A DNA stretch of 45,275 bases from the NCBI GenBank assembly GCA_013329215.1, contig DUKS01000029.1, positions 426-45,700 on the forward strand, given 5' to 3'. The translations under genes were made by a program, and so were the position numbers. Positions 1 to 45,275 of the stretch are shown in pieces (the first letter of the stretch is position 1; each line of letters opens with the position of its first letter). The notes under the pieces are model-generated. The model was not told the DNA's origin. It ran no database searches and was given only the letters and a program-made list of their open reading frames with translations. The DNA comes from Nanobdellota archaeon (GTDB lineage Archaea > Nanobdellota > Nanobdellia > SCGC-AAA011-G17 > GW2011-AR17).

Positions 1-305
1 TAAAAGGGTTCGTGAGCTGGGTTAAGAACGTCGTGAGACAGTTTGTATGATATCTACTGGAGATGTAAATGGTCTGAGGGGAAGGATCGCGTAGTACGAG
101 AGGAACCGCGGACCGTGGCCACTGGTCCATCGGTTGTCCGACAGGGCAGGCCGAGCAGCTACGCCACAAGCCATAAATCCTGAAAGCATCTAAGGATGAA
201 AGGCGCCTCAAAAAGAGACCAAGAGTGCCTGAAGAACACAGGCTTGATAGGACTGGAGTGTAAGCACGAAGCTTCGGCGACGTGTTCAGCTCGCAGTTAC
301 TAAAC
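1..305 (+). rRNA. 23S rRNA, 3' terminal part (truncated at window start)
   Basis: Sarcin-ricin loop 'agtacgagaggaacc' near 93-107, and flanking domain VI sequence; 3' end approximate. Confidence 0.95.
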
Positions 306-502
306 TCTCGTTTTGATCTAGACTGCTTTGCCTATGCATGGCATTCCTTTTTTTACTAATTCTTATGCCATTCATGGGAACAGCGTGAGCTCTATTCGTA
401 GAAGGCGGAGCTCCGCTGTGAACTCTCTTACTCTTATGTGTTTCTTTGCACTGCTTTGCCTGCTCAGATACTTATTTAAGCGGATTTCGGCATTAAGGGA
501 TA

Positions 503-1693
503 ATGCTATTCAAAAAAGGCGAGCTGAAAGAATTGTGGCCCTTCTATTTATATTACTTGATTTTCGGGCTTTCATCCCTGATAATGCCTTTCATGATAAT
601 TTACTTCAGGGACCTGAATTTTTCATTCCTGCAAATTGCAATAATAATTTCAGGGTTCAGCATAGGGCAGTTTTTGTTTGAAGTGCCAACAGGTGCTTTT
701 GCAGATGGATTGAGCAGGAAAGTCTCGGTAATTATCGGCTTTCTGATGAATGCATTTGCAATCTTATTATTCCCATTGTTTGACAGCCCCTACGCCTTAT
801 TTGCGCTTTGGACATTTTCAGGGATAGGAATGAGCTTTATTAGCGGAGCAGAAGAAGCATGGGTTGTTGACAATCTTCATAAGGCAAAAAAGAAAGAGCT
901 GCAGCAGGAATATTTTATCAAAGCCGCAAGCATTGCTGCATTTGGGGCAATATTTGCTCCCCTGCTCGGCGCGCTTTTTGTCAAATCACATCCAATTAAG
1001 TGGCTTTGGCTTATTTTCGGGGCAGGATTTTTGATAAATGCAATAATCCTGTCTGTTTTTGCAAAGGAGCTTTACAAGCCGAAACGCGTCAGCTTTTTGA
1101 AAAGCCTTAAAGAGACGTTTAAGAACGGTGCAAAGGGGATAAAGTTTACATTTAGTCATAAGGTTATTCTGCTGCTGGTGTTAGGGGGGGCTTTTGCTAT
1201 TTTTATGGAATTTGCATCTGACGGCTGGCAGCCTCTTTTGGTTAATTTGTCAATGCCGAAATACGGGCTGGGCATTATGTTTTCTGTTGTGGCTGCTGTT
1301 TCAATGGTAGTGCCTTTTTTGTCAAGGCTTTTGCTTAGATTTAAGATAAAGAATGTGATAGCAATTACTATTTTATTAAATATGATTTTATTATTTTCAC
1401 TGATATTCCTATCCCCTCCAATGTTCATGGTTGCAGCTATAATCTTCGTATTTAACAATGGGATTTGGTATTTGAATAACCCGCTTTTGCAATCTTATCT
1501 TCATAAATTTATTCCTACAAAAATAAGGGCAACAGTTATTTCTACGAAAAGTATGTTCAATAAGCTGGTTATAATCTTAGGTTCGCTTGCAGCAGGCGTA
1601 TTGATGGACTATTTTGGTCCGCAAAAGGTAATTGCCTTTGGCGGCTTCTTTGGCATTTTTGCAATATGGTGCTATCTTAAGATAAAGGACTGA
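503..1693 (+). CDS. MFS transporter
   Basis: 396 aa, about 12 hydrophobic segments, MFS-like 'FEVPTGAFADGLSRKVSVIIG' motif; TATA-like 'cttatttaagc' just upstream. Confidence 0.85.
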   Translation: MLFKKGELKELWPFYLYYLIFGLSSLIMPFMIIYFRDLNFSFLQIAIIISGFSIGQFLFEVPTGAFADGLSRKVSVIIGFLMNAFAILLFPLFDSPYALFALWTFSGIGMSFISGAEEAWVVDNLHKAKKKELQQEYFIKAASIAAFGAIFAPLLGALFVKSHPIKWLWLIFGAGFLINAIILSVFAKELYKPKRVSFLKSLKETFKNGAKGIKFTFSHKVILLLVLGGAFAIFMEFASDGWQPLLVNLSMPKYGLGIMFSVVAAVSMVVPFLSRLLLRFKIKNVIAITILLNMILLFSLIFLSPPMFMVAAIIFVFNNGIWYLNNPLLQSYLHKFIPTKIRATVISTKSMFNKLVIILGSLAAGVLMDYFGPQKVIAFGGFFGIFAIWCYLKIKD

Positions 1694-1737
1694 TTCACGC
1701 CGGCAGGCTGGCTTTCTTATCGGCTTTTCTTCACAAA

Positions 1738-1750
1738 CGCTTATATATTA
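1738..1750 (+). promoter_or_regulatory. Archaeal TATA-like box upstream of 1772 CDS
   Basis: 'acgcttatatatta' about 25-30 nt before ATG 1772. Confidence 0.5.
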
Positions 1751-1771
1751 CGAAATCATACTATTTGATTT

Positions 1772-2572
1772 ATGACTCCCAAAACCCTTTTGGCGCTTTT
1801 GGCGTCTTCTGCTGTTCCTGCTTTGCCTTATGATGCTTATGCTGATGAAACAGCTGAAGCACCGATATGCGAAAGCCCGAAGGAAACAGAAATTGGCGCA
1901 AATGCCGGCTATGCAATGCTCAACGGGGAGTTCGGGAATACTGACGGAGCGCAGGTTAGGATTGGCGGCAATACATCGCTTTACACTTTTGGTAACGGGC
2001 AGCTGGTGCTTGACAGCAGTTTTATAACTGATTATTTTGGCTATGAAGGCAATGGCGTCCAAAAAGATTCCCTTACAGATGCTTACGCGCTTGTGATGTA
2101 CAACGGCTTTGAAGGCTACAGCGTTGGCGGCGGGATTAACCTTTTTTTCTTTGACGGCTCAGGTATGTACGCCTCTGGCCAGCCCATGGAGTTGACTGAT
2201 TATGCGATAGGCCCATCGCTTCGCGGCACAATCATTGCAGACCCTGTTAAGCTGGTTCTTGACTATTCGCTTGGCTTTGGCCAGTTGGGCAGCAACAGGG
2301 CTGACCTGGATTTCCTTTTAAAGAACAGGCTCGGGATAAACCTGGGCATTGGGTATGAAGGGTTTTCAGCTGATGTTTACACTGACCTTATCTTTAATTA
2401 TATGCCTTACAGCGAAGATTCCTCTTTTGAGCTTAAGTATGGCCTGCGCGTAGGATACGGGTTCATTGATTTCATGGCTGCCAATGCTTTTTACGAGCAT
2501 GCGGAATTTTACGGTATTGAGGCGAGGGACAGCGCAGATGCAGTTGGCGGCGGGTTCTCGCTGTTTTTCTGA
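1772..2572 (+). CDS. Secreted beta-barrel-like protein of unknown function
   Basis: 266 aa, putative signal peptide, alternating hydrophobic/polar Gly/aromatic-rich strands, C-terminus 'AVGGGFSLFF'. Confidence 0.7.
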   Translation: MTPKTLLALLASSAVPALPYDAYADETAEAPICESPKETEIGANAGYAMLNGEFGNTDGAQVRIGGNTSLYTFGNGQLVLDSSFITDYFGYEGNGVQKDSLTDAYALVMYNGFEGYSVGGGINLFFFDGSGMYASGQPMELTDYAIGPSLRGTIIADPVKLVLDYSLGFGQLGSNRADLDFLLKNRLGINLGIGYEGFSADVYTDLIFNYMPYSEDSSFELKYGLRVGYGFIDFMAANAFYEHAEFYGIEARDSADAVGGGFSLFF

Positions 2573-2712
2573 TATTGCCTATATTATCTATTCTCACGTA
2601 GCAAAAATGCGAAAGCTTTATAAAGTAAGGGCAAATCAGGCAATACAAGGCATTGCCACTAATGTTCCAGGCCTCTCTTCGCCTGGCTCGAGAGGCATAC
2701 GGGGGTTGTAAC

Positions 2713-3948
2713 ATGAAACGAATAGTACTGATATTGGTCTTACCGATAGTGTTTTTTATAATGCTGAATGCTGTTTTTGCAGCTGATTATTCTATTGACA
2801 AGGTTAAAATCAACGGCATGGAAGCGGGCTCTGAACAGATTGCCCTGCAGATTGGAAGCACTGTGCAGGTTGATGTTGTTGTTGAAGGGCTGGGAGCAAA
2901 AAAAGACGTCAAGGCAAAGGCATGGATTGGCGGCTATGAATATGAGGATATCATAGCTGAAACAGAACTGTTTGAAGTCAGGAGCGGAATAACTTACAGG
3001 AAAGAGCTTTCGCTTGAGCTTCCGAGGGACATGGAAGTTACTGAAAATCACACTTATGCGCTTCACGTTGAAGTCAGGGACAGAAACAATTACATTGAAA
3101 GGACATTCACTGTTTTTCTTGAGCCGAAAAGGCACGATGTGAACATACAGGATGTTATTGTCAGGCCGTCAACAATGACAGAGGCAGGCAAGACAATAGG
3201 GGTGCAGGCAAGGATTGAGAATTTCGGCGAAAAGACAGAGAAGAACATAAAAGTGGAAGTGTTTTTGCCGCAGTTTGGCGCTTCTTCAAGCACTTACATT
3301 GACTCGCTTGACCCGTATGAAGGCGAAGACACAACAGAAAGCACAAGCTTCATGATGCTTACAATACCTTCTGACCTGCCGACAGGGGATTACCAGCTTA
3401 AGGTCAAGGCAACTTATGCTTCAGGCCACAGCGAGGTTACTGCAACAAGGAACATTTATGTCAAGGGAAAGGATGCCGATGAAACATTTGCAGAAGATCT
3501 TGCAAGGGAATCAATAGCGTCTATCACATTAAAGAAACAGCTTTTGGTTGGCCAGATTTCGCAGTTCAAGGTTGCTGTTGCAAACATAGGCAGCGCAAAG
3601 AAAACATATTCAGTTGACATACCCAATCTTTCATGGGCAACATTTGACATCAGCCCTGCAAAGCTCGAGCTTTCGCCAGGGGATGCAAGTGAGTTTGTTG
3701 TGCGGGTTCTTCCGTCTGTTGTGGGCGTGCAGCAGGTAACAGTGAAGGTTAAGGAAGGCAGTTCAATAATCAAGGAAGATTCAGTCGGGCTTGAGGTTGT
3801 AAAGCCTGAAGAGCAAAGCAAGACAATGGAAAAGCTGAATACAGCACTGAAAGGCGTGAACGGAAAAGTCATACTGCTGGTGCTTTTGGGTGTTTTGGTG
3901 CTTGCGCTCTTAATAGCATTCATAGCAGGGACGAGACCGAAGTATTAG
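2713..3948 (+). CDS. Secreted/membrane-anchored CARDB/NEW3-like beta-sandwich protein
   Basis: Start at ATG 2713 (MKRIVLILVLPIVFFIMLNAVFAADYS signal peptide); repeated beta-sandwich-like domains; C-terminal TM 'VILLVLLGVLVLALLIAFIAG'. Confidence 0.8.
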   Translation: MKRIVLILVLPIVFFIMLNAVFAADYSIDKVKINGMEAGSEQIALQIGSTVQVDVVVEGLGAKKDVKAKAWIGGYEYEDIIAETELFEVRSGITYRKELSLELPRDMEVTENHTYALHVEVRDRNNYIERTFTVFLEPKRHDVNIQDVIVRPSTMTEAGKTIGVQARIENFGEKTEKNIKVEVFLPQFGASSSTYIDSLDPYEGEDTTESTSFMMLTIPSDLPTGDYQLKVKATYASGHSEVTATRNIYVKGKDADETFAEDLARESIASITLKKQLLVGQISQFKVAVANIGSAKKTYSVDIPNLSWATFDISPAKLELSPGDASEFVVRVLPSVVGVQQVTVKVKEGSSIIKEDSVGLEVVKPEEQSKTMEKLNTALKGVNGKVILLVLLGVLVLALLIAFIAGTRPKY

Positions 3949-3989
3949 CGTGGCAAGTAGCTAGTGGCTATTGGCCGGCAATAGATAGT

Positions 3990-4026
3990 AAGGAGGCAAA
4001 GCAGAACTTTTGTTCTGGGCCTCCTT
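3990..4026 (+). promoter_or_regulatory. Leader hairpin with embedded SD/anti-SD
   Basis: AAGGAGGC (3990-3997) pairs with GCCTCCTT (4019-4026); inner CAGAAC-tttt-GTTCTG. Confidence 0.55.
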
Positions 4027-4050
4027 TCGTAAACTCAGGAGGCAAACAAA

Positions 4051-4497
4051 ATGAGAACACTTGCAGAATTAGCGTGTATCGCTTCTTTGGGATTAGCCGC
4101 TGGATGCGGCGATGACACTTATATTCCTGCTGATGCAGACACAACAGAGGAAACAGCAGCGGGCTTCACGTTTGAAGGAAAAGCAGCCTACTGCGTAAGC
4201 CACAGGGATGAGATGTCAACATGCGTTCATCCATATGCTGACCTGCTGATATGGGGAGGCAATGGCGTCTCAAAGGCATGGGCCAATGCTTACAGGGATG
4301 GCGAGGCTCCTGTAAAAATTTCTGAAAGGGCAGCAGACGGCAATCCAATGCATTATGCGATTGACACTGACCTCTGTATACGGGGCAGCGTGAATGGCGT
4401 AGGCATCACTGCAGAAGACAGCGAAGGCGGGCAGGGCGCATACCCAGTTGAAGAAGTTGATTGCGAAACACTTGACGCAATGATTGCAGGGCCGTAA
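4051..4497 (+). CDS. Putative lipoprotein, unknown function
   Basis: 148 aa, lipobox-like 'LGLAAGC-GDD'; SD AGGAGGC 8 nt upstream of ATG. Confidence 0.65.
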   Translation: MRTLAELACIASLGLAAGCGDDTYIPADADTTEETAAGFTFEGKAAYCVSHRDEMSTCVHPYADLLIWGGNGVSKAWANAYRDGEAPVKISERAADGNPMHYAIDTDLCIRGSVNGVGITAEDSEGGQGAYPVEEVDCETLDAMIAGP

Positions 4498-4506
4498 TCT
4501 TCTATT

Positions 4507-5511
4507 TTATCTGTTTTTCAACAGTTCAAGAAATAATTCCAGGTCATTCTTCTCGAGCGTAAAACCGCCTGCTTTCTCATGGCCGCCGCCGATGAATGTC
4601 TTTATGTCTTTTTCAAATCCCTCTAGGAATTTGCCTGCGTCAAAATCCAAATTATCATGCACGCGCATGCTGCCAATCACTAAATGCTCTACAATGTTCA
4701 TCACAATAATAGGCCTTTCTGGCTTTATCAGCTTTGCAGCAAGAACACCCTGTATGTTCCTTGGCTCTGCAATGATGGCGCAGTCCACTTTGCCTATCTG
4801 CTTTACCTCAGGCTGCTTGCTGTAGTCGTTCTTAAGCATCGCCTTGTACTGCTGCAGCTGTACAGCCAGCGGATGCCTTATGTTTGTGAATGGCTCATAT
4901 GAATCAATACTTTTCAGCAGCTCAAGCGGTATGTCGCCGCTCCAGTTTATCCTTTTGCCTGTGTTCAGCGCGGACACGTGCCTTTCTATTTCAAGAAAAT
5001 ATCCTTCATTGAAATGGCTTTCCTGCTTCTGCATCATGTCAGGCATTGCTTCCATCGCATTGCTTAGCAGCGGCTCCGGTATCGCGTCCCTCTTGCCCCC
5101 ATCGCCAAAATAGCCGACCAGCGTGAGGAACAAAACATACGGGTCTTTGCTGTTTTGCATCAGGCGGTTATAAATCAGTGTTGTTGTTGACACTTCTTTT
5201 TCATCATGTATCACAATGTCAAACTTTTCTGCATTGCTGAACGGGTGGTGGTCGATTAATGCAATCACCCTGCCCTTGCCTGCAATATCCGGAGACGGCT
5301 GGATGTCAGTGCATATTACCACTTCAGCCTCTTTCTCAATATCTTGATCTTCTATAAGAAAAGGCATTCCTTTTGTCTTTGTCCTTACTGTTAATGCATG
5401 CGGCTTCAGTAGATGGTATATTAACGCTGCAGAGCACACGCCGTCGGCGTCCCAGTGCGAGCAAATCTGCACATGCCTGCCTTTGCAGACCTCAATCAAA
5501 GTGTGTTGCAT
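4507..5511 (-). CDS. DHH family phosphoesterase (RecJ-like)
   Basis: 'HWDADGVCSAALIYHLL', 'DHHPF', C-terminal 'GGGHEKAGGF' DHHA1 motif. Confidence 0.9.
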   Translation of the reverse strand: MQHTLIEVCKGRHVQICSHWDADGVCSAALIYHLLKPHALTVRTKTKGMPFLIEDQDIEKEAEVVICTDIQPSPDIAGKGRVIALIDHHPFSNAEKFDIVIHDEKEVSTTTLIYNRLMQNSKDPYVLFLTLVGYFGDGGKRDAIPEPLLSNAMEAMPDMMQKQESHFNEGYFLEIERHVSALNTGKRINWSGDIPLELLKSIDSYEPFTNIRHPLAVQLQQYKAMLKNDYSKQPEVKQIGKVDCAIIAEPRNIQGVLAAKLIKPERPIIVMNIVEHLVIGSMRVHDNLDFDAGKFLEGFEKDIKTFIGGGHEKAGGFTLEKNDLELFLELLKNR

Positions 5512-5626
5512 GCGATAAAATAGATAGTGATGATATATAAAAGTATAGGAAGGCCGGCCCCCGGCAGAAAAGAAACAACTCTCTTCTTCTAAAACACTTA
5601 AGCCATTGAAGCTTAGCGGAGCTCGG

Positions 5627-6262
5627 CTATCTCCTATTCTCTACGCCAACTCTCTTGCAGAATTTCTTTATAACGCACTTAGAGCAGAACGGGCTTATGG
5701 GCACGCATACCTGCTGGCCATGCTTTACAAGCAGCTCATTGAGGCCTATCCAGTATTTTTTGGGGATAATCAGCATAAGCACTTTTTCAGTTTCTTCAGG
5801 CGTTTTTGTCTTTACCCACCCGAGCCTGTTTGCAATCCTGTGGCAGTGCGTGTCTATCGGCAGTGCAGGGATATTGAATGCGTGCGTCAATACAATCCCT
5901 GCTGTTTTCCTGCCAACACCCCTGATTTTCAAAAGCTCTTCATAGGTATTTGGGACTTTTCCATCGAAATTGTCAAGCAGGTATTTGCTTATTTCCTTTA
6001 TTCTCCGTGCCTTTGTTATGTAGAAGCCTGACGGGTAGATTGCTTTTTCTATTGTTTTTATAGGAATAGCGAGCATGGCTTTTGGATTGTTTGCCAATTT
6101 TAATAATCTCTTTGCAGCAGGGTAAGTGACTTCATCCTTTGTGCGCTGGCTTAATACGCAGCTTATGAGAACATAGAACGCGCCGTAGTGATGGTCCTTT
6201 GAGAGGAAAAACGTATTCTCATATTGCTTCATCAGCAGCATAATTGCCTGCTCGGTTTGCAT
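5627..6262 (-). CDS. nth: Endonuclease III (HhH-GPD, FeS)
   Basis: 'IRGVGRKTAGIVL', 'PIDTHCHRIANRLGW', C-terminal four-Cys FeS motif. Confidence 0.93.
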   Translation of the reverse strand: MQTEQAIMLLMKQYENTFFLSKDHHYGAFYVLISCVLSQRTKDEVTYPAAKRLLKLANNPKAMLAIPIKTIEKAIYPSGFYITKARRIKEISKYLLDNFDGKVPNTYEELLKIRGVGRKTAGIVLTHAFNIPALPIDTHCHRIANRLGWVKTKTPEETEKVLMLIIPKKYWIGLNELLVKHGQQVCVPISPFCSKCVIKKFCKRVGVENRR

Positions 6263-7173
6263 TATTTCACTTTCCTGAACTTCGCAACAAAGAACCCTTC
6301 TGTGTCATTGTCCTGCGGCCAAAGCCTTAGGCACTTCTGGACTTCTGAAGAATACTGCCTGCCCTCAAACTCATCAACGCATTTCCCGTGCTTTATGCCC
6401 ATGTTTATTTTTTCAAGCTTTGCATCAGCATGGTTTTCCAAAAGCCAGCTCACGACGCCTTCATCCTCTTCAGGCTCAAGCGTGCATGTGCTGTACACAA
6501 GCGTGCCGTCTTCTTTCAGGCAATTGAATGCAGTGCCCAAGAGCTGCCTCTGTACGCCTGACATCTTCCTTGAAAAGCCCGGATTCCATATCTCTATTGT
6601 CCTGAATGATTTGCGTATAGTGCCTATTCCTGAGCATGGGGCGTCAACAAGGATTTTGTCAAACTGCAAATCCTTAAACCATCTGCCTTCCATCAATGTG
6701 AAAACAGCATTCTTCACGCCGCACCTCTGGAGGTTGAAGCCGAGCGGCTTGAGCCTTGAAAGGTTGTTGTCGTTTGCTATTATCAATCCTGTGTTGTTCA
6801 TAATTGCAGCAATCTGCGATGTCTTTGAGCCCGGCGATGCGCACATGTCAAGCACCATTTCGTCTTCCTTTGGCTGCAGCACAAGCGGCGGTATCATTGA
6901 CGCGGCTCCCTGCACATACATGTAGCCGAGGAAATGCTCCGGAAGGTTTCCAATGCCGTAACCGTCTGCCCAGAACCCTTCCCTGCACCATGGAACCTGG
7001 TTCAGCCTTAACTTGCCATCCATTCTTGCCTTGAAATCCTCTACGCTGCACTTGAGTGTATTTACTCTTAAGGATTTTCTCAGCGGCTTTACTGAAATGC
7101 CAAGAAATGCATCTATGTCAGTAAGCTGCCTGTAGCGCTCTATGAACTTTTCTTTCCACTCGGGGTTTGCCAT
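6262..7173 (-). CDS. NOL1/NOP2/Sun family RNA m5C methyltransferase
   Basis: 'DMCASPGSKTSQIA', 'VDAPCSGIGTIRK', 'VYSTCTLEPEEDEGVV'. Confidence 0.93.
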   Translation of the reverse strand: MANPEWKEKFIERYRQLTDIDAFLGISVKPLRKSLRVNTLKCSVEDFKARMDGKLRLNQVPWCREGFWADGYGIGNLPEHFLGYMYVQGAASMIPPLVLQPKEDEMVLDMCASPGSKTSQIAAIMNNTGLIIANDNNLSRLKPLGFNLQRCGVKNAVFTLMEGRWFKDLQFDKILVDAPCSGIGTIRKSFRTIEIWNPGFSRKMSGVQRQLLGTAFNCLKEDGTLVYSTCTLEPEEDEGVVSWLLENHADAKLEKINMGIKHGKCVDEFEGRQYSSEVQKCLRLWPQDNDTEGFFVAKFRKVK

Positions 7174-7226
7174 ATTTCTTTGTCTATTAGTTAGCTTTAT
7201 AAAGATAATGCTATTCTTAAACAGCT

Positions 7227-7559
7227 ATGTTCCACCCGGGAAAAGTCAGCGTTGTATTCAGGGCAAAAGACAAGGATGTCCATGCCGCGGATGATACTAC
7301 GCAGGCTCTTGTTGAAATGTGGGACGACAACCTGTTTACATGCATGGTTGACCCCAAGATAGCCCCTAAGCTTAAGGAGGGAGACACAGTGCTCGTTGAC
7401 TACAGGCCTGTTTCTGAAAGAAGCGCTGTGCCAAGGCAGGCTGTTTCAAAGATAGTCTACAAGAAAAAAGCTGCGCAGCTGTGGGAGCAGTACGCTGAGT
7501 ACAAAAGGCAGAGAAAGCAGGAAGTTGCCAAGAGCCAGCAGAAAACATATATGGGATAG
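7227..7559 (+). CDS. Conserved hypothetical protein
   Basis: 110 aa ORF, plausible composition, divergent from the methyltransferase gene. Confidence 0.6.
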   Translation: MFHPGKVSVVFRAKDKDVHAADDTTQALVEMWDDNLFTCMVDPKIAPKLKEGDTVLVDYRPVSERSAVPRQAVSKIVYKKKAAQLWEQYAEYKRQRKQEVAKSQQKTYMG

Positions 7560-7691
7560 TTGTTAGTTATTAGCTTGTGAGAGAGCCCGCCTCCGGCAGA
7601 AATTTATTGATTGTCTATTTAATTAACATTAAAAAACTGCGCCGGCCGGTGTCCGCACTTGGGACCGTCCGGCTGCGCTCGTAAAACTCAC

Positions 7692-7763
7692 TGCGCCGAC
7701 CGGGATTCGAACCCGGGTTACAGCCTTGGCAAGGCTGGATTCTAACCACTAAACCACCGGCGC
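7692..7763 (-). tRNA. tRNA-Gly(GCC)
   Basis: Minus strand GCGCCGG...CAGCC-TTGCCAA-GGCTG...GGTTCGAATCC...TCGGCGCA; 7-bp acceptor stem, anticodon GCC, no encoded CCA. Confidence 0.95.
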
Positions 7764-7818
7764 ATTATGCCTTCTACACCAACAAAGATGTATTATTTAT
7801 AAAGATTATGGTAAGAAG

Positions 7819-8421
7819 TCAGGGCATTACCCTTAAGGTTATTACAGGGCAGTTCGGGCAGACGGGCGCGTCCGGTGGGTTGTATGTGCCGCTGTGCTCT
7901 ATTGTAAGGCTGTAAGTGCCTGAGAACGGGCCTGTGAACGGGGAATCAACTATAATGTTTGCCATTGTGCTGTAATCCAGCAGCAGGTTAACCACATATT
8001 CATCAACTATGTTTGTATCCTGCGCAAACAGGTACAATGCGCCTTCCTGGAACAACGGGATGCGCGGCGGGTCAACAAGCGCGGTTTGCGTGAAATCATA
8101 GCTCGGCTCCATAAGCTTTGCCTTTGTCTTCAAAGACCATACCAGAAAACCGTTTTCCTCATCCACCTTGAATTCTCCTGCCTTAACTTCAAACGGTGCA
8201 ATATACCTTCTTGAGCCCGGGCCTTCATTAATAACATTCTTGATGTTGTCATCCAGCGTGAAGAATACTGTTTTTGCCTGCGCAAACGAGTTCTTGTCCT
8301 TCATCTTTTCTATCATCGGGACGCCCGCGGCCAAAACAATAGTAAGGACTATAACGCCCAGTGCCATGTACAAAACAGCTGAAATCCAGATTTGGCCTTT
8401 GTTTGTTCTCATGCGTATCAC
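7819..8421 (-). CDS. Pilin-like/archaellin-like secreted protein
   Basis: N-terminal 'TNKGQIWISAVLYMALGVIVLTIVLAAG' class III-like signal helix. Confidence 0.6.
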   Translation of the reverse strand: MIRMRTNKGQIWISAVLYMALGVIVLTIVLAAGVPMIEKMKDKNSFAQAKTVFFTLDDNIKNVINEGPGSRRYIAPFEVKAGEFKVDEENGFLVWSLKTKAKLMEPSYDFTQTALVDPPRIPLFQEGALYLFAQDTNIVDEYVVNLLLDYSTMANIIVDSPFTGPFSGTYSLTIEHSGTYNPPDAPVCPNCPVITLRVMP

Positions 8422-8461
8422 GTGATTATACTAAAAGAAAAATAAAAAAAAGAAAAGAGGC

Positions 8462-8983
8462 TTATGCGCAGGGTGTTAAAACATCCTCATAGTTTTGGTC
8501 TCCGAAGTAGTCCTTTGTTGCCGCGCAGGTAAGTAATTTTTCACCAACCTTTATTACAGGTATTACTTCTACTAAAGTTACATCGTTAAAATCTATTCCT
8601 GCGCCTGTAAATCCAGTCGGCGATAATGTTACGCTTTTTATACCATAAGCTGGTAAGGGTAAACTTGCGCCTGGGAGGTACAATGGTACTACATTATCTC
8701 CGCTTACATAAAACCTAGCAGATATATTTTGTATATCTTTACTTCCATCATTTTTTACTGTAAGCTTAACGCCTGTAACACCATCAATGCATGCGCCTGA
8801 CAAATCTATTTGAACATCCTGTGCGCACGCCAACTGCTCTTCAGTTGTTGCTTCAGTCGATTTCTGCATCCCTTTAGAGAACGTCGTTCCCCACGTCATT
8901 ATGATAGCTGCAAGAGCTACCGTAAATCCTATTATCAGCACCGTAGCGATTAACGGCGAGATACCCCTCTTAAACATTTTCAT
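8462..8983 (-). CDS. Archaeal type IV pilin-like protein
   Basis: N-terminal 'FKRGISPLIATVLIIGFTVALAAIIMTWG' typical archaeal pilin/archaellin motif. Confidence 0.85.
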   Translation of the reverse strand: MKMFKRGISPLIATVLIIGFTVALAAIIMTWGTTFSKGMQKSTEATTEEQLACAQDVQIDLSGACIDGVTGVKLTVKNDGSKDIQNISARFYVSGDNVVPLYLPGASLPLPAYGIKSVTLSPTGFTGAGIDFNDVTLVEVIPVIKVGEKLLTCAATKDYFGDQNYEDVLTPCA

Positions 8984-9069
8984 ATACTCTACCTCCTTTT
9001 TTAAAGATAATTTTGTTATAGAAAATAAGGGCTTGCGATTATATAAAGGTTTTTATTGGCGCAAAGCGG

Positions 9070-9243
9070 CTATTTTTCTGAGTTTTCCTGCTCTTGCTTA
9101 TACTGCAGCCTGTATTTTCCCCATTTGTCTTCAGGCGAGAATTTTGCCGGCTTTGTGGAAAGCGCTGTAGAGCCGCATCTTGGGCATGTTTCATGCATAG
9201 TGTACTCTTTGCATTTTTTGCAATATAGAATATGTTTTGCCAT
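9070..9243 (-). CDS. nop10: Ribosome biogenesis protein Nop10 (H/ACA RNP)
   Basis: Manual translation MAKHILYCKKCKEYTMHETCPRCGSTALSTKPAKFSPEDKWGKYRLQYKQEQENSEK; start overlaps aIF2-alpha stop. Confidence 0.93.
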   Translation of the reverse strand: MAKHILYCKKCKEYTMHETCPRCGSTALSTKPAKFSPEDKWGKYRLQYKQEQENSEK

Positions 9244-10037
9244 TATTCTTCTCTCTTGAAGCTTCCTGAGCCGCCCGCTTTCTTAATTTCAGCAATGATA
9301 GCATTGCACACTTTTTCCATTGCTTCCTCTGATTCCTTGTAATCATGCGTTGTTATTTCAAGCCTGTAGTGCGGCGCGCTGTTGTATGTAATGCCGCCTT
9401 TGTAATTGTTCTCTTTGATGGCAGTTTCCCCTGCCTTCAATGCTTTCCGTATGGCTTCAACGCCGCTTTCATCATTGCTTTCCAGCGTCAGCTCGGCAAC
9501 AACTCTTGCCTCCGGCGGCTTTATCCTTTCTTTTATAACTTCAAACAATTCCGTTACATAATTCTCAGGCAGGCCCATCTCTTTCAAAACGCTTTCGCCG
9601 TTCACTGAAACATCATGGAAGCATGCTGTTAAAGTCCCGTATTCCTCCTTTATTTTGTTGCCTGCCTTTTCATATACATCCTGCAGCGTTGTCTTCAGCT
9701 TTTGCGCGACAACCTCAAGTATTTTTTCAGACTTTTGCTCCTGCTTGAACTCATCTTCCTTTTTCAGCCTCTGCTGCAGTGAAACTCTCCTCAAAGACAG
9801 GTCGATAGTGCCCCGGTCCCTGTTTAGCTGCAGGACCTTGCATACGACTTCCTTGTCCTCTTTTACATAATCCCTTATGTTCCTTATCCTTCCGGGAGCT
9901 ATCTCGGAAATGTGGATCATGGCTTCCCTGTTGCCGTATTCCACCAAATCAACAAAAACAGAATGGGGGAGGATTTTTCTTACTGTGCAGAGCACCAATT
10001 CCCCTTCTTCAGGGACGCCTTTTTTCATGTAAACCAT
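9243..10037 (-). CDS. Translation initiation factor aIF2 subunit alpha
   Basis: S1 domain 'VFVDLVEYGNREAMIHISEIAPGRIRNIRDYVKEDKEVVCKVLQLNRDRGTIDLSLRRV'. Confidence 0.95.
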   Translation of the reverse strand: MVYMKKGVPEEGELVLCTVRKILPHSVFVDLVEYGNREAMIHISEIAPGRIRNIRDYVKEDKEVVCKVLQLNRDRGTIDLSLRRVSLQQRLKKEDEFKQEQKSEKILEVVAQKLKTTLQDVYEKAGNKIKEEYGTLTACFHDVSVNGESVLKEMGLPENYVTELFEVIKERIKPPEARVVAELTLESNDESGVEAIRKALKAGETAIKENNYKGGITYNSAPHYRLEITTHDYKESEEAMEKVCNAIIAEIKKAGGSGSFKREE

Positions 10038-10080
10038 GTTATGGATTAGAAAAGAGGCTACTATTTAAAAGTTTGCCCTT

Positions 10081-10254
10081 TTACAGAACTTCAATTATCT
10101 TTGCCTTTATTGAGCTTTTCCCGCCGACCGGGGATGCGAGCACTGTGTTGCACACAAGGCACTTGACTTCTGTTGCGCATTTGCCGAAGATTATCTGCTC
10201 ATTCTTGCAGTTCGCGCATTTTACTTTTATGAATTTTCCCTTTGATTCTACCAT
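10081..10254 (-). CDS. rps27e: 30S ribosomal protein S27e
   Basis: Manual translation MVESKGKFIKVKCANCKNEQIIFGKCATEVKCLVCNTVLASPVGGKSSIKAKIIEVL; C2C2 zinc ribbon. Confidence 0.94.
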   Translation of the reverse strand: MVESKGKFIKVKCANCKNEQIIFGKCATEVKCLVCNTVLASPVGGKSSIKAKIIEVL

Positions 10255-10280
10255 TTTCACTTCACTCCGTTTCGTTCAAG

Positions 10281-10306
10281 GGTTTCCTTCGCTTCGCTCG
10301 GAAACC
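10281..10306. repeat. Intercistronic hairpin element copy 1
   Basis: GGTTTCC-12 nt-GGAAACC with loop 'ttcgcttcgctc'; adjacent TTCACTCCGTTTCGTTCAA. Confidence 0.55.
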
Positions 10307-10318
10307 ATTTTTTCTCCT

Positions 10319-10639
10319 TTAAGACTGCGCAATCTCTATCTTCTTTGCCCTGCGCCCGATGTGGACAATGCTTTTGCCGCAGACCTTACATTTTAGGATT
10401 AGATTGACCTTTTTGCTTTTCTTTACCCCGTACCTTTTCCACTTGCTCATGGCCCCCCTTGAAACGCTGCCCAGGTTGCCGAATCCCCTGGCCAGCCCCC
10501 TCTTTCTCATCCTAGTTTTTGAGCCTCTTGACATTGAATGGACTTTATTCTTTCCCTGCTGCCTGTTTTGCGAAACAGCCATTTCCTGGTACTGCTTGCA
10601 CTTCGGGCAGAATTTGCGCATTTTCTTTGGTATTTTCAT
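10319..10639 (-). CDS. rpl44e: 50S ribosomal protein L44e
   Basis: 'MKIPKKMRKFCPKCKQYQ...KCKVCGKSIVHIGRRAKKIEI'. Confidence 0.95.
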   Translation of the reverse strand: MKIPKKMRKFCPKCKQYQEMAVSQNRQQGKNKVHSMSRGSKTRMRKRGLARGFGNLGSVSRGAMSKWKRYGVKKSKKVNLILKCKVCGKSIVHIGRRAKKIEIAQS

Positions 10640-10660
10640 TTCGCTTCACTCCATTCAAAA

Positions 10661-10685
10661 CTTCCCTTCGCTATCGCTTGGGAAG
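10661..10685. repeat. Intercistronic hairpin element copy 2
   Basis: CTTCCC-13 nt-GGGAAG with loop 'ttcgctatcgctt'; adjacent TTCACTCCATTCAAAA. Confidence 0.5.
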
Positions 10686-10705
10686 AATTTTCATTTGTTA
10701 CTCCG

Positions 10706-11410
10706 TTATTTTATTTCAGCATTGCCGCTCTTTACCAGCATTTCAGCAACCATTCCCGGCATCTCTATCTGGTCGTCAGGGTTGAATGGCCCGTACTTGT
10801 TCATATCAGGCCCCATGAACTCCGGGAGCTGGCATTTGATTGTAATGCAGCAACTTCCATCTGATTTATCAGTATTGGTTTTTAAACCTTTCGGTAGCGA
10901 AAGGTCAGGAGCGCCAGCGGCTGAAGCTTTCAGTGCGTCCGAGGGTTCATCAGCGCTTTCCGGTGCAGGAGCCTTATTGCAGCATATCTTCGGCAGCTCA
11001 TGGCTTAAAAGCGCGTGAAGCACCTTCTCCCTGTGCCCTGTCAGCGTGCCCTGCACAAGATTGAACAGCTCTATCTCTTCAGGCAATAAGGCGGAGAAAT
11101 CAAACGCCTTTCCTGAGCACCTTGACTGGAAAACAGCGGCCTGCACGATCTTGTCCTCGCGCCACTTGTATATGTCTGCCAGCAGCTTTTTAGCCTCCCT
11201 AAGCTGCGCCCTTGTCTTGTCAAGCTCCGCAGCGGCAAAAACGCTTTTCTTCTGCTCCTGCGATTCTATTATCGCCTGCTTCTCAGAAAAATATTTCACG
11301 ACATCGTCAAAGAATTTCGCGTCAACTTTCTGTATCTCCGCCCTGTATTTTTCCCTTCTTGCGAGGTCATAGAGAGTGTCAAAAGTAATTATCACTTCTT
11401 TTTCAGCCAT
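10706..11410 (-). CDS. Archaeal GINS complex subunit (Gins51-like)
   Basis: C-terminal 'PEFMGPDMNKYGPFNPDDQIEMPGMVAEMLVKSGNAEI' B-domain; N-terminal helical A-domain. Confidence 0.85.
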   Translation of the reverse strand: MAEKEVIITFDTLYDLARREKYRAEIQKVDAKFFDDVVKYFSEKQAIIESQEQKKSVFAAAELDKTRAQLREAKKLLADIYKWREDKIVQAAVFQSRCSGKAFDFSALLPEEIELFNLVQGTLTGHREKVLHALLSHELPKICCNKAPAPESADEPSDALKASAAGAPDLSLPKGLKTNTDKSDGSCCITIKCQLPEFMGPDMNKYGPFNPDDQIEMPGMVAEMLVKSGNAEIK

Positions 11411-11469
11411 CTAGACAGGAGAAATGTGTTCTCTTTTAAAAGTATTTCTATGTTGCAAGCAATAGGTTG

Positions 11470-12699
11470 CTAAATCTTTGCCCAAATGTCTTTTCCGAGG
11501 ATTGTCCCGAGGCTGCCCCTCCTGCATTCCCTCTCTGTGAATGAGGCCAGGTTGTCCTTGCTCTTCCCGTCAAAAACAAGCAAAGGCACGGGGTCTGCCG
11601 AGTGCGCTTTCAGCTGACACGGCGTTGAATGGTCAGAAGTGACTATTATTCTTGCATCAAGCTTCCTTATGGCTGAGAACAGCTTTTTGTCTATAAGCTC
11701 AATCATTTTCTTCTTTTCCAGCGGCTTTCCGTCATGGCCGGGGATGTCTGTCTCTTTTATATGGATGTAGAACGCATTGAACCTGTTCCAGTCTGATTTC
11801 AGGTACTTTAATGAATCCCTTATCTCTGCATTAAGGCAGTCGTAGAGATGCTTATAGACGTCTATCGCCTTTATTTCCGGATAATTGACTTTAAGGATTT
11901 TCATGCCTGCAAGCTCTGCAATCCCTATCTCAAGCGGCATTCCTACAATTGCAGCCCAGCCTTTCTTTTTTGGGAATTCCGGGAGCCTGTTGCCTGCATC
12001 CCTCACCAGTATTGCGTTTGCCTGCAAAATCCCTTTCTTTCCCCTTGCAATGTTTACAGGGTCGTTTTCAAGCACTTTCCTGCTTTTCTCAACAAACTCG
12101 TTTATTATTGATGCTGTTTCCTCAGCTTCCCTTCCAAGCGGCTGGCACTCCTGGATTTCATTTGCAAATGCTTTTGCAACTCCGAAAGTGCCCTGCTTTT
12201 CATATGCAGGGTCCACGTTTGTGATCTTGTCTGAAAATTTGCCGTATAATACCAGGACGCCCCTGTGCTCTGTCGTGCTTTTGAACATGAATTTGCACGG
12301 CAGCTTTACTTTTTTGTTGATTGAATCAGCCAGTGCCTTTGCTTCGTTTGTTGTAAGGCTCCTTCCTGTTCTCCTGTCTAGTATCCTATACCCTTCCATT
12401 GAAGCGAAGTTTGCCCTTAGTGCAAGAAAGCCATTCCCGAGCTTTACGCCTGCGCCGTATGCTTCCAGCGGGCCGCGGCCTGTAAAATACCTGTATGGGT
12501 CATAGCCCAGAATAGCTGTTACTGCAACATCAGACTCTGGCGCAATCCCTTTCCCGACTGTCTGGCATAAGCCGCATATGCCGTTCTTTGCAAGAAAGTC
12601 AAGGTTGGGCTTTTTTGCCGCTTCATACGGCGTCTTGTTGTTCAGTTCCCTGCAGGGCCTGTCTCCTGCTCCATCAAGCACTATGAAGATTGTTTTCAT
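11470..12699 (-). CDS. apgM: 2,3-bisphosphoglycerate-independent phosphoglycerate mutase (archaeal type)
   Basis: 'VLDGAGDRP', 'ESDVAVTAILGYDPYRYFTGRGPLEAYGAG', 'VTSDHSTPCQLKAHSADPVPLLVF'. Confidence 0.95.
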   Translation of the reverse strand: MKTIFIVLDGAGDRPCRELNNKTPYEAAKKPNLDFLAKNGICGLCQTVGKGIAPESDVAVTAILGYDPYRYFTGRGPLEAYGAGVKLGNGFLALRANFASMEGYRILDRRTGRSLTTNEAKALADSINKKVKLPCKFMFKSTTEHRGVLVLYGKFSDKITNVDPAYEKQGTFGVAKAFANEIQECQPLGREAEETASIINEFVEKSRKVLENDPVNIARGKKGILQANAILVRDAGNRLPEFPKKKGWAAIVGMPLEIGIAELAGMKILKVNYPEIKAIDVYKHLYDCLNAEIRDSLKYLKSDWNRFNAFYIHIKETDIPGHDGKPLEKKKMIELIDKKLFSAIRKLDARIIVTSDHSTPCQLKAHSADPVPLLVFDGKSKDNLASFTERECRRGSLGTILGKDIWAKI

Positions 12700-12789
12700 A
12701 TCCCTATTCCTACGCTGAATAGATTTAAAAGACTTTGGAATGGGGCGAATGGCACATATTAGGCGAGCAGGAGAAGCGTCAGCGCGGAT

Positions 12790-13503
12790 TTACTGCTTTG
12801 CGCGCTTCCATAGGTCCATAAAAAATTCACGCAACTGGCCTGCAAATGCCCTGCTTTCAAGCTTGACTGCTGCAGGCGATTCAACCCATGACAACAGAAC
12901 AACATAGTCTCTGAAAATAGTAATGCCCTGCGGCAGGTTGAAGCTTGTGTACCTCAGCTTTAACTTTGTATGCTTTTCCTTTGAATAGTATTTTATGTTT
13001 TTCAGCAGCCTGACATCAAGCCTTTTTTCTTTCCTGCGGGCAGCCAGATTCCTGAAAAACAGGTTTGCCTGTTCTGTTTTATTCTCTTCGTTAATGGAAA
13101 AGACAAGGTATGATTCTTTAGGCTTGGCATCAGAGATTAAGCTTGTGAAAAGGGTGAATATCGCTTTTTGCCCTTCATATAACTCCACGCTTTGCTTTGC
13201 CTGCGTTTTCTGCTTAAGCATAAGCTCAGGCAATGCCTGCTCAACCTGCTTCTTCTTTTCTTCAATGTAAGCAACCAGCGCCTTGGGGCTTGATGCCTGG
13301 TAATGCTTTACATTATTCCTGATTACATATGTTACTAATCCCCGCTTGGCGAGCTTGTCCATTACCTCATATATCTTGGATGAAGGTATGCCTGTTTTCT
13401 TTACAATGGCTCCTGCCTTGGACTGGCCGAGCTCTGCAAGCGCAGTATAACAGACGCTTTCGCTCCTGTTCAGCCCAATCTCCTGCAAAATATCTTCAAT
13501 CAT
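12790..13503 (-). CDS. TrmB family transcriptional regulator
   Basis: N-terminal wHTH 'LQEIGLNRSESVCYTALAELGQSKAGAIVKKTGIPSSKIYEVMDKLAKRGLV'. Confidence 0.9.
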   Translation of the reverse strand: MIEDILQEIGLNRSESVCYTALAELGQSKAGAIVKKTGIPSSKIYEVMDKLAKRGLVTYVIRNNVKHYQASSPKALVAYIEEKKKQVEQALPELMLKQKTQAKQSVELYEGQKAIFTLFTSLISDAKPKESYLVFSINEENKTEQANLFFRNLAARRKEKRLDVRLLKNIKYYSKEKHTKLKLRYTSFNLPQGITIFRDYVVLLSWVESPAAVKLESRAFAGQLREFFMDLWKRAKQ

Positions 13504-13581
13504 AATATAGGATGCACTCAGGCTGTTTATTAATCTTTCTATTACTACCCCTTTTAGTGGTAGCTATATATTATCTGCCTT

Positions 13582-14946
13582 ATGCCAAATGCTTATTCCA
13601 TGGCAATACAAGAAAATAGCAGGGAAACAGGAAAGCGCAAAACACTGCAGGAAAGGATAGCTGAGCTTGAATTCCAGCCTGAAGTATATATCTATCCAAC
13701 GCCAAGGGTTTACAAGCCTCTTGATTTTCAATTGAACGCGGCTGATTTTGGCAATGAGCTGAATATTTATGTTCACATACCCTTCTGCAGGCAGATATGC
13801 TCTTTCTGCGGATACCTAAAAATTGCTGGCAGCGACGAAAATCTCAAAGCAGATTACGTTAATGCTGTGATTAAAGAGATTAACATGTACAGCCGGATTT
13901 TAAAAGGCAAAACAATAAAAACACTGCATTTTGGCGGAGGTACGCCTTCTTTGCTTTCAGTATCGCAGCTGGCAAGGCTTATTGATGCTTTAGTTGAAGC
14001 CAACCCAAGAATATTGGAAACATGCGAGGAAGTAAGCATAGAGGCTACGCCTGAATCTGTTGAGCAGGGCAAATTTGAAAATTATAAAGAACTTGGAATA
14101 AACAGGGTTAGCATTGGAGTCCAGACATTAAACAATGCAGAGATTGCTTTATCCCGCAGGCATAATCTGGCTGATTTTTCAATAAGGGCAATAGAAACTC
14201 TCAGAAAAGCAGGCATTCCAAACATAGTAGCTGATTTAATGATTGGAATTGAACACCAGACGCCGGAAAGTTTTGAAGCTTCTGCAAGGGGCTTAATACA
14301 GCTTATGCCGGAAACAGTAGAATTATATGCTTTGGGGCTGATGCCTCAGACAGCTTTGGGAAAACAGCATCATAATTTAATGGGAAACAAAGAAATATAT
14401 CTCTGTTATGATATTGGCAGAATACTATTCTTGGAGGCAGGCTATAAGCAGGATTGCCACAACAGGTATGCAATTCCCAATCGTGGAAGCTTTCTTCAGG
14501 AAGATTATGTGTTTCACGGCATGAGCCTGATTGGGTTTGGCGCAGGCGCAAGAAGCTATGCAGGGAATATGCATTACAGGAATGCTTACAATTCAACCAG
14601 CCCTAAGACGGCAGTTGCGGAATATATGCAAATGATAAATGGCGGGGGATTATCTGTTGAAAGCGGCATTTATTTAAGCGATGATGAAAAAATGCGCCAG
14701 TATGCAATCGGCCATATTGAAGCGCTTGATAAAAAAGAGTTTGAACAGCGCTTTGGGCTTAGTTTTGGTAATGCCTTCCCTGATTTGCACAGTAATTTGT
14801 TAAGGCTGGGGCTGGCGGCTGAAGACAAAGAAAGGCTTGTGCTTACAACAAAAGGTCTGAATTTCCGGGATCTTATCTGCACAGAGCTGTTTTCAAAAGA
14901 TGTGACAGCAGCGGAGGGGACTTATCGCCCAAGGCGCAATGGATAA
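13582..14946 (+). CDS. HemN-like radical SAM protein
   Basis: 'YVHIPFCRQICSFCGYLK' (CxxxCxxC), 'LHFGGGTPSLLS', 'SIGVQTLNNAEI'. Confidence 0.88.
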   Translation: MPNAYSMAIQENSRETGKRKTLQERIAELEFQPEVYIYPTPRVYKPLDFQLNAADFGNELNIYVHIPFCRQICSFCGYLKIAGSDENLKADYVNAVIKEINMYSRILKGKTIKTLHFGGGTPSLLSVSQLARLIDALVEANPRILETCEEVSIEATPESVEQGKFENYKELGINRVSIGVQTLNNAEIALSRRHNLADFSIRAIETLRKAGIPNIVADLMIGIEHQTPESFEASARGLIQLMPETVELYALGLMPQTALGKQHHNLMGNKEIYLCYDIGRILFLEAGYKQDCHNRYAIPNRGSFLQEDYVFHGMSLIGFGAGARSYAGNMHYRNAYNSTSPKTAVAEYMQMINGGGLSVESGIYLSDDEKMRQYAIGHIEALDKKEFEQRFGLSFGNAFPDLHSNLLRLGLAAEDKERLVLTTKGLNFRDLICTELFSKDVTAAEGTYRPRRNG

Positions 14947-15511
14947 GGTAATAATTATTTTCGGGTTTTCCGGCTCAGGAAAATCTACATTAGCTAACCT
15001 CATCGGAAAGAAATATGGCCTGCGGGTTGTCCATCCTTCAGGCATACTGCGGAACCTGTGCGAAGGCAAGCCTGTGGATATTAAAAATACAAGGCACAAC
15101 ACCGGGTTTTGGGAGACTGAAGAAGGCATAAGATTGTTCAAAAGCAGATTGGAAGAAAAAGAGCCTTCTGATGCTGTTTCAGACAGGCTGCTGTTGAAAG
15201 AAGTCAGCAAGGGCGATGTAGTCATCGACAGCTGGAGCCTTCCGTGGCTTGCTTCTAACGGAATAAAAATCTATCTTGAAGCAGATTTGGATGTAAGGGC
15301 TGAAAGGGTTGCAAAGAGGGACAGCATTAGCTATTCTCGTGCAAAACACATAGTTTCTATGAAAGACGAAGAAACACAAAAGCTGTTCAAAAGAATGTAT
15401 GGGTTTGATATTAAGAAAGACTATACTGTTTTTGTTTATGTGATTAATACAAACAGGCTTGGCAAACGCGAGGTTTTTAGATTGCTGTGCGATTATTTGG
15501 GCAAATGCTAG
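14939..15511 (+). CDS. Cytidylate kinase-like P-loop kinase
   Basis: 'IIIFGFSGSGKSTLANLIGKKYGL', 'YLEADLDVRAERVAKRD'; overlaps previous stop by 8 nt. Confidence 0.75.
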   Translation: MDKVIIIFGFSGSGKSTLANLIGKKYGLRVVHPSGILRNLCEGKPVDIKNTRHNTGFWETEEGIRLFKSRLEEKEPSDAVSDRLLLKEVSKGDVVIDSWSLPWLASNGIKIYLEADLDVRAERVAKRDSISYSRAKHIVSMKDEETQKLFKRMYGFDIKKDYTVFVYVINTNRLGKREVFRLLCDYLGKC

Positions 15512-15568
15512 AAAGAACAGCACTTAACAGGGAACTTATTTAAATCTTGCTGCTTTCTTAATAAAATA

Positions 15569-16072
15569 ATGGAGCAGTACTGGATGCCAAAGAGGCTTGA
15601 TTTTAGGAATCTCAGGCTTTGCCTTGACAATTATGCTGCTGATTTCCTATATATAAGGGACTGCGGCGGCGTCAGGGAAGACGGGAAATACAGCTGCCAT
15701 GGGCGGGTTAAAGTTAATGAAAGCCTTGAGGGAAAAACGCTTGATTTCAGGAAAGACAAATCAGGGCTGCACCTGCTTATTGACTCAAACGAAGTGTTTC
15801 ATTTTCCTTTGCAGCGTTATGATAAGGGATTCTCTCTTGCCTACGAGCGCATTCAGCCTACCGAAGACGGCATTGGGGTGATGGTTTGTTTAAGCACAGG
15901 GGTTTATCCCTATCACCATACACTTCCGGAGCCGAGAAGGTCTTTCTTAAGGAATGTTCTTGATGATCACCTTATTGAAATCTTCTTTAAGGGGCGGGTT
16001 CATATCAAATTCCATTCATGGTGGCAGAAGCCGCATTGGAAGTATTGGACAGTGAAGCTGCCTTCTGGATAA
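15569..16072 (+). CDS. Hypothetical protein
   Basis: 167 aa ORF, good coding character. Confidence 0.6.
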   Translation: MEQYWMPKRLDFRNLRLCLDNYAADFLYIRDCGGVREDGKYSCHGRVKVNESLEGKTLDFRKDKSGLHLLIDSNEVFHFPLQRYDKGFSLAYERIQPTEDGIGVMVCLSTGVYPYHHTLPEPRRSFLRNVLDDHLIEIFFKGRVHIKFHSWWQKPHWKYWTVKLPSG

Positions 16073-16105
16073 CCTATTTAAACATGGCATCCATTACCTC
16101 TTTAT

Positions 16106-17098
16106 ATGAAACTAAAGCAAAAGCCCGAAGACTTTATCGTGAGGGAGATTGCAAACATACCATTCTCTCCTGAAGGCGATTATGCCTACTTCTTGCTGAG
16201 AAAACGGGAATGGAACACGATGGACGCTGTCAAGGAGATTGCCGGCAGGCTTTCAATTGAGCAAAAGCGGATAAGCTATGCAGGAATCAAGGACAGGAAT
16301 GCCTTGACAGAGCAGTACATTTCAATGCACGGCATCAAAAAGGAAAGGATACAGCCGCTTTTGATAAAAGACATTGAGCTTGTGTTTGCAGGCTATGGAA
16401 CAGAAAGAATGAGCAGTGAGATGCTTGTTGGCAATGCATTCAAGATTACAATAAGAGGGCTTGACAATGAAATAAGGCTTGAGCCTAAATTAGTGCCCAA
16501 TTACTTTGACGACCAGAGGTTCGGGATAAAGGCCAAAAACCATCTTGCGGGAAAAGCCGTTGTAAAGAGGGACTTTTCAAAAGCGTGCGGGCTTATGGGA
16601 ATAAATGCGCCTGACAATAATTATGTTGTTGCCCTGATGGCTAAAAAGGACTTGCTTGTCCTCTGCTTCAATGCTTACCAGTCTTACCTGTTCAACATTG
16701 CTCTTGCGGAATATGTGAGAAAACACGCTTCAAATGCGGTTGAAGCAAAATATTCGGCAGGCCTGCTTGTGTTTGGCGATGTGTCAAAAGCAAGGAACAT
16801 TGCAATGCCTTTGGTGCATTTTGACACTGAGATTGAGGATGAAGAGCTGAAACACATTTATGAAAAGGTTTTGCACGCAGAGGGGATAAGGCTTTCTGAT
16901 TTCCTTGTGAGGCAGCTGCCGAACCTGGTACAAAGCTCTCCCACGCGAATGGCTTTTGTCGCTGTGAAGGATTACAAGGTTTTGGAATATTCAGATGACG
17001 AGCTTAATCCCGGGAAGAAAACGCAGGTTGTGTCGTTTTCACTCCCTAAAGGCGCGTATGGTACAATCGTTCTTAAGTGGCTGGAAGCGATGAAGTAG
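16106..17098 (+). CDS. truD: tRNA pseudouridine(13) synthase TruD
   Basis: 'KQKPEDFIVREI', 'YAGIKDRNALTEQYIS', 'NYFDDQRFG'. Confidence 0.95.
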   Translation: MKLKQKPEDFIVREIANIPFSPEGDYAYFLLRKREWNTMDAVKEIAGRLSIEQKRISYAGIKDRNALTEQYISMHGIKKERIQPLLIKDIELVFAGYGTERMSSEMLVGNAFKITIRGLDNEIRLEPKLVPNYFDDQRFGIKAKNHLAGKAVVKRDFSKACGLMGINAPDNNYVVALMAKKDLLVLCFNAYQSYLFNIALAEYVRKHASNAVEAKYSAGLLVFGDVSKARNIAMPLVHFDTEIEDEELKHIYEKVLHAEGIRLSDFLVRQLPNLVQSSPTRMAFVAVKDYKVLEYSDDELNPGKKTQVVSFSLPKGAYGTIVLKWLEAMK

Positions 17099-17127
17099 AA
17101 GAATCCCGGTGTGGTTATTGGCGCGTG

Positions 17128-17277
17128 CTATCTTTTCTCTATCGTGTTAATAAATCCTGTTGCAATCAGCAGGACTGCGAATATGAAAAGTAAAAGCGGA
17201 ATCCTGCTGTATGCGTATGCCAAAGCGCCGAAGATTGCGCTTATGATCCCTGTCAGTTTAATGTTTTCCCAAGGCAT
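17128..17277 (-). CDS. Small membrane protein (49 aa)
   Basis: Manual translation MPWENIKLTGIISAIFGALAYAYSRIPLLLFIFAVLLIATGFINTIEKR; two TM segments; starts 2 nt after methyltransferase stop. Confidence 0.65.
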   Translation of the reverse strand: MPWENIKLTGIISAIFGALAYAYSRIPLLLFIFAVLLIATGFINTIEKR

Positions 17278-17279
17278 GC

Positions 17280-17975
17280 CTATTGCCTCCTACAGATGAT
17301 ATAGACTGTTGTTTTATCTTTTATTGTCCTAATGCAATCAAACCCAGTATTCTTAAGCACTTCTTTTATTGCATTTAGAGGGAATATCCGCATTTCGTGC
17401 CAGTCTGATTCTTCAATCTTGCTTCTTGTATTAAGAAAGGTAAAGTGGTTTGTCAGCTTTGGGAATTGTATAAACGTGCTTTGTATTAGCTTATCCTTTT
17501 TGCTTAGGTCCCACAGAAATGTTGAATCTTTTGCCTTTCTCAGCAGGTTTGGGCTTATCACTTGAATGATAAGAACGCCGCCAGGATTAAGACAGCCATG
17601 GCAGGCATTGAATGTTGATTTAAGTTCTTCTCCGTTTCTATTGTACATAATTGTATTATAAAGGCAGATTACCGCATCAACCTTCGTTCTTAACGAGAAT
17701 CTGCGCATATCCATCTTTAAGCATTCAGCCCCTGTCTTTTTTTTGGCGATCGCGAGCATTTCCTTGCTTAAGTCGCTGCAGAGAACCTTGAATCCAAGCT
17801 TGATTAGCTCTGCAGCGTGCGCTCCTGTGCCGCATCCAAGGTCAAGTACTCTATTGCCGTTTGCATTATCTTGTATTATTTTTCCGATAAGCTTTGCTTC
17901 GTCAATGTAATGCTTGCCTGCTGATTGGGCCATTCTGTCATAAAACTGTGCTTTAGTGGTGTAGAGCTTCATCAT
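17280..17975 (-). CDS. Class I SAM-dependent methyltransferase
   Basis: 'VLDLGCGTGAHAAELIKLGFKVLCSDLSKEMLAIAKKK'; ATGA overlap with radical SAM stop. Confidence 0.9.
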   Translation of the reverse strand: MMKLYTTKAQFYDRMAQSAGKHYIDEAKLIGKIIQDNANGNRVLDLGCGTGAHAAELIKLGFKVLCSDLSKEMLAIAKKKTGAECLKMDMRRFSLRTKVDAVICLYNTIMYNRNGEELKSTFNACHGCLNPGGVLIIQVISPNLLRKAKDSTFLWDLSKKDKLIQSTFIQFPKLTNHFTFLNTRSKIEESDWHEMRIFPLNAIKEVLKNTGFDCIRTIKDKTTVYIICRRQ

Positions 17976-18910
17976 TTCATGAGCCTCGCAAACTCATATA
18001 CAGAGTAAGGGTCTGTTCCGTACTGCCATTTCCTTAACGGGCATCCAAATTCAGAAGAGTTCTGCTCTTTGATTAAACCAAACAATCTTCCCGGAGAATG
18101 AAACATGGCTCTGTCATAGCGCGATGCCCCATCAGTTTCCTTAAGGCCCAGCCCGCTCATAAACACGCAGGGAATGACATAATCCTCCTTTGTTATTGTA
18201 GCCATCCTTCTCCCTGCGCTGCATCCGGATTTTGGAACCCCTGTTTCGATATACTCCTCTATGGAAAAGTCGGGCAGTGTTATGCTCAGGTTTTCGGCTT
18301 TCTTTTTTCTATGCATCTCCAGAAAAAGCCTGAAATAATCCTTCGGGGCTGGCATTATGCTGTTCTCTTTGACATTCCCTAATTCCTGGGCAAGGCTGAA
18401 ATTTACTCTAAGCCCGAAATGCGAGCAATAACCGATTACATCCATGACATTTTCAATATTATATTTGTTTATTGTCATTTTCATCAGGGGAGTGATACCG
18501 GCTGAGCCAAGATTTTTTACAGCGCATTCCAGCTTGCCAAAAGCGCCGCGCCCCCTTATGCTGTCATGATAACCTTCCATGCCATCAATGCTTATCTGCA
18601 CTGTTGAGGGCCCCGCGTCTGCCAGAAGCTCGGCACGCCTTTTGTCTATTAGTGTGCCGTTTGTCAGGAGGGCAACATCTATTCCATAATCCCTTGCGTG
18701 CTTTATCATGCCATAAACCTGGGGGTTAAGCAAGGGCTCCCCGCCTGTAAGCAGCAGCGTTTCAATGCCATTTTCATAAAATTCATCTATCCTGCTTAGG
18801 GCTTCTTCCCTGCTGATTTGGCTGTATTCCGAAGGCCCGCCCAAGTGGCAGTGCTTGCAGGACTGGTTGCAAGCCCCTGTAATTTCCCAATACAATGTGT
18901 CTATAGCCAT
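17972..18910 (-). CDS. Radical SAM protein with shortened SPASM/twitch-like C-terminus
   Basis: 'CNQSCKHCHLGG', 'LLTGGEPLLNP', 'QISIDGMEGYHDSIRG', C-terminal Cys (GCSAGRR...YVIPC...FGCPL). Confidence 0.9.
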   Translation of the reverse strand: MAIDTLYWEITGACNQSCKHCHLGGPSEYSQISREEALSRIDEFYENGIETLLLTGGEPLLNPQVYGMIKHARDYGIDVALLTNGTLIDKRRAELLADAGPSTVQISIDGMEGYHDSIRGRGAFGKLECAVKNLGSAGITPLMKMTINKYNIENVMDVIGYCSHFGLRVNFSLAQELGNVKENSIMPAPKDYFRLFLEMHRKKKAENLSITLPDFSIEEYIETGVPKSGCSAGRRMATITKEDYVIPCVFMSGLGLKETDGASRYDRAMFHSPGRLFGLIKEQNSSEFGCPLRKWQYGTDPYSVYEFARLMK

Positions 18911-18922
18911 TTTAGTCGTGCA

Positions 18923-19126
18923 TCAGGCAGGTATTGCGGCGCATTCCACATTTTTGGGCTTAATGTAAGCTTTGCAGTCTTCCATTACTCCCATGTATAT
19001 GCAGGGGATAGCTGCGCATTCCCGGTTTGTTGGCTCGTATTCCCAAACTTTAGCGGTTTGTACCGCAGGCTTGTTTTGTTTCGCTCTCTTCAGCTCGTCT
19101 CTTATTGTGTCTGCCAGTGTATTCAT
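18923..19126 (-). CDS. Candidate RiPP precursor peptide (67 aa) with duplicated ECAAIP motif
   Basis: MNTLADTIRDELKRAKQNKPAVQTAKVWEYEPTNRECAAIPCIYMGVMEDCKAYIKPKNVECAAIPA; SD GGAGGAGA, 12 nt before radical SAM start. Confidence 0.7.
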   Translation of the reverse strand: MNTLADTIRDELKRAKQNKPAVQTAKVWEYEPTNRECAAIPCIYMGVMEDCKAYIKPKNVECAAIPA

Positions 19127-19186
19127 TTTTTTGTCTCCTCCGCAAATCCTGCTGGATTTTTGGAATAATGTATCCTTTCCGTGGGC

Positions 19187-19194
19187 TTATATAA
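19187..19194 (-). promoter_or_regulatory. TATA box for 19126 operon
   Basis: TTATATAA about 60 nt upstream of ATG 19126, SD at 19134-19141. Confidence 0.55.
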
Positions 19195-19210
19195 GGCTAA
19201 TCCATAGAGA

Positions 19211-19228
19211 TTCTAGATATTCTAGATA
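19211..19228. repeat. Tandem 9-bp repeat (TTCTAGATA)x2 between divergent promoters
   Basis: Exact duplication, contains TCTAGA palindromes. Confidence 0.6.
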
Positions 19229-19258
19229 TGCCGGGATTTGCCGCAAAGCCCATCAGAA

Positions 19259-19267
19259 ACTATATAA
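19259..19267 (+). promoter_or_regulatory. TATA box for 19292 CDS
   Basis: 'actatataaaac' about 25-30 nt upstream of ATG. Confidence 0.55.
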
Positions 19268-19291
19268 AACAAAGCCTGCATCCTGTAAGAT

Positions 19292-20206
19292 ATGAAGCGC
19301 AATGTAATGCTCATGGGTGGCAAGACTTATGTTATTTCCCTTCCCGCCCCCTGGATAAAGAAGCACGGCATAAAGAAAGGCGAAGAGCTGGACGTGCAGG
19401 AAGAGGGCGGTCGTGTTGTGATAGAGAGTGGGAAAGGTGCGAAAATGCCTCGTCAGAGAAGAATAGATGTTTCTAATTTGCCGCCGCTTGTATATAGAAC
19501 AATGATAAGAGTATATGAGGAAGGATTTGATGAAATAGAGATAAAGTTTGATGATCCTGTGTCTATAAGCAAGCTTGAATCTGTATCTGATGCTCTTATA
19601 GGGCTTGAAATTGTAAAACAAGAACGGAATTCATGGATACTAAAAGTGATATCTGAAACCTCAAAAGAGGATTTTGAAAGTGTATTTAGGCGGTTATTCT
19701 ATCTCATCGAGGCTTTAGGTGATGAAACGCTTGATGCAGCCAAAAATGGAAATAAGACTGCCTTGCAGAAGTTGCTTGGCAAAGAGCACAATATTAACAA
19801 GTTTGCTTATTATGCATTAAGGCTTTTAAACAAATATGGCTATAAGGAAGGTTATAGAACACAAATGTTTTATTATATTCTCGAGCAATTGGAACGGATT
19901 GGTGATGTATATATAGAGCTGATAAATCTGCTTTTGAAATCAGACCTTAGACTAAAAAAAGAAATTGTTGATTTAGTGGGGAAGATAGTGGCTTTATTCC
20001 AAAAATGCCATATTGCTACATTTGAGCTTACAAAAGGGCATGCTGTGGACTGTTCTCTGCTGCATGAGACTATAAAAAAGAGGATTAATGATTCCTTGGA
20101 CACAAAGTCTGCCGAAGAGGTGAGAATATTACTTTGCTTAAGGGAGTTACGCTATGAGATTATAAGTATATTAGGGGCGCAATTAGCCCATATCAAGGAT
20201 ATGTAA
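19292..20206 (+). CDS. AbrB-PhoU domain regulator
   Basis: N-terminal 'GGKTYVISLPAPWIKKHGIKKGEELDVQEEGGRVVI' and PhoU-like helical C-terminus. Confidence 0.85.
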   Translation: MKRNVMLMGGKTYVISLPAPWIKKHGIKKGEELDVQEEGGRVVIESGKGAKMPRQRRIDVSNLPPLVYRTMIRVYEEGFDEIEIKFDDPVSISKLESVSDALIGLEIVKQERNSWILKVISETSKEDFESVFRRLFYLIEALGDETLDAAKNGNKTALQKLLGKEHNINKFAYYALRLLNKYGYKEGYRTQMFYYILEQLERIGDVYIELINLLLKSDLRLKKEIVDLVGKIVALFQKCHIATFELTKGHAVDCSLLHETIKKRINDSLDTKSAEEVRILLCLRELRYEIISILGAQLAHIKDM

Positions 20207-22297
20207 TAACTGTTTTGCCTTCCTAATATACCTGTCTCTTGCTTTTGGGCTGTAATAGCTTCGTTTTGGATTGTTGCATTTTTTGGCAAACAGCAAATTG
20301 ACGTAAATAGCTTCTTTCATGTATTGCTGCAGGGGATTATAATGGAATTCATTTCCCTCCGCTTCAGATTGGATTATGAAATAATCAATAAGCTCTTTTT
20401 TTGTGGAAATATCCAATTCCAATTCCTCTTGTTCAAGTAGGCTTACCAAGTCAAAGAAAGGGCTGGCGTAGCTTGCAGAAACCGGGTCTATTATAACCAC
20501 CCCGCTTTCCCCGGTATCTAAAACATTGCCTGTATGCGTATCACAATGGCAAAGTGTACGCCTTGTTTTGTCCAGCTCCCCTGCGATTTGTATCACCCGT
20601 TGCTTTCTCTTTTCATCCAGTTTAATTCTTGGCAATATCTTAACGCGCATTATGCCTGTATAATCATAATCTTCAAGACCTAAGCCATATTTACTATGCA
20701 TTTTCTTATCTCTCTTGCCTGTTGAATTAAAGGAGATAATTGCATCTATCACTTGCATAAGCTTTTTCTTTTTGAAATCTTTAAGCTGCTTCGGGGTGGG
20801 GGATTCTGCATCGCCAGTTTCTCCTGCATAAACTCTTGCCATATCCTCAAGTGAGCATGCCCTAAACTCTTGCTCCCGCTTGCCATTCCTGAAATTGTGT
20901 GCGAGTGTAGCGATAACATAAGCATCCCCCGCTTCAGTTACATGCACCCTTCCCTTGGGGAATGCCAACCCTTTGCAATTATCCCTGAGAAACTTAAGCA
21001 TTGCCACATGTTTTTGGGCAGCTTCTTCTGAAGGCTCTTTCTTGATTATAACATCACCATCTGTCAAAACTGCGGGATAGTTCGGATGTACTCCTGTTAG
21101 CTCAAAGCTTCCGATTTCTGCTTTTTTAACCAGTATTCTGTCAAATGCTTCCCTTGCTTTTGCCGCAATCTCCCTGTCTTCAGAGTCGTTGCTATTTTCA
21201 AGAATGAAGAGGCTGTAATAACATTTCATATTTAACGGGTCTAAAGCAATTTCTTCAAATATCATAGTGAGTTCATGGTCTCTGTCAAACCCTTCGGCCG
21301 AGTCATTCTGGGCATAACAGTGGCAAAAATCTAATACTCGATTAGATATGCGCCTTCTTACTGCAACCGACTCGGCAAACGCTTTTTTTTCTGGGGTGGC
21401 ATAATCCCGCCTGTAATCTCCATCAAATGGCGAAGGAGCAGGTATACATTCAAAATTGTTTCTTCTTTTTGTTGAAAACCTGAAAGTGGCATACGCGGGG
21501 CTCCGATGCCTAAATGGGATATATTCTGAATACTCGATTCCATCAGGGTTATTCCTGCTTTTCATTAGTTCTAAAGCGGATAGGGTTGCTTTACTGCTAT
21601 TGCCTAAATCTCTTAAACAGAGATGAAGGGTTGCAAGAGACATATTTGCTGTAAATAAAACATGCTCTGCTTCTGAAATATCCCATTTGTCGGGGTTATT
21701 TTCCTTGCACCACTCAATAAACTCTTGTGCTTCAGTTTTTAATAGTTCATAGAAGGTGATTGCATTGCCGAAGACGCCAAAACTATCTTCTTTAGGATAT
21801 TTTTGGAACAATATTATATCTGCTATACTTTCATAAGCATCCATGAGAAAAATCCTTCTTATTCTTTCATTAATTGCATCTGTTTCTCTCTTTTCAAAAC
21901 AGTTTGAAGCTAGTCCAAAATATGCCCTTAAGGCATATAGATCTTTTCTTTCGGATATATCCGTCTGGTACTCTGGAGAACCAATAAATATCTGCGCCCT
22001 AAGCTTATCACGCGTTGCATCTTTAAACATAGAGAGCGCATTTTTAATCCTTTCAGATAACCCATCTTCGCGTCCTGTAATCCGAATATGCGGATTTTTA
22101 AAAAATTCATCTGATTCTAATTCTCTTATCTCTTTTTGCATCCTGCCTTTATGGGCACGATATGCTTCTAGAACCGGGTTTGTTTTGGGGTGCTGCAAAG
22201 CACCAACAGTTATGGGAGATTCTCTATCTGTTGAGGTTGCCAATTGAACTGCGAATAAATTTTCTATTCCTTTTTTAAGTATGTCATCGATTCCCAT
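20183..22297 (-). CDS. Large protein with C-terminal APH-like phosphotransferase domain
   Basis: 'TLCHCDTHTGNVLDTGESGVVIIDPVSASYASPFFDLVSLLE' catalytic/DFG-like motifs; ~400 aa helical N-terminal region. Confidence 0.8.
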   Translation of the reverse strand: MGIDDILKKGIENLFAVQLATSTDRESPITVGALQHPKTNPVLEAYRAHKGRMQKEIRELESDEFFKNPHIRITGREDGLSERIKNALSMFKDATRDKLRAQIFIGSPEYQTDISERKDLYALRAYFGLASNCFEKRETDAINERIRRIFLMDAYESIADIILFQKYPKEDSFGVFGNAITFYELLKTEAQEFIEWCKENNPDKWDISEAEHVLFTANMSLATLHLCLRDLGNSSKATLSALELMKSRNNPDGIEYSEYIPFRHRSPAYATFRFSTKRRNNFECIPAPSPFDGDYRRDYATPEKKAFAESVAVRRRISNRVLDFCHCYAQNDSAEGFDRDHELTMIFEEIALDPLNMKCYYSLFILENSNDSEDREIAAKAREAFDRILVKKAEIGSFELTGVHPNYPAVLTDGDVIIKKEPSEEAAQKHVAMLKFLRDNCKGLAFPKGRVHVTEAGDAYVIATLAHNFRNGKREQEFRACSLEDMARVYAGETGDAESPTPKQLKDFKKKKLMQVIDAIISFNSTGKRDKKMHSKYGLGLEDYDYTGIMRVKILPRIKLDEKRKQRVIQIAGELDKTRRTLCHCDTHTGNVLDTGESGVVIIDPVSASYASPFFDLVSLLEQEELELDISTKKELIDYFIIQSEAEGNEFHYNPLQQYMKEAIYVNLLFAKKCNNPKRSYYSPKARDRYIRKAKQLLHILDMG

Positions 22298-22599
22298 TTG
22301 CTTTTGCTCTTTTTGGCTAATAATGATTCTTTATTGGTTATCTCCCTATATTTAAACATTACTATACAGTGGTTATTACATTCTATAGGAACGCGAATGA
22401 AAATAGACCCCATTTTGGTCTATAAGACCCATCCATAAGGGTTATAAACCTGCAGATTACGCCTTTATAGCCGGTTTAAAGCCAGTTTATGGGAAGCCGA
22501 AAGCTTTATATAGGGGTTAGTATCACTATATAGTAACAAATATTAAAACTGAACGGGTTTTTCCGGACCTGCAAAAAACCGGGAGGGGGTAAAACAAAA

Positions 22600-23424
22600 A
22601 TGGCAGACGAAAAAAAGAAAGATGATAAAAAGGCGAAGGACCAGCCTAAGCCGAAAGCACCGGAACAGCCTAAGGTTGCTGACAAAAAGGCAGTTCTTGA
22701 AAAGGCAGGAGACGCTATAAACGCGTTTGATGCTTCAAGGGAAACTCTTGAAACAAAGCTTAGGGGCAAAGTTCCTGAGCTGCTTGACAAAGAGATAGGC
22801 AATGTAGTGCAGACACGTACGAAATTCGTTAAAGCTTTCCAGAGGGGGTTAACACAATACCTTCATGGCGTTACGGATGAATTAGGTGTTGTAACCGCGC
22901 CCCATGCTGAGTTTGGAGAGGGATTGAGAGCCGCTGCATATAAGGCATTCGGCACAGCTTTGGGCATTAAGAATGATGACATAAAAGCGCTTGGCGTCAC
23001 TGCAAAAATAGGAGAAAAACAGCCTGCCTCTGCAATGGCATACAGGCTTCTGTTCCAAACAATGACTGGCGTTGACATGGAAGATTTGGTCGAAGGATAC
23101 CAAGATGAAGAACAGATTTTGGATGATGCAGTGCAGCAGGACGTGATGAAACCTCTTGTTGAAGCATCAACGAAATACCTCTTGAGGGATAGCGCAGACA
23201 AGATGGTGGCTGCAAACAAGAGCAATGACAAGTTGACTGCTGACATAACAGCGCTGTGCAATATTGCAGGCATGAAGGTAAATCCGAAAGACATGCTGAC
23301 TCCTAACCAGAGGGGCCAAATGTACGCGCAAGCCTTAGCACAGGTCATGAGCCAGTACGGTCATGAGTACCTGCCGGTTTACGGCAAGGCAGGCAAGAAA
23401 AGCGAAGCTAAGCCGAAGGCTTAA
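22600..23424 (+). CDS. Hypothetical protein with Lys-rich termini
   Basis: 274 aa, SD 'gggagggggt', upstream TATA 'ctttatatagggg'. Confidence 0.75.
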   Translation: MADEKKKDDKKAKDQPKPKAPEQPKVADKKAVLEKAGDAINAFDASRETLETKLRGKVPELLDKEIGNVVQTRTKFVKAFQRGLTQYLHGVTDELGVVTAPHAEFGEGLRAAAYKAFGTALGIKNDDIKALGVTAKIGEKQPASAMAYRLLFQTMTGVDMEDLVEGYQDEEQILDDAVQQDVMKPLVEASTKYLLRDSADKMVAANKSNDKLTADITALCNIAGMKVNPKDMLTPNQRGQMYAQALAQVMSQYGHEYLPVYGKAGKKSEAKPKA

Positions 23425-23472
23425 AAGCCTCTCTTTTTTTCTTTTTTTGAATTAGTTTAATCCGAGGTAAAA

Positions 23473-24690
23473 ATGAAACTCCTTGCAGCAGCGGATCCGC
23501 ATGTAAAAGGTGCGGAAAATCTGGATTATCTTGAGGCATTTTACGAGTTTGCAAAAACAAGAAACCCGGATGCAATAGCGCTGCTTGGCGATTTGTCAGA
23601 GCAAGGCATAGAAGACCCTGCGGTTGCGAGGGTGCACAATGACCTTTTTACAAGGATAATGCCTGTTGTAGAGCGCAGCATACCGCTCAAATACGGCATG
23701 ATTCTTAATAATCTCTCGCCCTATCAAGTTATTTGCCAAACGCCTGCAATTGCAGAGTATATAGCAAAAATAAGTCCACATGGTTGGCATGAACGATGGA
23801 AGGGTGTTGCACAGAGCTACCTTGAAATATTAAGCCTCATATCGCATGAAATGCGGCTTTCTTACATACCTATTGCAGATGTTCTTAAAACACAGCGCAG
23901 CAAAACGCTTGTAATACCCGGCAACAAGGACCTGGATTTGGAAACAACTGTAATGAAAGAGGCTGACGTGCACAAGCAGTCAAGGATAATCAAAGGATTC
24001 AAACTAAGCGGTTACGGCGGTGCGGCAAGGAGTGATGGCATGCCTTTGCCAAAAGGGTGCCCTTCAGAGCTTACAGCATCCTTCAATGAATTTCCGAGTA
24101 TGAATTGGGCGGAAAGGGAAGGCGATGTTGGAAGCGCGGAGCCGGTGCTTGTTTCAGAGCCGAGGGATTTCCTTGGCGAGGAAGAGCCGGACATTGCCTT
24201 GCTGCACACCCCCTTATATGGCATACTTGATGTGCCTGAAGCATTGCAAAAAGGGGAAGTGCCGGAAGGTCACTTCGGGGATGTGCATTTCGGAAGCCCC
24301 GGTATACTGGAATATGCAAGGACGGGAAAGACGCGGCTGTTCCTTGCAGGGCATACGCACGTGGCCGGGCTTCAGGAAGTAAGGGCCGAAGGGGGCAGGT
24401 TGGTTGTTGCATTAAGCCCGGGCTGCCTTGGGAAAACAGAAGTGGAAGGCGGGAACTTTGCAGAGATTGAGCTTAATGATGAAACAAAGGAAATGGATGT
24501 TGCAAGGTTTTACCAGATAATGCCCCACACAATGGCTGTTGTGCCTACTGCGCTTTACATAAGGCGGGGGCGTGTAATAGACCCGATAGCTGTTACAAGC
24601 GTTATGCCTCCTGCGGGCGGAAGGATTCTCACAACTGACGAGATGGTTTTTAATGCGGCAAGGGCTGCACTTATTGAAATAGGGAGGTAA
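23473..24690 (+). CDS. Calcineurin-like metallophosphoesterase
   Basis: 'AAADPHVKG', 'ALLGDLSE', 'PGNKDLD', 'LFLAGHTHVAG'. Confidence 0.85.
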   Translation: MKLLAAADPHVKGAENLDYLEAFYEFAKTRNPDAIALLGDLSEQGIEDPAVARVHNDLFTRIMPVVERSIPLKYGMILNNLSPYQVICQTPAIAEYIAKISPHGWHERWKGVAQSYLEILSLISHEMRLSYIPIADVLKTQRSKTLVIPGNKDLDLETTVMKEADVHKQSRIIKGFKLSGYGGAARSDGMPLPKGCPSELTASFNEFPSMNWAEREGDVGSAEPVLVSEPRDFLGEEEPDIALLHTPLYGILDVPEALQKGEVPEGHFGDVHFGSPGILEYARTGKTRLFLAGHTHVAGLQEVRAEGGRLVVALSPGCLGKTEVEGGNFAEIELNDETKEMDVARFYQIMPHTMAVVPTALYIRRGRVIDPIAVTSVMPPAGGRILTTDEMVFNAARAALIEIGR

Positions 24691-24691
24691 G

Positions 24692-25351
24692 ATGCCTTAC
24701 TACCTGCTTGACAAATGCCCCGAACATAAGTTGAATGAAGTTGGAGATTTATGCGAACGTGCAGGGCTTAAAGAGAACGTTCATGAACCGCCAAGAAGGG
24801 AATGGGAAGCAGCCATACATAGTTTGATATATATTGTTGCATATAATCCCGGAGCGGAATCCCCTCTCTTAGTCCAGTCGAACGCAGGCATGGACCATAC
24901 AGAGCCGCACATAAAGAGGTTTCTGAGGCATATTGTGCGTATAACTGGTGCAGAATGGGTTTGCAGGTGGCAGGGTGATAATGCGCCCGCAATAGGCAGG
25001 GAGCAGCTTGAACTAAGCCAAGAAGAAATAAGAGCACTTTACCGGGATGCCTTATCCTCCCTTACAACATATTCCGGACTGATTGAGGAAGACCTGAGCC
25101 TTATTGAAAGGGTTGCATTAAGAAGGACTGCTGTTGGGGTGTTTGAGGGAAATGTAGATGAAGGGATAACGAGAGTGACTGATAAAGCTGAGGCTGTTGC
25201 ACGGTTCATGCACCAATATTATAACTTTTTGCCCTCTTTTGACGATAGGATAATGTTGGAATATTGGAGACGGGATGCGAATACACGGCATGGCTTTGAC
25301 GTCCTGCGCGAGCATTTCCGGATTAAAAGCCGGGAATATCATAAGCCTTAG
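24692..25351 (+). CDS. Hypothetical protein
   Basis: 219 aa ORF immediately downstream of 23473 CDS. Confidence 0.65.
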   Translation: MPYYLLDKCPEHKLNEVGDLCERAGLKENVHEPPRREWEAAIHSLIYIVAYNPGAESPLLVQSNAGMDHTEPHIKRFLRHIVRITGAEWVCRWQGDNAPAIGREQLELSQEEIRALYRDALSSLTTYSGLIEEDLSLIERVALRRTAVGVFEGNVDEGITRVTDKAEAVARFMHQYYNFLPSFDDRIMLEYWRRDANTRHGFDVLREHFRIKSREYHKP

Positions 25352-25429
25352 GTATAGAATCTATTGAGATAATCCTTTTATACTTGCTATTCGGGCATTG
25401 ATTTATGGACAACACCCAAAGCCTTATAA

Positions 25430-25445
25430 GTAAGAAAATTCTTAC
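25430..25445. promoter_or_regulatory. Palindromic operator GTAAGAA-AA-TTCTTAC
   Basis: Perfect 7-bp arms between TATA-like 'ccttataag' and ATG 25456. Confidence 0.5.
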
Positions 25446-25455
25446 ATTATGTGAT

Positions 25456-25713
25456 ATGGCGCTTACAACTGTGAAAGTTTCAAACAAAGGGCAGATAGCA
25501 ATACCTGCCTCTGTACGGGAAGAAATCGGGGTAAAGGAAGGGGATACTCTTGTCCTATTCAATGTAGGCAACAGAATCCTGCTTGAAAGGGCGGGGGATG
25601 TTGAAAAAGCGATGAAGGACGACATGAAAGATATCGCAAAGCTCAGCGAAACCTCACTGAAAAAGCTTTGGGGCAATAAGAAGGATGATGTTTGGGGCAG
25701 GTACCTGAAATGA
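25456..25713 (+). CDS. AbrB/MazE-like antitoxin
   Basis: MALTTVKVSNKGQIAIPASVREEIGVKEGDTLVLFNVGNRILLERAG. Confidence 0.85.
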   Translation: MALTTVKVSNKGQIAIPASVREEIGVKEGDTLVLFNVGNRILLERAGDVEKAMKDDMKDIAKLSETSLKKLWGNKKDDVWGRYLK

Positions 25714-26045
25714 GGCTGATGCAGAGAGACATAGTGCTTCTTCCGTTTCCATTCTCTGATATGGAGGGCAGTAAGGTAAGGCCTGCGCTTATTATTTCAA
25801 ATGACAATTTTAACGAAAGCCCGGCTGATTGCATAATGCTTCCCTTGACAAGCGTGATAAAGCCAGATGCCTGCTCAATCATATTAAGCCCTGAAGACCT
25901 TGCAGCAGGAGATCTGCTTAAAAAGAGCAGGGTAAAAGTGGATAAGGCATTCTCTGTTGAAAAAGGGCTTGTATTGATGAAGATAGGCAGCTTAGGCAAT
26001 GCAAAATTCAGTGAAATAAAAGGCTTGTTCTTCAGCCTGTTTTGA
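25710..26045 (+). CDS. MazF/PemK-like toxin
   Basis: 'QRDIVLLPFPFSDMEGSKVRPALIISND', ATGA overlap with AbrB stop. Confidence 0.85.
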   Translation: MRLMQRDIVLLPFPFSDMEGSKVRPALIISNDNFNESPADCIMLPLTSVIKPDACSIILSPEDLAAGDLLKKSRVKVDKAFSVEKGLVLMKIGSLGNAKFSEIKGLFFSLF

Positions 26046-26050
26046 AAGAG

Positions 26051-26143
26051 TTATAGTAAAAGTCTTTAATAATCGTACAAATAGTAAAGACTTTTACTGA
26101 TAGCAAAACCCATTATTTGCCTTGTAAAAGACTTTTACTATAA
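26051..26143. repeat. Three-arm inverted repeat
   Basis: TTATAGTAAAAGTCTTT (26051-26067) perfect IR with 26127-26143; 26055-26068 also 14-bp IR with 26085-26098. Confidence 0.8.
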
Positions 26144-26421
26144 TTTGCAAAGCAGGAATAATACATATTAATGCCGGAGGCCAGCCTTCCTGATTTTGCA
26201 TTCGCCGGATTTTCCCTCGTCAAAATATTTGCCATCCGGAATTTCCGGAAATTCTTCACAATCCTGCCCTTTTTCTGAAAACTTTCCGAAATCGCTGTGT
26301 GTTTTTCCTAAACTTCTGAAAATCCAGACGTTTTTTTTCAGCAATTCTTATTAAAAAGCATGTTTGTGCAAACCTCAGGCGGTTGCTTTGGTGTATGCCG
26401 GAGCAAAAGCAGGAGGAAAAC

Positions 26422-26652
26422 ATGAGAAGCGATTGGAGTGATGCGGGTTTTGAGCAAATGTGCCAGGAGCACCAAAGGGACTATTATGAAAAAAGAGTCA
26501 GGGAAATGGATGAGGATCTTAAAGAAAGATACGGCATAGGCCGGAGCAAGTTCCTTAACAGGTTCAACCCGAGGCTTGACGAGTATATGGAAGAATTTGA
26601 GCGAAGAAGGTCGGAAATAGACCGCGAAGTAAACTTCTCGGATTGGTTTTAG
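26422..26652 (+). CDS. Hypothetical small charged protein
   Basis: SD 'aggagg' before ATG 26422; 76 aa. Confidence 0.6.
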   Translation: MRSDWSDAGFEQMCQEHQRDYYEKRVREMDEDLKERYGIGRSKFLNRFNPRLDEYMEEFERRRSEIDREVNFSDWF

Positions 26653-26657
26653 GGACA

Positions 26658-26789
26658 ATGGCAGGCTATACTGGCTATTTTCTTTTTTTTATATTCTTTA
26701 TAATGTTTGCAATGTCCTTCTGGAGCTATCAATCGTTTGGGCTGGCTTCATTGGGGCTTGCACTGCTCTGCTATCTGGGGGGAGAATGA
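26658..26789 (+). CDS. Small membrane protein (43 aa)
   Basis: MAGYTGYFLFFIFFIMFAMSFWSYQSFGLASLGLALLCYLGGE; ATGA coupling to next ORF. Confidence 0.5.
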   Translation: MAGYTGYFLFFIFFIMFAMSFWSYQSFGLASLGLALLCYLGGE

Positions 26790-26890
26790 GGCAGTTAACA
26801 GAAATAGTAAGGGAAGAGAAAGACCCTGTGTATCTTATGCTGAAGAAAAAATCATATTGGCGGGTAATAAACTATGAAAAAGCGCATTGA
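26786..26890 (+). CDS. Very small ORF (34 aa)
   Basis: MRQLTEIVREEKDPVYLMLKKKSYWRVINYEKAH; overlaps neighbours. Confidence 0.35.
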   Translation: MRQLTEIVREEKDPVYLMLKKKSYWRVINYEKAH

Positions 26891-27311
26891 ATCAGATGAG
26901 TGCATAAACAGGGGGAGTTTGATAGAGACCGGGGTGCCTGACAAGGCAATGGCAATGGAAATCCTGGCAGTTGCAGAGCACAGGGAGAAGTTCTGGAAAG
27001 AGGCAAACCTTGCGCACAAATACTCCTCTTTATATCTCGAAGGGCATTATGAGATAATAAAAGAGCTATGCACCGCAATACTTGCTGCTGAAGGCTGGAA
27101 GGCATTGGACCATGAATGCATGTTTGCGTTTATCCGAAAAAAGAAAGATTTCGGCCTGGACTTTGATTATCTTCTTGAGCTGAAAGAGCTAAGGAATGGC
27201 ATTGATTACAGGGGATTGATGGTAAGCAAAGACTTATGGAAATGCAATGAGCTGCGGATAATGCTTGCAATTGATGCCTTAAAAGGGTATCTTAAGCAAA
27301 TAACAGCGTAA
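26874..27311 (+). CDS. HEPN-like domain protein
   Basis: Helical 145 aa protein with 'ELRNGIDYRG' HEPN-like motif, adjacent to MNT gene. Confidence 0.65.
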   Translation: MKKRIESDECINRGSLIETGVPDKAMAMEILAVAEHREKFWKEANLAHKYSSLYLEGHYEIIKELCTAILAAEGWKALDHECMFAFIRKKKDFGLDFDYLLELKELRNGIDYRGLMVSKDLWKCNELRIMLAIDALKGYLKQITA

Positions 27312-27322
27312 TGCTTATAAAC

Positions 27323-27340
27323 GTAGGAATAATATCCTAC
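27323..27340. promoter_or_regulatory. Palindrome GTAGGA-ataata-TCCTAC between TATA and ATG of MNT gene
   Basis: TATA 'cttataaac' 27314-27322, ATG 27344. Confidence 0.5.
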
Positions 27341-27343
27341 AAT

Positions 27344-27862
27344 ATGGAACCAGTTGAAAGCCGGCTTTTGGGCGTATTTTACATGAACCCAATGGGGCAG
27401 TTCCATATAAGGCAGATTGGAAGGGAAACCGGGCTCGACACAAAGACAGTAATGAAGCACCTTAAGAATTTTGCAAGAAAGGGCATAGTGTTCAGGAAAA
27501 AGGAGAAAAACAGCTTTCCGTTTTACGAGGCAAACAGGCATTCAGCATTATTCCGGTATGGGAAAACACACGCCCTGCTTGAGAAGATATACGAGTCAGG
27601 GCTTATAGGGCATCTTGAAAAAGAGCTTGAGCCAAAGGCAATAGTGCTTTTTGGCAGCGTCAGAAAAGGCACTTACCATGAAAAGAGCGACATAGACATT
27701 TTCGTTCAGGCGAAAAAGAGGAAAATGGACTTGCCATATTATGAAAAAAAGCTAAAGCATAGAATCTCTCTTTTCTTTGAGGAAAGCCCGCAACAGCTTT
27801 CTAGGGGGCTTTTGCAAAATATCTACAACGGGATAGTGCTTTCGGGCGAGCTGGAGCTTTAA
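27344..27862 (+). CDS. HTH + MNT nucleotidyltransferase-domain protein
   Basis: 'IVLFGSVRKGTYHEKSDIDIFVQ' and N-terminal winged-helix. Confidence 0.85.
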   Translation: MEPVESRLLGVFYMNPMGQFHIRQIGRETGLDTKTVMKHLKNFARKGIVFRKKEKNSFPFYEANRHSALFRYGKTHALLEKIYESGLIGHLEKELEPKAIVLFGSVRKGTYHEKSDIDIFVQAKKRKMDLPYYEKKLKHRISLFFEESPQQLSRGLLQNIYNGIVLSGELEL

Positions 27863-28659
27863 GCCTTTTCAATATACTTCTTGATCTCTTCCACGAACTC
27901 TTCGGCCTGCTTCCTGTAACGGCTGTATTCAACGCCTGTGACTTCCTTTATATTCCTGTCTGCAATGCCCTTGAACAGCTTGTAAAACATGTCCATTGTT
28001 TTTGCAGCTTTCCTTGAAACATGCTTTTTAGCAACAAGAGTCTTTTCCATCAGGCTCCCGACATGCTCGGGCGACGGGGGCACTTCACCATACTTCATCA
28101 GCGCTGCATGGCCTGCGTCAATCACAGCCCAGTAAAGGTCAACAGTGGCGGCAAGAATCTCGTTCTTTGACTTTGACAATGCGCCCGGCGCCATGACGAA
28201 ATAATTGTAAATGGCCTCTTTTGACGGCCTTATCCTGCCTTCATCCAGCAGCGCCTGCAGCGGGTCAAAGAATCCGGTGTCAACAAGCGCAATGCCGTAG
28301 CGCAGTATGTTTACAGCAACAGGGTCCCCGACCCTCACATATTCCCAGAAGCTTGTGAACTTCATGGACTGTATGTGCAGCCTTTCCCTGCCAATGTCTG
28401 CAACTATTTTTTCAACTATAATCCTGTATGTCTGCACTATCTCCTCATTGAACTTAATCCTCACATCGTCAAGTATCACTAGAATGTCAATGTCTTTCCT
28501 GTCCTTGCCCTGCTGCGTGACAGAGCCGAAAACAACAACTGCCTTTATGAAGTCGCCGAATTCCTTCCAGACGCGGCCTGCAAACTTCTGCGCCATTGCA
28601 AACTCTGCTTCGGGGTACGGGACTGTTCTCTTCTCTTTTTTTTCAACCTTGAATTTCAT
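27859..28659 (-). CDS. Nucleotidyltransferase domain protein
   Basis: 'AVVVFGSVTQQGKDRKDIDILVILDD'. Confidence 0.85.
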   Translation of the reverse strand: MKFKVEKKEKRTVPYPEAEFAMAQKFAGRVWKEFGDFIKAVVVFGSVTQQGKDRKDIDILVILDDVRIKFNEEIVQTYRIIVEKIVADIGRERLHIQSMKFTSFWEYVRVGDPVAVNILRYGIALVDTGFFDPLQALLDEGRIRPSKEAIYNYFVMAPGALSKSKNEILAATVDLYWAVIDAGHAALMKYGEVPPSPEHVGSLMEKTLVAKKHVSRKAAKTMDMFYKLFKGIADRNIKEVTGVEYSRYRKQAEEFVEEIKKYIEKA

Positions 28660-28698
28660 GTTATCACCTTTTTTATTGCTTTATGAGTATTTATAGTT

Positions 28699-30552
28699 TT
28701 ACTCTATCGGAACCCCGCTCCACCAGTTCTCTTCTGATTTCGGGTCAACCAGGTAGCCGCCTGTCATGTATCTAGGCGTGTGCGTGGCACCGAAATAGCT
28801 TCCTGAAACATCTGTCCAGCTTCTTGAAACATTCCCTACCCTATAGATTGGTGATGATGCTATCTTTGCCCATGCACCGAACATTGAGCCGTATATGCTT
28901 TCTCCCTCTCCCTGCGCCCCGGGCTCTATGATCATCTTGTCTTTCAGCCCTGCTTTTGTGACTTCTTTTATGAATTCTTCAATCGGCACATTGCCTTCCC
29001 CGGGTGTCAGGTGCTCGTCGTAATACCCGAAGTTGTCTGCAATATGCACGTGGCCTATGATATTGTTCTTGAGCAGGTCCTTTGTCTGCTTGATAAACCA
29101 TTCCTTGAATTCCTTATCATCGCCCTTGAAGTATTTTCTCCACGTGTTTGCGTGGCCTATGTCAAATGTCGCTTTTATATGCTCTTCCGCTGCTTTGTCT
29201 GCTGCCTCCTTGTCCATGTGCTTGTCTGTTACAAGCTTTTCTGCCATCTTTGCCCTTGCTTCCTGCACAAGCTCTTTCAGCTCCCGCGGGTGGCTGCCGT
29301 AGCTCTCTGGAAAAACGTTTTCAGGCGCAATGAACATCGGCGTTTTCAGCCCTTTTTCTTTTTCAATTTTCATTGCATACATACCGAGCTCTGCAATGTT
29401 TGCAGCTGACTTCCCCAATGCGAACTCCTTGAGCGTTTTTATGCTGCCTGTGATCCCTTTTTCATCATTTCCTATTTCAAGGTCAATCTCCCTTTCCTGC
29501 CTTGCGGCTGCTATTGAGTTCTCGCTTGTGTACTGGTAATCCCTCTTGATGTGCTCTTTTGCCTTTTCAAGGAATGCAATCGGGTTGTCCCTGAACTTCT
29601 TAAATTCCTCCGGGTCTTCCCTGCTCGGGGCCATCTTCATCTGCTCCGCATAAAGCCTTGCGGTGTGGTCAGCAGCATCCTTGTCTTTCTCCGCAAGCGC
29701 TTTTACAGACGCCTCCATCTTTTCAACCATGTGGAGCTGTTTCATGGTATCATCTGCCATTGACGCCCACCTTTTCTTTTCAGCGCTCGCGCGCATTCTT
29801 TCTTTCTGCATGAACTCCTTGAAGAACAGCTTCTCAGCCGGAATGTTTTTCTCTTTTGCAAGTTCTTCAAACTGCTTGTACTCCATGTCTTCGTAAATAT
29901 AGTCCCCTGTCTTTGGGTCAATGTCGGGTACCTCTGTGCCGTCCTGGTTCGTTTTCATCTTGACCCTCGGCACCTTGTAATCCCTTGTAAGCATTGTCCT
30001 TATCTTTCCGTTTTTGTCAACAAGCCCCCACAGCGCCTTTTTTTCCTCTTCCTCAAACGCCTTGAAATCCGTTCCTGCTTCGCAAATAGGCCTTGGGAAC
30101 TCGCCTGTGTGTATGACAACAGGGCCTCCGCCCGCAGTGTCTGCCGCGAAATCAACAGCTCTTTTCACTTCAAAGACAGCATGGGCCGCCGCGTTTTCGT
30201 CAAACCTGTCTTCCCTTAACCCTGCGAACCCCATTACATTTGCGGATGCGTGTGTGCTTAATGTGACATTATTTATTTTTGCAAACTGCCTGATATCCTC
30301 CCTTTTTGTTTTTCCTATGATTTCAGGTGTTATAGAAGTAGGGCTTCCCATGCTTCCTTTCTGCATCCCCATAAAGCCAAGCTCTACATGCGATGCGCCC
30401 GCCGTGACAGCTGTCTTTATGGATGTCCAGGGGTCGCCGATTCCCATAGAAATGCCTACATCTTTCGTGCTCAGGTCGATTTGCTCAATCGGCTTTTGCC
30501 TTGTTCCTGCCCAATAATCTCCGCCAAAGTCTACCATTGTTACTCCTCTCAA
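28699..30552 (-). CDS. Sugar phosphate isomerase/epimerase-like TIM barrel protein with large helical insertion
   Basis: 'GASHVELGF', 'STHASANVMGF', 'ATFDIGHANTW', 'IGHVHIADNFG', 'EPGAQGEG'. Confidence 0.75.
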   Translation of the reverse strand: MRGVTMVDFGGDYWAGTRQKPIEQIDLSTKDVGISMGIGDPWTSIKTAVTAGASHVELGFMGMQKGSMGSPTSITPEIIGKTKREDIRQFAKINNVTLSTHASANVMGFAGLREDRFDENAAAHAVFEVKRAVDFAADTAGGGPVVIHTGEFPRPICEAGTDFKAFEEEEKKALWGLVDKNGKIRTMLTRDYKVPRVKMKTNQDGTEVPDIDPKTGDYIYEDMEYKQFEELAKEKNIPAEKLFFKEFMQKERMRASAEKKRWASMADDTMKQLHMVEKMEASVKALAEKDKDAADHTARLYAEQMKMAPSREDPEEFKKFRDNPIAFLEKAKEHIKRDYQYTSENSIAAARQEREIDLEIGNDEKGITGSIKTLKEFALGKSAANIAELGMYAMKIEKEKGLKTPMFIAPENVFPESYGSHPRELKELVQEARAKMAEKLVTDKHMDKEAADKAAEEHIKATFDIGHANTWRKYFKGDDKEFKEWFIKQTKDLLKNNIIGHVHIADNFGYYDEHLTPGEGNVPIEEFIKEVTKAGLKDKMIIEPGAQGEGESIYGSMFGAWAKIASSPIYRVGNVSRSWTDVSGSYFGATHTPRYMTGGYLVDPKSEENWWSGVPIE

Positions 30553-30675
30553 AATAGGTGTTTTAAGGCTTATAAAGGTAATGGAGAGATGGTTGTTAGC
30601 AAGTGGTTGGCACTAATCGGCTGGAGGCAACGGTCTTAAAAAAGCTTAAATAGTAATCTGGGCATTTGTTAAATC

Positions 30676-31359
30676 ATGAAAGATGTTAAACTCGCCTACA
30701 AAAAATGGGCCCAAACATATGAAGCTGATTCAAAATTAAACCCTGCAACTGAAACAGAAAAGTATCTCATTATCCCCGTGCTGAAGCCGCAAAAAAAGGA
30801 TTTGATTCTTGATATTGGCTGCGGCACGGGCAGGTTTGCAATGCTTCTTGCCAAAAGATGCAGGAAGGTTACAGGCATTGATTTTTCTCCTGACATGCTG
30901 GCTGTGGCTAAAGATAAATCAAAAAACATTAAGAATATTGAATACCTGAAACTGGATGCTTCCAAAAAGCTGCCTTTTAAAAACAGCTCTTTTGACAAAG
31001 TCCTTTGTACGCTGGTTGTTATGCATATAAAGGACTTGCAAAAATTTCTCAGTGAGATACACAGGGTGCTGAAAAAGGGAGGCGTTCTTGTATACGACGA
31101 TTTTATTGCTGACATTAAAAAAGGGTTTAAGGCTAAATTAGAGACTAATGTTTTGCAAAAAATGAACAAGCAGGGGTTTAAGGTTTATTCATGGCATGGC
31201 GTCAATGAGCATGTTAGCAAAATGCACAGGCTGGATTTCAATCTGGAAAAAATCATTTTTACAAGAATTGACAGCAGGATAAGGCATACATTGACTGAAT
31301 CGACTTATAGAAATAATAAGGGCAGGACATTCATGGTTATATTCAAAGCTAAAAAGTGA
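30676..31359 (+). CDS. Class I SAM-dependent methyltransferase
   Basis: 'LILDIGCGTGRFAMLLAKRCRKVTGIDFSPDMLAVAKDK'. Confidence 0.92.
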   Translation: MKDVKLAYKKWAQTYEADSKLNPATETEKYLIIPVLKPQKKDLILDIGCGTGRFAMLLAKRCRKVTGIDFSPDMLAVAKDKSKNIKNIEYLKLDASKKLPFKNSSFDKVLCTLVVMHIKDLQKFLSEIHRVLKKGGVLVYDDFIADIKKGFKAKLETNVLQKMNKQGFKVYSWHGVNEHVSKMHRLDFNLEKIIFTRIDSRIRHTLTESTYRNNKGRTFMVIFKAKK

Positions 31360-31360
31360 G

Positions 31361-32194
31361 CTATTTGTGGAACTTCAACTGCTTTATCCTGCCGCCTTCC
31401 AATTCCAAAAGAACGTTCTTTTCAGGACCAAATCCTGCATTTACAACGACTGTCTTGCCAAGCATGCATTTGCCAAAATGCTCGTGCATGTGGCCTGCTA
31501 TGCAGAGTAGAGGCTTGTATTTCTCAATAATCTTCCTTGTCACCAGAGAGCCGAAATGCCTTCCGTTCATCGGGGAAGACTTGTTTATTATTTTGTCAAG
31601 CTTTGTGTCAAATGGTACATTATGGCTGAGGAAGATTACAGGGGCTTTTGTTTTCCTGAAAAGCTTATCGAGCTTTTTTAGGAAGAAATCTGCCTGCCTT
31701 GTGCGCTGCTTTTGCTCTTTTGTATAAGGCTTTTTTGCCCATAAAGGATAGTCTGGGGAAGAAGACAGCCCATATCCTATTATAGAAATACCTTTGAATT
31801 TTCTTTGCTTAAAATGGCAATCTTTTATGTTGGAAAATTTCTTTAGCATCTCCTTGTAATGATTTTTCCTTAGAAATTCCCATGCATACTGCTCTTTTCT
31901 GAATGCGCCGCTGCCGTAATAGTCGATATTGCCAGGCACGATAAACACAGGCATGTTAAGCTTGTTCAGCTTTTCAAGGACTTTCCTGCCTCTTTCAACA
32001 TCACGCTTTATCATCTTTTTTGCTTTTCTCTTTCCAGCCACTTTCCACCATGGTATGTCAAATCCGTGCTTGAATAGTATCTTTCTCCCCTCAAATGAGC
32101 AGAAGTCTCCCGGAAAGAGAATTGCATCAAACTGCTTAAAATGAATCTTTGGCAAGGCGCCGTGCAGGTCGCCGAGTATTAGGAATTTTGTCAT
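31361..32194 (-). CDS. Metallophosphoesterase
   Basis: 'MTKFLILGDLHGALPK', 'VPGNIDYYG', 'FLSHNVPF', 'IAGHMHEHFG'; start trimmed to ATG 32194. Confidence 0.85.
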   Translation of the reverse strand: MTKFLILGDLHGALPKIHFKQFDAILFPGDFCSFEGRKILFKHGFDIPWWKVAGKRKAKKMIKRDVERGRKVLEKLNKLNMPVFIVPGNIDYYGSGAFRKEQYAWEFLRKNHYKEMLKKFSNIKDCHFKQRKFKGISIIGYGLSSSPDYPLWAKKPYTKEQKQRTRQADFFLKKLDKLFRKTKAPVIFLSHNVPFDTKLDKIINKSSPMNGRHFGSLVTRKIIEKYKPLLCIAGHMHEHFGKCMLGKTVVVNAGFGPEKNVLLELEGGRIKQLKFHK

Positions 32195-32219
32195 ATGTTC
32201 TCTGGGCATATCGCTGTTT

Positions 32220-32933
32220 TTAAGGCTTTTGAATGGGCTTTGCCTGCGCATAATATTTCTCAAAAAGCTCTTTCATCAGATTTACAAATGGCTTATCCCT
32301 TATCAGCATTGTGACGTTTGATTTTATCAGCCCTATCATTATTGCCTTGTCATCTGTGATTGAGATTGCAACGCCTTCATTCGGTATTTCCCTTATATTC
32401 TTATAAACCCCTAGCCATTTTTTAAGGTTCCCGCTTGTCTCTTCGCTGTTCCTCGCCAGGGTTTTCAGGGCAACGCCTTTTTTAACCATCATCCTGTTTT
32501 CCCTAACCCAGGAAGGATAGTATTCGGCAGTATACTTTACATTATATTCTGTATGCTCGGGATACGGCATCTCATGCACAACCTTATAAAAATTCTTTTT
32601 TCCCTTTGCAAGCTCTACAGGCTCTTTTTCCCCTTTTTCATAGGCTTCTTTAAGCTTTTCTACTTCCGCACCCAGCTCTTCGATGCTCTTTTTCTTTTTT
32701 TCAATAAGCTCTTTCAGCGCTTCAGGGTCTCCGGGGACAAATTTCTTGCCTTTTTCAGGTATCACCTTGACCAGCCCCTTGCTTTCCAGGGAAGCCAGGA
32801 CATCGTATATCCTGCTGTAAGGAACCCCTGAGTCGCTGCTGATTATGGCTGCGCTTGACTTGCCAAGGTGTATAATTGCTTCAAATGCCTTGCTTTCATT
32901 TTTTGTAAGCCCGAGCTCGGTTAAGTCTGCCAT
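32220..32933 (-). CDS. TrmB family transcriptional regulator
   Basis: 'LGLTKNESKAFEAIIHLGKSSAAIISSDSGVPYSRIYDVLASLESKGLV'. Confidence 0.9.
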   Translation of the reverse strand: MADLTELGLTKNESKAFEAIIHLGKSSAAIISSDSGVPYSRIYDVLASLESKGLVKVIPEKGKKFVPGDPEALKELIEKKKKSIEELGAEVEKLKEAYEKGEKEPVELAKGKKNFYKVVHEMPYPEHTEYNVKYTAEYYPSWVRENRMMVKKGVALKTLARNSEETSGNLKKWLGVYKNIREIPNEGVAISITDDKAIMIGLIKSNVTMLIRDKPFVNLMKELFEKYYAQAKPIQKP

Positions 32934-33059
32934 GCATAAGGTAAGGCTTCCACTGCTTTTAAGCCTTTCTATTTACCACCACCTTTAGGGTGGCATATAT
33001 TAATATTGTCCCTTGATGGTTATTACTTTACAATAATAATTAATTAGGGGGTAAATAAA

Positions 33060-33992
33060 ATGAAAAAAATCGTCTTCGACTCGGACGCAGACGGGATATT
33101 CGCTGCTTACATCTGGCTGGCTGAGAACAACCCTGCCAGCTACAGCCTGTGCCCTGTCCCTGTGGGGGAAGCTGCGCCTGTGGCTGATGACAACAGCGAT
33201 GAAGTGGTCTTAATAGACAAATCTGCAACACAAAGCCTTGAGCTTATAATGCATGAGCTGGAAAAAGGGAAACATGTAAGCGTCGTAGACCATCATGTAG
33301 CGCCCGGCAACCTGCGGGAAAAAGGCGTTGATATTGCAGATGTAGACAAAAAGCACTGCACAGCAAGCTACCTCAATGAAAGGCACGGAAACAAATACAG
33401 GACTTTGGCTTCAATCGCCTCTGTTGCTGACAATGTTGCAGTGCGCAATGAGCTGACACAGGGCATGGCAGAGGAAGACATAGGGCGTTTCCGGTGCATT
33501 GGCGAATTATTGAAATACAATGGCATGGGAAAACATGTTGTTTCGCCTGCTGTATTGCTTTCAAGGTTATGTGATGCTAATGGGAATCTGGACGAGTTTA
33601 TGGCCTCTTCTGAAATTGGCCTTATCGCTGAAAAATACAATGCAGCAATGGAAAAGCTGGAACCAGCATTAACAGAGGCATCAACAAATATTGAGCCTGT
33701 AAATGTTGTTTTGCTTCCGGAAGGGGAGGATTACCAGAAATTGTTCCCTGTATGTGCAACACGATTGCAGGAAATGTATCCGCAATGCACGCATCTGGTC
33801 ATGGTGCCGGCAGCTGGCGGGGGATACAGCACAAGCATACGCGCGCCAAAAGATGCAAGCAGGATTGCAGCCTTGTTTGGCGGCAGCGGAAGGGCAACTT
33901 CAGCAGGCGCAAGAATCTACCTTGACAAGTGCGGAGGCATAGAAGGTGTTAAAGCAATGATTAGGGAGGAATTGAAAAATGGCACAAACTGA
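33060..33992 (+). CDS. DHH-like phosphoesterase
   Basis: 'FDSDADGIFAAYIWL', 'VVDHHVAPG', C-terminal 'GGSGRATSAGARI'. Confidence 0.8.
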   Translation: MKKIVFDSDADGIFAAYIWLAENNPASYSLCPVPVGEAAPVADDNSDEVVLIDKSATQSLELIMHELEKGKHVSVVDHHVAPGNLREKGVDIADVDKKHCTASYLNERHGNKYRTLASIASVADNVAVRNELTQGMAEEDIGRFRCIGELLKYNGMGKHVVSPAVLLSRLCDANGNLDEFMASSEIGLIAEKYNAAMEKLEPALTEASTNIEPVNVVLLPEGEDYQKLFPVCATRLQEMYPQCTHLVMVPAAGGGYSTSIRAPKDASRIAALFGGSGRATSAGARIYLDKCGGIEGVKAMIREELKNGTN

Positions 33993-34956
33993 TTTGCACG
34001 GCATTAGCCAGTCAAAACAAGAAATAGAAAGCATAATGAAAAGAGAATTTGGCAATTCCACTGTTGTAGTAAGCTTTGAGCGGATGACAAAAGGCATGAT
34101 GAACTGGGTGGGGCATGTAAAAATCAACAAAAAGCCCTGCGATGTAATATTAAAATTATCAAACCAGCCCGGCAAATGGGGAATTGCCAAGGAATATTAT
34201 GTCATGGAGCTGTTGCGCAAAAAAGCAAAGGTTCCTGTGCCAAAAGTTTATGCGCATGACTTTTCAAAAAAGGATTATCCCTATGAATACACAATTGTTT
34301 CAAAATTAAAAGGGCAGTGCCTTGAAGATATATGGGCACAGCTTACAGAAAGCGAGCAGGAACAGATTGCTGTTGAAATGGGGAAAATGCTTGCAAAGAT
34401 AAATTCAATAGAATTTAAGCAGTTTGGCAGGATAGTTGGCGATGGGGCAATAGAGAATTATGATTCATATTGCGACGGCTTGCTTGGCGAAGAATTAGAT
34501 AACATCTACCAGCAGCATATCGAGGCGGGATTTATACCCTCTGAAACAGCATTGGCTGTTAAAACTTTTCTGTTAAGCAAGCGCGGCATACTTCAAAAGC
34601 TGGACAAGCCCTGCCTTGTGCACAACGACTTCCATTTCTGGCACATATTTGTAAAGAAAATTAAAGGTAAATGGAAGATTAACGGCGTTATAGACTTTGG
34701 CTTTGCCGAGATTGCGCCCAAGGAATGCGATTTTGTAAAGCCCGACCGGTTTATTTTTAATAAAGGCGAGAATATCAAATCCAAATTCATGGAAGGGTAC
34801 AGCTGCATTCTGCCTTTTAAGCCTGAGAATGAGGAGATTGTCAGGATACTGAGAGTATACTATGACTTCTGGTTCATATACAGGCTGTTCAAGGCGAACA
34901 ATCCTGAGCTTGCAACTGAATATCTGAGAAACATTAAAGCATTGATGAAGGCATAA
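33979..34956 (+). CDS. APH-family phosphotransferase
   Basis: 'CLVHNDFHFWHIFVKKIKGKWKINGVIDFGFAEIAPKECDF'. Confidence 0.88.
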   Translation: MAQTDLHGISQSKQEIESIMKREFGNSTVVVSFERMTKGMMNWVGHVKINKKPCDVILKLSNQPGKWGIAKEYYVMELLRKKAKVPVPKVYAHDFSKKDYPYEYTIVSKLKGQCLEDIWAQLTESEQEQIAVEMGKMLAKINSIEFKQFGRIVGDGAIENYDSYCDGLLGEELDNIYQQHIEAGFIPSETALAVKTFLLSKRGILQKLDKPCLVHNDFHFWHIFVKKIKGKWKINGVIDFGFAEIAPKECDFVKPDRFIFNKGENIKSKFMEGYSCILPFKPENEEIVRILRVYYDFWFIYRLFKANNPELATEYLRNIKALMKA

Positions 34957-34967
34957 GCACCATTTGT

Positions 34968-35066
34968 CTATCTCTCCATCTCTTCCTTTGTCTTCGTAAG
35001 CACTGCCTTTGCCTGCTCGGAAAGCTCGTCGTAAAGGCTTTCCACTTTGTTGTTTGCATGGCTCAT
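34968..35066 (-). CDS. Small helical ORF (32 aa) coupled to MNT gene
   Basis: MSHANNKVESLYDELSEQAKAVLTKTKEEMER; ATGA overlap with 35063 stop. Confidence 0.4.
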   Translation of the reverse strand: MSHANNKVESLYDELSEQAKAVLTKTKEEMER

Positions 35067-35647
35067 CTTTTGAGCAGCATAAGGAACTTGTCTTCGCCTA
35101 TTGCAACAATCCCTTTGTCCGCATCAAGAGCCGCCTTTTCCTGCCTTTTAAAGCTTATCCCAAGAATATCTAGAGCGGTATAGATACCATGCACTTTTTT
35201 TGCATTTAGCTTATTTATCGCTTCCACTTCCTTTTTCAAGCCTGCAAACTTCTTTTGTTCGGTAACAAATAATACGTCAATATCATTTGCCTTGTCCTGC
35301 TTTACGAGCACAGAGCCAAATATTACTGCAATTTCTGCATTTTTTATCTTTCTTATCTCCCTTATCCACATCTTAACATAAGGCGCCGCCTGCTCCGCTT
35401 CCCTCATTAGGAGGAATTTAAGATACTGCATTGCGTAGGGGCTTTCAAAGCAAATGCTGTAAAATCTCGCCCTCCCCATTTCTTTTAATCTGATTACGCC
35501 TTCTTTTTCCAGCTTTCTCGCTATCTTCAGTGCGCCCATTGGGCTTATTTCCAATTCCTTTGAAATGCTGTTTGCGTTAAACTCATGTTCGGGGCTTTTA
35601 AGAACAGTGAGCGCGAATTGCATTTCTGTGTTTGATATACTTTCCAT
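35063..35647 (-). CDS. Winged-helix + MNT nucleotidyltransferase domain protein
   Basis: 'ISKELEISPMGALKIARKLEKEGVI', 'AVIFGSVLVKQDKANDIDVLFV'. Confidence 0.85.
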   Translation of the reverse strand: MESISNTEMQFALTVLKSPEHEFNANSISKELEISPMGALKIARKLEKEGVIRLKEMGRARFYSICFESPYAMQYLKFLLMREAEQAAPYVKMWIREIRKIKNAEIAVIFGSVLVKQDKANDIDVLFVTEQKKFAGLKKEVEAINKLNAKKVHGIYTALDILGISFKRQEKAALDADKGIVAIGEDKFLMLLKR

Positions 35648-35651
35648 AAAT

Positions 35652-35691
35652 ATAAACTATTAGTTTAGATATATAAACTTTTGGTTTATAT
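35652..35691. promoter_or_regulatory. Two tandem palindromic operator-like sites, 21-bp period
   Basis: ATAAACTATTAGTTTAGAT (35652-35670) and ATAAACTTTTGGTTTATAT (35673-35691). Confidence 0.65.
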
Positions 35692-36519
35692 CCTCTTAAC
35701 CGTCTTCAGGTCCTCTATCCTTTTCTTTAGCGGGATTCCTGAGGCGAAGAAATGCCAAAAGACTTTCTTTATCCACTCTATCCACTCTGCATCATACACC
35801 TCGTAGAATATGTATGTTTTCTTGCTGCCTGTTTCGTGCGGGTCTTTTATCTCTTTCAGCTTTACAACCCTGTCATCTACCACAAAAGCCCTCAACGGCT
35901 GCTCAACGTGCCTTATCTCTATCCTGTCCCGCCCCGTAGTGCCGTTGATTGCATGTATCCTTTTTGCATTGTCTGTTGAGCTTATATTGATGTCTGCTAT
36001 GAACTTTACAGGTATGTTCCTTGCAGCAAGCTCTGCAAAAACATCAGTCAGCTTCTTCTTTCCCTGCTGCAAATTGGCCCATGACAGGTTGCCTGAAAAT
36101 ATCAATACCTGCTGCTGCGCTGATAATAGCGAGCCCACTAGGTCCTGCTTTACATTCAAAAGCTCTTCTTCCTGCTCCTCAAAAAAAGCAGTCCTCTTGT
36201 CCTTGTCAACATACTGGTAGATGTCAAACGGGGAAAAATCCTCTTTCCTCCTTCCGACTTCCAGCCTCTTGAACAACAGTTCCTGCGCTCCTGTTGCATT
36301 AATCTCGCCTACGCTGCTCCAGTAGGCAATCTTAAGCGCTCCTCTCGTTCCTTCCCTGAACGTCCTGAATGCAATCTGCCCTGTCTCTGCTGCAATCTTT
36401 TGCAGGTATGACTCTGCTGTTCTCCAGTTCTTTTTCAGTAATTGAGCAGTCTCCTGCACTGTCCTCGGCTTTTCCTTTACAAAGCTCAATAACCTCTTTT
36501 CTGTTTTTGCATCAAGCAT
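35686..36519 (-). CDS. HTH regulator with TrmB/PLD-like C-terminal domain
   Basis: N-terminal HTH 'TVQETAQLLKKNWRTAESYLQKIA'; C-terminal sensor-like region. Confidence 0.6.
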   Translation of the reverse strand: MLDAKTEKRLLSFVKEKPRTVQETAQLLKKNWRTAESYLQKIAAETGQIAFRTFREGTRGALKIAYWSSVGEINATGAQELLFKRLEVGRRKEDFSPFDIYQYVDKDKRTAFFEEQEEELLNVKQDLVGSLLSAQQQVLIFSGNLSWANLQQGKKKLTDVFAELAARNIPVKFIADINISSTDNAKRIHAINGTTGRDRIEIRHVEQPLRAFVVDDRVVKLKEIKDPHETGSKKTYIFYEVYDAEWIEWIKKVFWHFFASGIPLKKRIEDLKTVKRI

Positions 36520-36665
36520 TTAGTCATAGGAATAGCTGCTGCCTTATATATTTTTCTGCAACACTGATGAATGTTATTTGTAATATCTCTGCTGTTTGGT
36601 ACAATGCTACAGCATCGAAAACCTTTAGGAAAAAGCTTAAATTCTCCTGTTAATCCCTTATTCTT

Positions 36666-39278
36666 ATGCGTAAACTATTACTGTTCGCATTTGCCGCATT
36701 GCTCGTTTTCGCTTTGCCTGCATCTGCAACGGTTCTGGAAACAAGCCTTGCTGTGCGTGACAAGCTTCCTGCAGAGACGCTTGCTGACATTCCGGGCTTT
36801 ATTTCAAGGATGGAAACTGTCGGCTCAAAGGTTTCTGTTGATCCTGTTAATGGGTATTACACTGCCTATAATGAGGATGACTTAAAGGCAATATTTGGGG
36901 ATGATGCTGTTTTAGTGCCCTCTCCGCCCGGGCTTCTGACCATAACCTACAAAAGAGGCGGGACTTACAAATTTTGGGGCATGCTTCACGGGCTTGTTGT
37001 TGCTGATTCCGCAAGAAAAGTGATTACAGTCACAAAAGGCGGGTTTATTTCAAGCGAGGATCTGAATGTGAATATTGCAGGAGATGAAATCCGGATAGAT
37101 GCGGATAATCCTGCAAGCGTTTTGTTTAAAATACCAAGCAAGGGCATATATTCACAGAACAATTATTTCATGGGCTGCTTGTTGAAACAAGAAGCAACGG
37201 AAGAAGGGTGCATGGCATGGCTTTGCGAGCAGGAGCCCTATTTTAGGGAATGCGCACAGGAAAACCCCCTCTTTGAGCCCATAGAAGGATGTGACGCTAA
37301 TCAAATGCAAAGGTACAGGAATTATCTTCAGAATGAAATTGACTGCAGGACTAGCGCTCTTGTCAAACCGCAGGAGGCGTATGCCAATCTCACAGGCCAC
37401 GGGTTCTTGTCTGAAAATGCATTTATTGCGGACTACAAAACAAAGGAACCGGAATCTTTCCTGTCCAAGGCAATGGAAGCAGATGCTAATTTTGCCTTTG
37501 TATCTGACCTGTACAATGTTAATATGAAAAGAAGCAGGAGACTCGGCTTTACAGCATCCGCTCCCACAGGCGGAAGCATAGATTCTAAAGGCATTAAATC
37601 CGATGAGCTGTTTAAGTATTCTGTTGGGGAGCATGGAGAGAAGGCTATTTCCGGGGACCGGCTTGCAGTATATCGGCCGAGAGGTATAATACTAAAAGCA
37701 GAAGACATTGAAAATACCCCACACTTTGATCCTATCGTAAGGATTTTTGAAGGCAGCATAAACGATGAGCAGGCATTTGAAATAATGCAGATAAAAATAG
37801 GGGCTGTTTTTTTTACCCCTTCGAGCACCGGACTTTACACGCAATGTACGGAAAACAAGCCGCCTTACGAAGGCATTTCCTGTTTCTTGAGCGAAGAAAG
37901 CGGCTTGAATTACAAATTGAAAATAAACAAGCCTGCGGCACATGAACAGCCTATTATGGAGATAAACACGGATGCCATTAGTTTTAATCCGGACAACCCT
38001 TTTGAACGCAAACAGACATATATTGAGATAGAGCCTTTTGACATAAATGATGATTTGAGCATAGTCAGGCTTGTAAACAATGCGGATGCTGAAATAGTAT
38101 TCACAGGCAAGGATATAAGAATACCGCCTGTTGGCAATGACTGGGCAGAATTAGGCGTAAGCTTTAAGGCAAGCATTTATCCGTTAAGCCTCCCTCCGCA
38201 GTGCGACCCGGGGATTTTCATCGGGGAAGAATGTGCTATACCAAAGCCGGTAGAGGTGTATGACACAATAGAATGCAAGCTGCCTGAAAGAAAATGCTAT
38301 TTAAATGGTGTGGAAGTGACGGGATTTATTGGCGGAAGCGTGCAAAGGACTAAATTTTGCCATGAGGATTCAGACTGCTATAACAACCAGAAATGCATAG
38401 AAGGAATGTGTGTGATGAAGGCAACGTGCAGTGCATTAAGCTTAAGCAGCGCGGATTCTGGGTTCCCAGCTATAACAACAGGCCCCAATAAGGCAGACGT
38501 GCTGTTCGCCTGCGATGGCTATCCTTCTGAAAGCGCTTGTATAGACGATGTAAAGAAGGCTATAGACAAGGACAGCAGATACAATGGAATATTTTCTGTG
38601 GAGCCGTTCAAGAGCAATTTACAAAGATTTACATTTCATACTGCGGCAGGGAGCGCTGCTCCTTCTTCTCGAAACTGGATGCGCGATTTTAGTGTCAGCC
38701 GCAGCCTTTCAGACCCTTCCTATGGCTTGACTTACACCATAAGATATTCTAATTCTTTTGTAAAACAATGCCCTGATTCAGATTATACCATAGTTTTATC
38801 CAAAAAAGAATTCCGCTCATTTAGTGAAATTGAACATTTTTTATCAACAAGTTTACGGAACGTAATCTTCGGTACATTAGGCGCAGGGGTTTACATGAGC
38901 TCTGCAGATGATAATAACTTCCCTCAGACTGCGTTGCATGAGTTCGGGCACCTATTTGGAGGCTTGCAGGACGAGTATTATGAGCCCGTCGCAGGAGCGT
39001 CAGGAGGTATAGGCAACCCAAACTGCATTTCAAAAGAGGAAATACTATTGCATTGGTCCCTTTGGCCTGATGTTCTCGCAGATGCGTTGCAGGGGAAATG
39101 GAAAGGCTGCGGGGGGCCTTGTGAATCTTCAAAATGCGCAAGCCTGCTTAGGCCTTCTGAAAATTCTGTTATGAATAATGAATATACCTGGCTGGAAAAT
39201 CGCAATGAGCCCGGATGGAAAGCATTCAACGAGCCGAGCGAGGCACAGATTATAGAGAAGCTGAATGAGTATTCGTGA
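36666..39278 (+). CDS. Large secreted protein with HExxH metallopeptidase (M64-like) domain
   Basis: Signal peptide; 'ALHEFGHLFGGLQDEYYEP'; Cys-rich 'CHEDSDCYNNQKCIEGMCV'. Confidence 0.8.
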   Translation: MRKLLLFAFAALLVFALPASATVLETSLAVRDKLPAETLADIPGFISRMETVGSKVSVDPVNGYYTAYNEDDLKAIFGDDAVLVPSPPGLLTITYKRGGTYKFWGMLHGLVVADSARKVITVTKGGFISSEDLNVNIAGDEIRIDADNPASVLFKIPSKGIYSQNNYFMGCLLKQEATEEGCMAWLCEQEPYFRECAQENPLFEPIEGCDANQMQRYRNYLQNEIDCRTSALVKPQEAYANLTGHGFLSENAFIADYKTKEPESFLSKAMEADANFAFVSDLYNVNMKRSRRLGFTASAPTGGSIDSKGIKSDELFKYSVGEHGEKAISGDRLAVYRPRGIILKAEDIENTPHFDPIVRIFEGSINDEQAFEIMQIKIGAVFFTPSSTGLYTQCTENKPPYEGISCFLSEESGLNYKLKINKPAAHEQPIMEINTDAISFNPDNPFERKQTYIEIEPFDINDDLSIVRLVNNADAEIVFTGKDIRIPPVGNDWAELGVSFKASIYPLSLPPQCDPGIFIGEECAIPKPVEVYDTIECKLPERKCYLNGVEVTGFIGGSVQRTKFCHEDSDCYNNQKCIEGMCVMKATCSALSLSSADSGFPAITTGPNKADVLFACDGYPSESACIDDVKKAIDKDSRYNGIFSVEPFKSNLQRFTFHTAAGSAAPSSRNWMRDFSVSRSLSDPSYGLTYTIRYSNSFVKQCPDSDYTIVLSKKEFRSFSEIEHFLSTSLRNVIFGTLGAGVYMSSADDNNFPQTALHEFGHLFGGLQDEYYEPVAGASGGIGNPNCISKEEILLHWSLWPDVLADALQGKWKGCGGPCESSKCASLLRPSENSVMNNEYTWLENRNEPGWKAFNEPSEAQIIEKLNEYS

Positions 39279-39507
39279 TAAAAAAGGCCTTAATACAATT
39301 AAGCGCGGCGGAGCCCTGCTTTCTTTGTATCCTGGTTTTCTGCAACACTGCTGCATCTTTTCTGCACCAAAACATTAACACCACTGCAATGCCTTGATAT
39401 ATGTAAGGCCTTGGGATTAGCTTGGAAAAAAGGGTCACTGTTTGCAAGGCTAATCATGTTCCGGGGGCGGAATTTTTGGTTAGAGGAAACTATAAGGCGG
39501 GTGGAAA

Positions 39508-39759
39508 ATGGAAAAGGTATATGAAGTAAGGGCGTACAGGTGGGCAGGCGGGCAATATGAGATGACAGAGCCGCATATTGTGCCGGGCAAATCGCGTGAA
39601 GAGGCGCGGAACAGGCTCGCAGCGCACATGGGCGAGGGCTGGAAAGCGTCTGAGGCTTTTGAAGCAGCGTTTGGCGGGAATCTGCAGCTTGAGCAGAGGC
39701 TGGAGATTTTTGAAAAGCTTGGCTACAGAATAGTAAGGGCGGAGAGGCAGGCGGAATGA
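39508..39759 (+). CDS. Small hypothetical protein (paralogue of 40704 CDS)
   Basis: 83 aa; 'MEKVYEVRAYR...AFGGNLQLEQRLEIFEKLGYRIVR'. Confidence 0.65.
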   Translation: MEKVYEVRAYRWAGGQYEMTEPHIVPGKSREEARNRLAAHMGEGWKASEAFEAAFGGNLQLEQRLEIFEKLGYRIVRAERQAE

Positions 39760-40040
39760 GATGCAATATACTGTTGAAAGACCTGGGGTTTGCTAAAGCA
39801 TTGCTTTACAGGCTTGAGGATGATAACGGCGGGATGGTTGCTGAAGCGCTTTTCGGCTCCCCTGAAATGAGTGAGCTGTACGAGTTTGCACTGGCTGCGA
39901 TGAAATCTGATTTCAGCCAGCCGTCAAAAGCGCCTCTTATTTCTGACGCAGAAAAAAAGCCGGGGTTCAGGGCAATGACCGATGATGAACGGAAGGGGCT
40001 TGAAACAGTTATCTCAAAAGGCGCAAGAACATATCTGTGA
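39756..40040 (+). CDS. Small hypothetical protein
   Basis: 94 aa, ATGA-type overlap with previous ORF. Confidence 0.55.
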   Translation: MRCNILLKDLGFAKALLYRLEDDNGGMVAEALFGSPEMSELYEFALAAMKSDFSQPSKAPLISDAEKKPGFRAMTDDERKGLETVISKGARTYL

Positions 40041-40047
40041 GGCGAAA

Positions 40048-40671
40048 ATGGAAAAATCAGGAAGGATAGAAATGATAATCGGGCCGATGTTCAGCGGCAA
40101 ATCGTCTGAGCTTATACGGCGCGTGAACAGGTACATGATAGCGGGCTATAAAGTGCAGGCTTACAAGCCGCGGATTGACAACAGGTACGGCACTGATGTG
40201 ATTGCTTCGCATGACAATGAAAAGCTGAAAGCAGTTGCAGTAAGCCATGTTGGCCAGATTTATTCGAGGCTTGAAAAAGACACGGCTGTTGTTGCGATAG
40301 ACGAAGTGCAGTTTCTTGATGACGGCATTTTATTCATGGCAGACTGGCTTGCTGCATCAGGAAGGATCTTCATTGCATCTGGCCTGAACCTTGACTTCAG
40401 GGGCGAGCCGTTTCCGTTCATGGGCTCTTCCAGGACAATGGCAGAGCTTATCGTGCGTGCGGACAGGGTTGACATGCTTTCGGCAATATGCACTTATGCG
40501 GAAAACGGCCTGAACTGCGGCTGTGAAGCCACAAGGACGCAGAGGATTGTCAATGGCGAACCTGCTTCATATGACAGCCCCCTCATAATGGTCGGCGCTT
40601 CTGAAGCATATGAGGCAAGGTGCAGGAATCACCATTTTGTGCCGAATGCGCCTGTGCTGCATCTGCGTTGA
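40048..40671 (+). CDS. tdk: Thymidine kinase
   Basis: 'IIGPMFSGKSSELIRRVNRY', 'VAIDEVQFLDDGI', 'SGLNLDFRGEPFPFM'. Confidence 0.95.
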   Translation: MEKSGRIEMIIGPMFSGKSSELIRRVNRYMIAGYKVQAYKPRIDNRYGTDVIASHDNEKLKAVAVSHVGQIYSRLEKDTAVVAIDEVQFLDDGILFMADWLAASGRIFIASGLNLDFRGEPFPFMGSSRTMAELIVRADRVDMLSAICTYAENGLNCGCEATRTQRIVNGEPASYDSPLIMVGASEAYEARCRNHHFVPNAPVLHLR

Positions 40672-40703
40672 ATAATCAGCATTAAATAAAGGGGTGAACA
40701 GCG

Positions 40704-41081
40704 ATGGAAAAATTATACATGGGAGAGGCATATGCAGATTCAGAAAATGGCGAATGGGTTGACTGTGGAAGTGCGGGCGGTGGTTTTGTGGGCAATGGTA
40801 CCTACAGCAGGCATTGGTCACTAAAGTATCTTATTGTAGCTGAAACAACGGGGGATGCAGCTCATGCGCTTCAGACTTATTTTGGCGGCAACTGGAGAGT
40901 AAACTCCCTGGATGTACAGGAACTTGCATTGGGGGAAAATATGGCGCTTGAAAAGAGGATAGCAATACTTGCAGAACTTGGTCTTACTACCCTACGGCGG
41001 GGTTGTAAAAAGGGTGAGGTTGTGATGGCCGGAAAGAAAACTGATCGTGAAGGCAGGGAAAAACAGATGGGCCTTTTTTAA
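40704..41081 (+). CDS. Small hypothetical protein (paralogue of 39508 CDS)
   Basis: 125 aa; 'TYFGGNWRVNSLDVQELALGENMALEKRIAILAELGLTTLRR'. Confidence 0.65.
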   Translation: MEKLYMGEAYADSENGEWVDCGSAGGGFVGNGTYSRHWSLKYLIVAETTGDAAHALQTYFGGNWRVNSLDVQELALGENMALEKRIAILAELGLTTLRRGCKKGEVVMAGKKTDREGREKQMGLF

Positions 41082-41117
41082 CATATTATGCTTATAAGAA
41101 AATAAAGGGGTGGAAAA

Positions 41118-42014
41118 ATGGATTTTGGAAACATAGAACAGATAGTTGCCACGCTGATGGCAAACGAAGACAGGAAAGACGTGGAGTTCAGGCACGCACT
41201 TGTAATGACTGAATTTGGGGACCTTGGGGATTACATAATGAACGACTCAAGGCTGAACCCGAATGCGAAGCCGCATGGCAGCAAACAGGATGAAGTGCTT
41301 GCTTACGGGCAGGCTTTTGTGCAGCTGGCTGCCTTGGCGCAGCTTAGGGAAATAAAGGTTGCCGATGCATGGGAGTCTGCCTCACGGCAAAATGCAGAGC
41401 TTGAAGCGTTTCCTAAAAGGGGCAAGACCGGCATCCTTCTCAGGTATGTTGGCATAATGAAGCAAATCAGCAGCCGTATAGGGCGGTATATTACGCATGA
41501 CCCTGTGCTTAATCCGAATGCAAGGCCGCACGGGACAAAAGCTGAAGAAGTTATGGCATACGGGCAAGTGTTTGTGCAGACTGCTGCTTTGGCCGGCCTC
41601 CGGGGCATAACGCTGGAGGATGCTTTTGAAAAAGGCCTGCAGAATTGGCTGGATGCTGACTGGAGAAAGAAAAAAGCTGCTGAACAAAAGGCTGCTGACA
41701 TTAAAACAATAAAGGGCATTCCTGCCTCTCCCGGCTATACATCGGGGCTTGCAGAAGTTGTCACCAGCATAAGCGAAATAAAAAGATTGGGCTCTATACT
41801 TGTTGTTCAATACGCAATGTCAGACTATGCTGCTGTGCTTAGGGACTATTCAGCGTGTGTATCAGACCACGGCGGGAGGACATGCCATCTCGCAACCATT
41901 GCAAGGGAAATGAATATGCCCTGCGTTGTTGGCACAGGCAATGCAACTGAGCGGATAAAGACAGGGGTGTCAATCGCTGTTGACGGTGATAAGGGAGAAG
42001 TGTATTTGCTGTAA
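41118..42014 (+). CDS. Duplicated MazG-like region fused to PEP-utiliser swivel (phosphohistidine) domain
   Basis: Two 'LNPNAxPHGxKxxEVxAYGQxFVQxAALAxLR' repeats; C-terminal 'GIPASPGYTSGLAEV...SDHGGRTCHLATIAREMNMPCVVG'. Confidence 0.8.
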   Translation: MDFGNIEQIVATLMANEDRKDVEFRHALVMTEFGDLGDYIMNDSRLNPNAKPHGSKQDEVLAYGQAFVQLAALAQLREIKVADAWESASRQNAELEAFPKRGKTGILLRYVGIMKQISSRIGRYITHDPVLNPNARPHGTKAEEVMAYGQVFVQTAALAGLRGITLEDAFEKGLQNWLDADWRKKKAAEQKAADIKTIKGIPASPGYTSGLAEVVTSISEIKRLGSILVVQYAMSDYAAVLRDYSACVSDHGGRTCHLATIAREMNMPCVVGTGNATERIKTGVSIAVDGDKGEVYLL

Positions 42015-42017
42015 ACT

Positions 42018-42317
42018 TTACGGGGACACAATTATAGATTTCCCTTCATCAATAAGCGTGATATTCTTTTTATTTTTTAATTGATATTTCCTGACAAGCT
42101 CGCGCGGTATTCTCAAGCCAAGGCTGAGCCCCCACTTATTCAGCTTCACCTTGTATTTCTCCATATCCCTGTAGGTTTCTGCAACAGAATGAAGCTGTTT
42201 CATGCTTACCACTTCATCCCCGCAGGATTTACATTTAAAATATCTGTACTCTACTCCCTCTGGCGTCTTTGCAGCAAGCTCTTCCATCTCTTTTCCACAT
42301 TCATTGCACTTTTTCAT
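42018..42317 (-). CDS. Zn-ribbon + AbrB-like antitoxin-type protein
   Basis: 'CNECGKEM...FKCKSCGDEV' and 'LSLGLRIPRELVRKYQLKNKKNITL'. Confidence 0.75.
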   Translation of the reverse strand: MKKCNECGKEMEELAAKTPEGVEYRYFKCKSCGDEVVSMKQLHSVAETYRDMEKYKVKLNKWGLSLGLRIPRELVRKYQLKNKKNITLIDEGKSIIVSP

Positions 42318-42949
42318 TTTTCTTTGGTCTCAACCGTTATTATCTTTAATGCCTGCCCTTTTATTTCTCCGACGCATATCACTTCAAAGCGCTTGTATCT
42401 TTTGCTTAATTTGATGCCGTGCTTGCCGAAGCGCTTTAGCTTCCCGCCGAGCAATGCCGCTTCAAGCATGTCAGGCATCACGCCTCTTTCCATTGCGCGG
42501 ATAAATGCGTGGCGGCTTATCTCGAGCTCATAGCCCCTAAGGCAGATATTATTTAATATCTTATAATATATACTAATATTTAAGCATTTCGGCGCAAAGA
42601 TTAAAACCAAGGCTGCCGGCAGAATAAAGACCCAGAAATATGGCGGATATTCCCTGCCTTTCTTACAATCTTTCACATTTATGCCAACAGCGTTAATCAA
42701 ATCCGTGCTTTCAGGGGAAATCTCTTCTATTGATGCGCCGCCTTTTTCAGTTATGTACACGCCTCTTCTCTTTCCGGGCTCAAGCGAGAAAGAAAAAACC
42801 CTTTCATCATTATTGTATACAATGTAATCTGCTGTTTCAACGAGGTTGTTCTCTACATAAACTTTGCCCTCACTGCAAATCTCCGAAGGCATTACAGCCA
42901 CTGCATTCACGCAGGGCATCAAAACCAAAAAAAGAAAAATCCATTTCAT
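42314..42949 (-). CDS. Membrane-anchored DUF4258-like protein
   Basis: N-terminal signal, central TM 'FWVFILPAALVLIFA', C-terminal 'ISRHAFIRAMERGVMPDMLEAALLGGKLKRF'. Confidence 0.65.
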   Translation of the reverse strand: MKWIFLFLVLMPCVNAVAVMPSEICSEGKVYVENNLVETADYIVYNNDERVFSFSLEPGKRRGVYITEKGGASIEEISPESTDLINAVGINVKDCKKGREYPPYFWVFILPAALVLIFAPKCLNISIYYKILNNICLRGYELEISRHAFIRAMERGVMPDMLEAALLGGKLKRFGKHGIKLSKRYKRFEVICVGEIKGQALKIITVETKEK

Positions 42950-42950
42950 G

Positions 42951-44159
42951 CTATGCTGCCTTTGCAGTTATCTTGAGCTTGCCCTTGAAGATGCCTGCTT
43001 TTTTCTTTGGGGAAAATGCCCGCACCTTTATTTCTTTTCTCTCGCCGGGCTCAATTGCGATATTTGCGTCTTTCAGCGCAATCCATTCACCGTTAAAAGC
43101 TTCTATAAGGATATTGCTTTTATCACTCGCGGAAAAGCTTACTTTTACCATGTCAATGCCTGTGTTCCTTACATACAGCACGGACTCTTTGCTTTCCCCG
43201 GGGTTCAGCCTGCCAAAGCTTATGCTCTTTGTTTCAAGAACCGTTGCAATCCTGCTTACATACTCTATTTGCCTTGATTCTGTCGTGTTTGTTATTGAAT
43301 CAAACGCGGTTATTGTAAGGTTGTATGCCTTTCTTTCATCAGAAGGGGAAAACGCAAATCTGCCTGCAAACAAAACAGTTTCATTGCTTGCGTTTGCCCT
43401 GTTCATCATGATTTCCCTCCCGCCTATAAAGGCAGTAATGTTTGCAATGTCTTCAATGCCGTTTTCATCGCTGACAAGCGCTTCGATCCGCACTGTCTTG
43501 TTCCCCGCTATTACCTGTATGCCGTCTGCATCCATTTCGTCAGGCGTTATGTTTATGCTGGCGATTCTTGGCACCAGGTTCAGGGTCTCAAGCTCAAACT
43601 CAGCCTCATCTTTTTCCAAAGCAGTTTCAAACGCCCCTCCCCCCGGCGTTCCACCTTCTGCACTTTCTTCCCATCCCATTTCGCTTGTTCTTTCAAGGCT
43701 TTTGCCGTTGCCGTTGGCGCCGATTGAAGATGCATAGGAGAAAACATCGCTTTCATTCCCGTTTGTCAAATTCACAGTGCCTGCGCTGTTTGCCAATGAG
43801 ATTGAAACCTGCATTGCACTGAACCCGTCTGCCTCATCCCACACCCAGTCATTGTTTCCCCAGTATTTCTCAAACGAATCAGTGTCTGTGTCAGTTCCGT
43901 CTGTGAGCTCTTTTGCAATCACGAGATACTGCATTGGCCCCAGCGTGCCTTCCAGCTGCTTGTTGTTGGCAAGCCATTGGCTTAAGTCAATTGCTTCTTC
44001 TCCATGGTTGTAAACCTCAATCCATTCGCAGTCAGTGTCATCGCACTGGCTCGGGTTGTACATCACTTCAGTCAGGATTAGCCCGGCTGATGCAATCCTG
44101 CATGACGCGACCAATAACGATGCTGCCAGCATAAGCAGCCACGCCTTTTTGTGTCTCAT
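42951..44159 (-). CDS. Secreted lamin-tail-domain protein
   Basis: Signal peptide; 'LILTEVMYNPSQCDDTDCEWIEVYNHGEEAIDLSQW'; C-terminal beta-sandwich. Confidence 0.82.
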   Translation of the reverse strand: MRHKKAWLLMLAASLLVASCRIASAGLILTEVMYNPSQCDDTDCEWIEVYNHGEEAIDLSQWLANNKQLEGTLGPMQYLVIAKELTDGTDTDTDSFEKYWGNNDWVWDEADGFSAMQVSISLANSAGTVNLTNGNESDVFSYASSIGANGNGKSLERTSEMGWEESAEGGTPGGGAFETALEKDEAEFELETLNLVPRIASINITPDEMDADGIQVIAGNKTVRIEALVSDENGIEDIANITAFIGGREIMMNRANASNETVLFAGRFAFSPSDERKAYNLTITAFDSITNTTESRQIEYVSRIATVLETKSISFGRLNPGESKESVLYVRNTGIDMVKVSFSASDKSNILIEAFNGEWIALKDANIAIEPGERKEIKVRAFSPKKKAGIFKGKLKITAKAA

Positions 44160-44338
44160 TTTGTATCCCTCCTTTTATGATTGCTTTTTCCATTTGCACT
44201 GTGTTCATAAACTTATCCTGAAAAAAACACGCAGTTCTTCACCGCTTTTGAAAATCTTAGGGTTTCATCCGGAGATTCTTTGCGTTTTGCTGGTTTTTAT
44301 CCGCATTTTTCCGGATTTGGTGGAAGCGGTTTTCCAAG

Positions 44339-44411
44339 CCCGTCGTCAAATCTCTGCAGAGATTTGACGGGGGTTCCAAAAACCTGCAGGTTTTTAAGAA
44401 CCCGTCGTCAA
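44339..44411. repeat. Paired perfect palindromes flanked by direct repeat CCCGTCGTCAA
   Basis: GTCAAATCTCTGCAGAGATTTGAC (44345-44368), AAAAACCTGCAGGTTTTT (44378-44395), CCCGTCGTCAA at 44339-44349 and 44401-44411. Confidence 0.75.
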
Positions 44412-44455
44412 GCCCGGCAGATAGGTTTTTAATCAGGCTGGGGCTCTTTTTTAAC

Positions 44456-44542
44456 ATGGTCAGAATCAATATCATCAATCCAAAACACCTTTCAGACCAG
44501 CACCTTTTGGCTGAGCACCTTGAGATATGGATAATTCTGTAG
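44456..44542 (+). pseudogene. N-terminal fragment of DenV-like pyrimidine dimer DNA glycosylase
   Basis: MVRINIINPKHLSDQHLLAEHLEIWIIL*; resembles T4 endonuclease V N-terminus ([24 protein letters not shown]). Confidence 0.65.
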
Positions 44543-44744
44543 GTTATATGACATTTTGAACAGAATTATCCATCAGACAATTCTGCCTATTTGTTATATA
44601 AGCCGCAGAATTGTCTATAGAGACTTTTGATTAACTTATTAGATATTGTCAAAAGTCTCTTAGAGAACTTTGGCATGCCATTATTTTGCATTTATAGGGG
44701 CTGCTTATATTGCAACCAATGGTTATTCAAAGTTCTCTATAATA
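44528..44744. repeat. 217-bp block of four tandem non-identical inverted repeats
   Basis: IRs 44528-44540/44560-44572, 44575-44586/44605-44616, 44619-44630/44649-44660, 44661-44672/44728-44739; ATA at both borders. Confidence 0.75.
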
Positions 44745-45275
44745 ATGCTGGTTGACTATGCAAGAAAGCATCCGGGCGGTGAAATCCCGGCCAGGTACTG
44801 CCTTGGCAAAGGGCACATCAAATTCTTTAAGAACAAGGTGAAGTATCTGCAAAAACGGTTCGGCATGATCCAGAAAGAGATGAAAAAGCGGGGCTTTAGG
44901 CCGAAGGCACGGTTCAGCATAAAAGGCATAAGGCTTGTAAGCAAGGTGGGGGATATCGAGGCATACTTTGATGAAGCAAGGATAGGGGAGGTTCTGGAGA
45001 ACCTGATAGGCAATGCGACTAAATTTACACATTCAGGGAGCATAGTGCTAAACGCAAAAAAGAGGAAAAGAGATGTCCTTGTAAGCGTGAAGGATTCTGG
45101 TATGGGGATTGAAAAAAGCGGCCTGAAAAAGCTGTTTCATCCATTTTCGCAGATAGAGCCTTCTTATGCGCTTCACCATAAAGGTACGGGGCTTGGCCTG
45201 TCAATATGCCGCCTTCTGATAGGCATGCATTGCGGGAAGATATGGGTGGAATCAGCAGGTAGGGGAAAAGGTTCA
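44745..45275 (+). CDS. DenV-like C-terminal region in frame with histidine-kinase HATPase domain (partial, runs off window)
   Basis: MLVDYARKHPGGEIPARYCLGKGHIKFFKNKVKYLQKRFGMIQKEMKKRGF then EVLENLIGNATKF, DSGMGIEKSGLKKLFHPFSQ, GTGLGLSICRLL. Confidence 0.75.
   Translation, partial: MLVDYARKHPGGEIPARYCLGKGHIKFFKNKVKYLQKRFGMIQKEMKKRGFRPKARFSIKGIRLVSKVGDIEAYFDEARIGEVLENLIGNATKFTHSGSIVLNAKKRKRDVLVSVKDSGMGIEKSGLKKLFHPFSQIEPSYALHHKGTGLGLSICRLLIGMHCGKIWVESAGRGKGS

Follow-up and report, generated by a model that had tools for sequence, protein, structure and literature searches.

A conserved four-gene operon, probably of the RiPP type, pairing a short cysteine-containing peptide with a twitch-type radical SAM protein in a Nanobdellota archaeon

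Four consecutive minus-strand genes of a Nanobdellota archaeon form a conserved unit in which a short, cysteine-containing peptide under purifying selection precedes a twitch-type radical SAM (rSAM) protein. Together they probably constitute a RiPP-type biosynthetic operon, as had been proposed in a sequence-only reading of this DNA; the proposal is supported by the conservation of the peptide gene and by the nearest solved relative of the rSAM protein, the RiPP maturase SkfB. The stretch analysed, referred to as the window, comprises 45,275 nucleotides of contig DUKS01000029.1, from a genome assembly of 1.4 Mb. The whole set spans positions 17128–19126 and, with its upstream elements, comprises:

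19186..19194, minus strand: TATA-box-like TTATATAAG, in a stretch identical in two species
19136..19141, minus strand: ribosome-binding-site-like GGAGGA ahead of the peptide ATG (GGAGG also precedes the G003 homologue)
18923..19126, minus strand: candidate precursor peptide gene, 67 aa (ORF list, homologue)
17972..18910, minus strand: radical SAM gene, 312 aa (Pfam PF04055, E 9.8e-25)
17280..17975, minus strand: class I SAM-dependent methyltransferase gene, 231 aa (Pfam PF13649, E 1.9e-17)
17128..17277, minus strand: gene of a 49-aa hydrophobic protein (39% identical homologue; no family above cut-off)

The peptide and rSAM genes are separated by 12 nt, the rSAM and methyltransferase genes overlap by ATGA, and a gap of 2 nt precedes the gene of the 49-aa protein; these ORFs and spacings agree to the base with the tight coupling first described. 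GGAGGA sits 9 nt ahead of the peptide ATG. The upstream stretch TATGGATTAGCCTTATATA, which includes the TATA-like box, is identical between the window and a second species, and the box itself is probably the archaeal promoter of the operon. No dedicated transporter or protease gene is present in the operon. Its upstream neighbour, transcribed divergently, encodes a protein with an AbrB/MazE-type N-terminus and weak similarity to PhoU (Pfam), and its downstream neighbour, in convergent orientation, is TruD (Pfam).

The PhoU-like gene (plus strand) belongs to a convergent pair at 19292–22297, together with a minus-strand gene for a 704-aa protein possessing a C-terminal APH-type kinase fold. In the window as in the second species (G003), the two genes overlap at their 3' ends over about 24 nt, and the pair is kept in three genomes of the genus, whether the operon is present or not. 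It is followed at 22600–23424 by the gene of a 274-aa protein with a charged, Lys/Pro-rich N-terminus and no Pfam match, a counterpart of which also follows the kinase gene in G003 (L011:6308-7093).

Convincing matches to the peptide (E 1.5e-26) and to the rSAM protein (E 6.2e-170) were obtained in one other genome among the 99 relatives searched, that of G003, a member of the same genus in which the two homologues are adjacent. The contig concerned (JAHJRD010000087.1, labelled Nanoarchaeota) carries all four genes with order and tight spacing kept, as are the neighbours on the peptide side. Identities between the two species are 64% for the peptide, 79% for the rSAM protein, 52% for the methyltransferase and 39% for the membrane protein. 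The sequence-only reading had tied its proposal to the conservation of the gene order and of the peptide next to rSAM homologues, and it survives this comparison on both counts. Values of dN/dS could be estimated for three of the four operon genes. That of the peptide was 0.28, third codon positions accounting for 28 of its 55 differences, and, since dS is 0.88 as against a dN of 0.25, the peptide is a translated and selected gene. The rSAM pair gave 0.12 (dN 0.12, dS 1.06) and the methyltransferase pair also 0.12, with dS near saturation. A short, conserved and real gene is therefore located beside that of the rSAM protein.

Residues 1–27 of the peptide are charged and amphipathic, with a net charge of +3 in both species, which bears out the charged leader initially suggested, and are 63% identical. 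They are followed by a conserved block of 85% identity at residues 28–47 (WEYEPTNRECAAIPCIYMGV; WxYEPTNRECAAIPCxYxGV) and by a variable tail with a second motif (YIKPKNVECAAIPA) at the C-terminus. In this tail the motif CAA[I/L]P is repeated, as YEPTNRECAAIP and YIKPKNVECAAIP in the window and as KKNACAALP in G003; in 20,000 shuffled versions of the peptide, an exact six-residue repeat like its internal ECAAIP turned up once. Each peptide contains four cysteines, three of which are aligned (Cys37, Cys42 and Cys62). The peptide matched no Pfam or NCBIfam family and no solved protein, so that the earlier supposition of a new precursor family holds against these two libraries. Precursors of ranthipeptides (PapB type) are expected to contain CX3D/E repeats; these are absent here, CAA[I/L]P being found instead. 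A reading of CAAI as the CaaX box of a prenylated protein was rejected since the motif has an internal position and the genes scanned showed no prenyltransferase.

Conservation is higher in the putative core block than in the leader, the reverse of the pattern in many RiPP antimicrobials. This could reflect a structural or cofactor role, or the block could be the recognition site. Because the presumed core is so unusually conserved relative to the leader, two further explanations stay alive, both of which overlap in part with the RiPP reading in that they too make the peptide the substrate of the rSAM enzyme. According to the first, which we consider unlikely, the peptide would be a small structural or metal-binding protein, modified by the rSAM enzyme and the methyltransferase for stability and staying in the cell or membrane rather than being released, with the cross-linked gamma subunit of quinohemoprotein amine dehydrogenase as the model. 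The highly conserved cysteine block, the purifying selection and the co-transcribed membrane protein agree with such a role, but the operon contains no larger partner enzyme and the peptide resembles no family or solved protein. According to the second, the peptide would be converted to a small redox or catalytic cofactor, as for PQQ or mycofactocin, the block WxYEPTNRECAAIPCxYxGV becoming the cofactor and the peptide not being secreted. No part of the peptide is better conserved than this block, and the weak matches to the rSAM protein include the mycofactocin and PQQ rSAM maturases. The mycofactocin and PqqE models nevertheless score far below their cut-offs, no matching dehydrogenase, peptidase or PqqD/MftB-like gene lies nearby, no PqqD was found in the genome, and the CAA[I/L]P motif occurs twice, all of which make a cofactor improbable.

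The rSAM protein possesses the cluster motif CxxxCxxC (C14/C18/C21) and, in a twitch-like C-terminal domain, C230, C248 and C290, all three of which are retained in three genomes; the motif and the extra C-terminal cysteines pointed out at first inspection are both present. The resemblance to SPASM/twitch maturases that had been drawn from them is real but reduced, there being three cysteines only and no Pfam SPASM match; Pfam recognized the radical SAM core and, within it, a partial 4Fe-4S single-cluster match. The spacing C230-x17-C248 agrees with the common CxAG...I...PC hairpin. C290 (GCPLR) aligns with the cysteine of the GGCPLR that ends a complete SPASM domain at locus L024, and the cysteines preceding GGCPLR in that domain are missing from the window protein. 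Judged from these alignments, the C-terminus represents a SPASM domain in reduced form, in which no more than three protein cysteines are available to one putative auxiliary cluster. The protein accordingly combines CxxxCxxC with an auxiliary-cluster domain, albeit one of three auxiliary cysteines only.

The protein starts at the radical SAM core with no N-terminal extension and therefore has no fused RRE, and a PqqD-type RRE domain was not found anywhere in the genome. RRE leader-binding domains are common in rSAM RiPP operons, though not universal. We counted the lack of a fused RRE or a genomic PqqD against the RiPP reading, as we did the number of complete operons, only two, and the absence from them of a protease or dedicated transporter gene.

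In a profile search of solved structures the best match was SkfB with 84.9 bits, the next scoring 53.6 bits, and C230 and C248 fell within the aligned hairpin region. SkfB also topped the fold search, for which the structure model, made from two sequences, is of low confidence (mean pLDDT 48; about 25–35 in the C-terminal third) and says nothing on the twitch domain; for this reason the twitch fold rests on sequence. Viral rSAM relatives mostly matched the N-terminal core and were too distant to deepen the alignment. With NCBIfam the best scores were to AhbD, NirJ1 and NirJ, mostly limited to the core and reaching at most about a fifth of the cut-offs (for AhbD/NirJ, 102.1 vs 500 and 95.1 vs 515). 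The SkfB model (TIGR04403) gave 75.8 bits against a cut-off of 300 and the PapB model (NF047865) 66.2 against 340. Since no NCBIfam match comes anywhere near its cut-off, the protein lies outside the characterised non-RiPP families, and the objection to a RiPP operon that the sequence-only reading had foreseen from that side does not arise.

Three other identities were rejected. An identity with the AhbD/NirJ heme enzymes, whose models gave the top NCBIfam scores through the radical SAM core, fails on scores far below the curated cut-offs; the C-terminus is mostly unmatched and no heme-pathway gene adjoins. A tungsten-cofactor role was rejected on cut-offs, and so was viperin (pVip), for which only residues 6–161 match; its C-terminal cysteines set the window protein apart from viperin.

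A second radical SAM protein in the window (13582–14946) has a HemN-type C-terminal domain and is unrelated to the operon. What appears to be a tandem fusion of two radical SAM units, 845 aa long, is encoded elsewhere, at L025:792-3329 (G243:C6); a third such gene follows from 3326 on, with a 4-nt overlap.

The cassette is rare and patchy among the sampled relatives, being present in 2 of the 103 genomes of the order. In a third genome of the genus, G001, the operon is absent and the gene upstream of the PhoU-like/kinase pair is a different one, so that the cassette was gained or lost as a unit. Across the 378 genomes of the class, the peptide profile detected only the two known copies, and the rSAM profile these two, a truncated copy in G347 and weakly matching, unrelated SPASM-type proteins. 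No third intact operon was found in the 378 class or 377 phylum genomes, and a profile of the rSAM C-terminal domain added nothing in the 377 phylum genomes, 100 relatives of G347 or the 103 genomes of the order. Two short rSAM motifs, which would miss relatives like that of G347, recovered only the same-genus copy genome-wide across GTDB species, so that more distant homologues may exist beyond the phylum, and no close relative was found in the viral contigs and plasmids searched.

G347 belongs to another family of the same class. At L022:5400-6388 (G347:C66) only ~100 C-terminal residues of the rSAM protein are encoded, and the methyltransferase gene comes next, which suggests that the pairing of these two extends beyond the genus. 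The rSAM remnant abuts an unrelated minus-strand frame, resembling a fragment of an Lrp/AsnC-type protein, at a junction that is either a real rearrangement or an assembly artefact. No peptide is present at this locus, and it is on exactly that side that the rSAM gene is cut off.

The G347 locus, with its rSAM remnant and methyltransferase and no peptide, also agrees with a small-molecule pathway (heme-like, nucleotide/viperin-like or lipid) in which the rSAM protein and the methyltransferase would act together and the peptide be unrelated or accessory, as do the AhbD/NirJ-type scores and the matches of viperin models to the core. We give this explanation little probability: the matches are mostly confined to residues 5–168 and far below cut-offs (102 vs 500), the C-terminal cysteines set the protein apart from viperin, and the peptide gene is the first of the operon and conserved with it, the G347 copy being truncated exactly on the peptide side. 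That the operon is a decaying or horizontally passed remnant without current function in this lineage is very improbable, for in spite of its patchy occurrence (2/103) and the truncated G347 copy its four genes are intact, dN/dS is low for the peptide, rSAM and methyltransferase genes (0.28, 0.12 and 0.12), and the upstream TATA-like box is conserved.

The methyltransferase has an ordinary class I fold and is a distant relative of the daptide RiPP methyltransferase (NF041820), from which it differs in scoring below the cut-off (58.6 bits vs 175). Its distant relatives also include glycine/sarcosine methyltransferases, which score similarly, as do other N-methyltransferase families, and sugar N,N-dimethyltransferases; N-methylation is a guess. 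The 49-aa protein contains one strong and one weaker membrane segment and matches no Pfam or NCBIfam family above cut-off. Its earlier description as a two-TM protein is plausible, although of the two hydrophobic segments the second alone is strong in both species.

In the RiPP-type operon favoured here, the peptide is with good probability the substrate of the rSAM enzyme, to which it would be guided by its charged N-terminal helix (1–27). The enzyme would make a radical-based change in the WxYEPTNRECAAIPC block and perhaps also in the second occurrence of CAA[I/L]P. The likeliest such change would link one of Cys37, Cys42 and Cys62 to a carbon close by, in the backbone or a side chain, possibly as a Cys thioether, although a cysteine-dependent cross-link is put forward tentatively. 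The three-Cys auxiliary site would leave an iron site open for a cysteine of the substrate, as reported for CteB. The methyltransferase, which may well act on the same peptide, would then methylate its N-terminal amine or a side chain, and the 49-aa membrane protein would aid export, anchoring or self-protection.

The Skf system of Bacillus subtilis (SkfA and SkfB, the latter being the radical SAM/twitch sactisynthase, or sactipeptide maturase, of the sporulation killing factor system) likewise places a short cysteine-containing precursor beside an rSAM/twitch enzyme. In contrast to it, the window rSAM protein has no N-terminal RRE, an SkfA-like peptide is absent, a methyltransferase and a small membrane protein are added, and the host is an archaeon. 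In CteB the open Aux I site is ligated by a cysteine of the substrate, and SkfB shows three visible ligands (PMC6231123). From these two cases we infer, by analogy, that a cysteine of the peptide may ligate the auxiliary cluster of the window enzyme, as for CteB and CteA (PMC6231123); CteB differs in possessing an RRE and a complete SPASM domain that holds two auxiliary clusters; in the window protein only three auxiliary cysteines are left. The three-Cys site thus poses the question of whether an open cluster site binds a substrate cysteine.

RiPP clusters, rSAM-modified ones included, have been predicted across Asgard, TACK and DPANN archaea, with very few characterised archaeal products, so that an rSAM RiPP operon is of a kind already known (PMC12144867). 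The predicted ranthipeptide and sactipeptide clusters share with the window an rSAM-modified RiPP-type organisation in an archaeon (PMC12144867) and differ from it in that the window precursor belongs to no Pfam or NCBIfam family and its SPASM domain is reduced. Three things appear to be new in the libraries searched: the family of the precursor, the RRE-free enzyme with its reduced SPASM domain, and the combination of the four genes. Since the precursor is absent from the curated libraries searched and no RRE is detectable, mining by known precursor families or by RREs would miss this operon.

DPANN archaea, whose genomes are tiny, presumably rely on other cells; we know of no characterised product of this kind from them. 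That a peptide-modifying operon is intact here and under purifying selection suggests that such archaea produce modified peptides as well, whether for interaction, for competition or as a special cofactor. The most far-reaching version, a new class of DPANN RiPP in which an RRE-free half-SPASM enzyme with a three-Cys cluster would bind the cysteine of the repeated CAA[I/L]P motif at its open iron site and install a cross-link without precedent before methylation, the product being a membrane-associated peptide that an episymbiotic archaeon directs at its host or at competitors, is rather unlikely as a whole.

Two further proteins of the window are probably located outside the cell. The 870-aa product at 36666–39278 has a weak IgA peptidase M64 match (E 3e-5, just below cut-off) and is probably, from that match, a large secreted or surface peptidase. 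The 402-aa protein at 42951–44159, probably extracellular, combines a lamin-tail domain with an ASH/Cep192-like Ig domain at its C-terminus.
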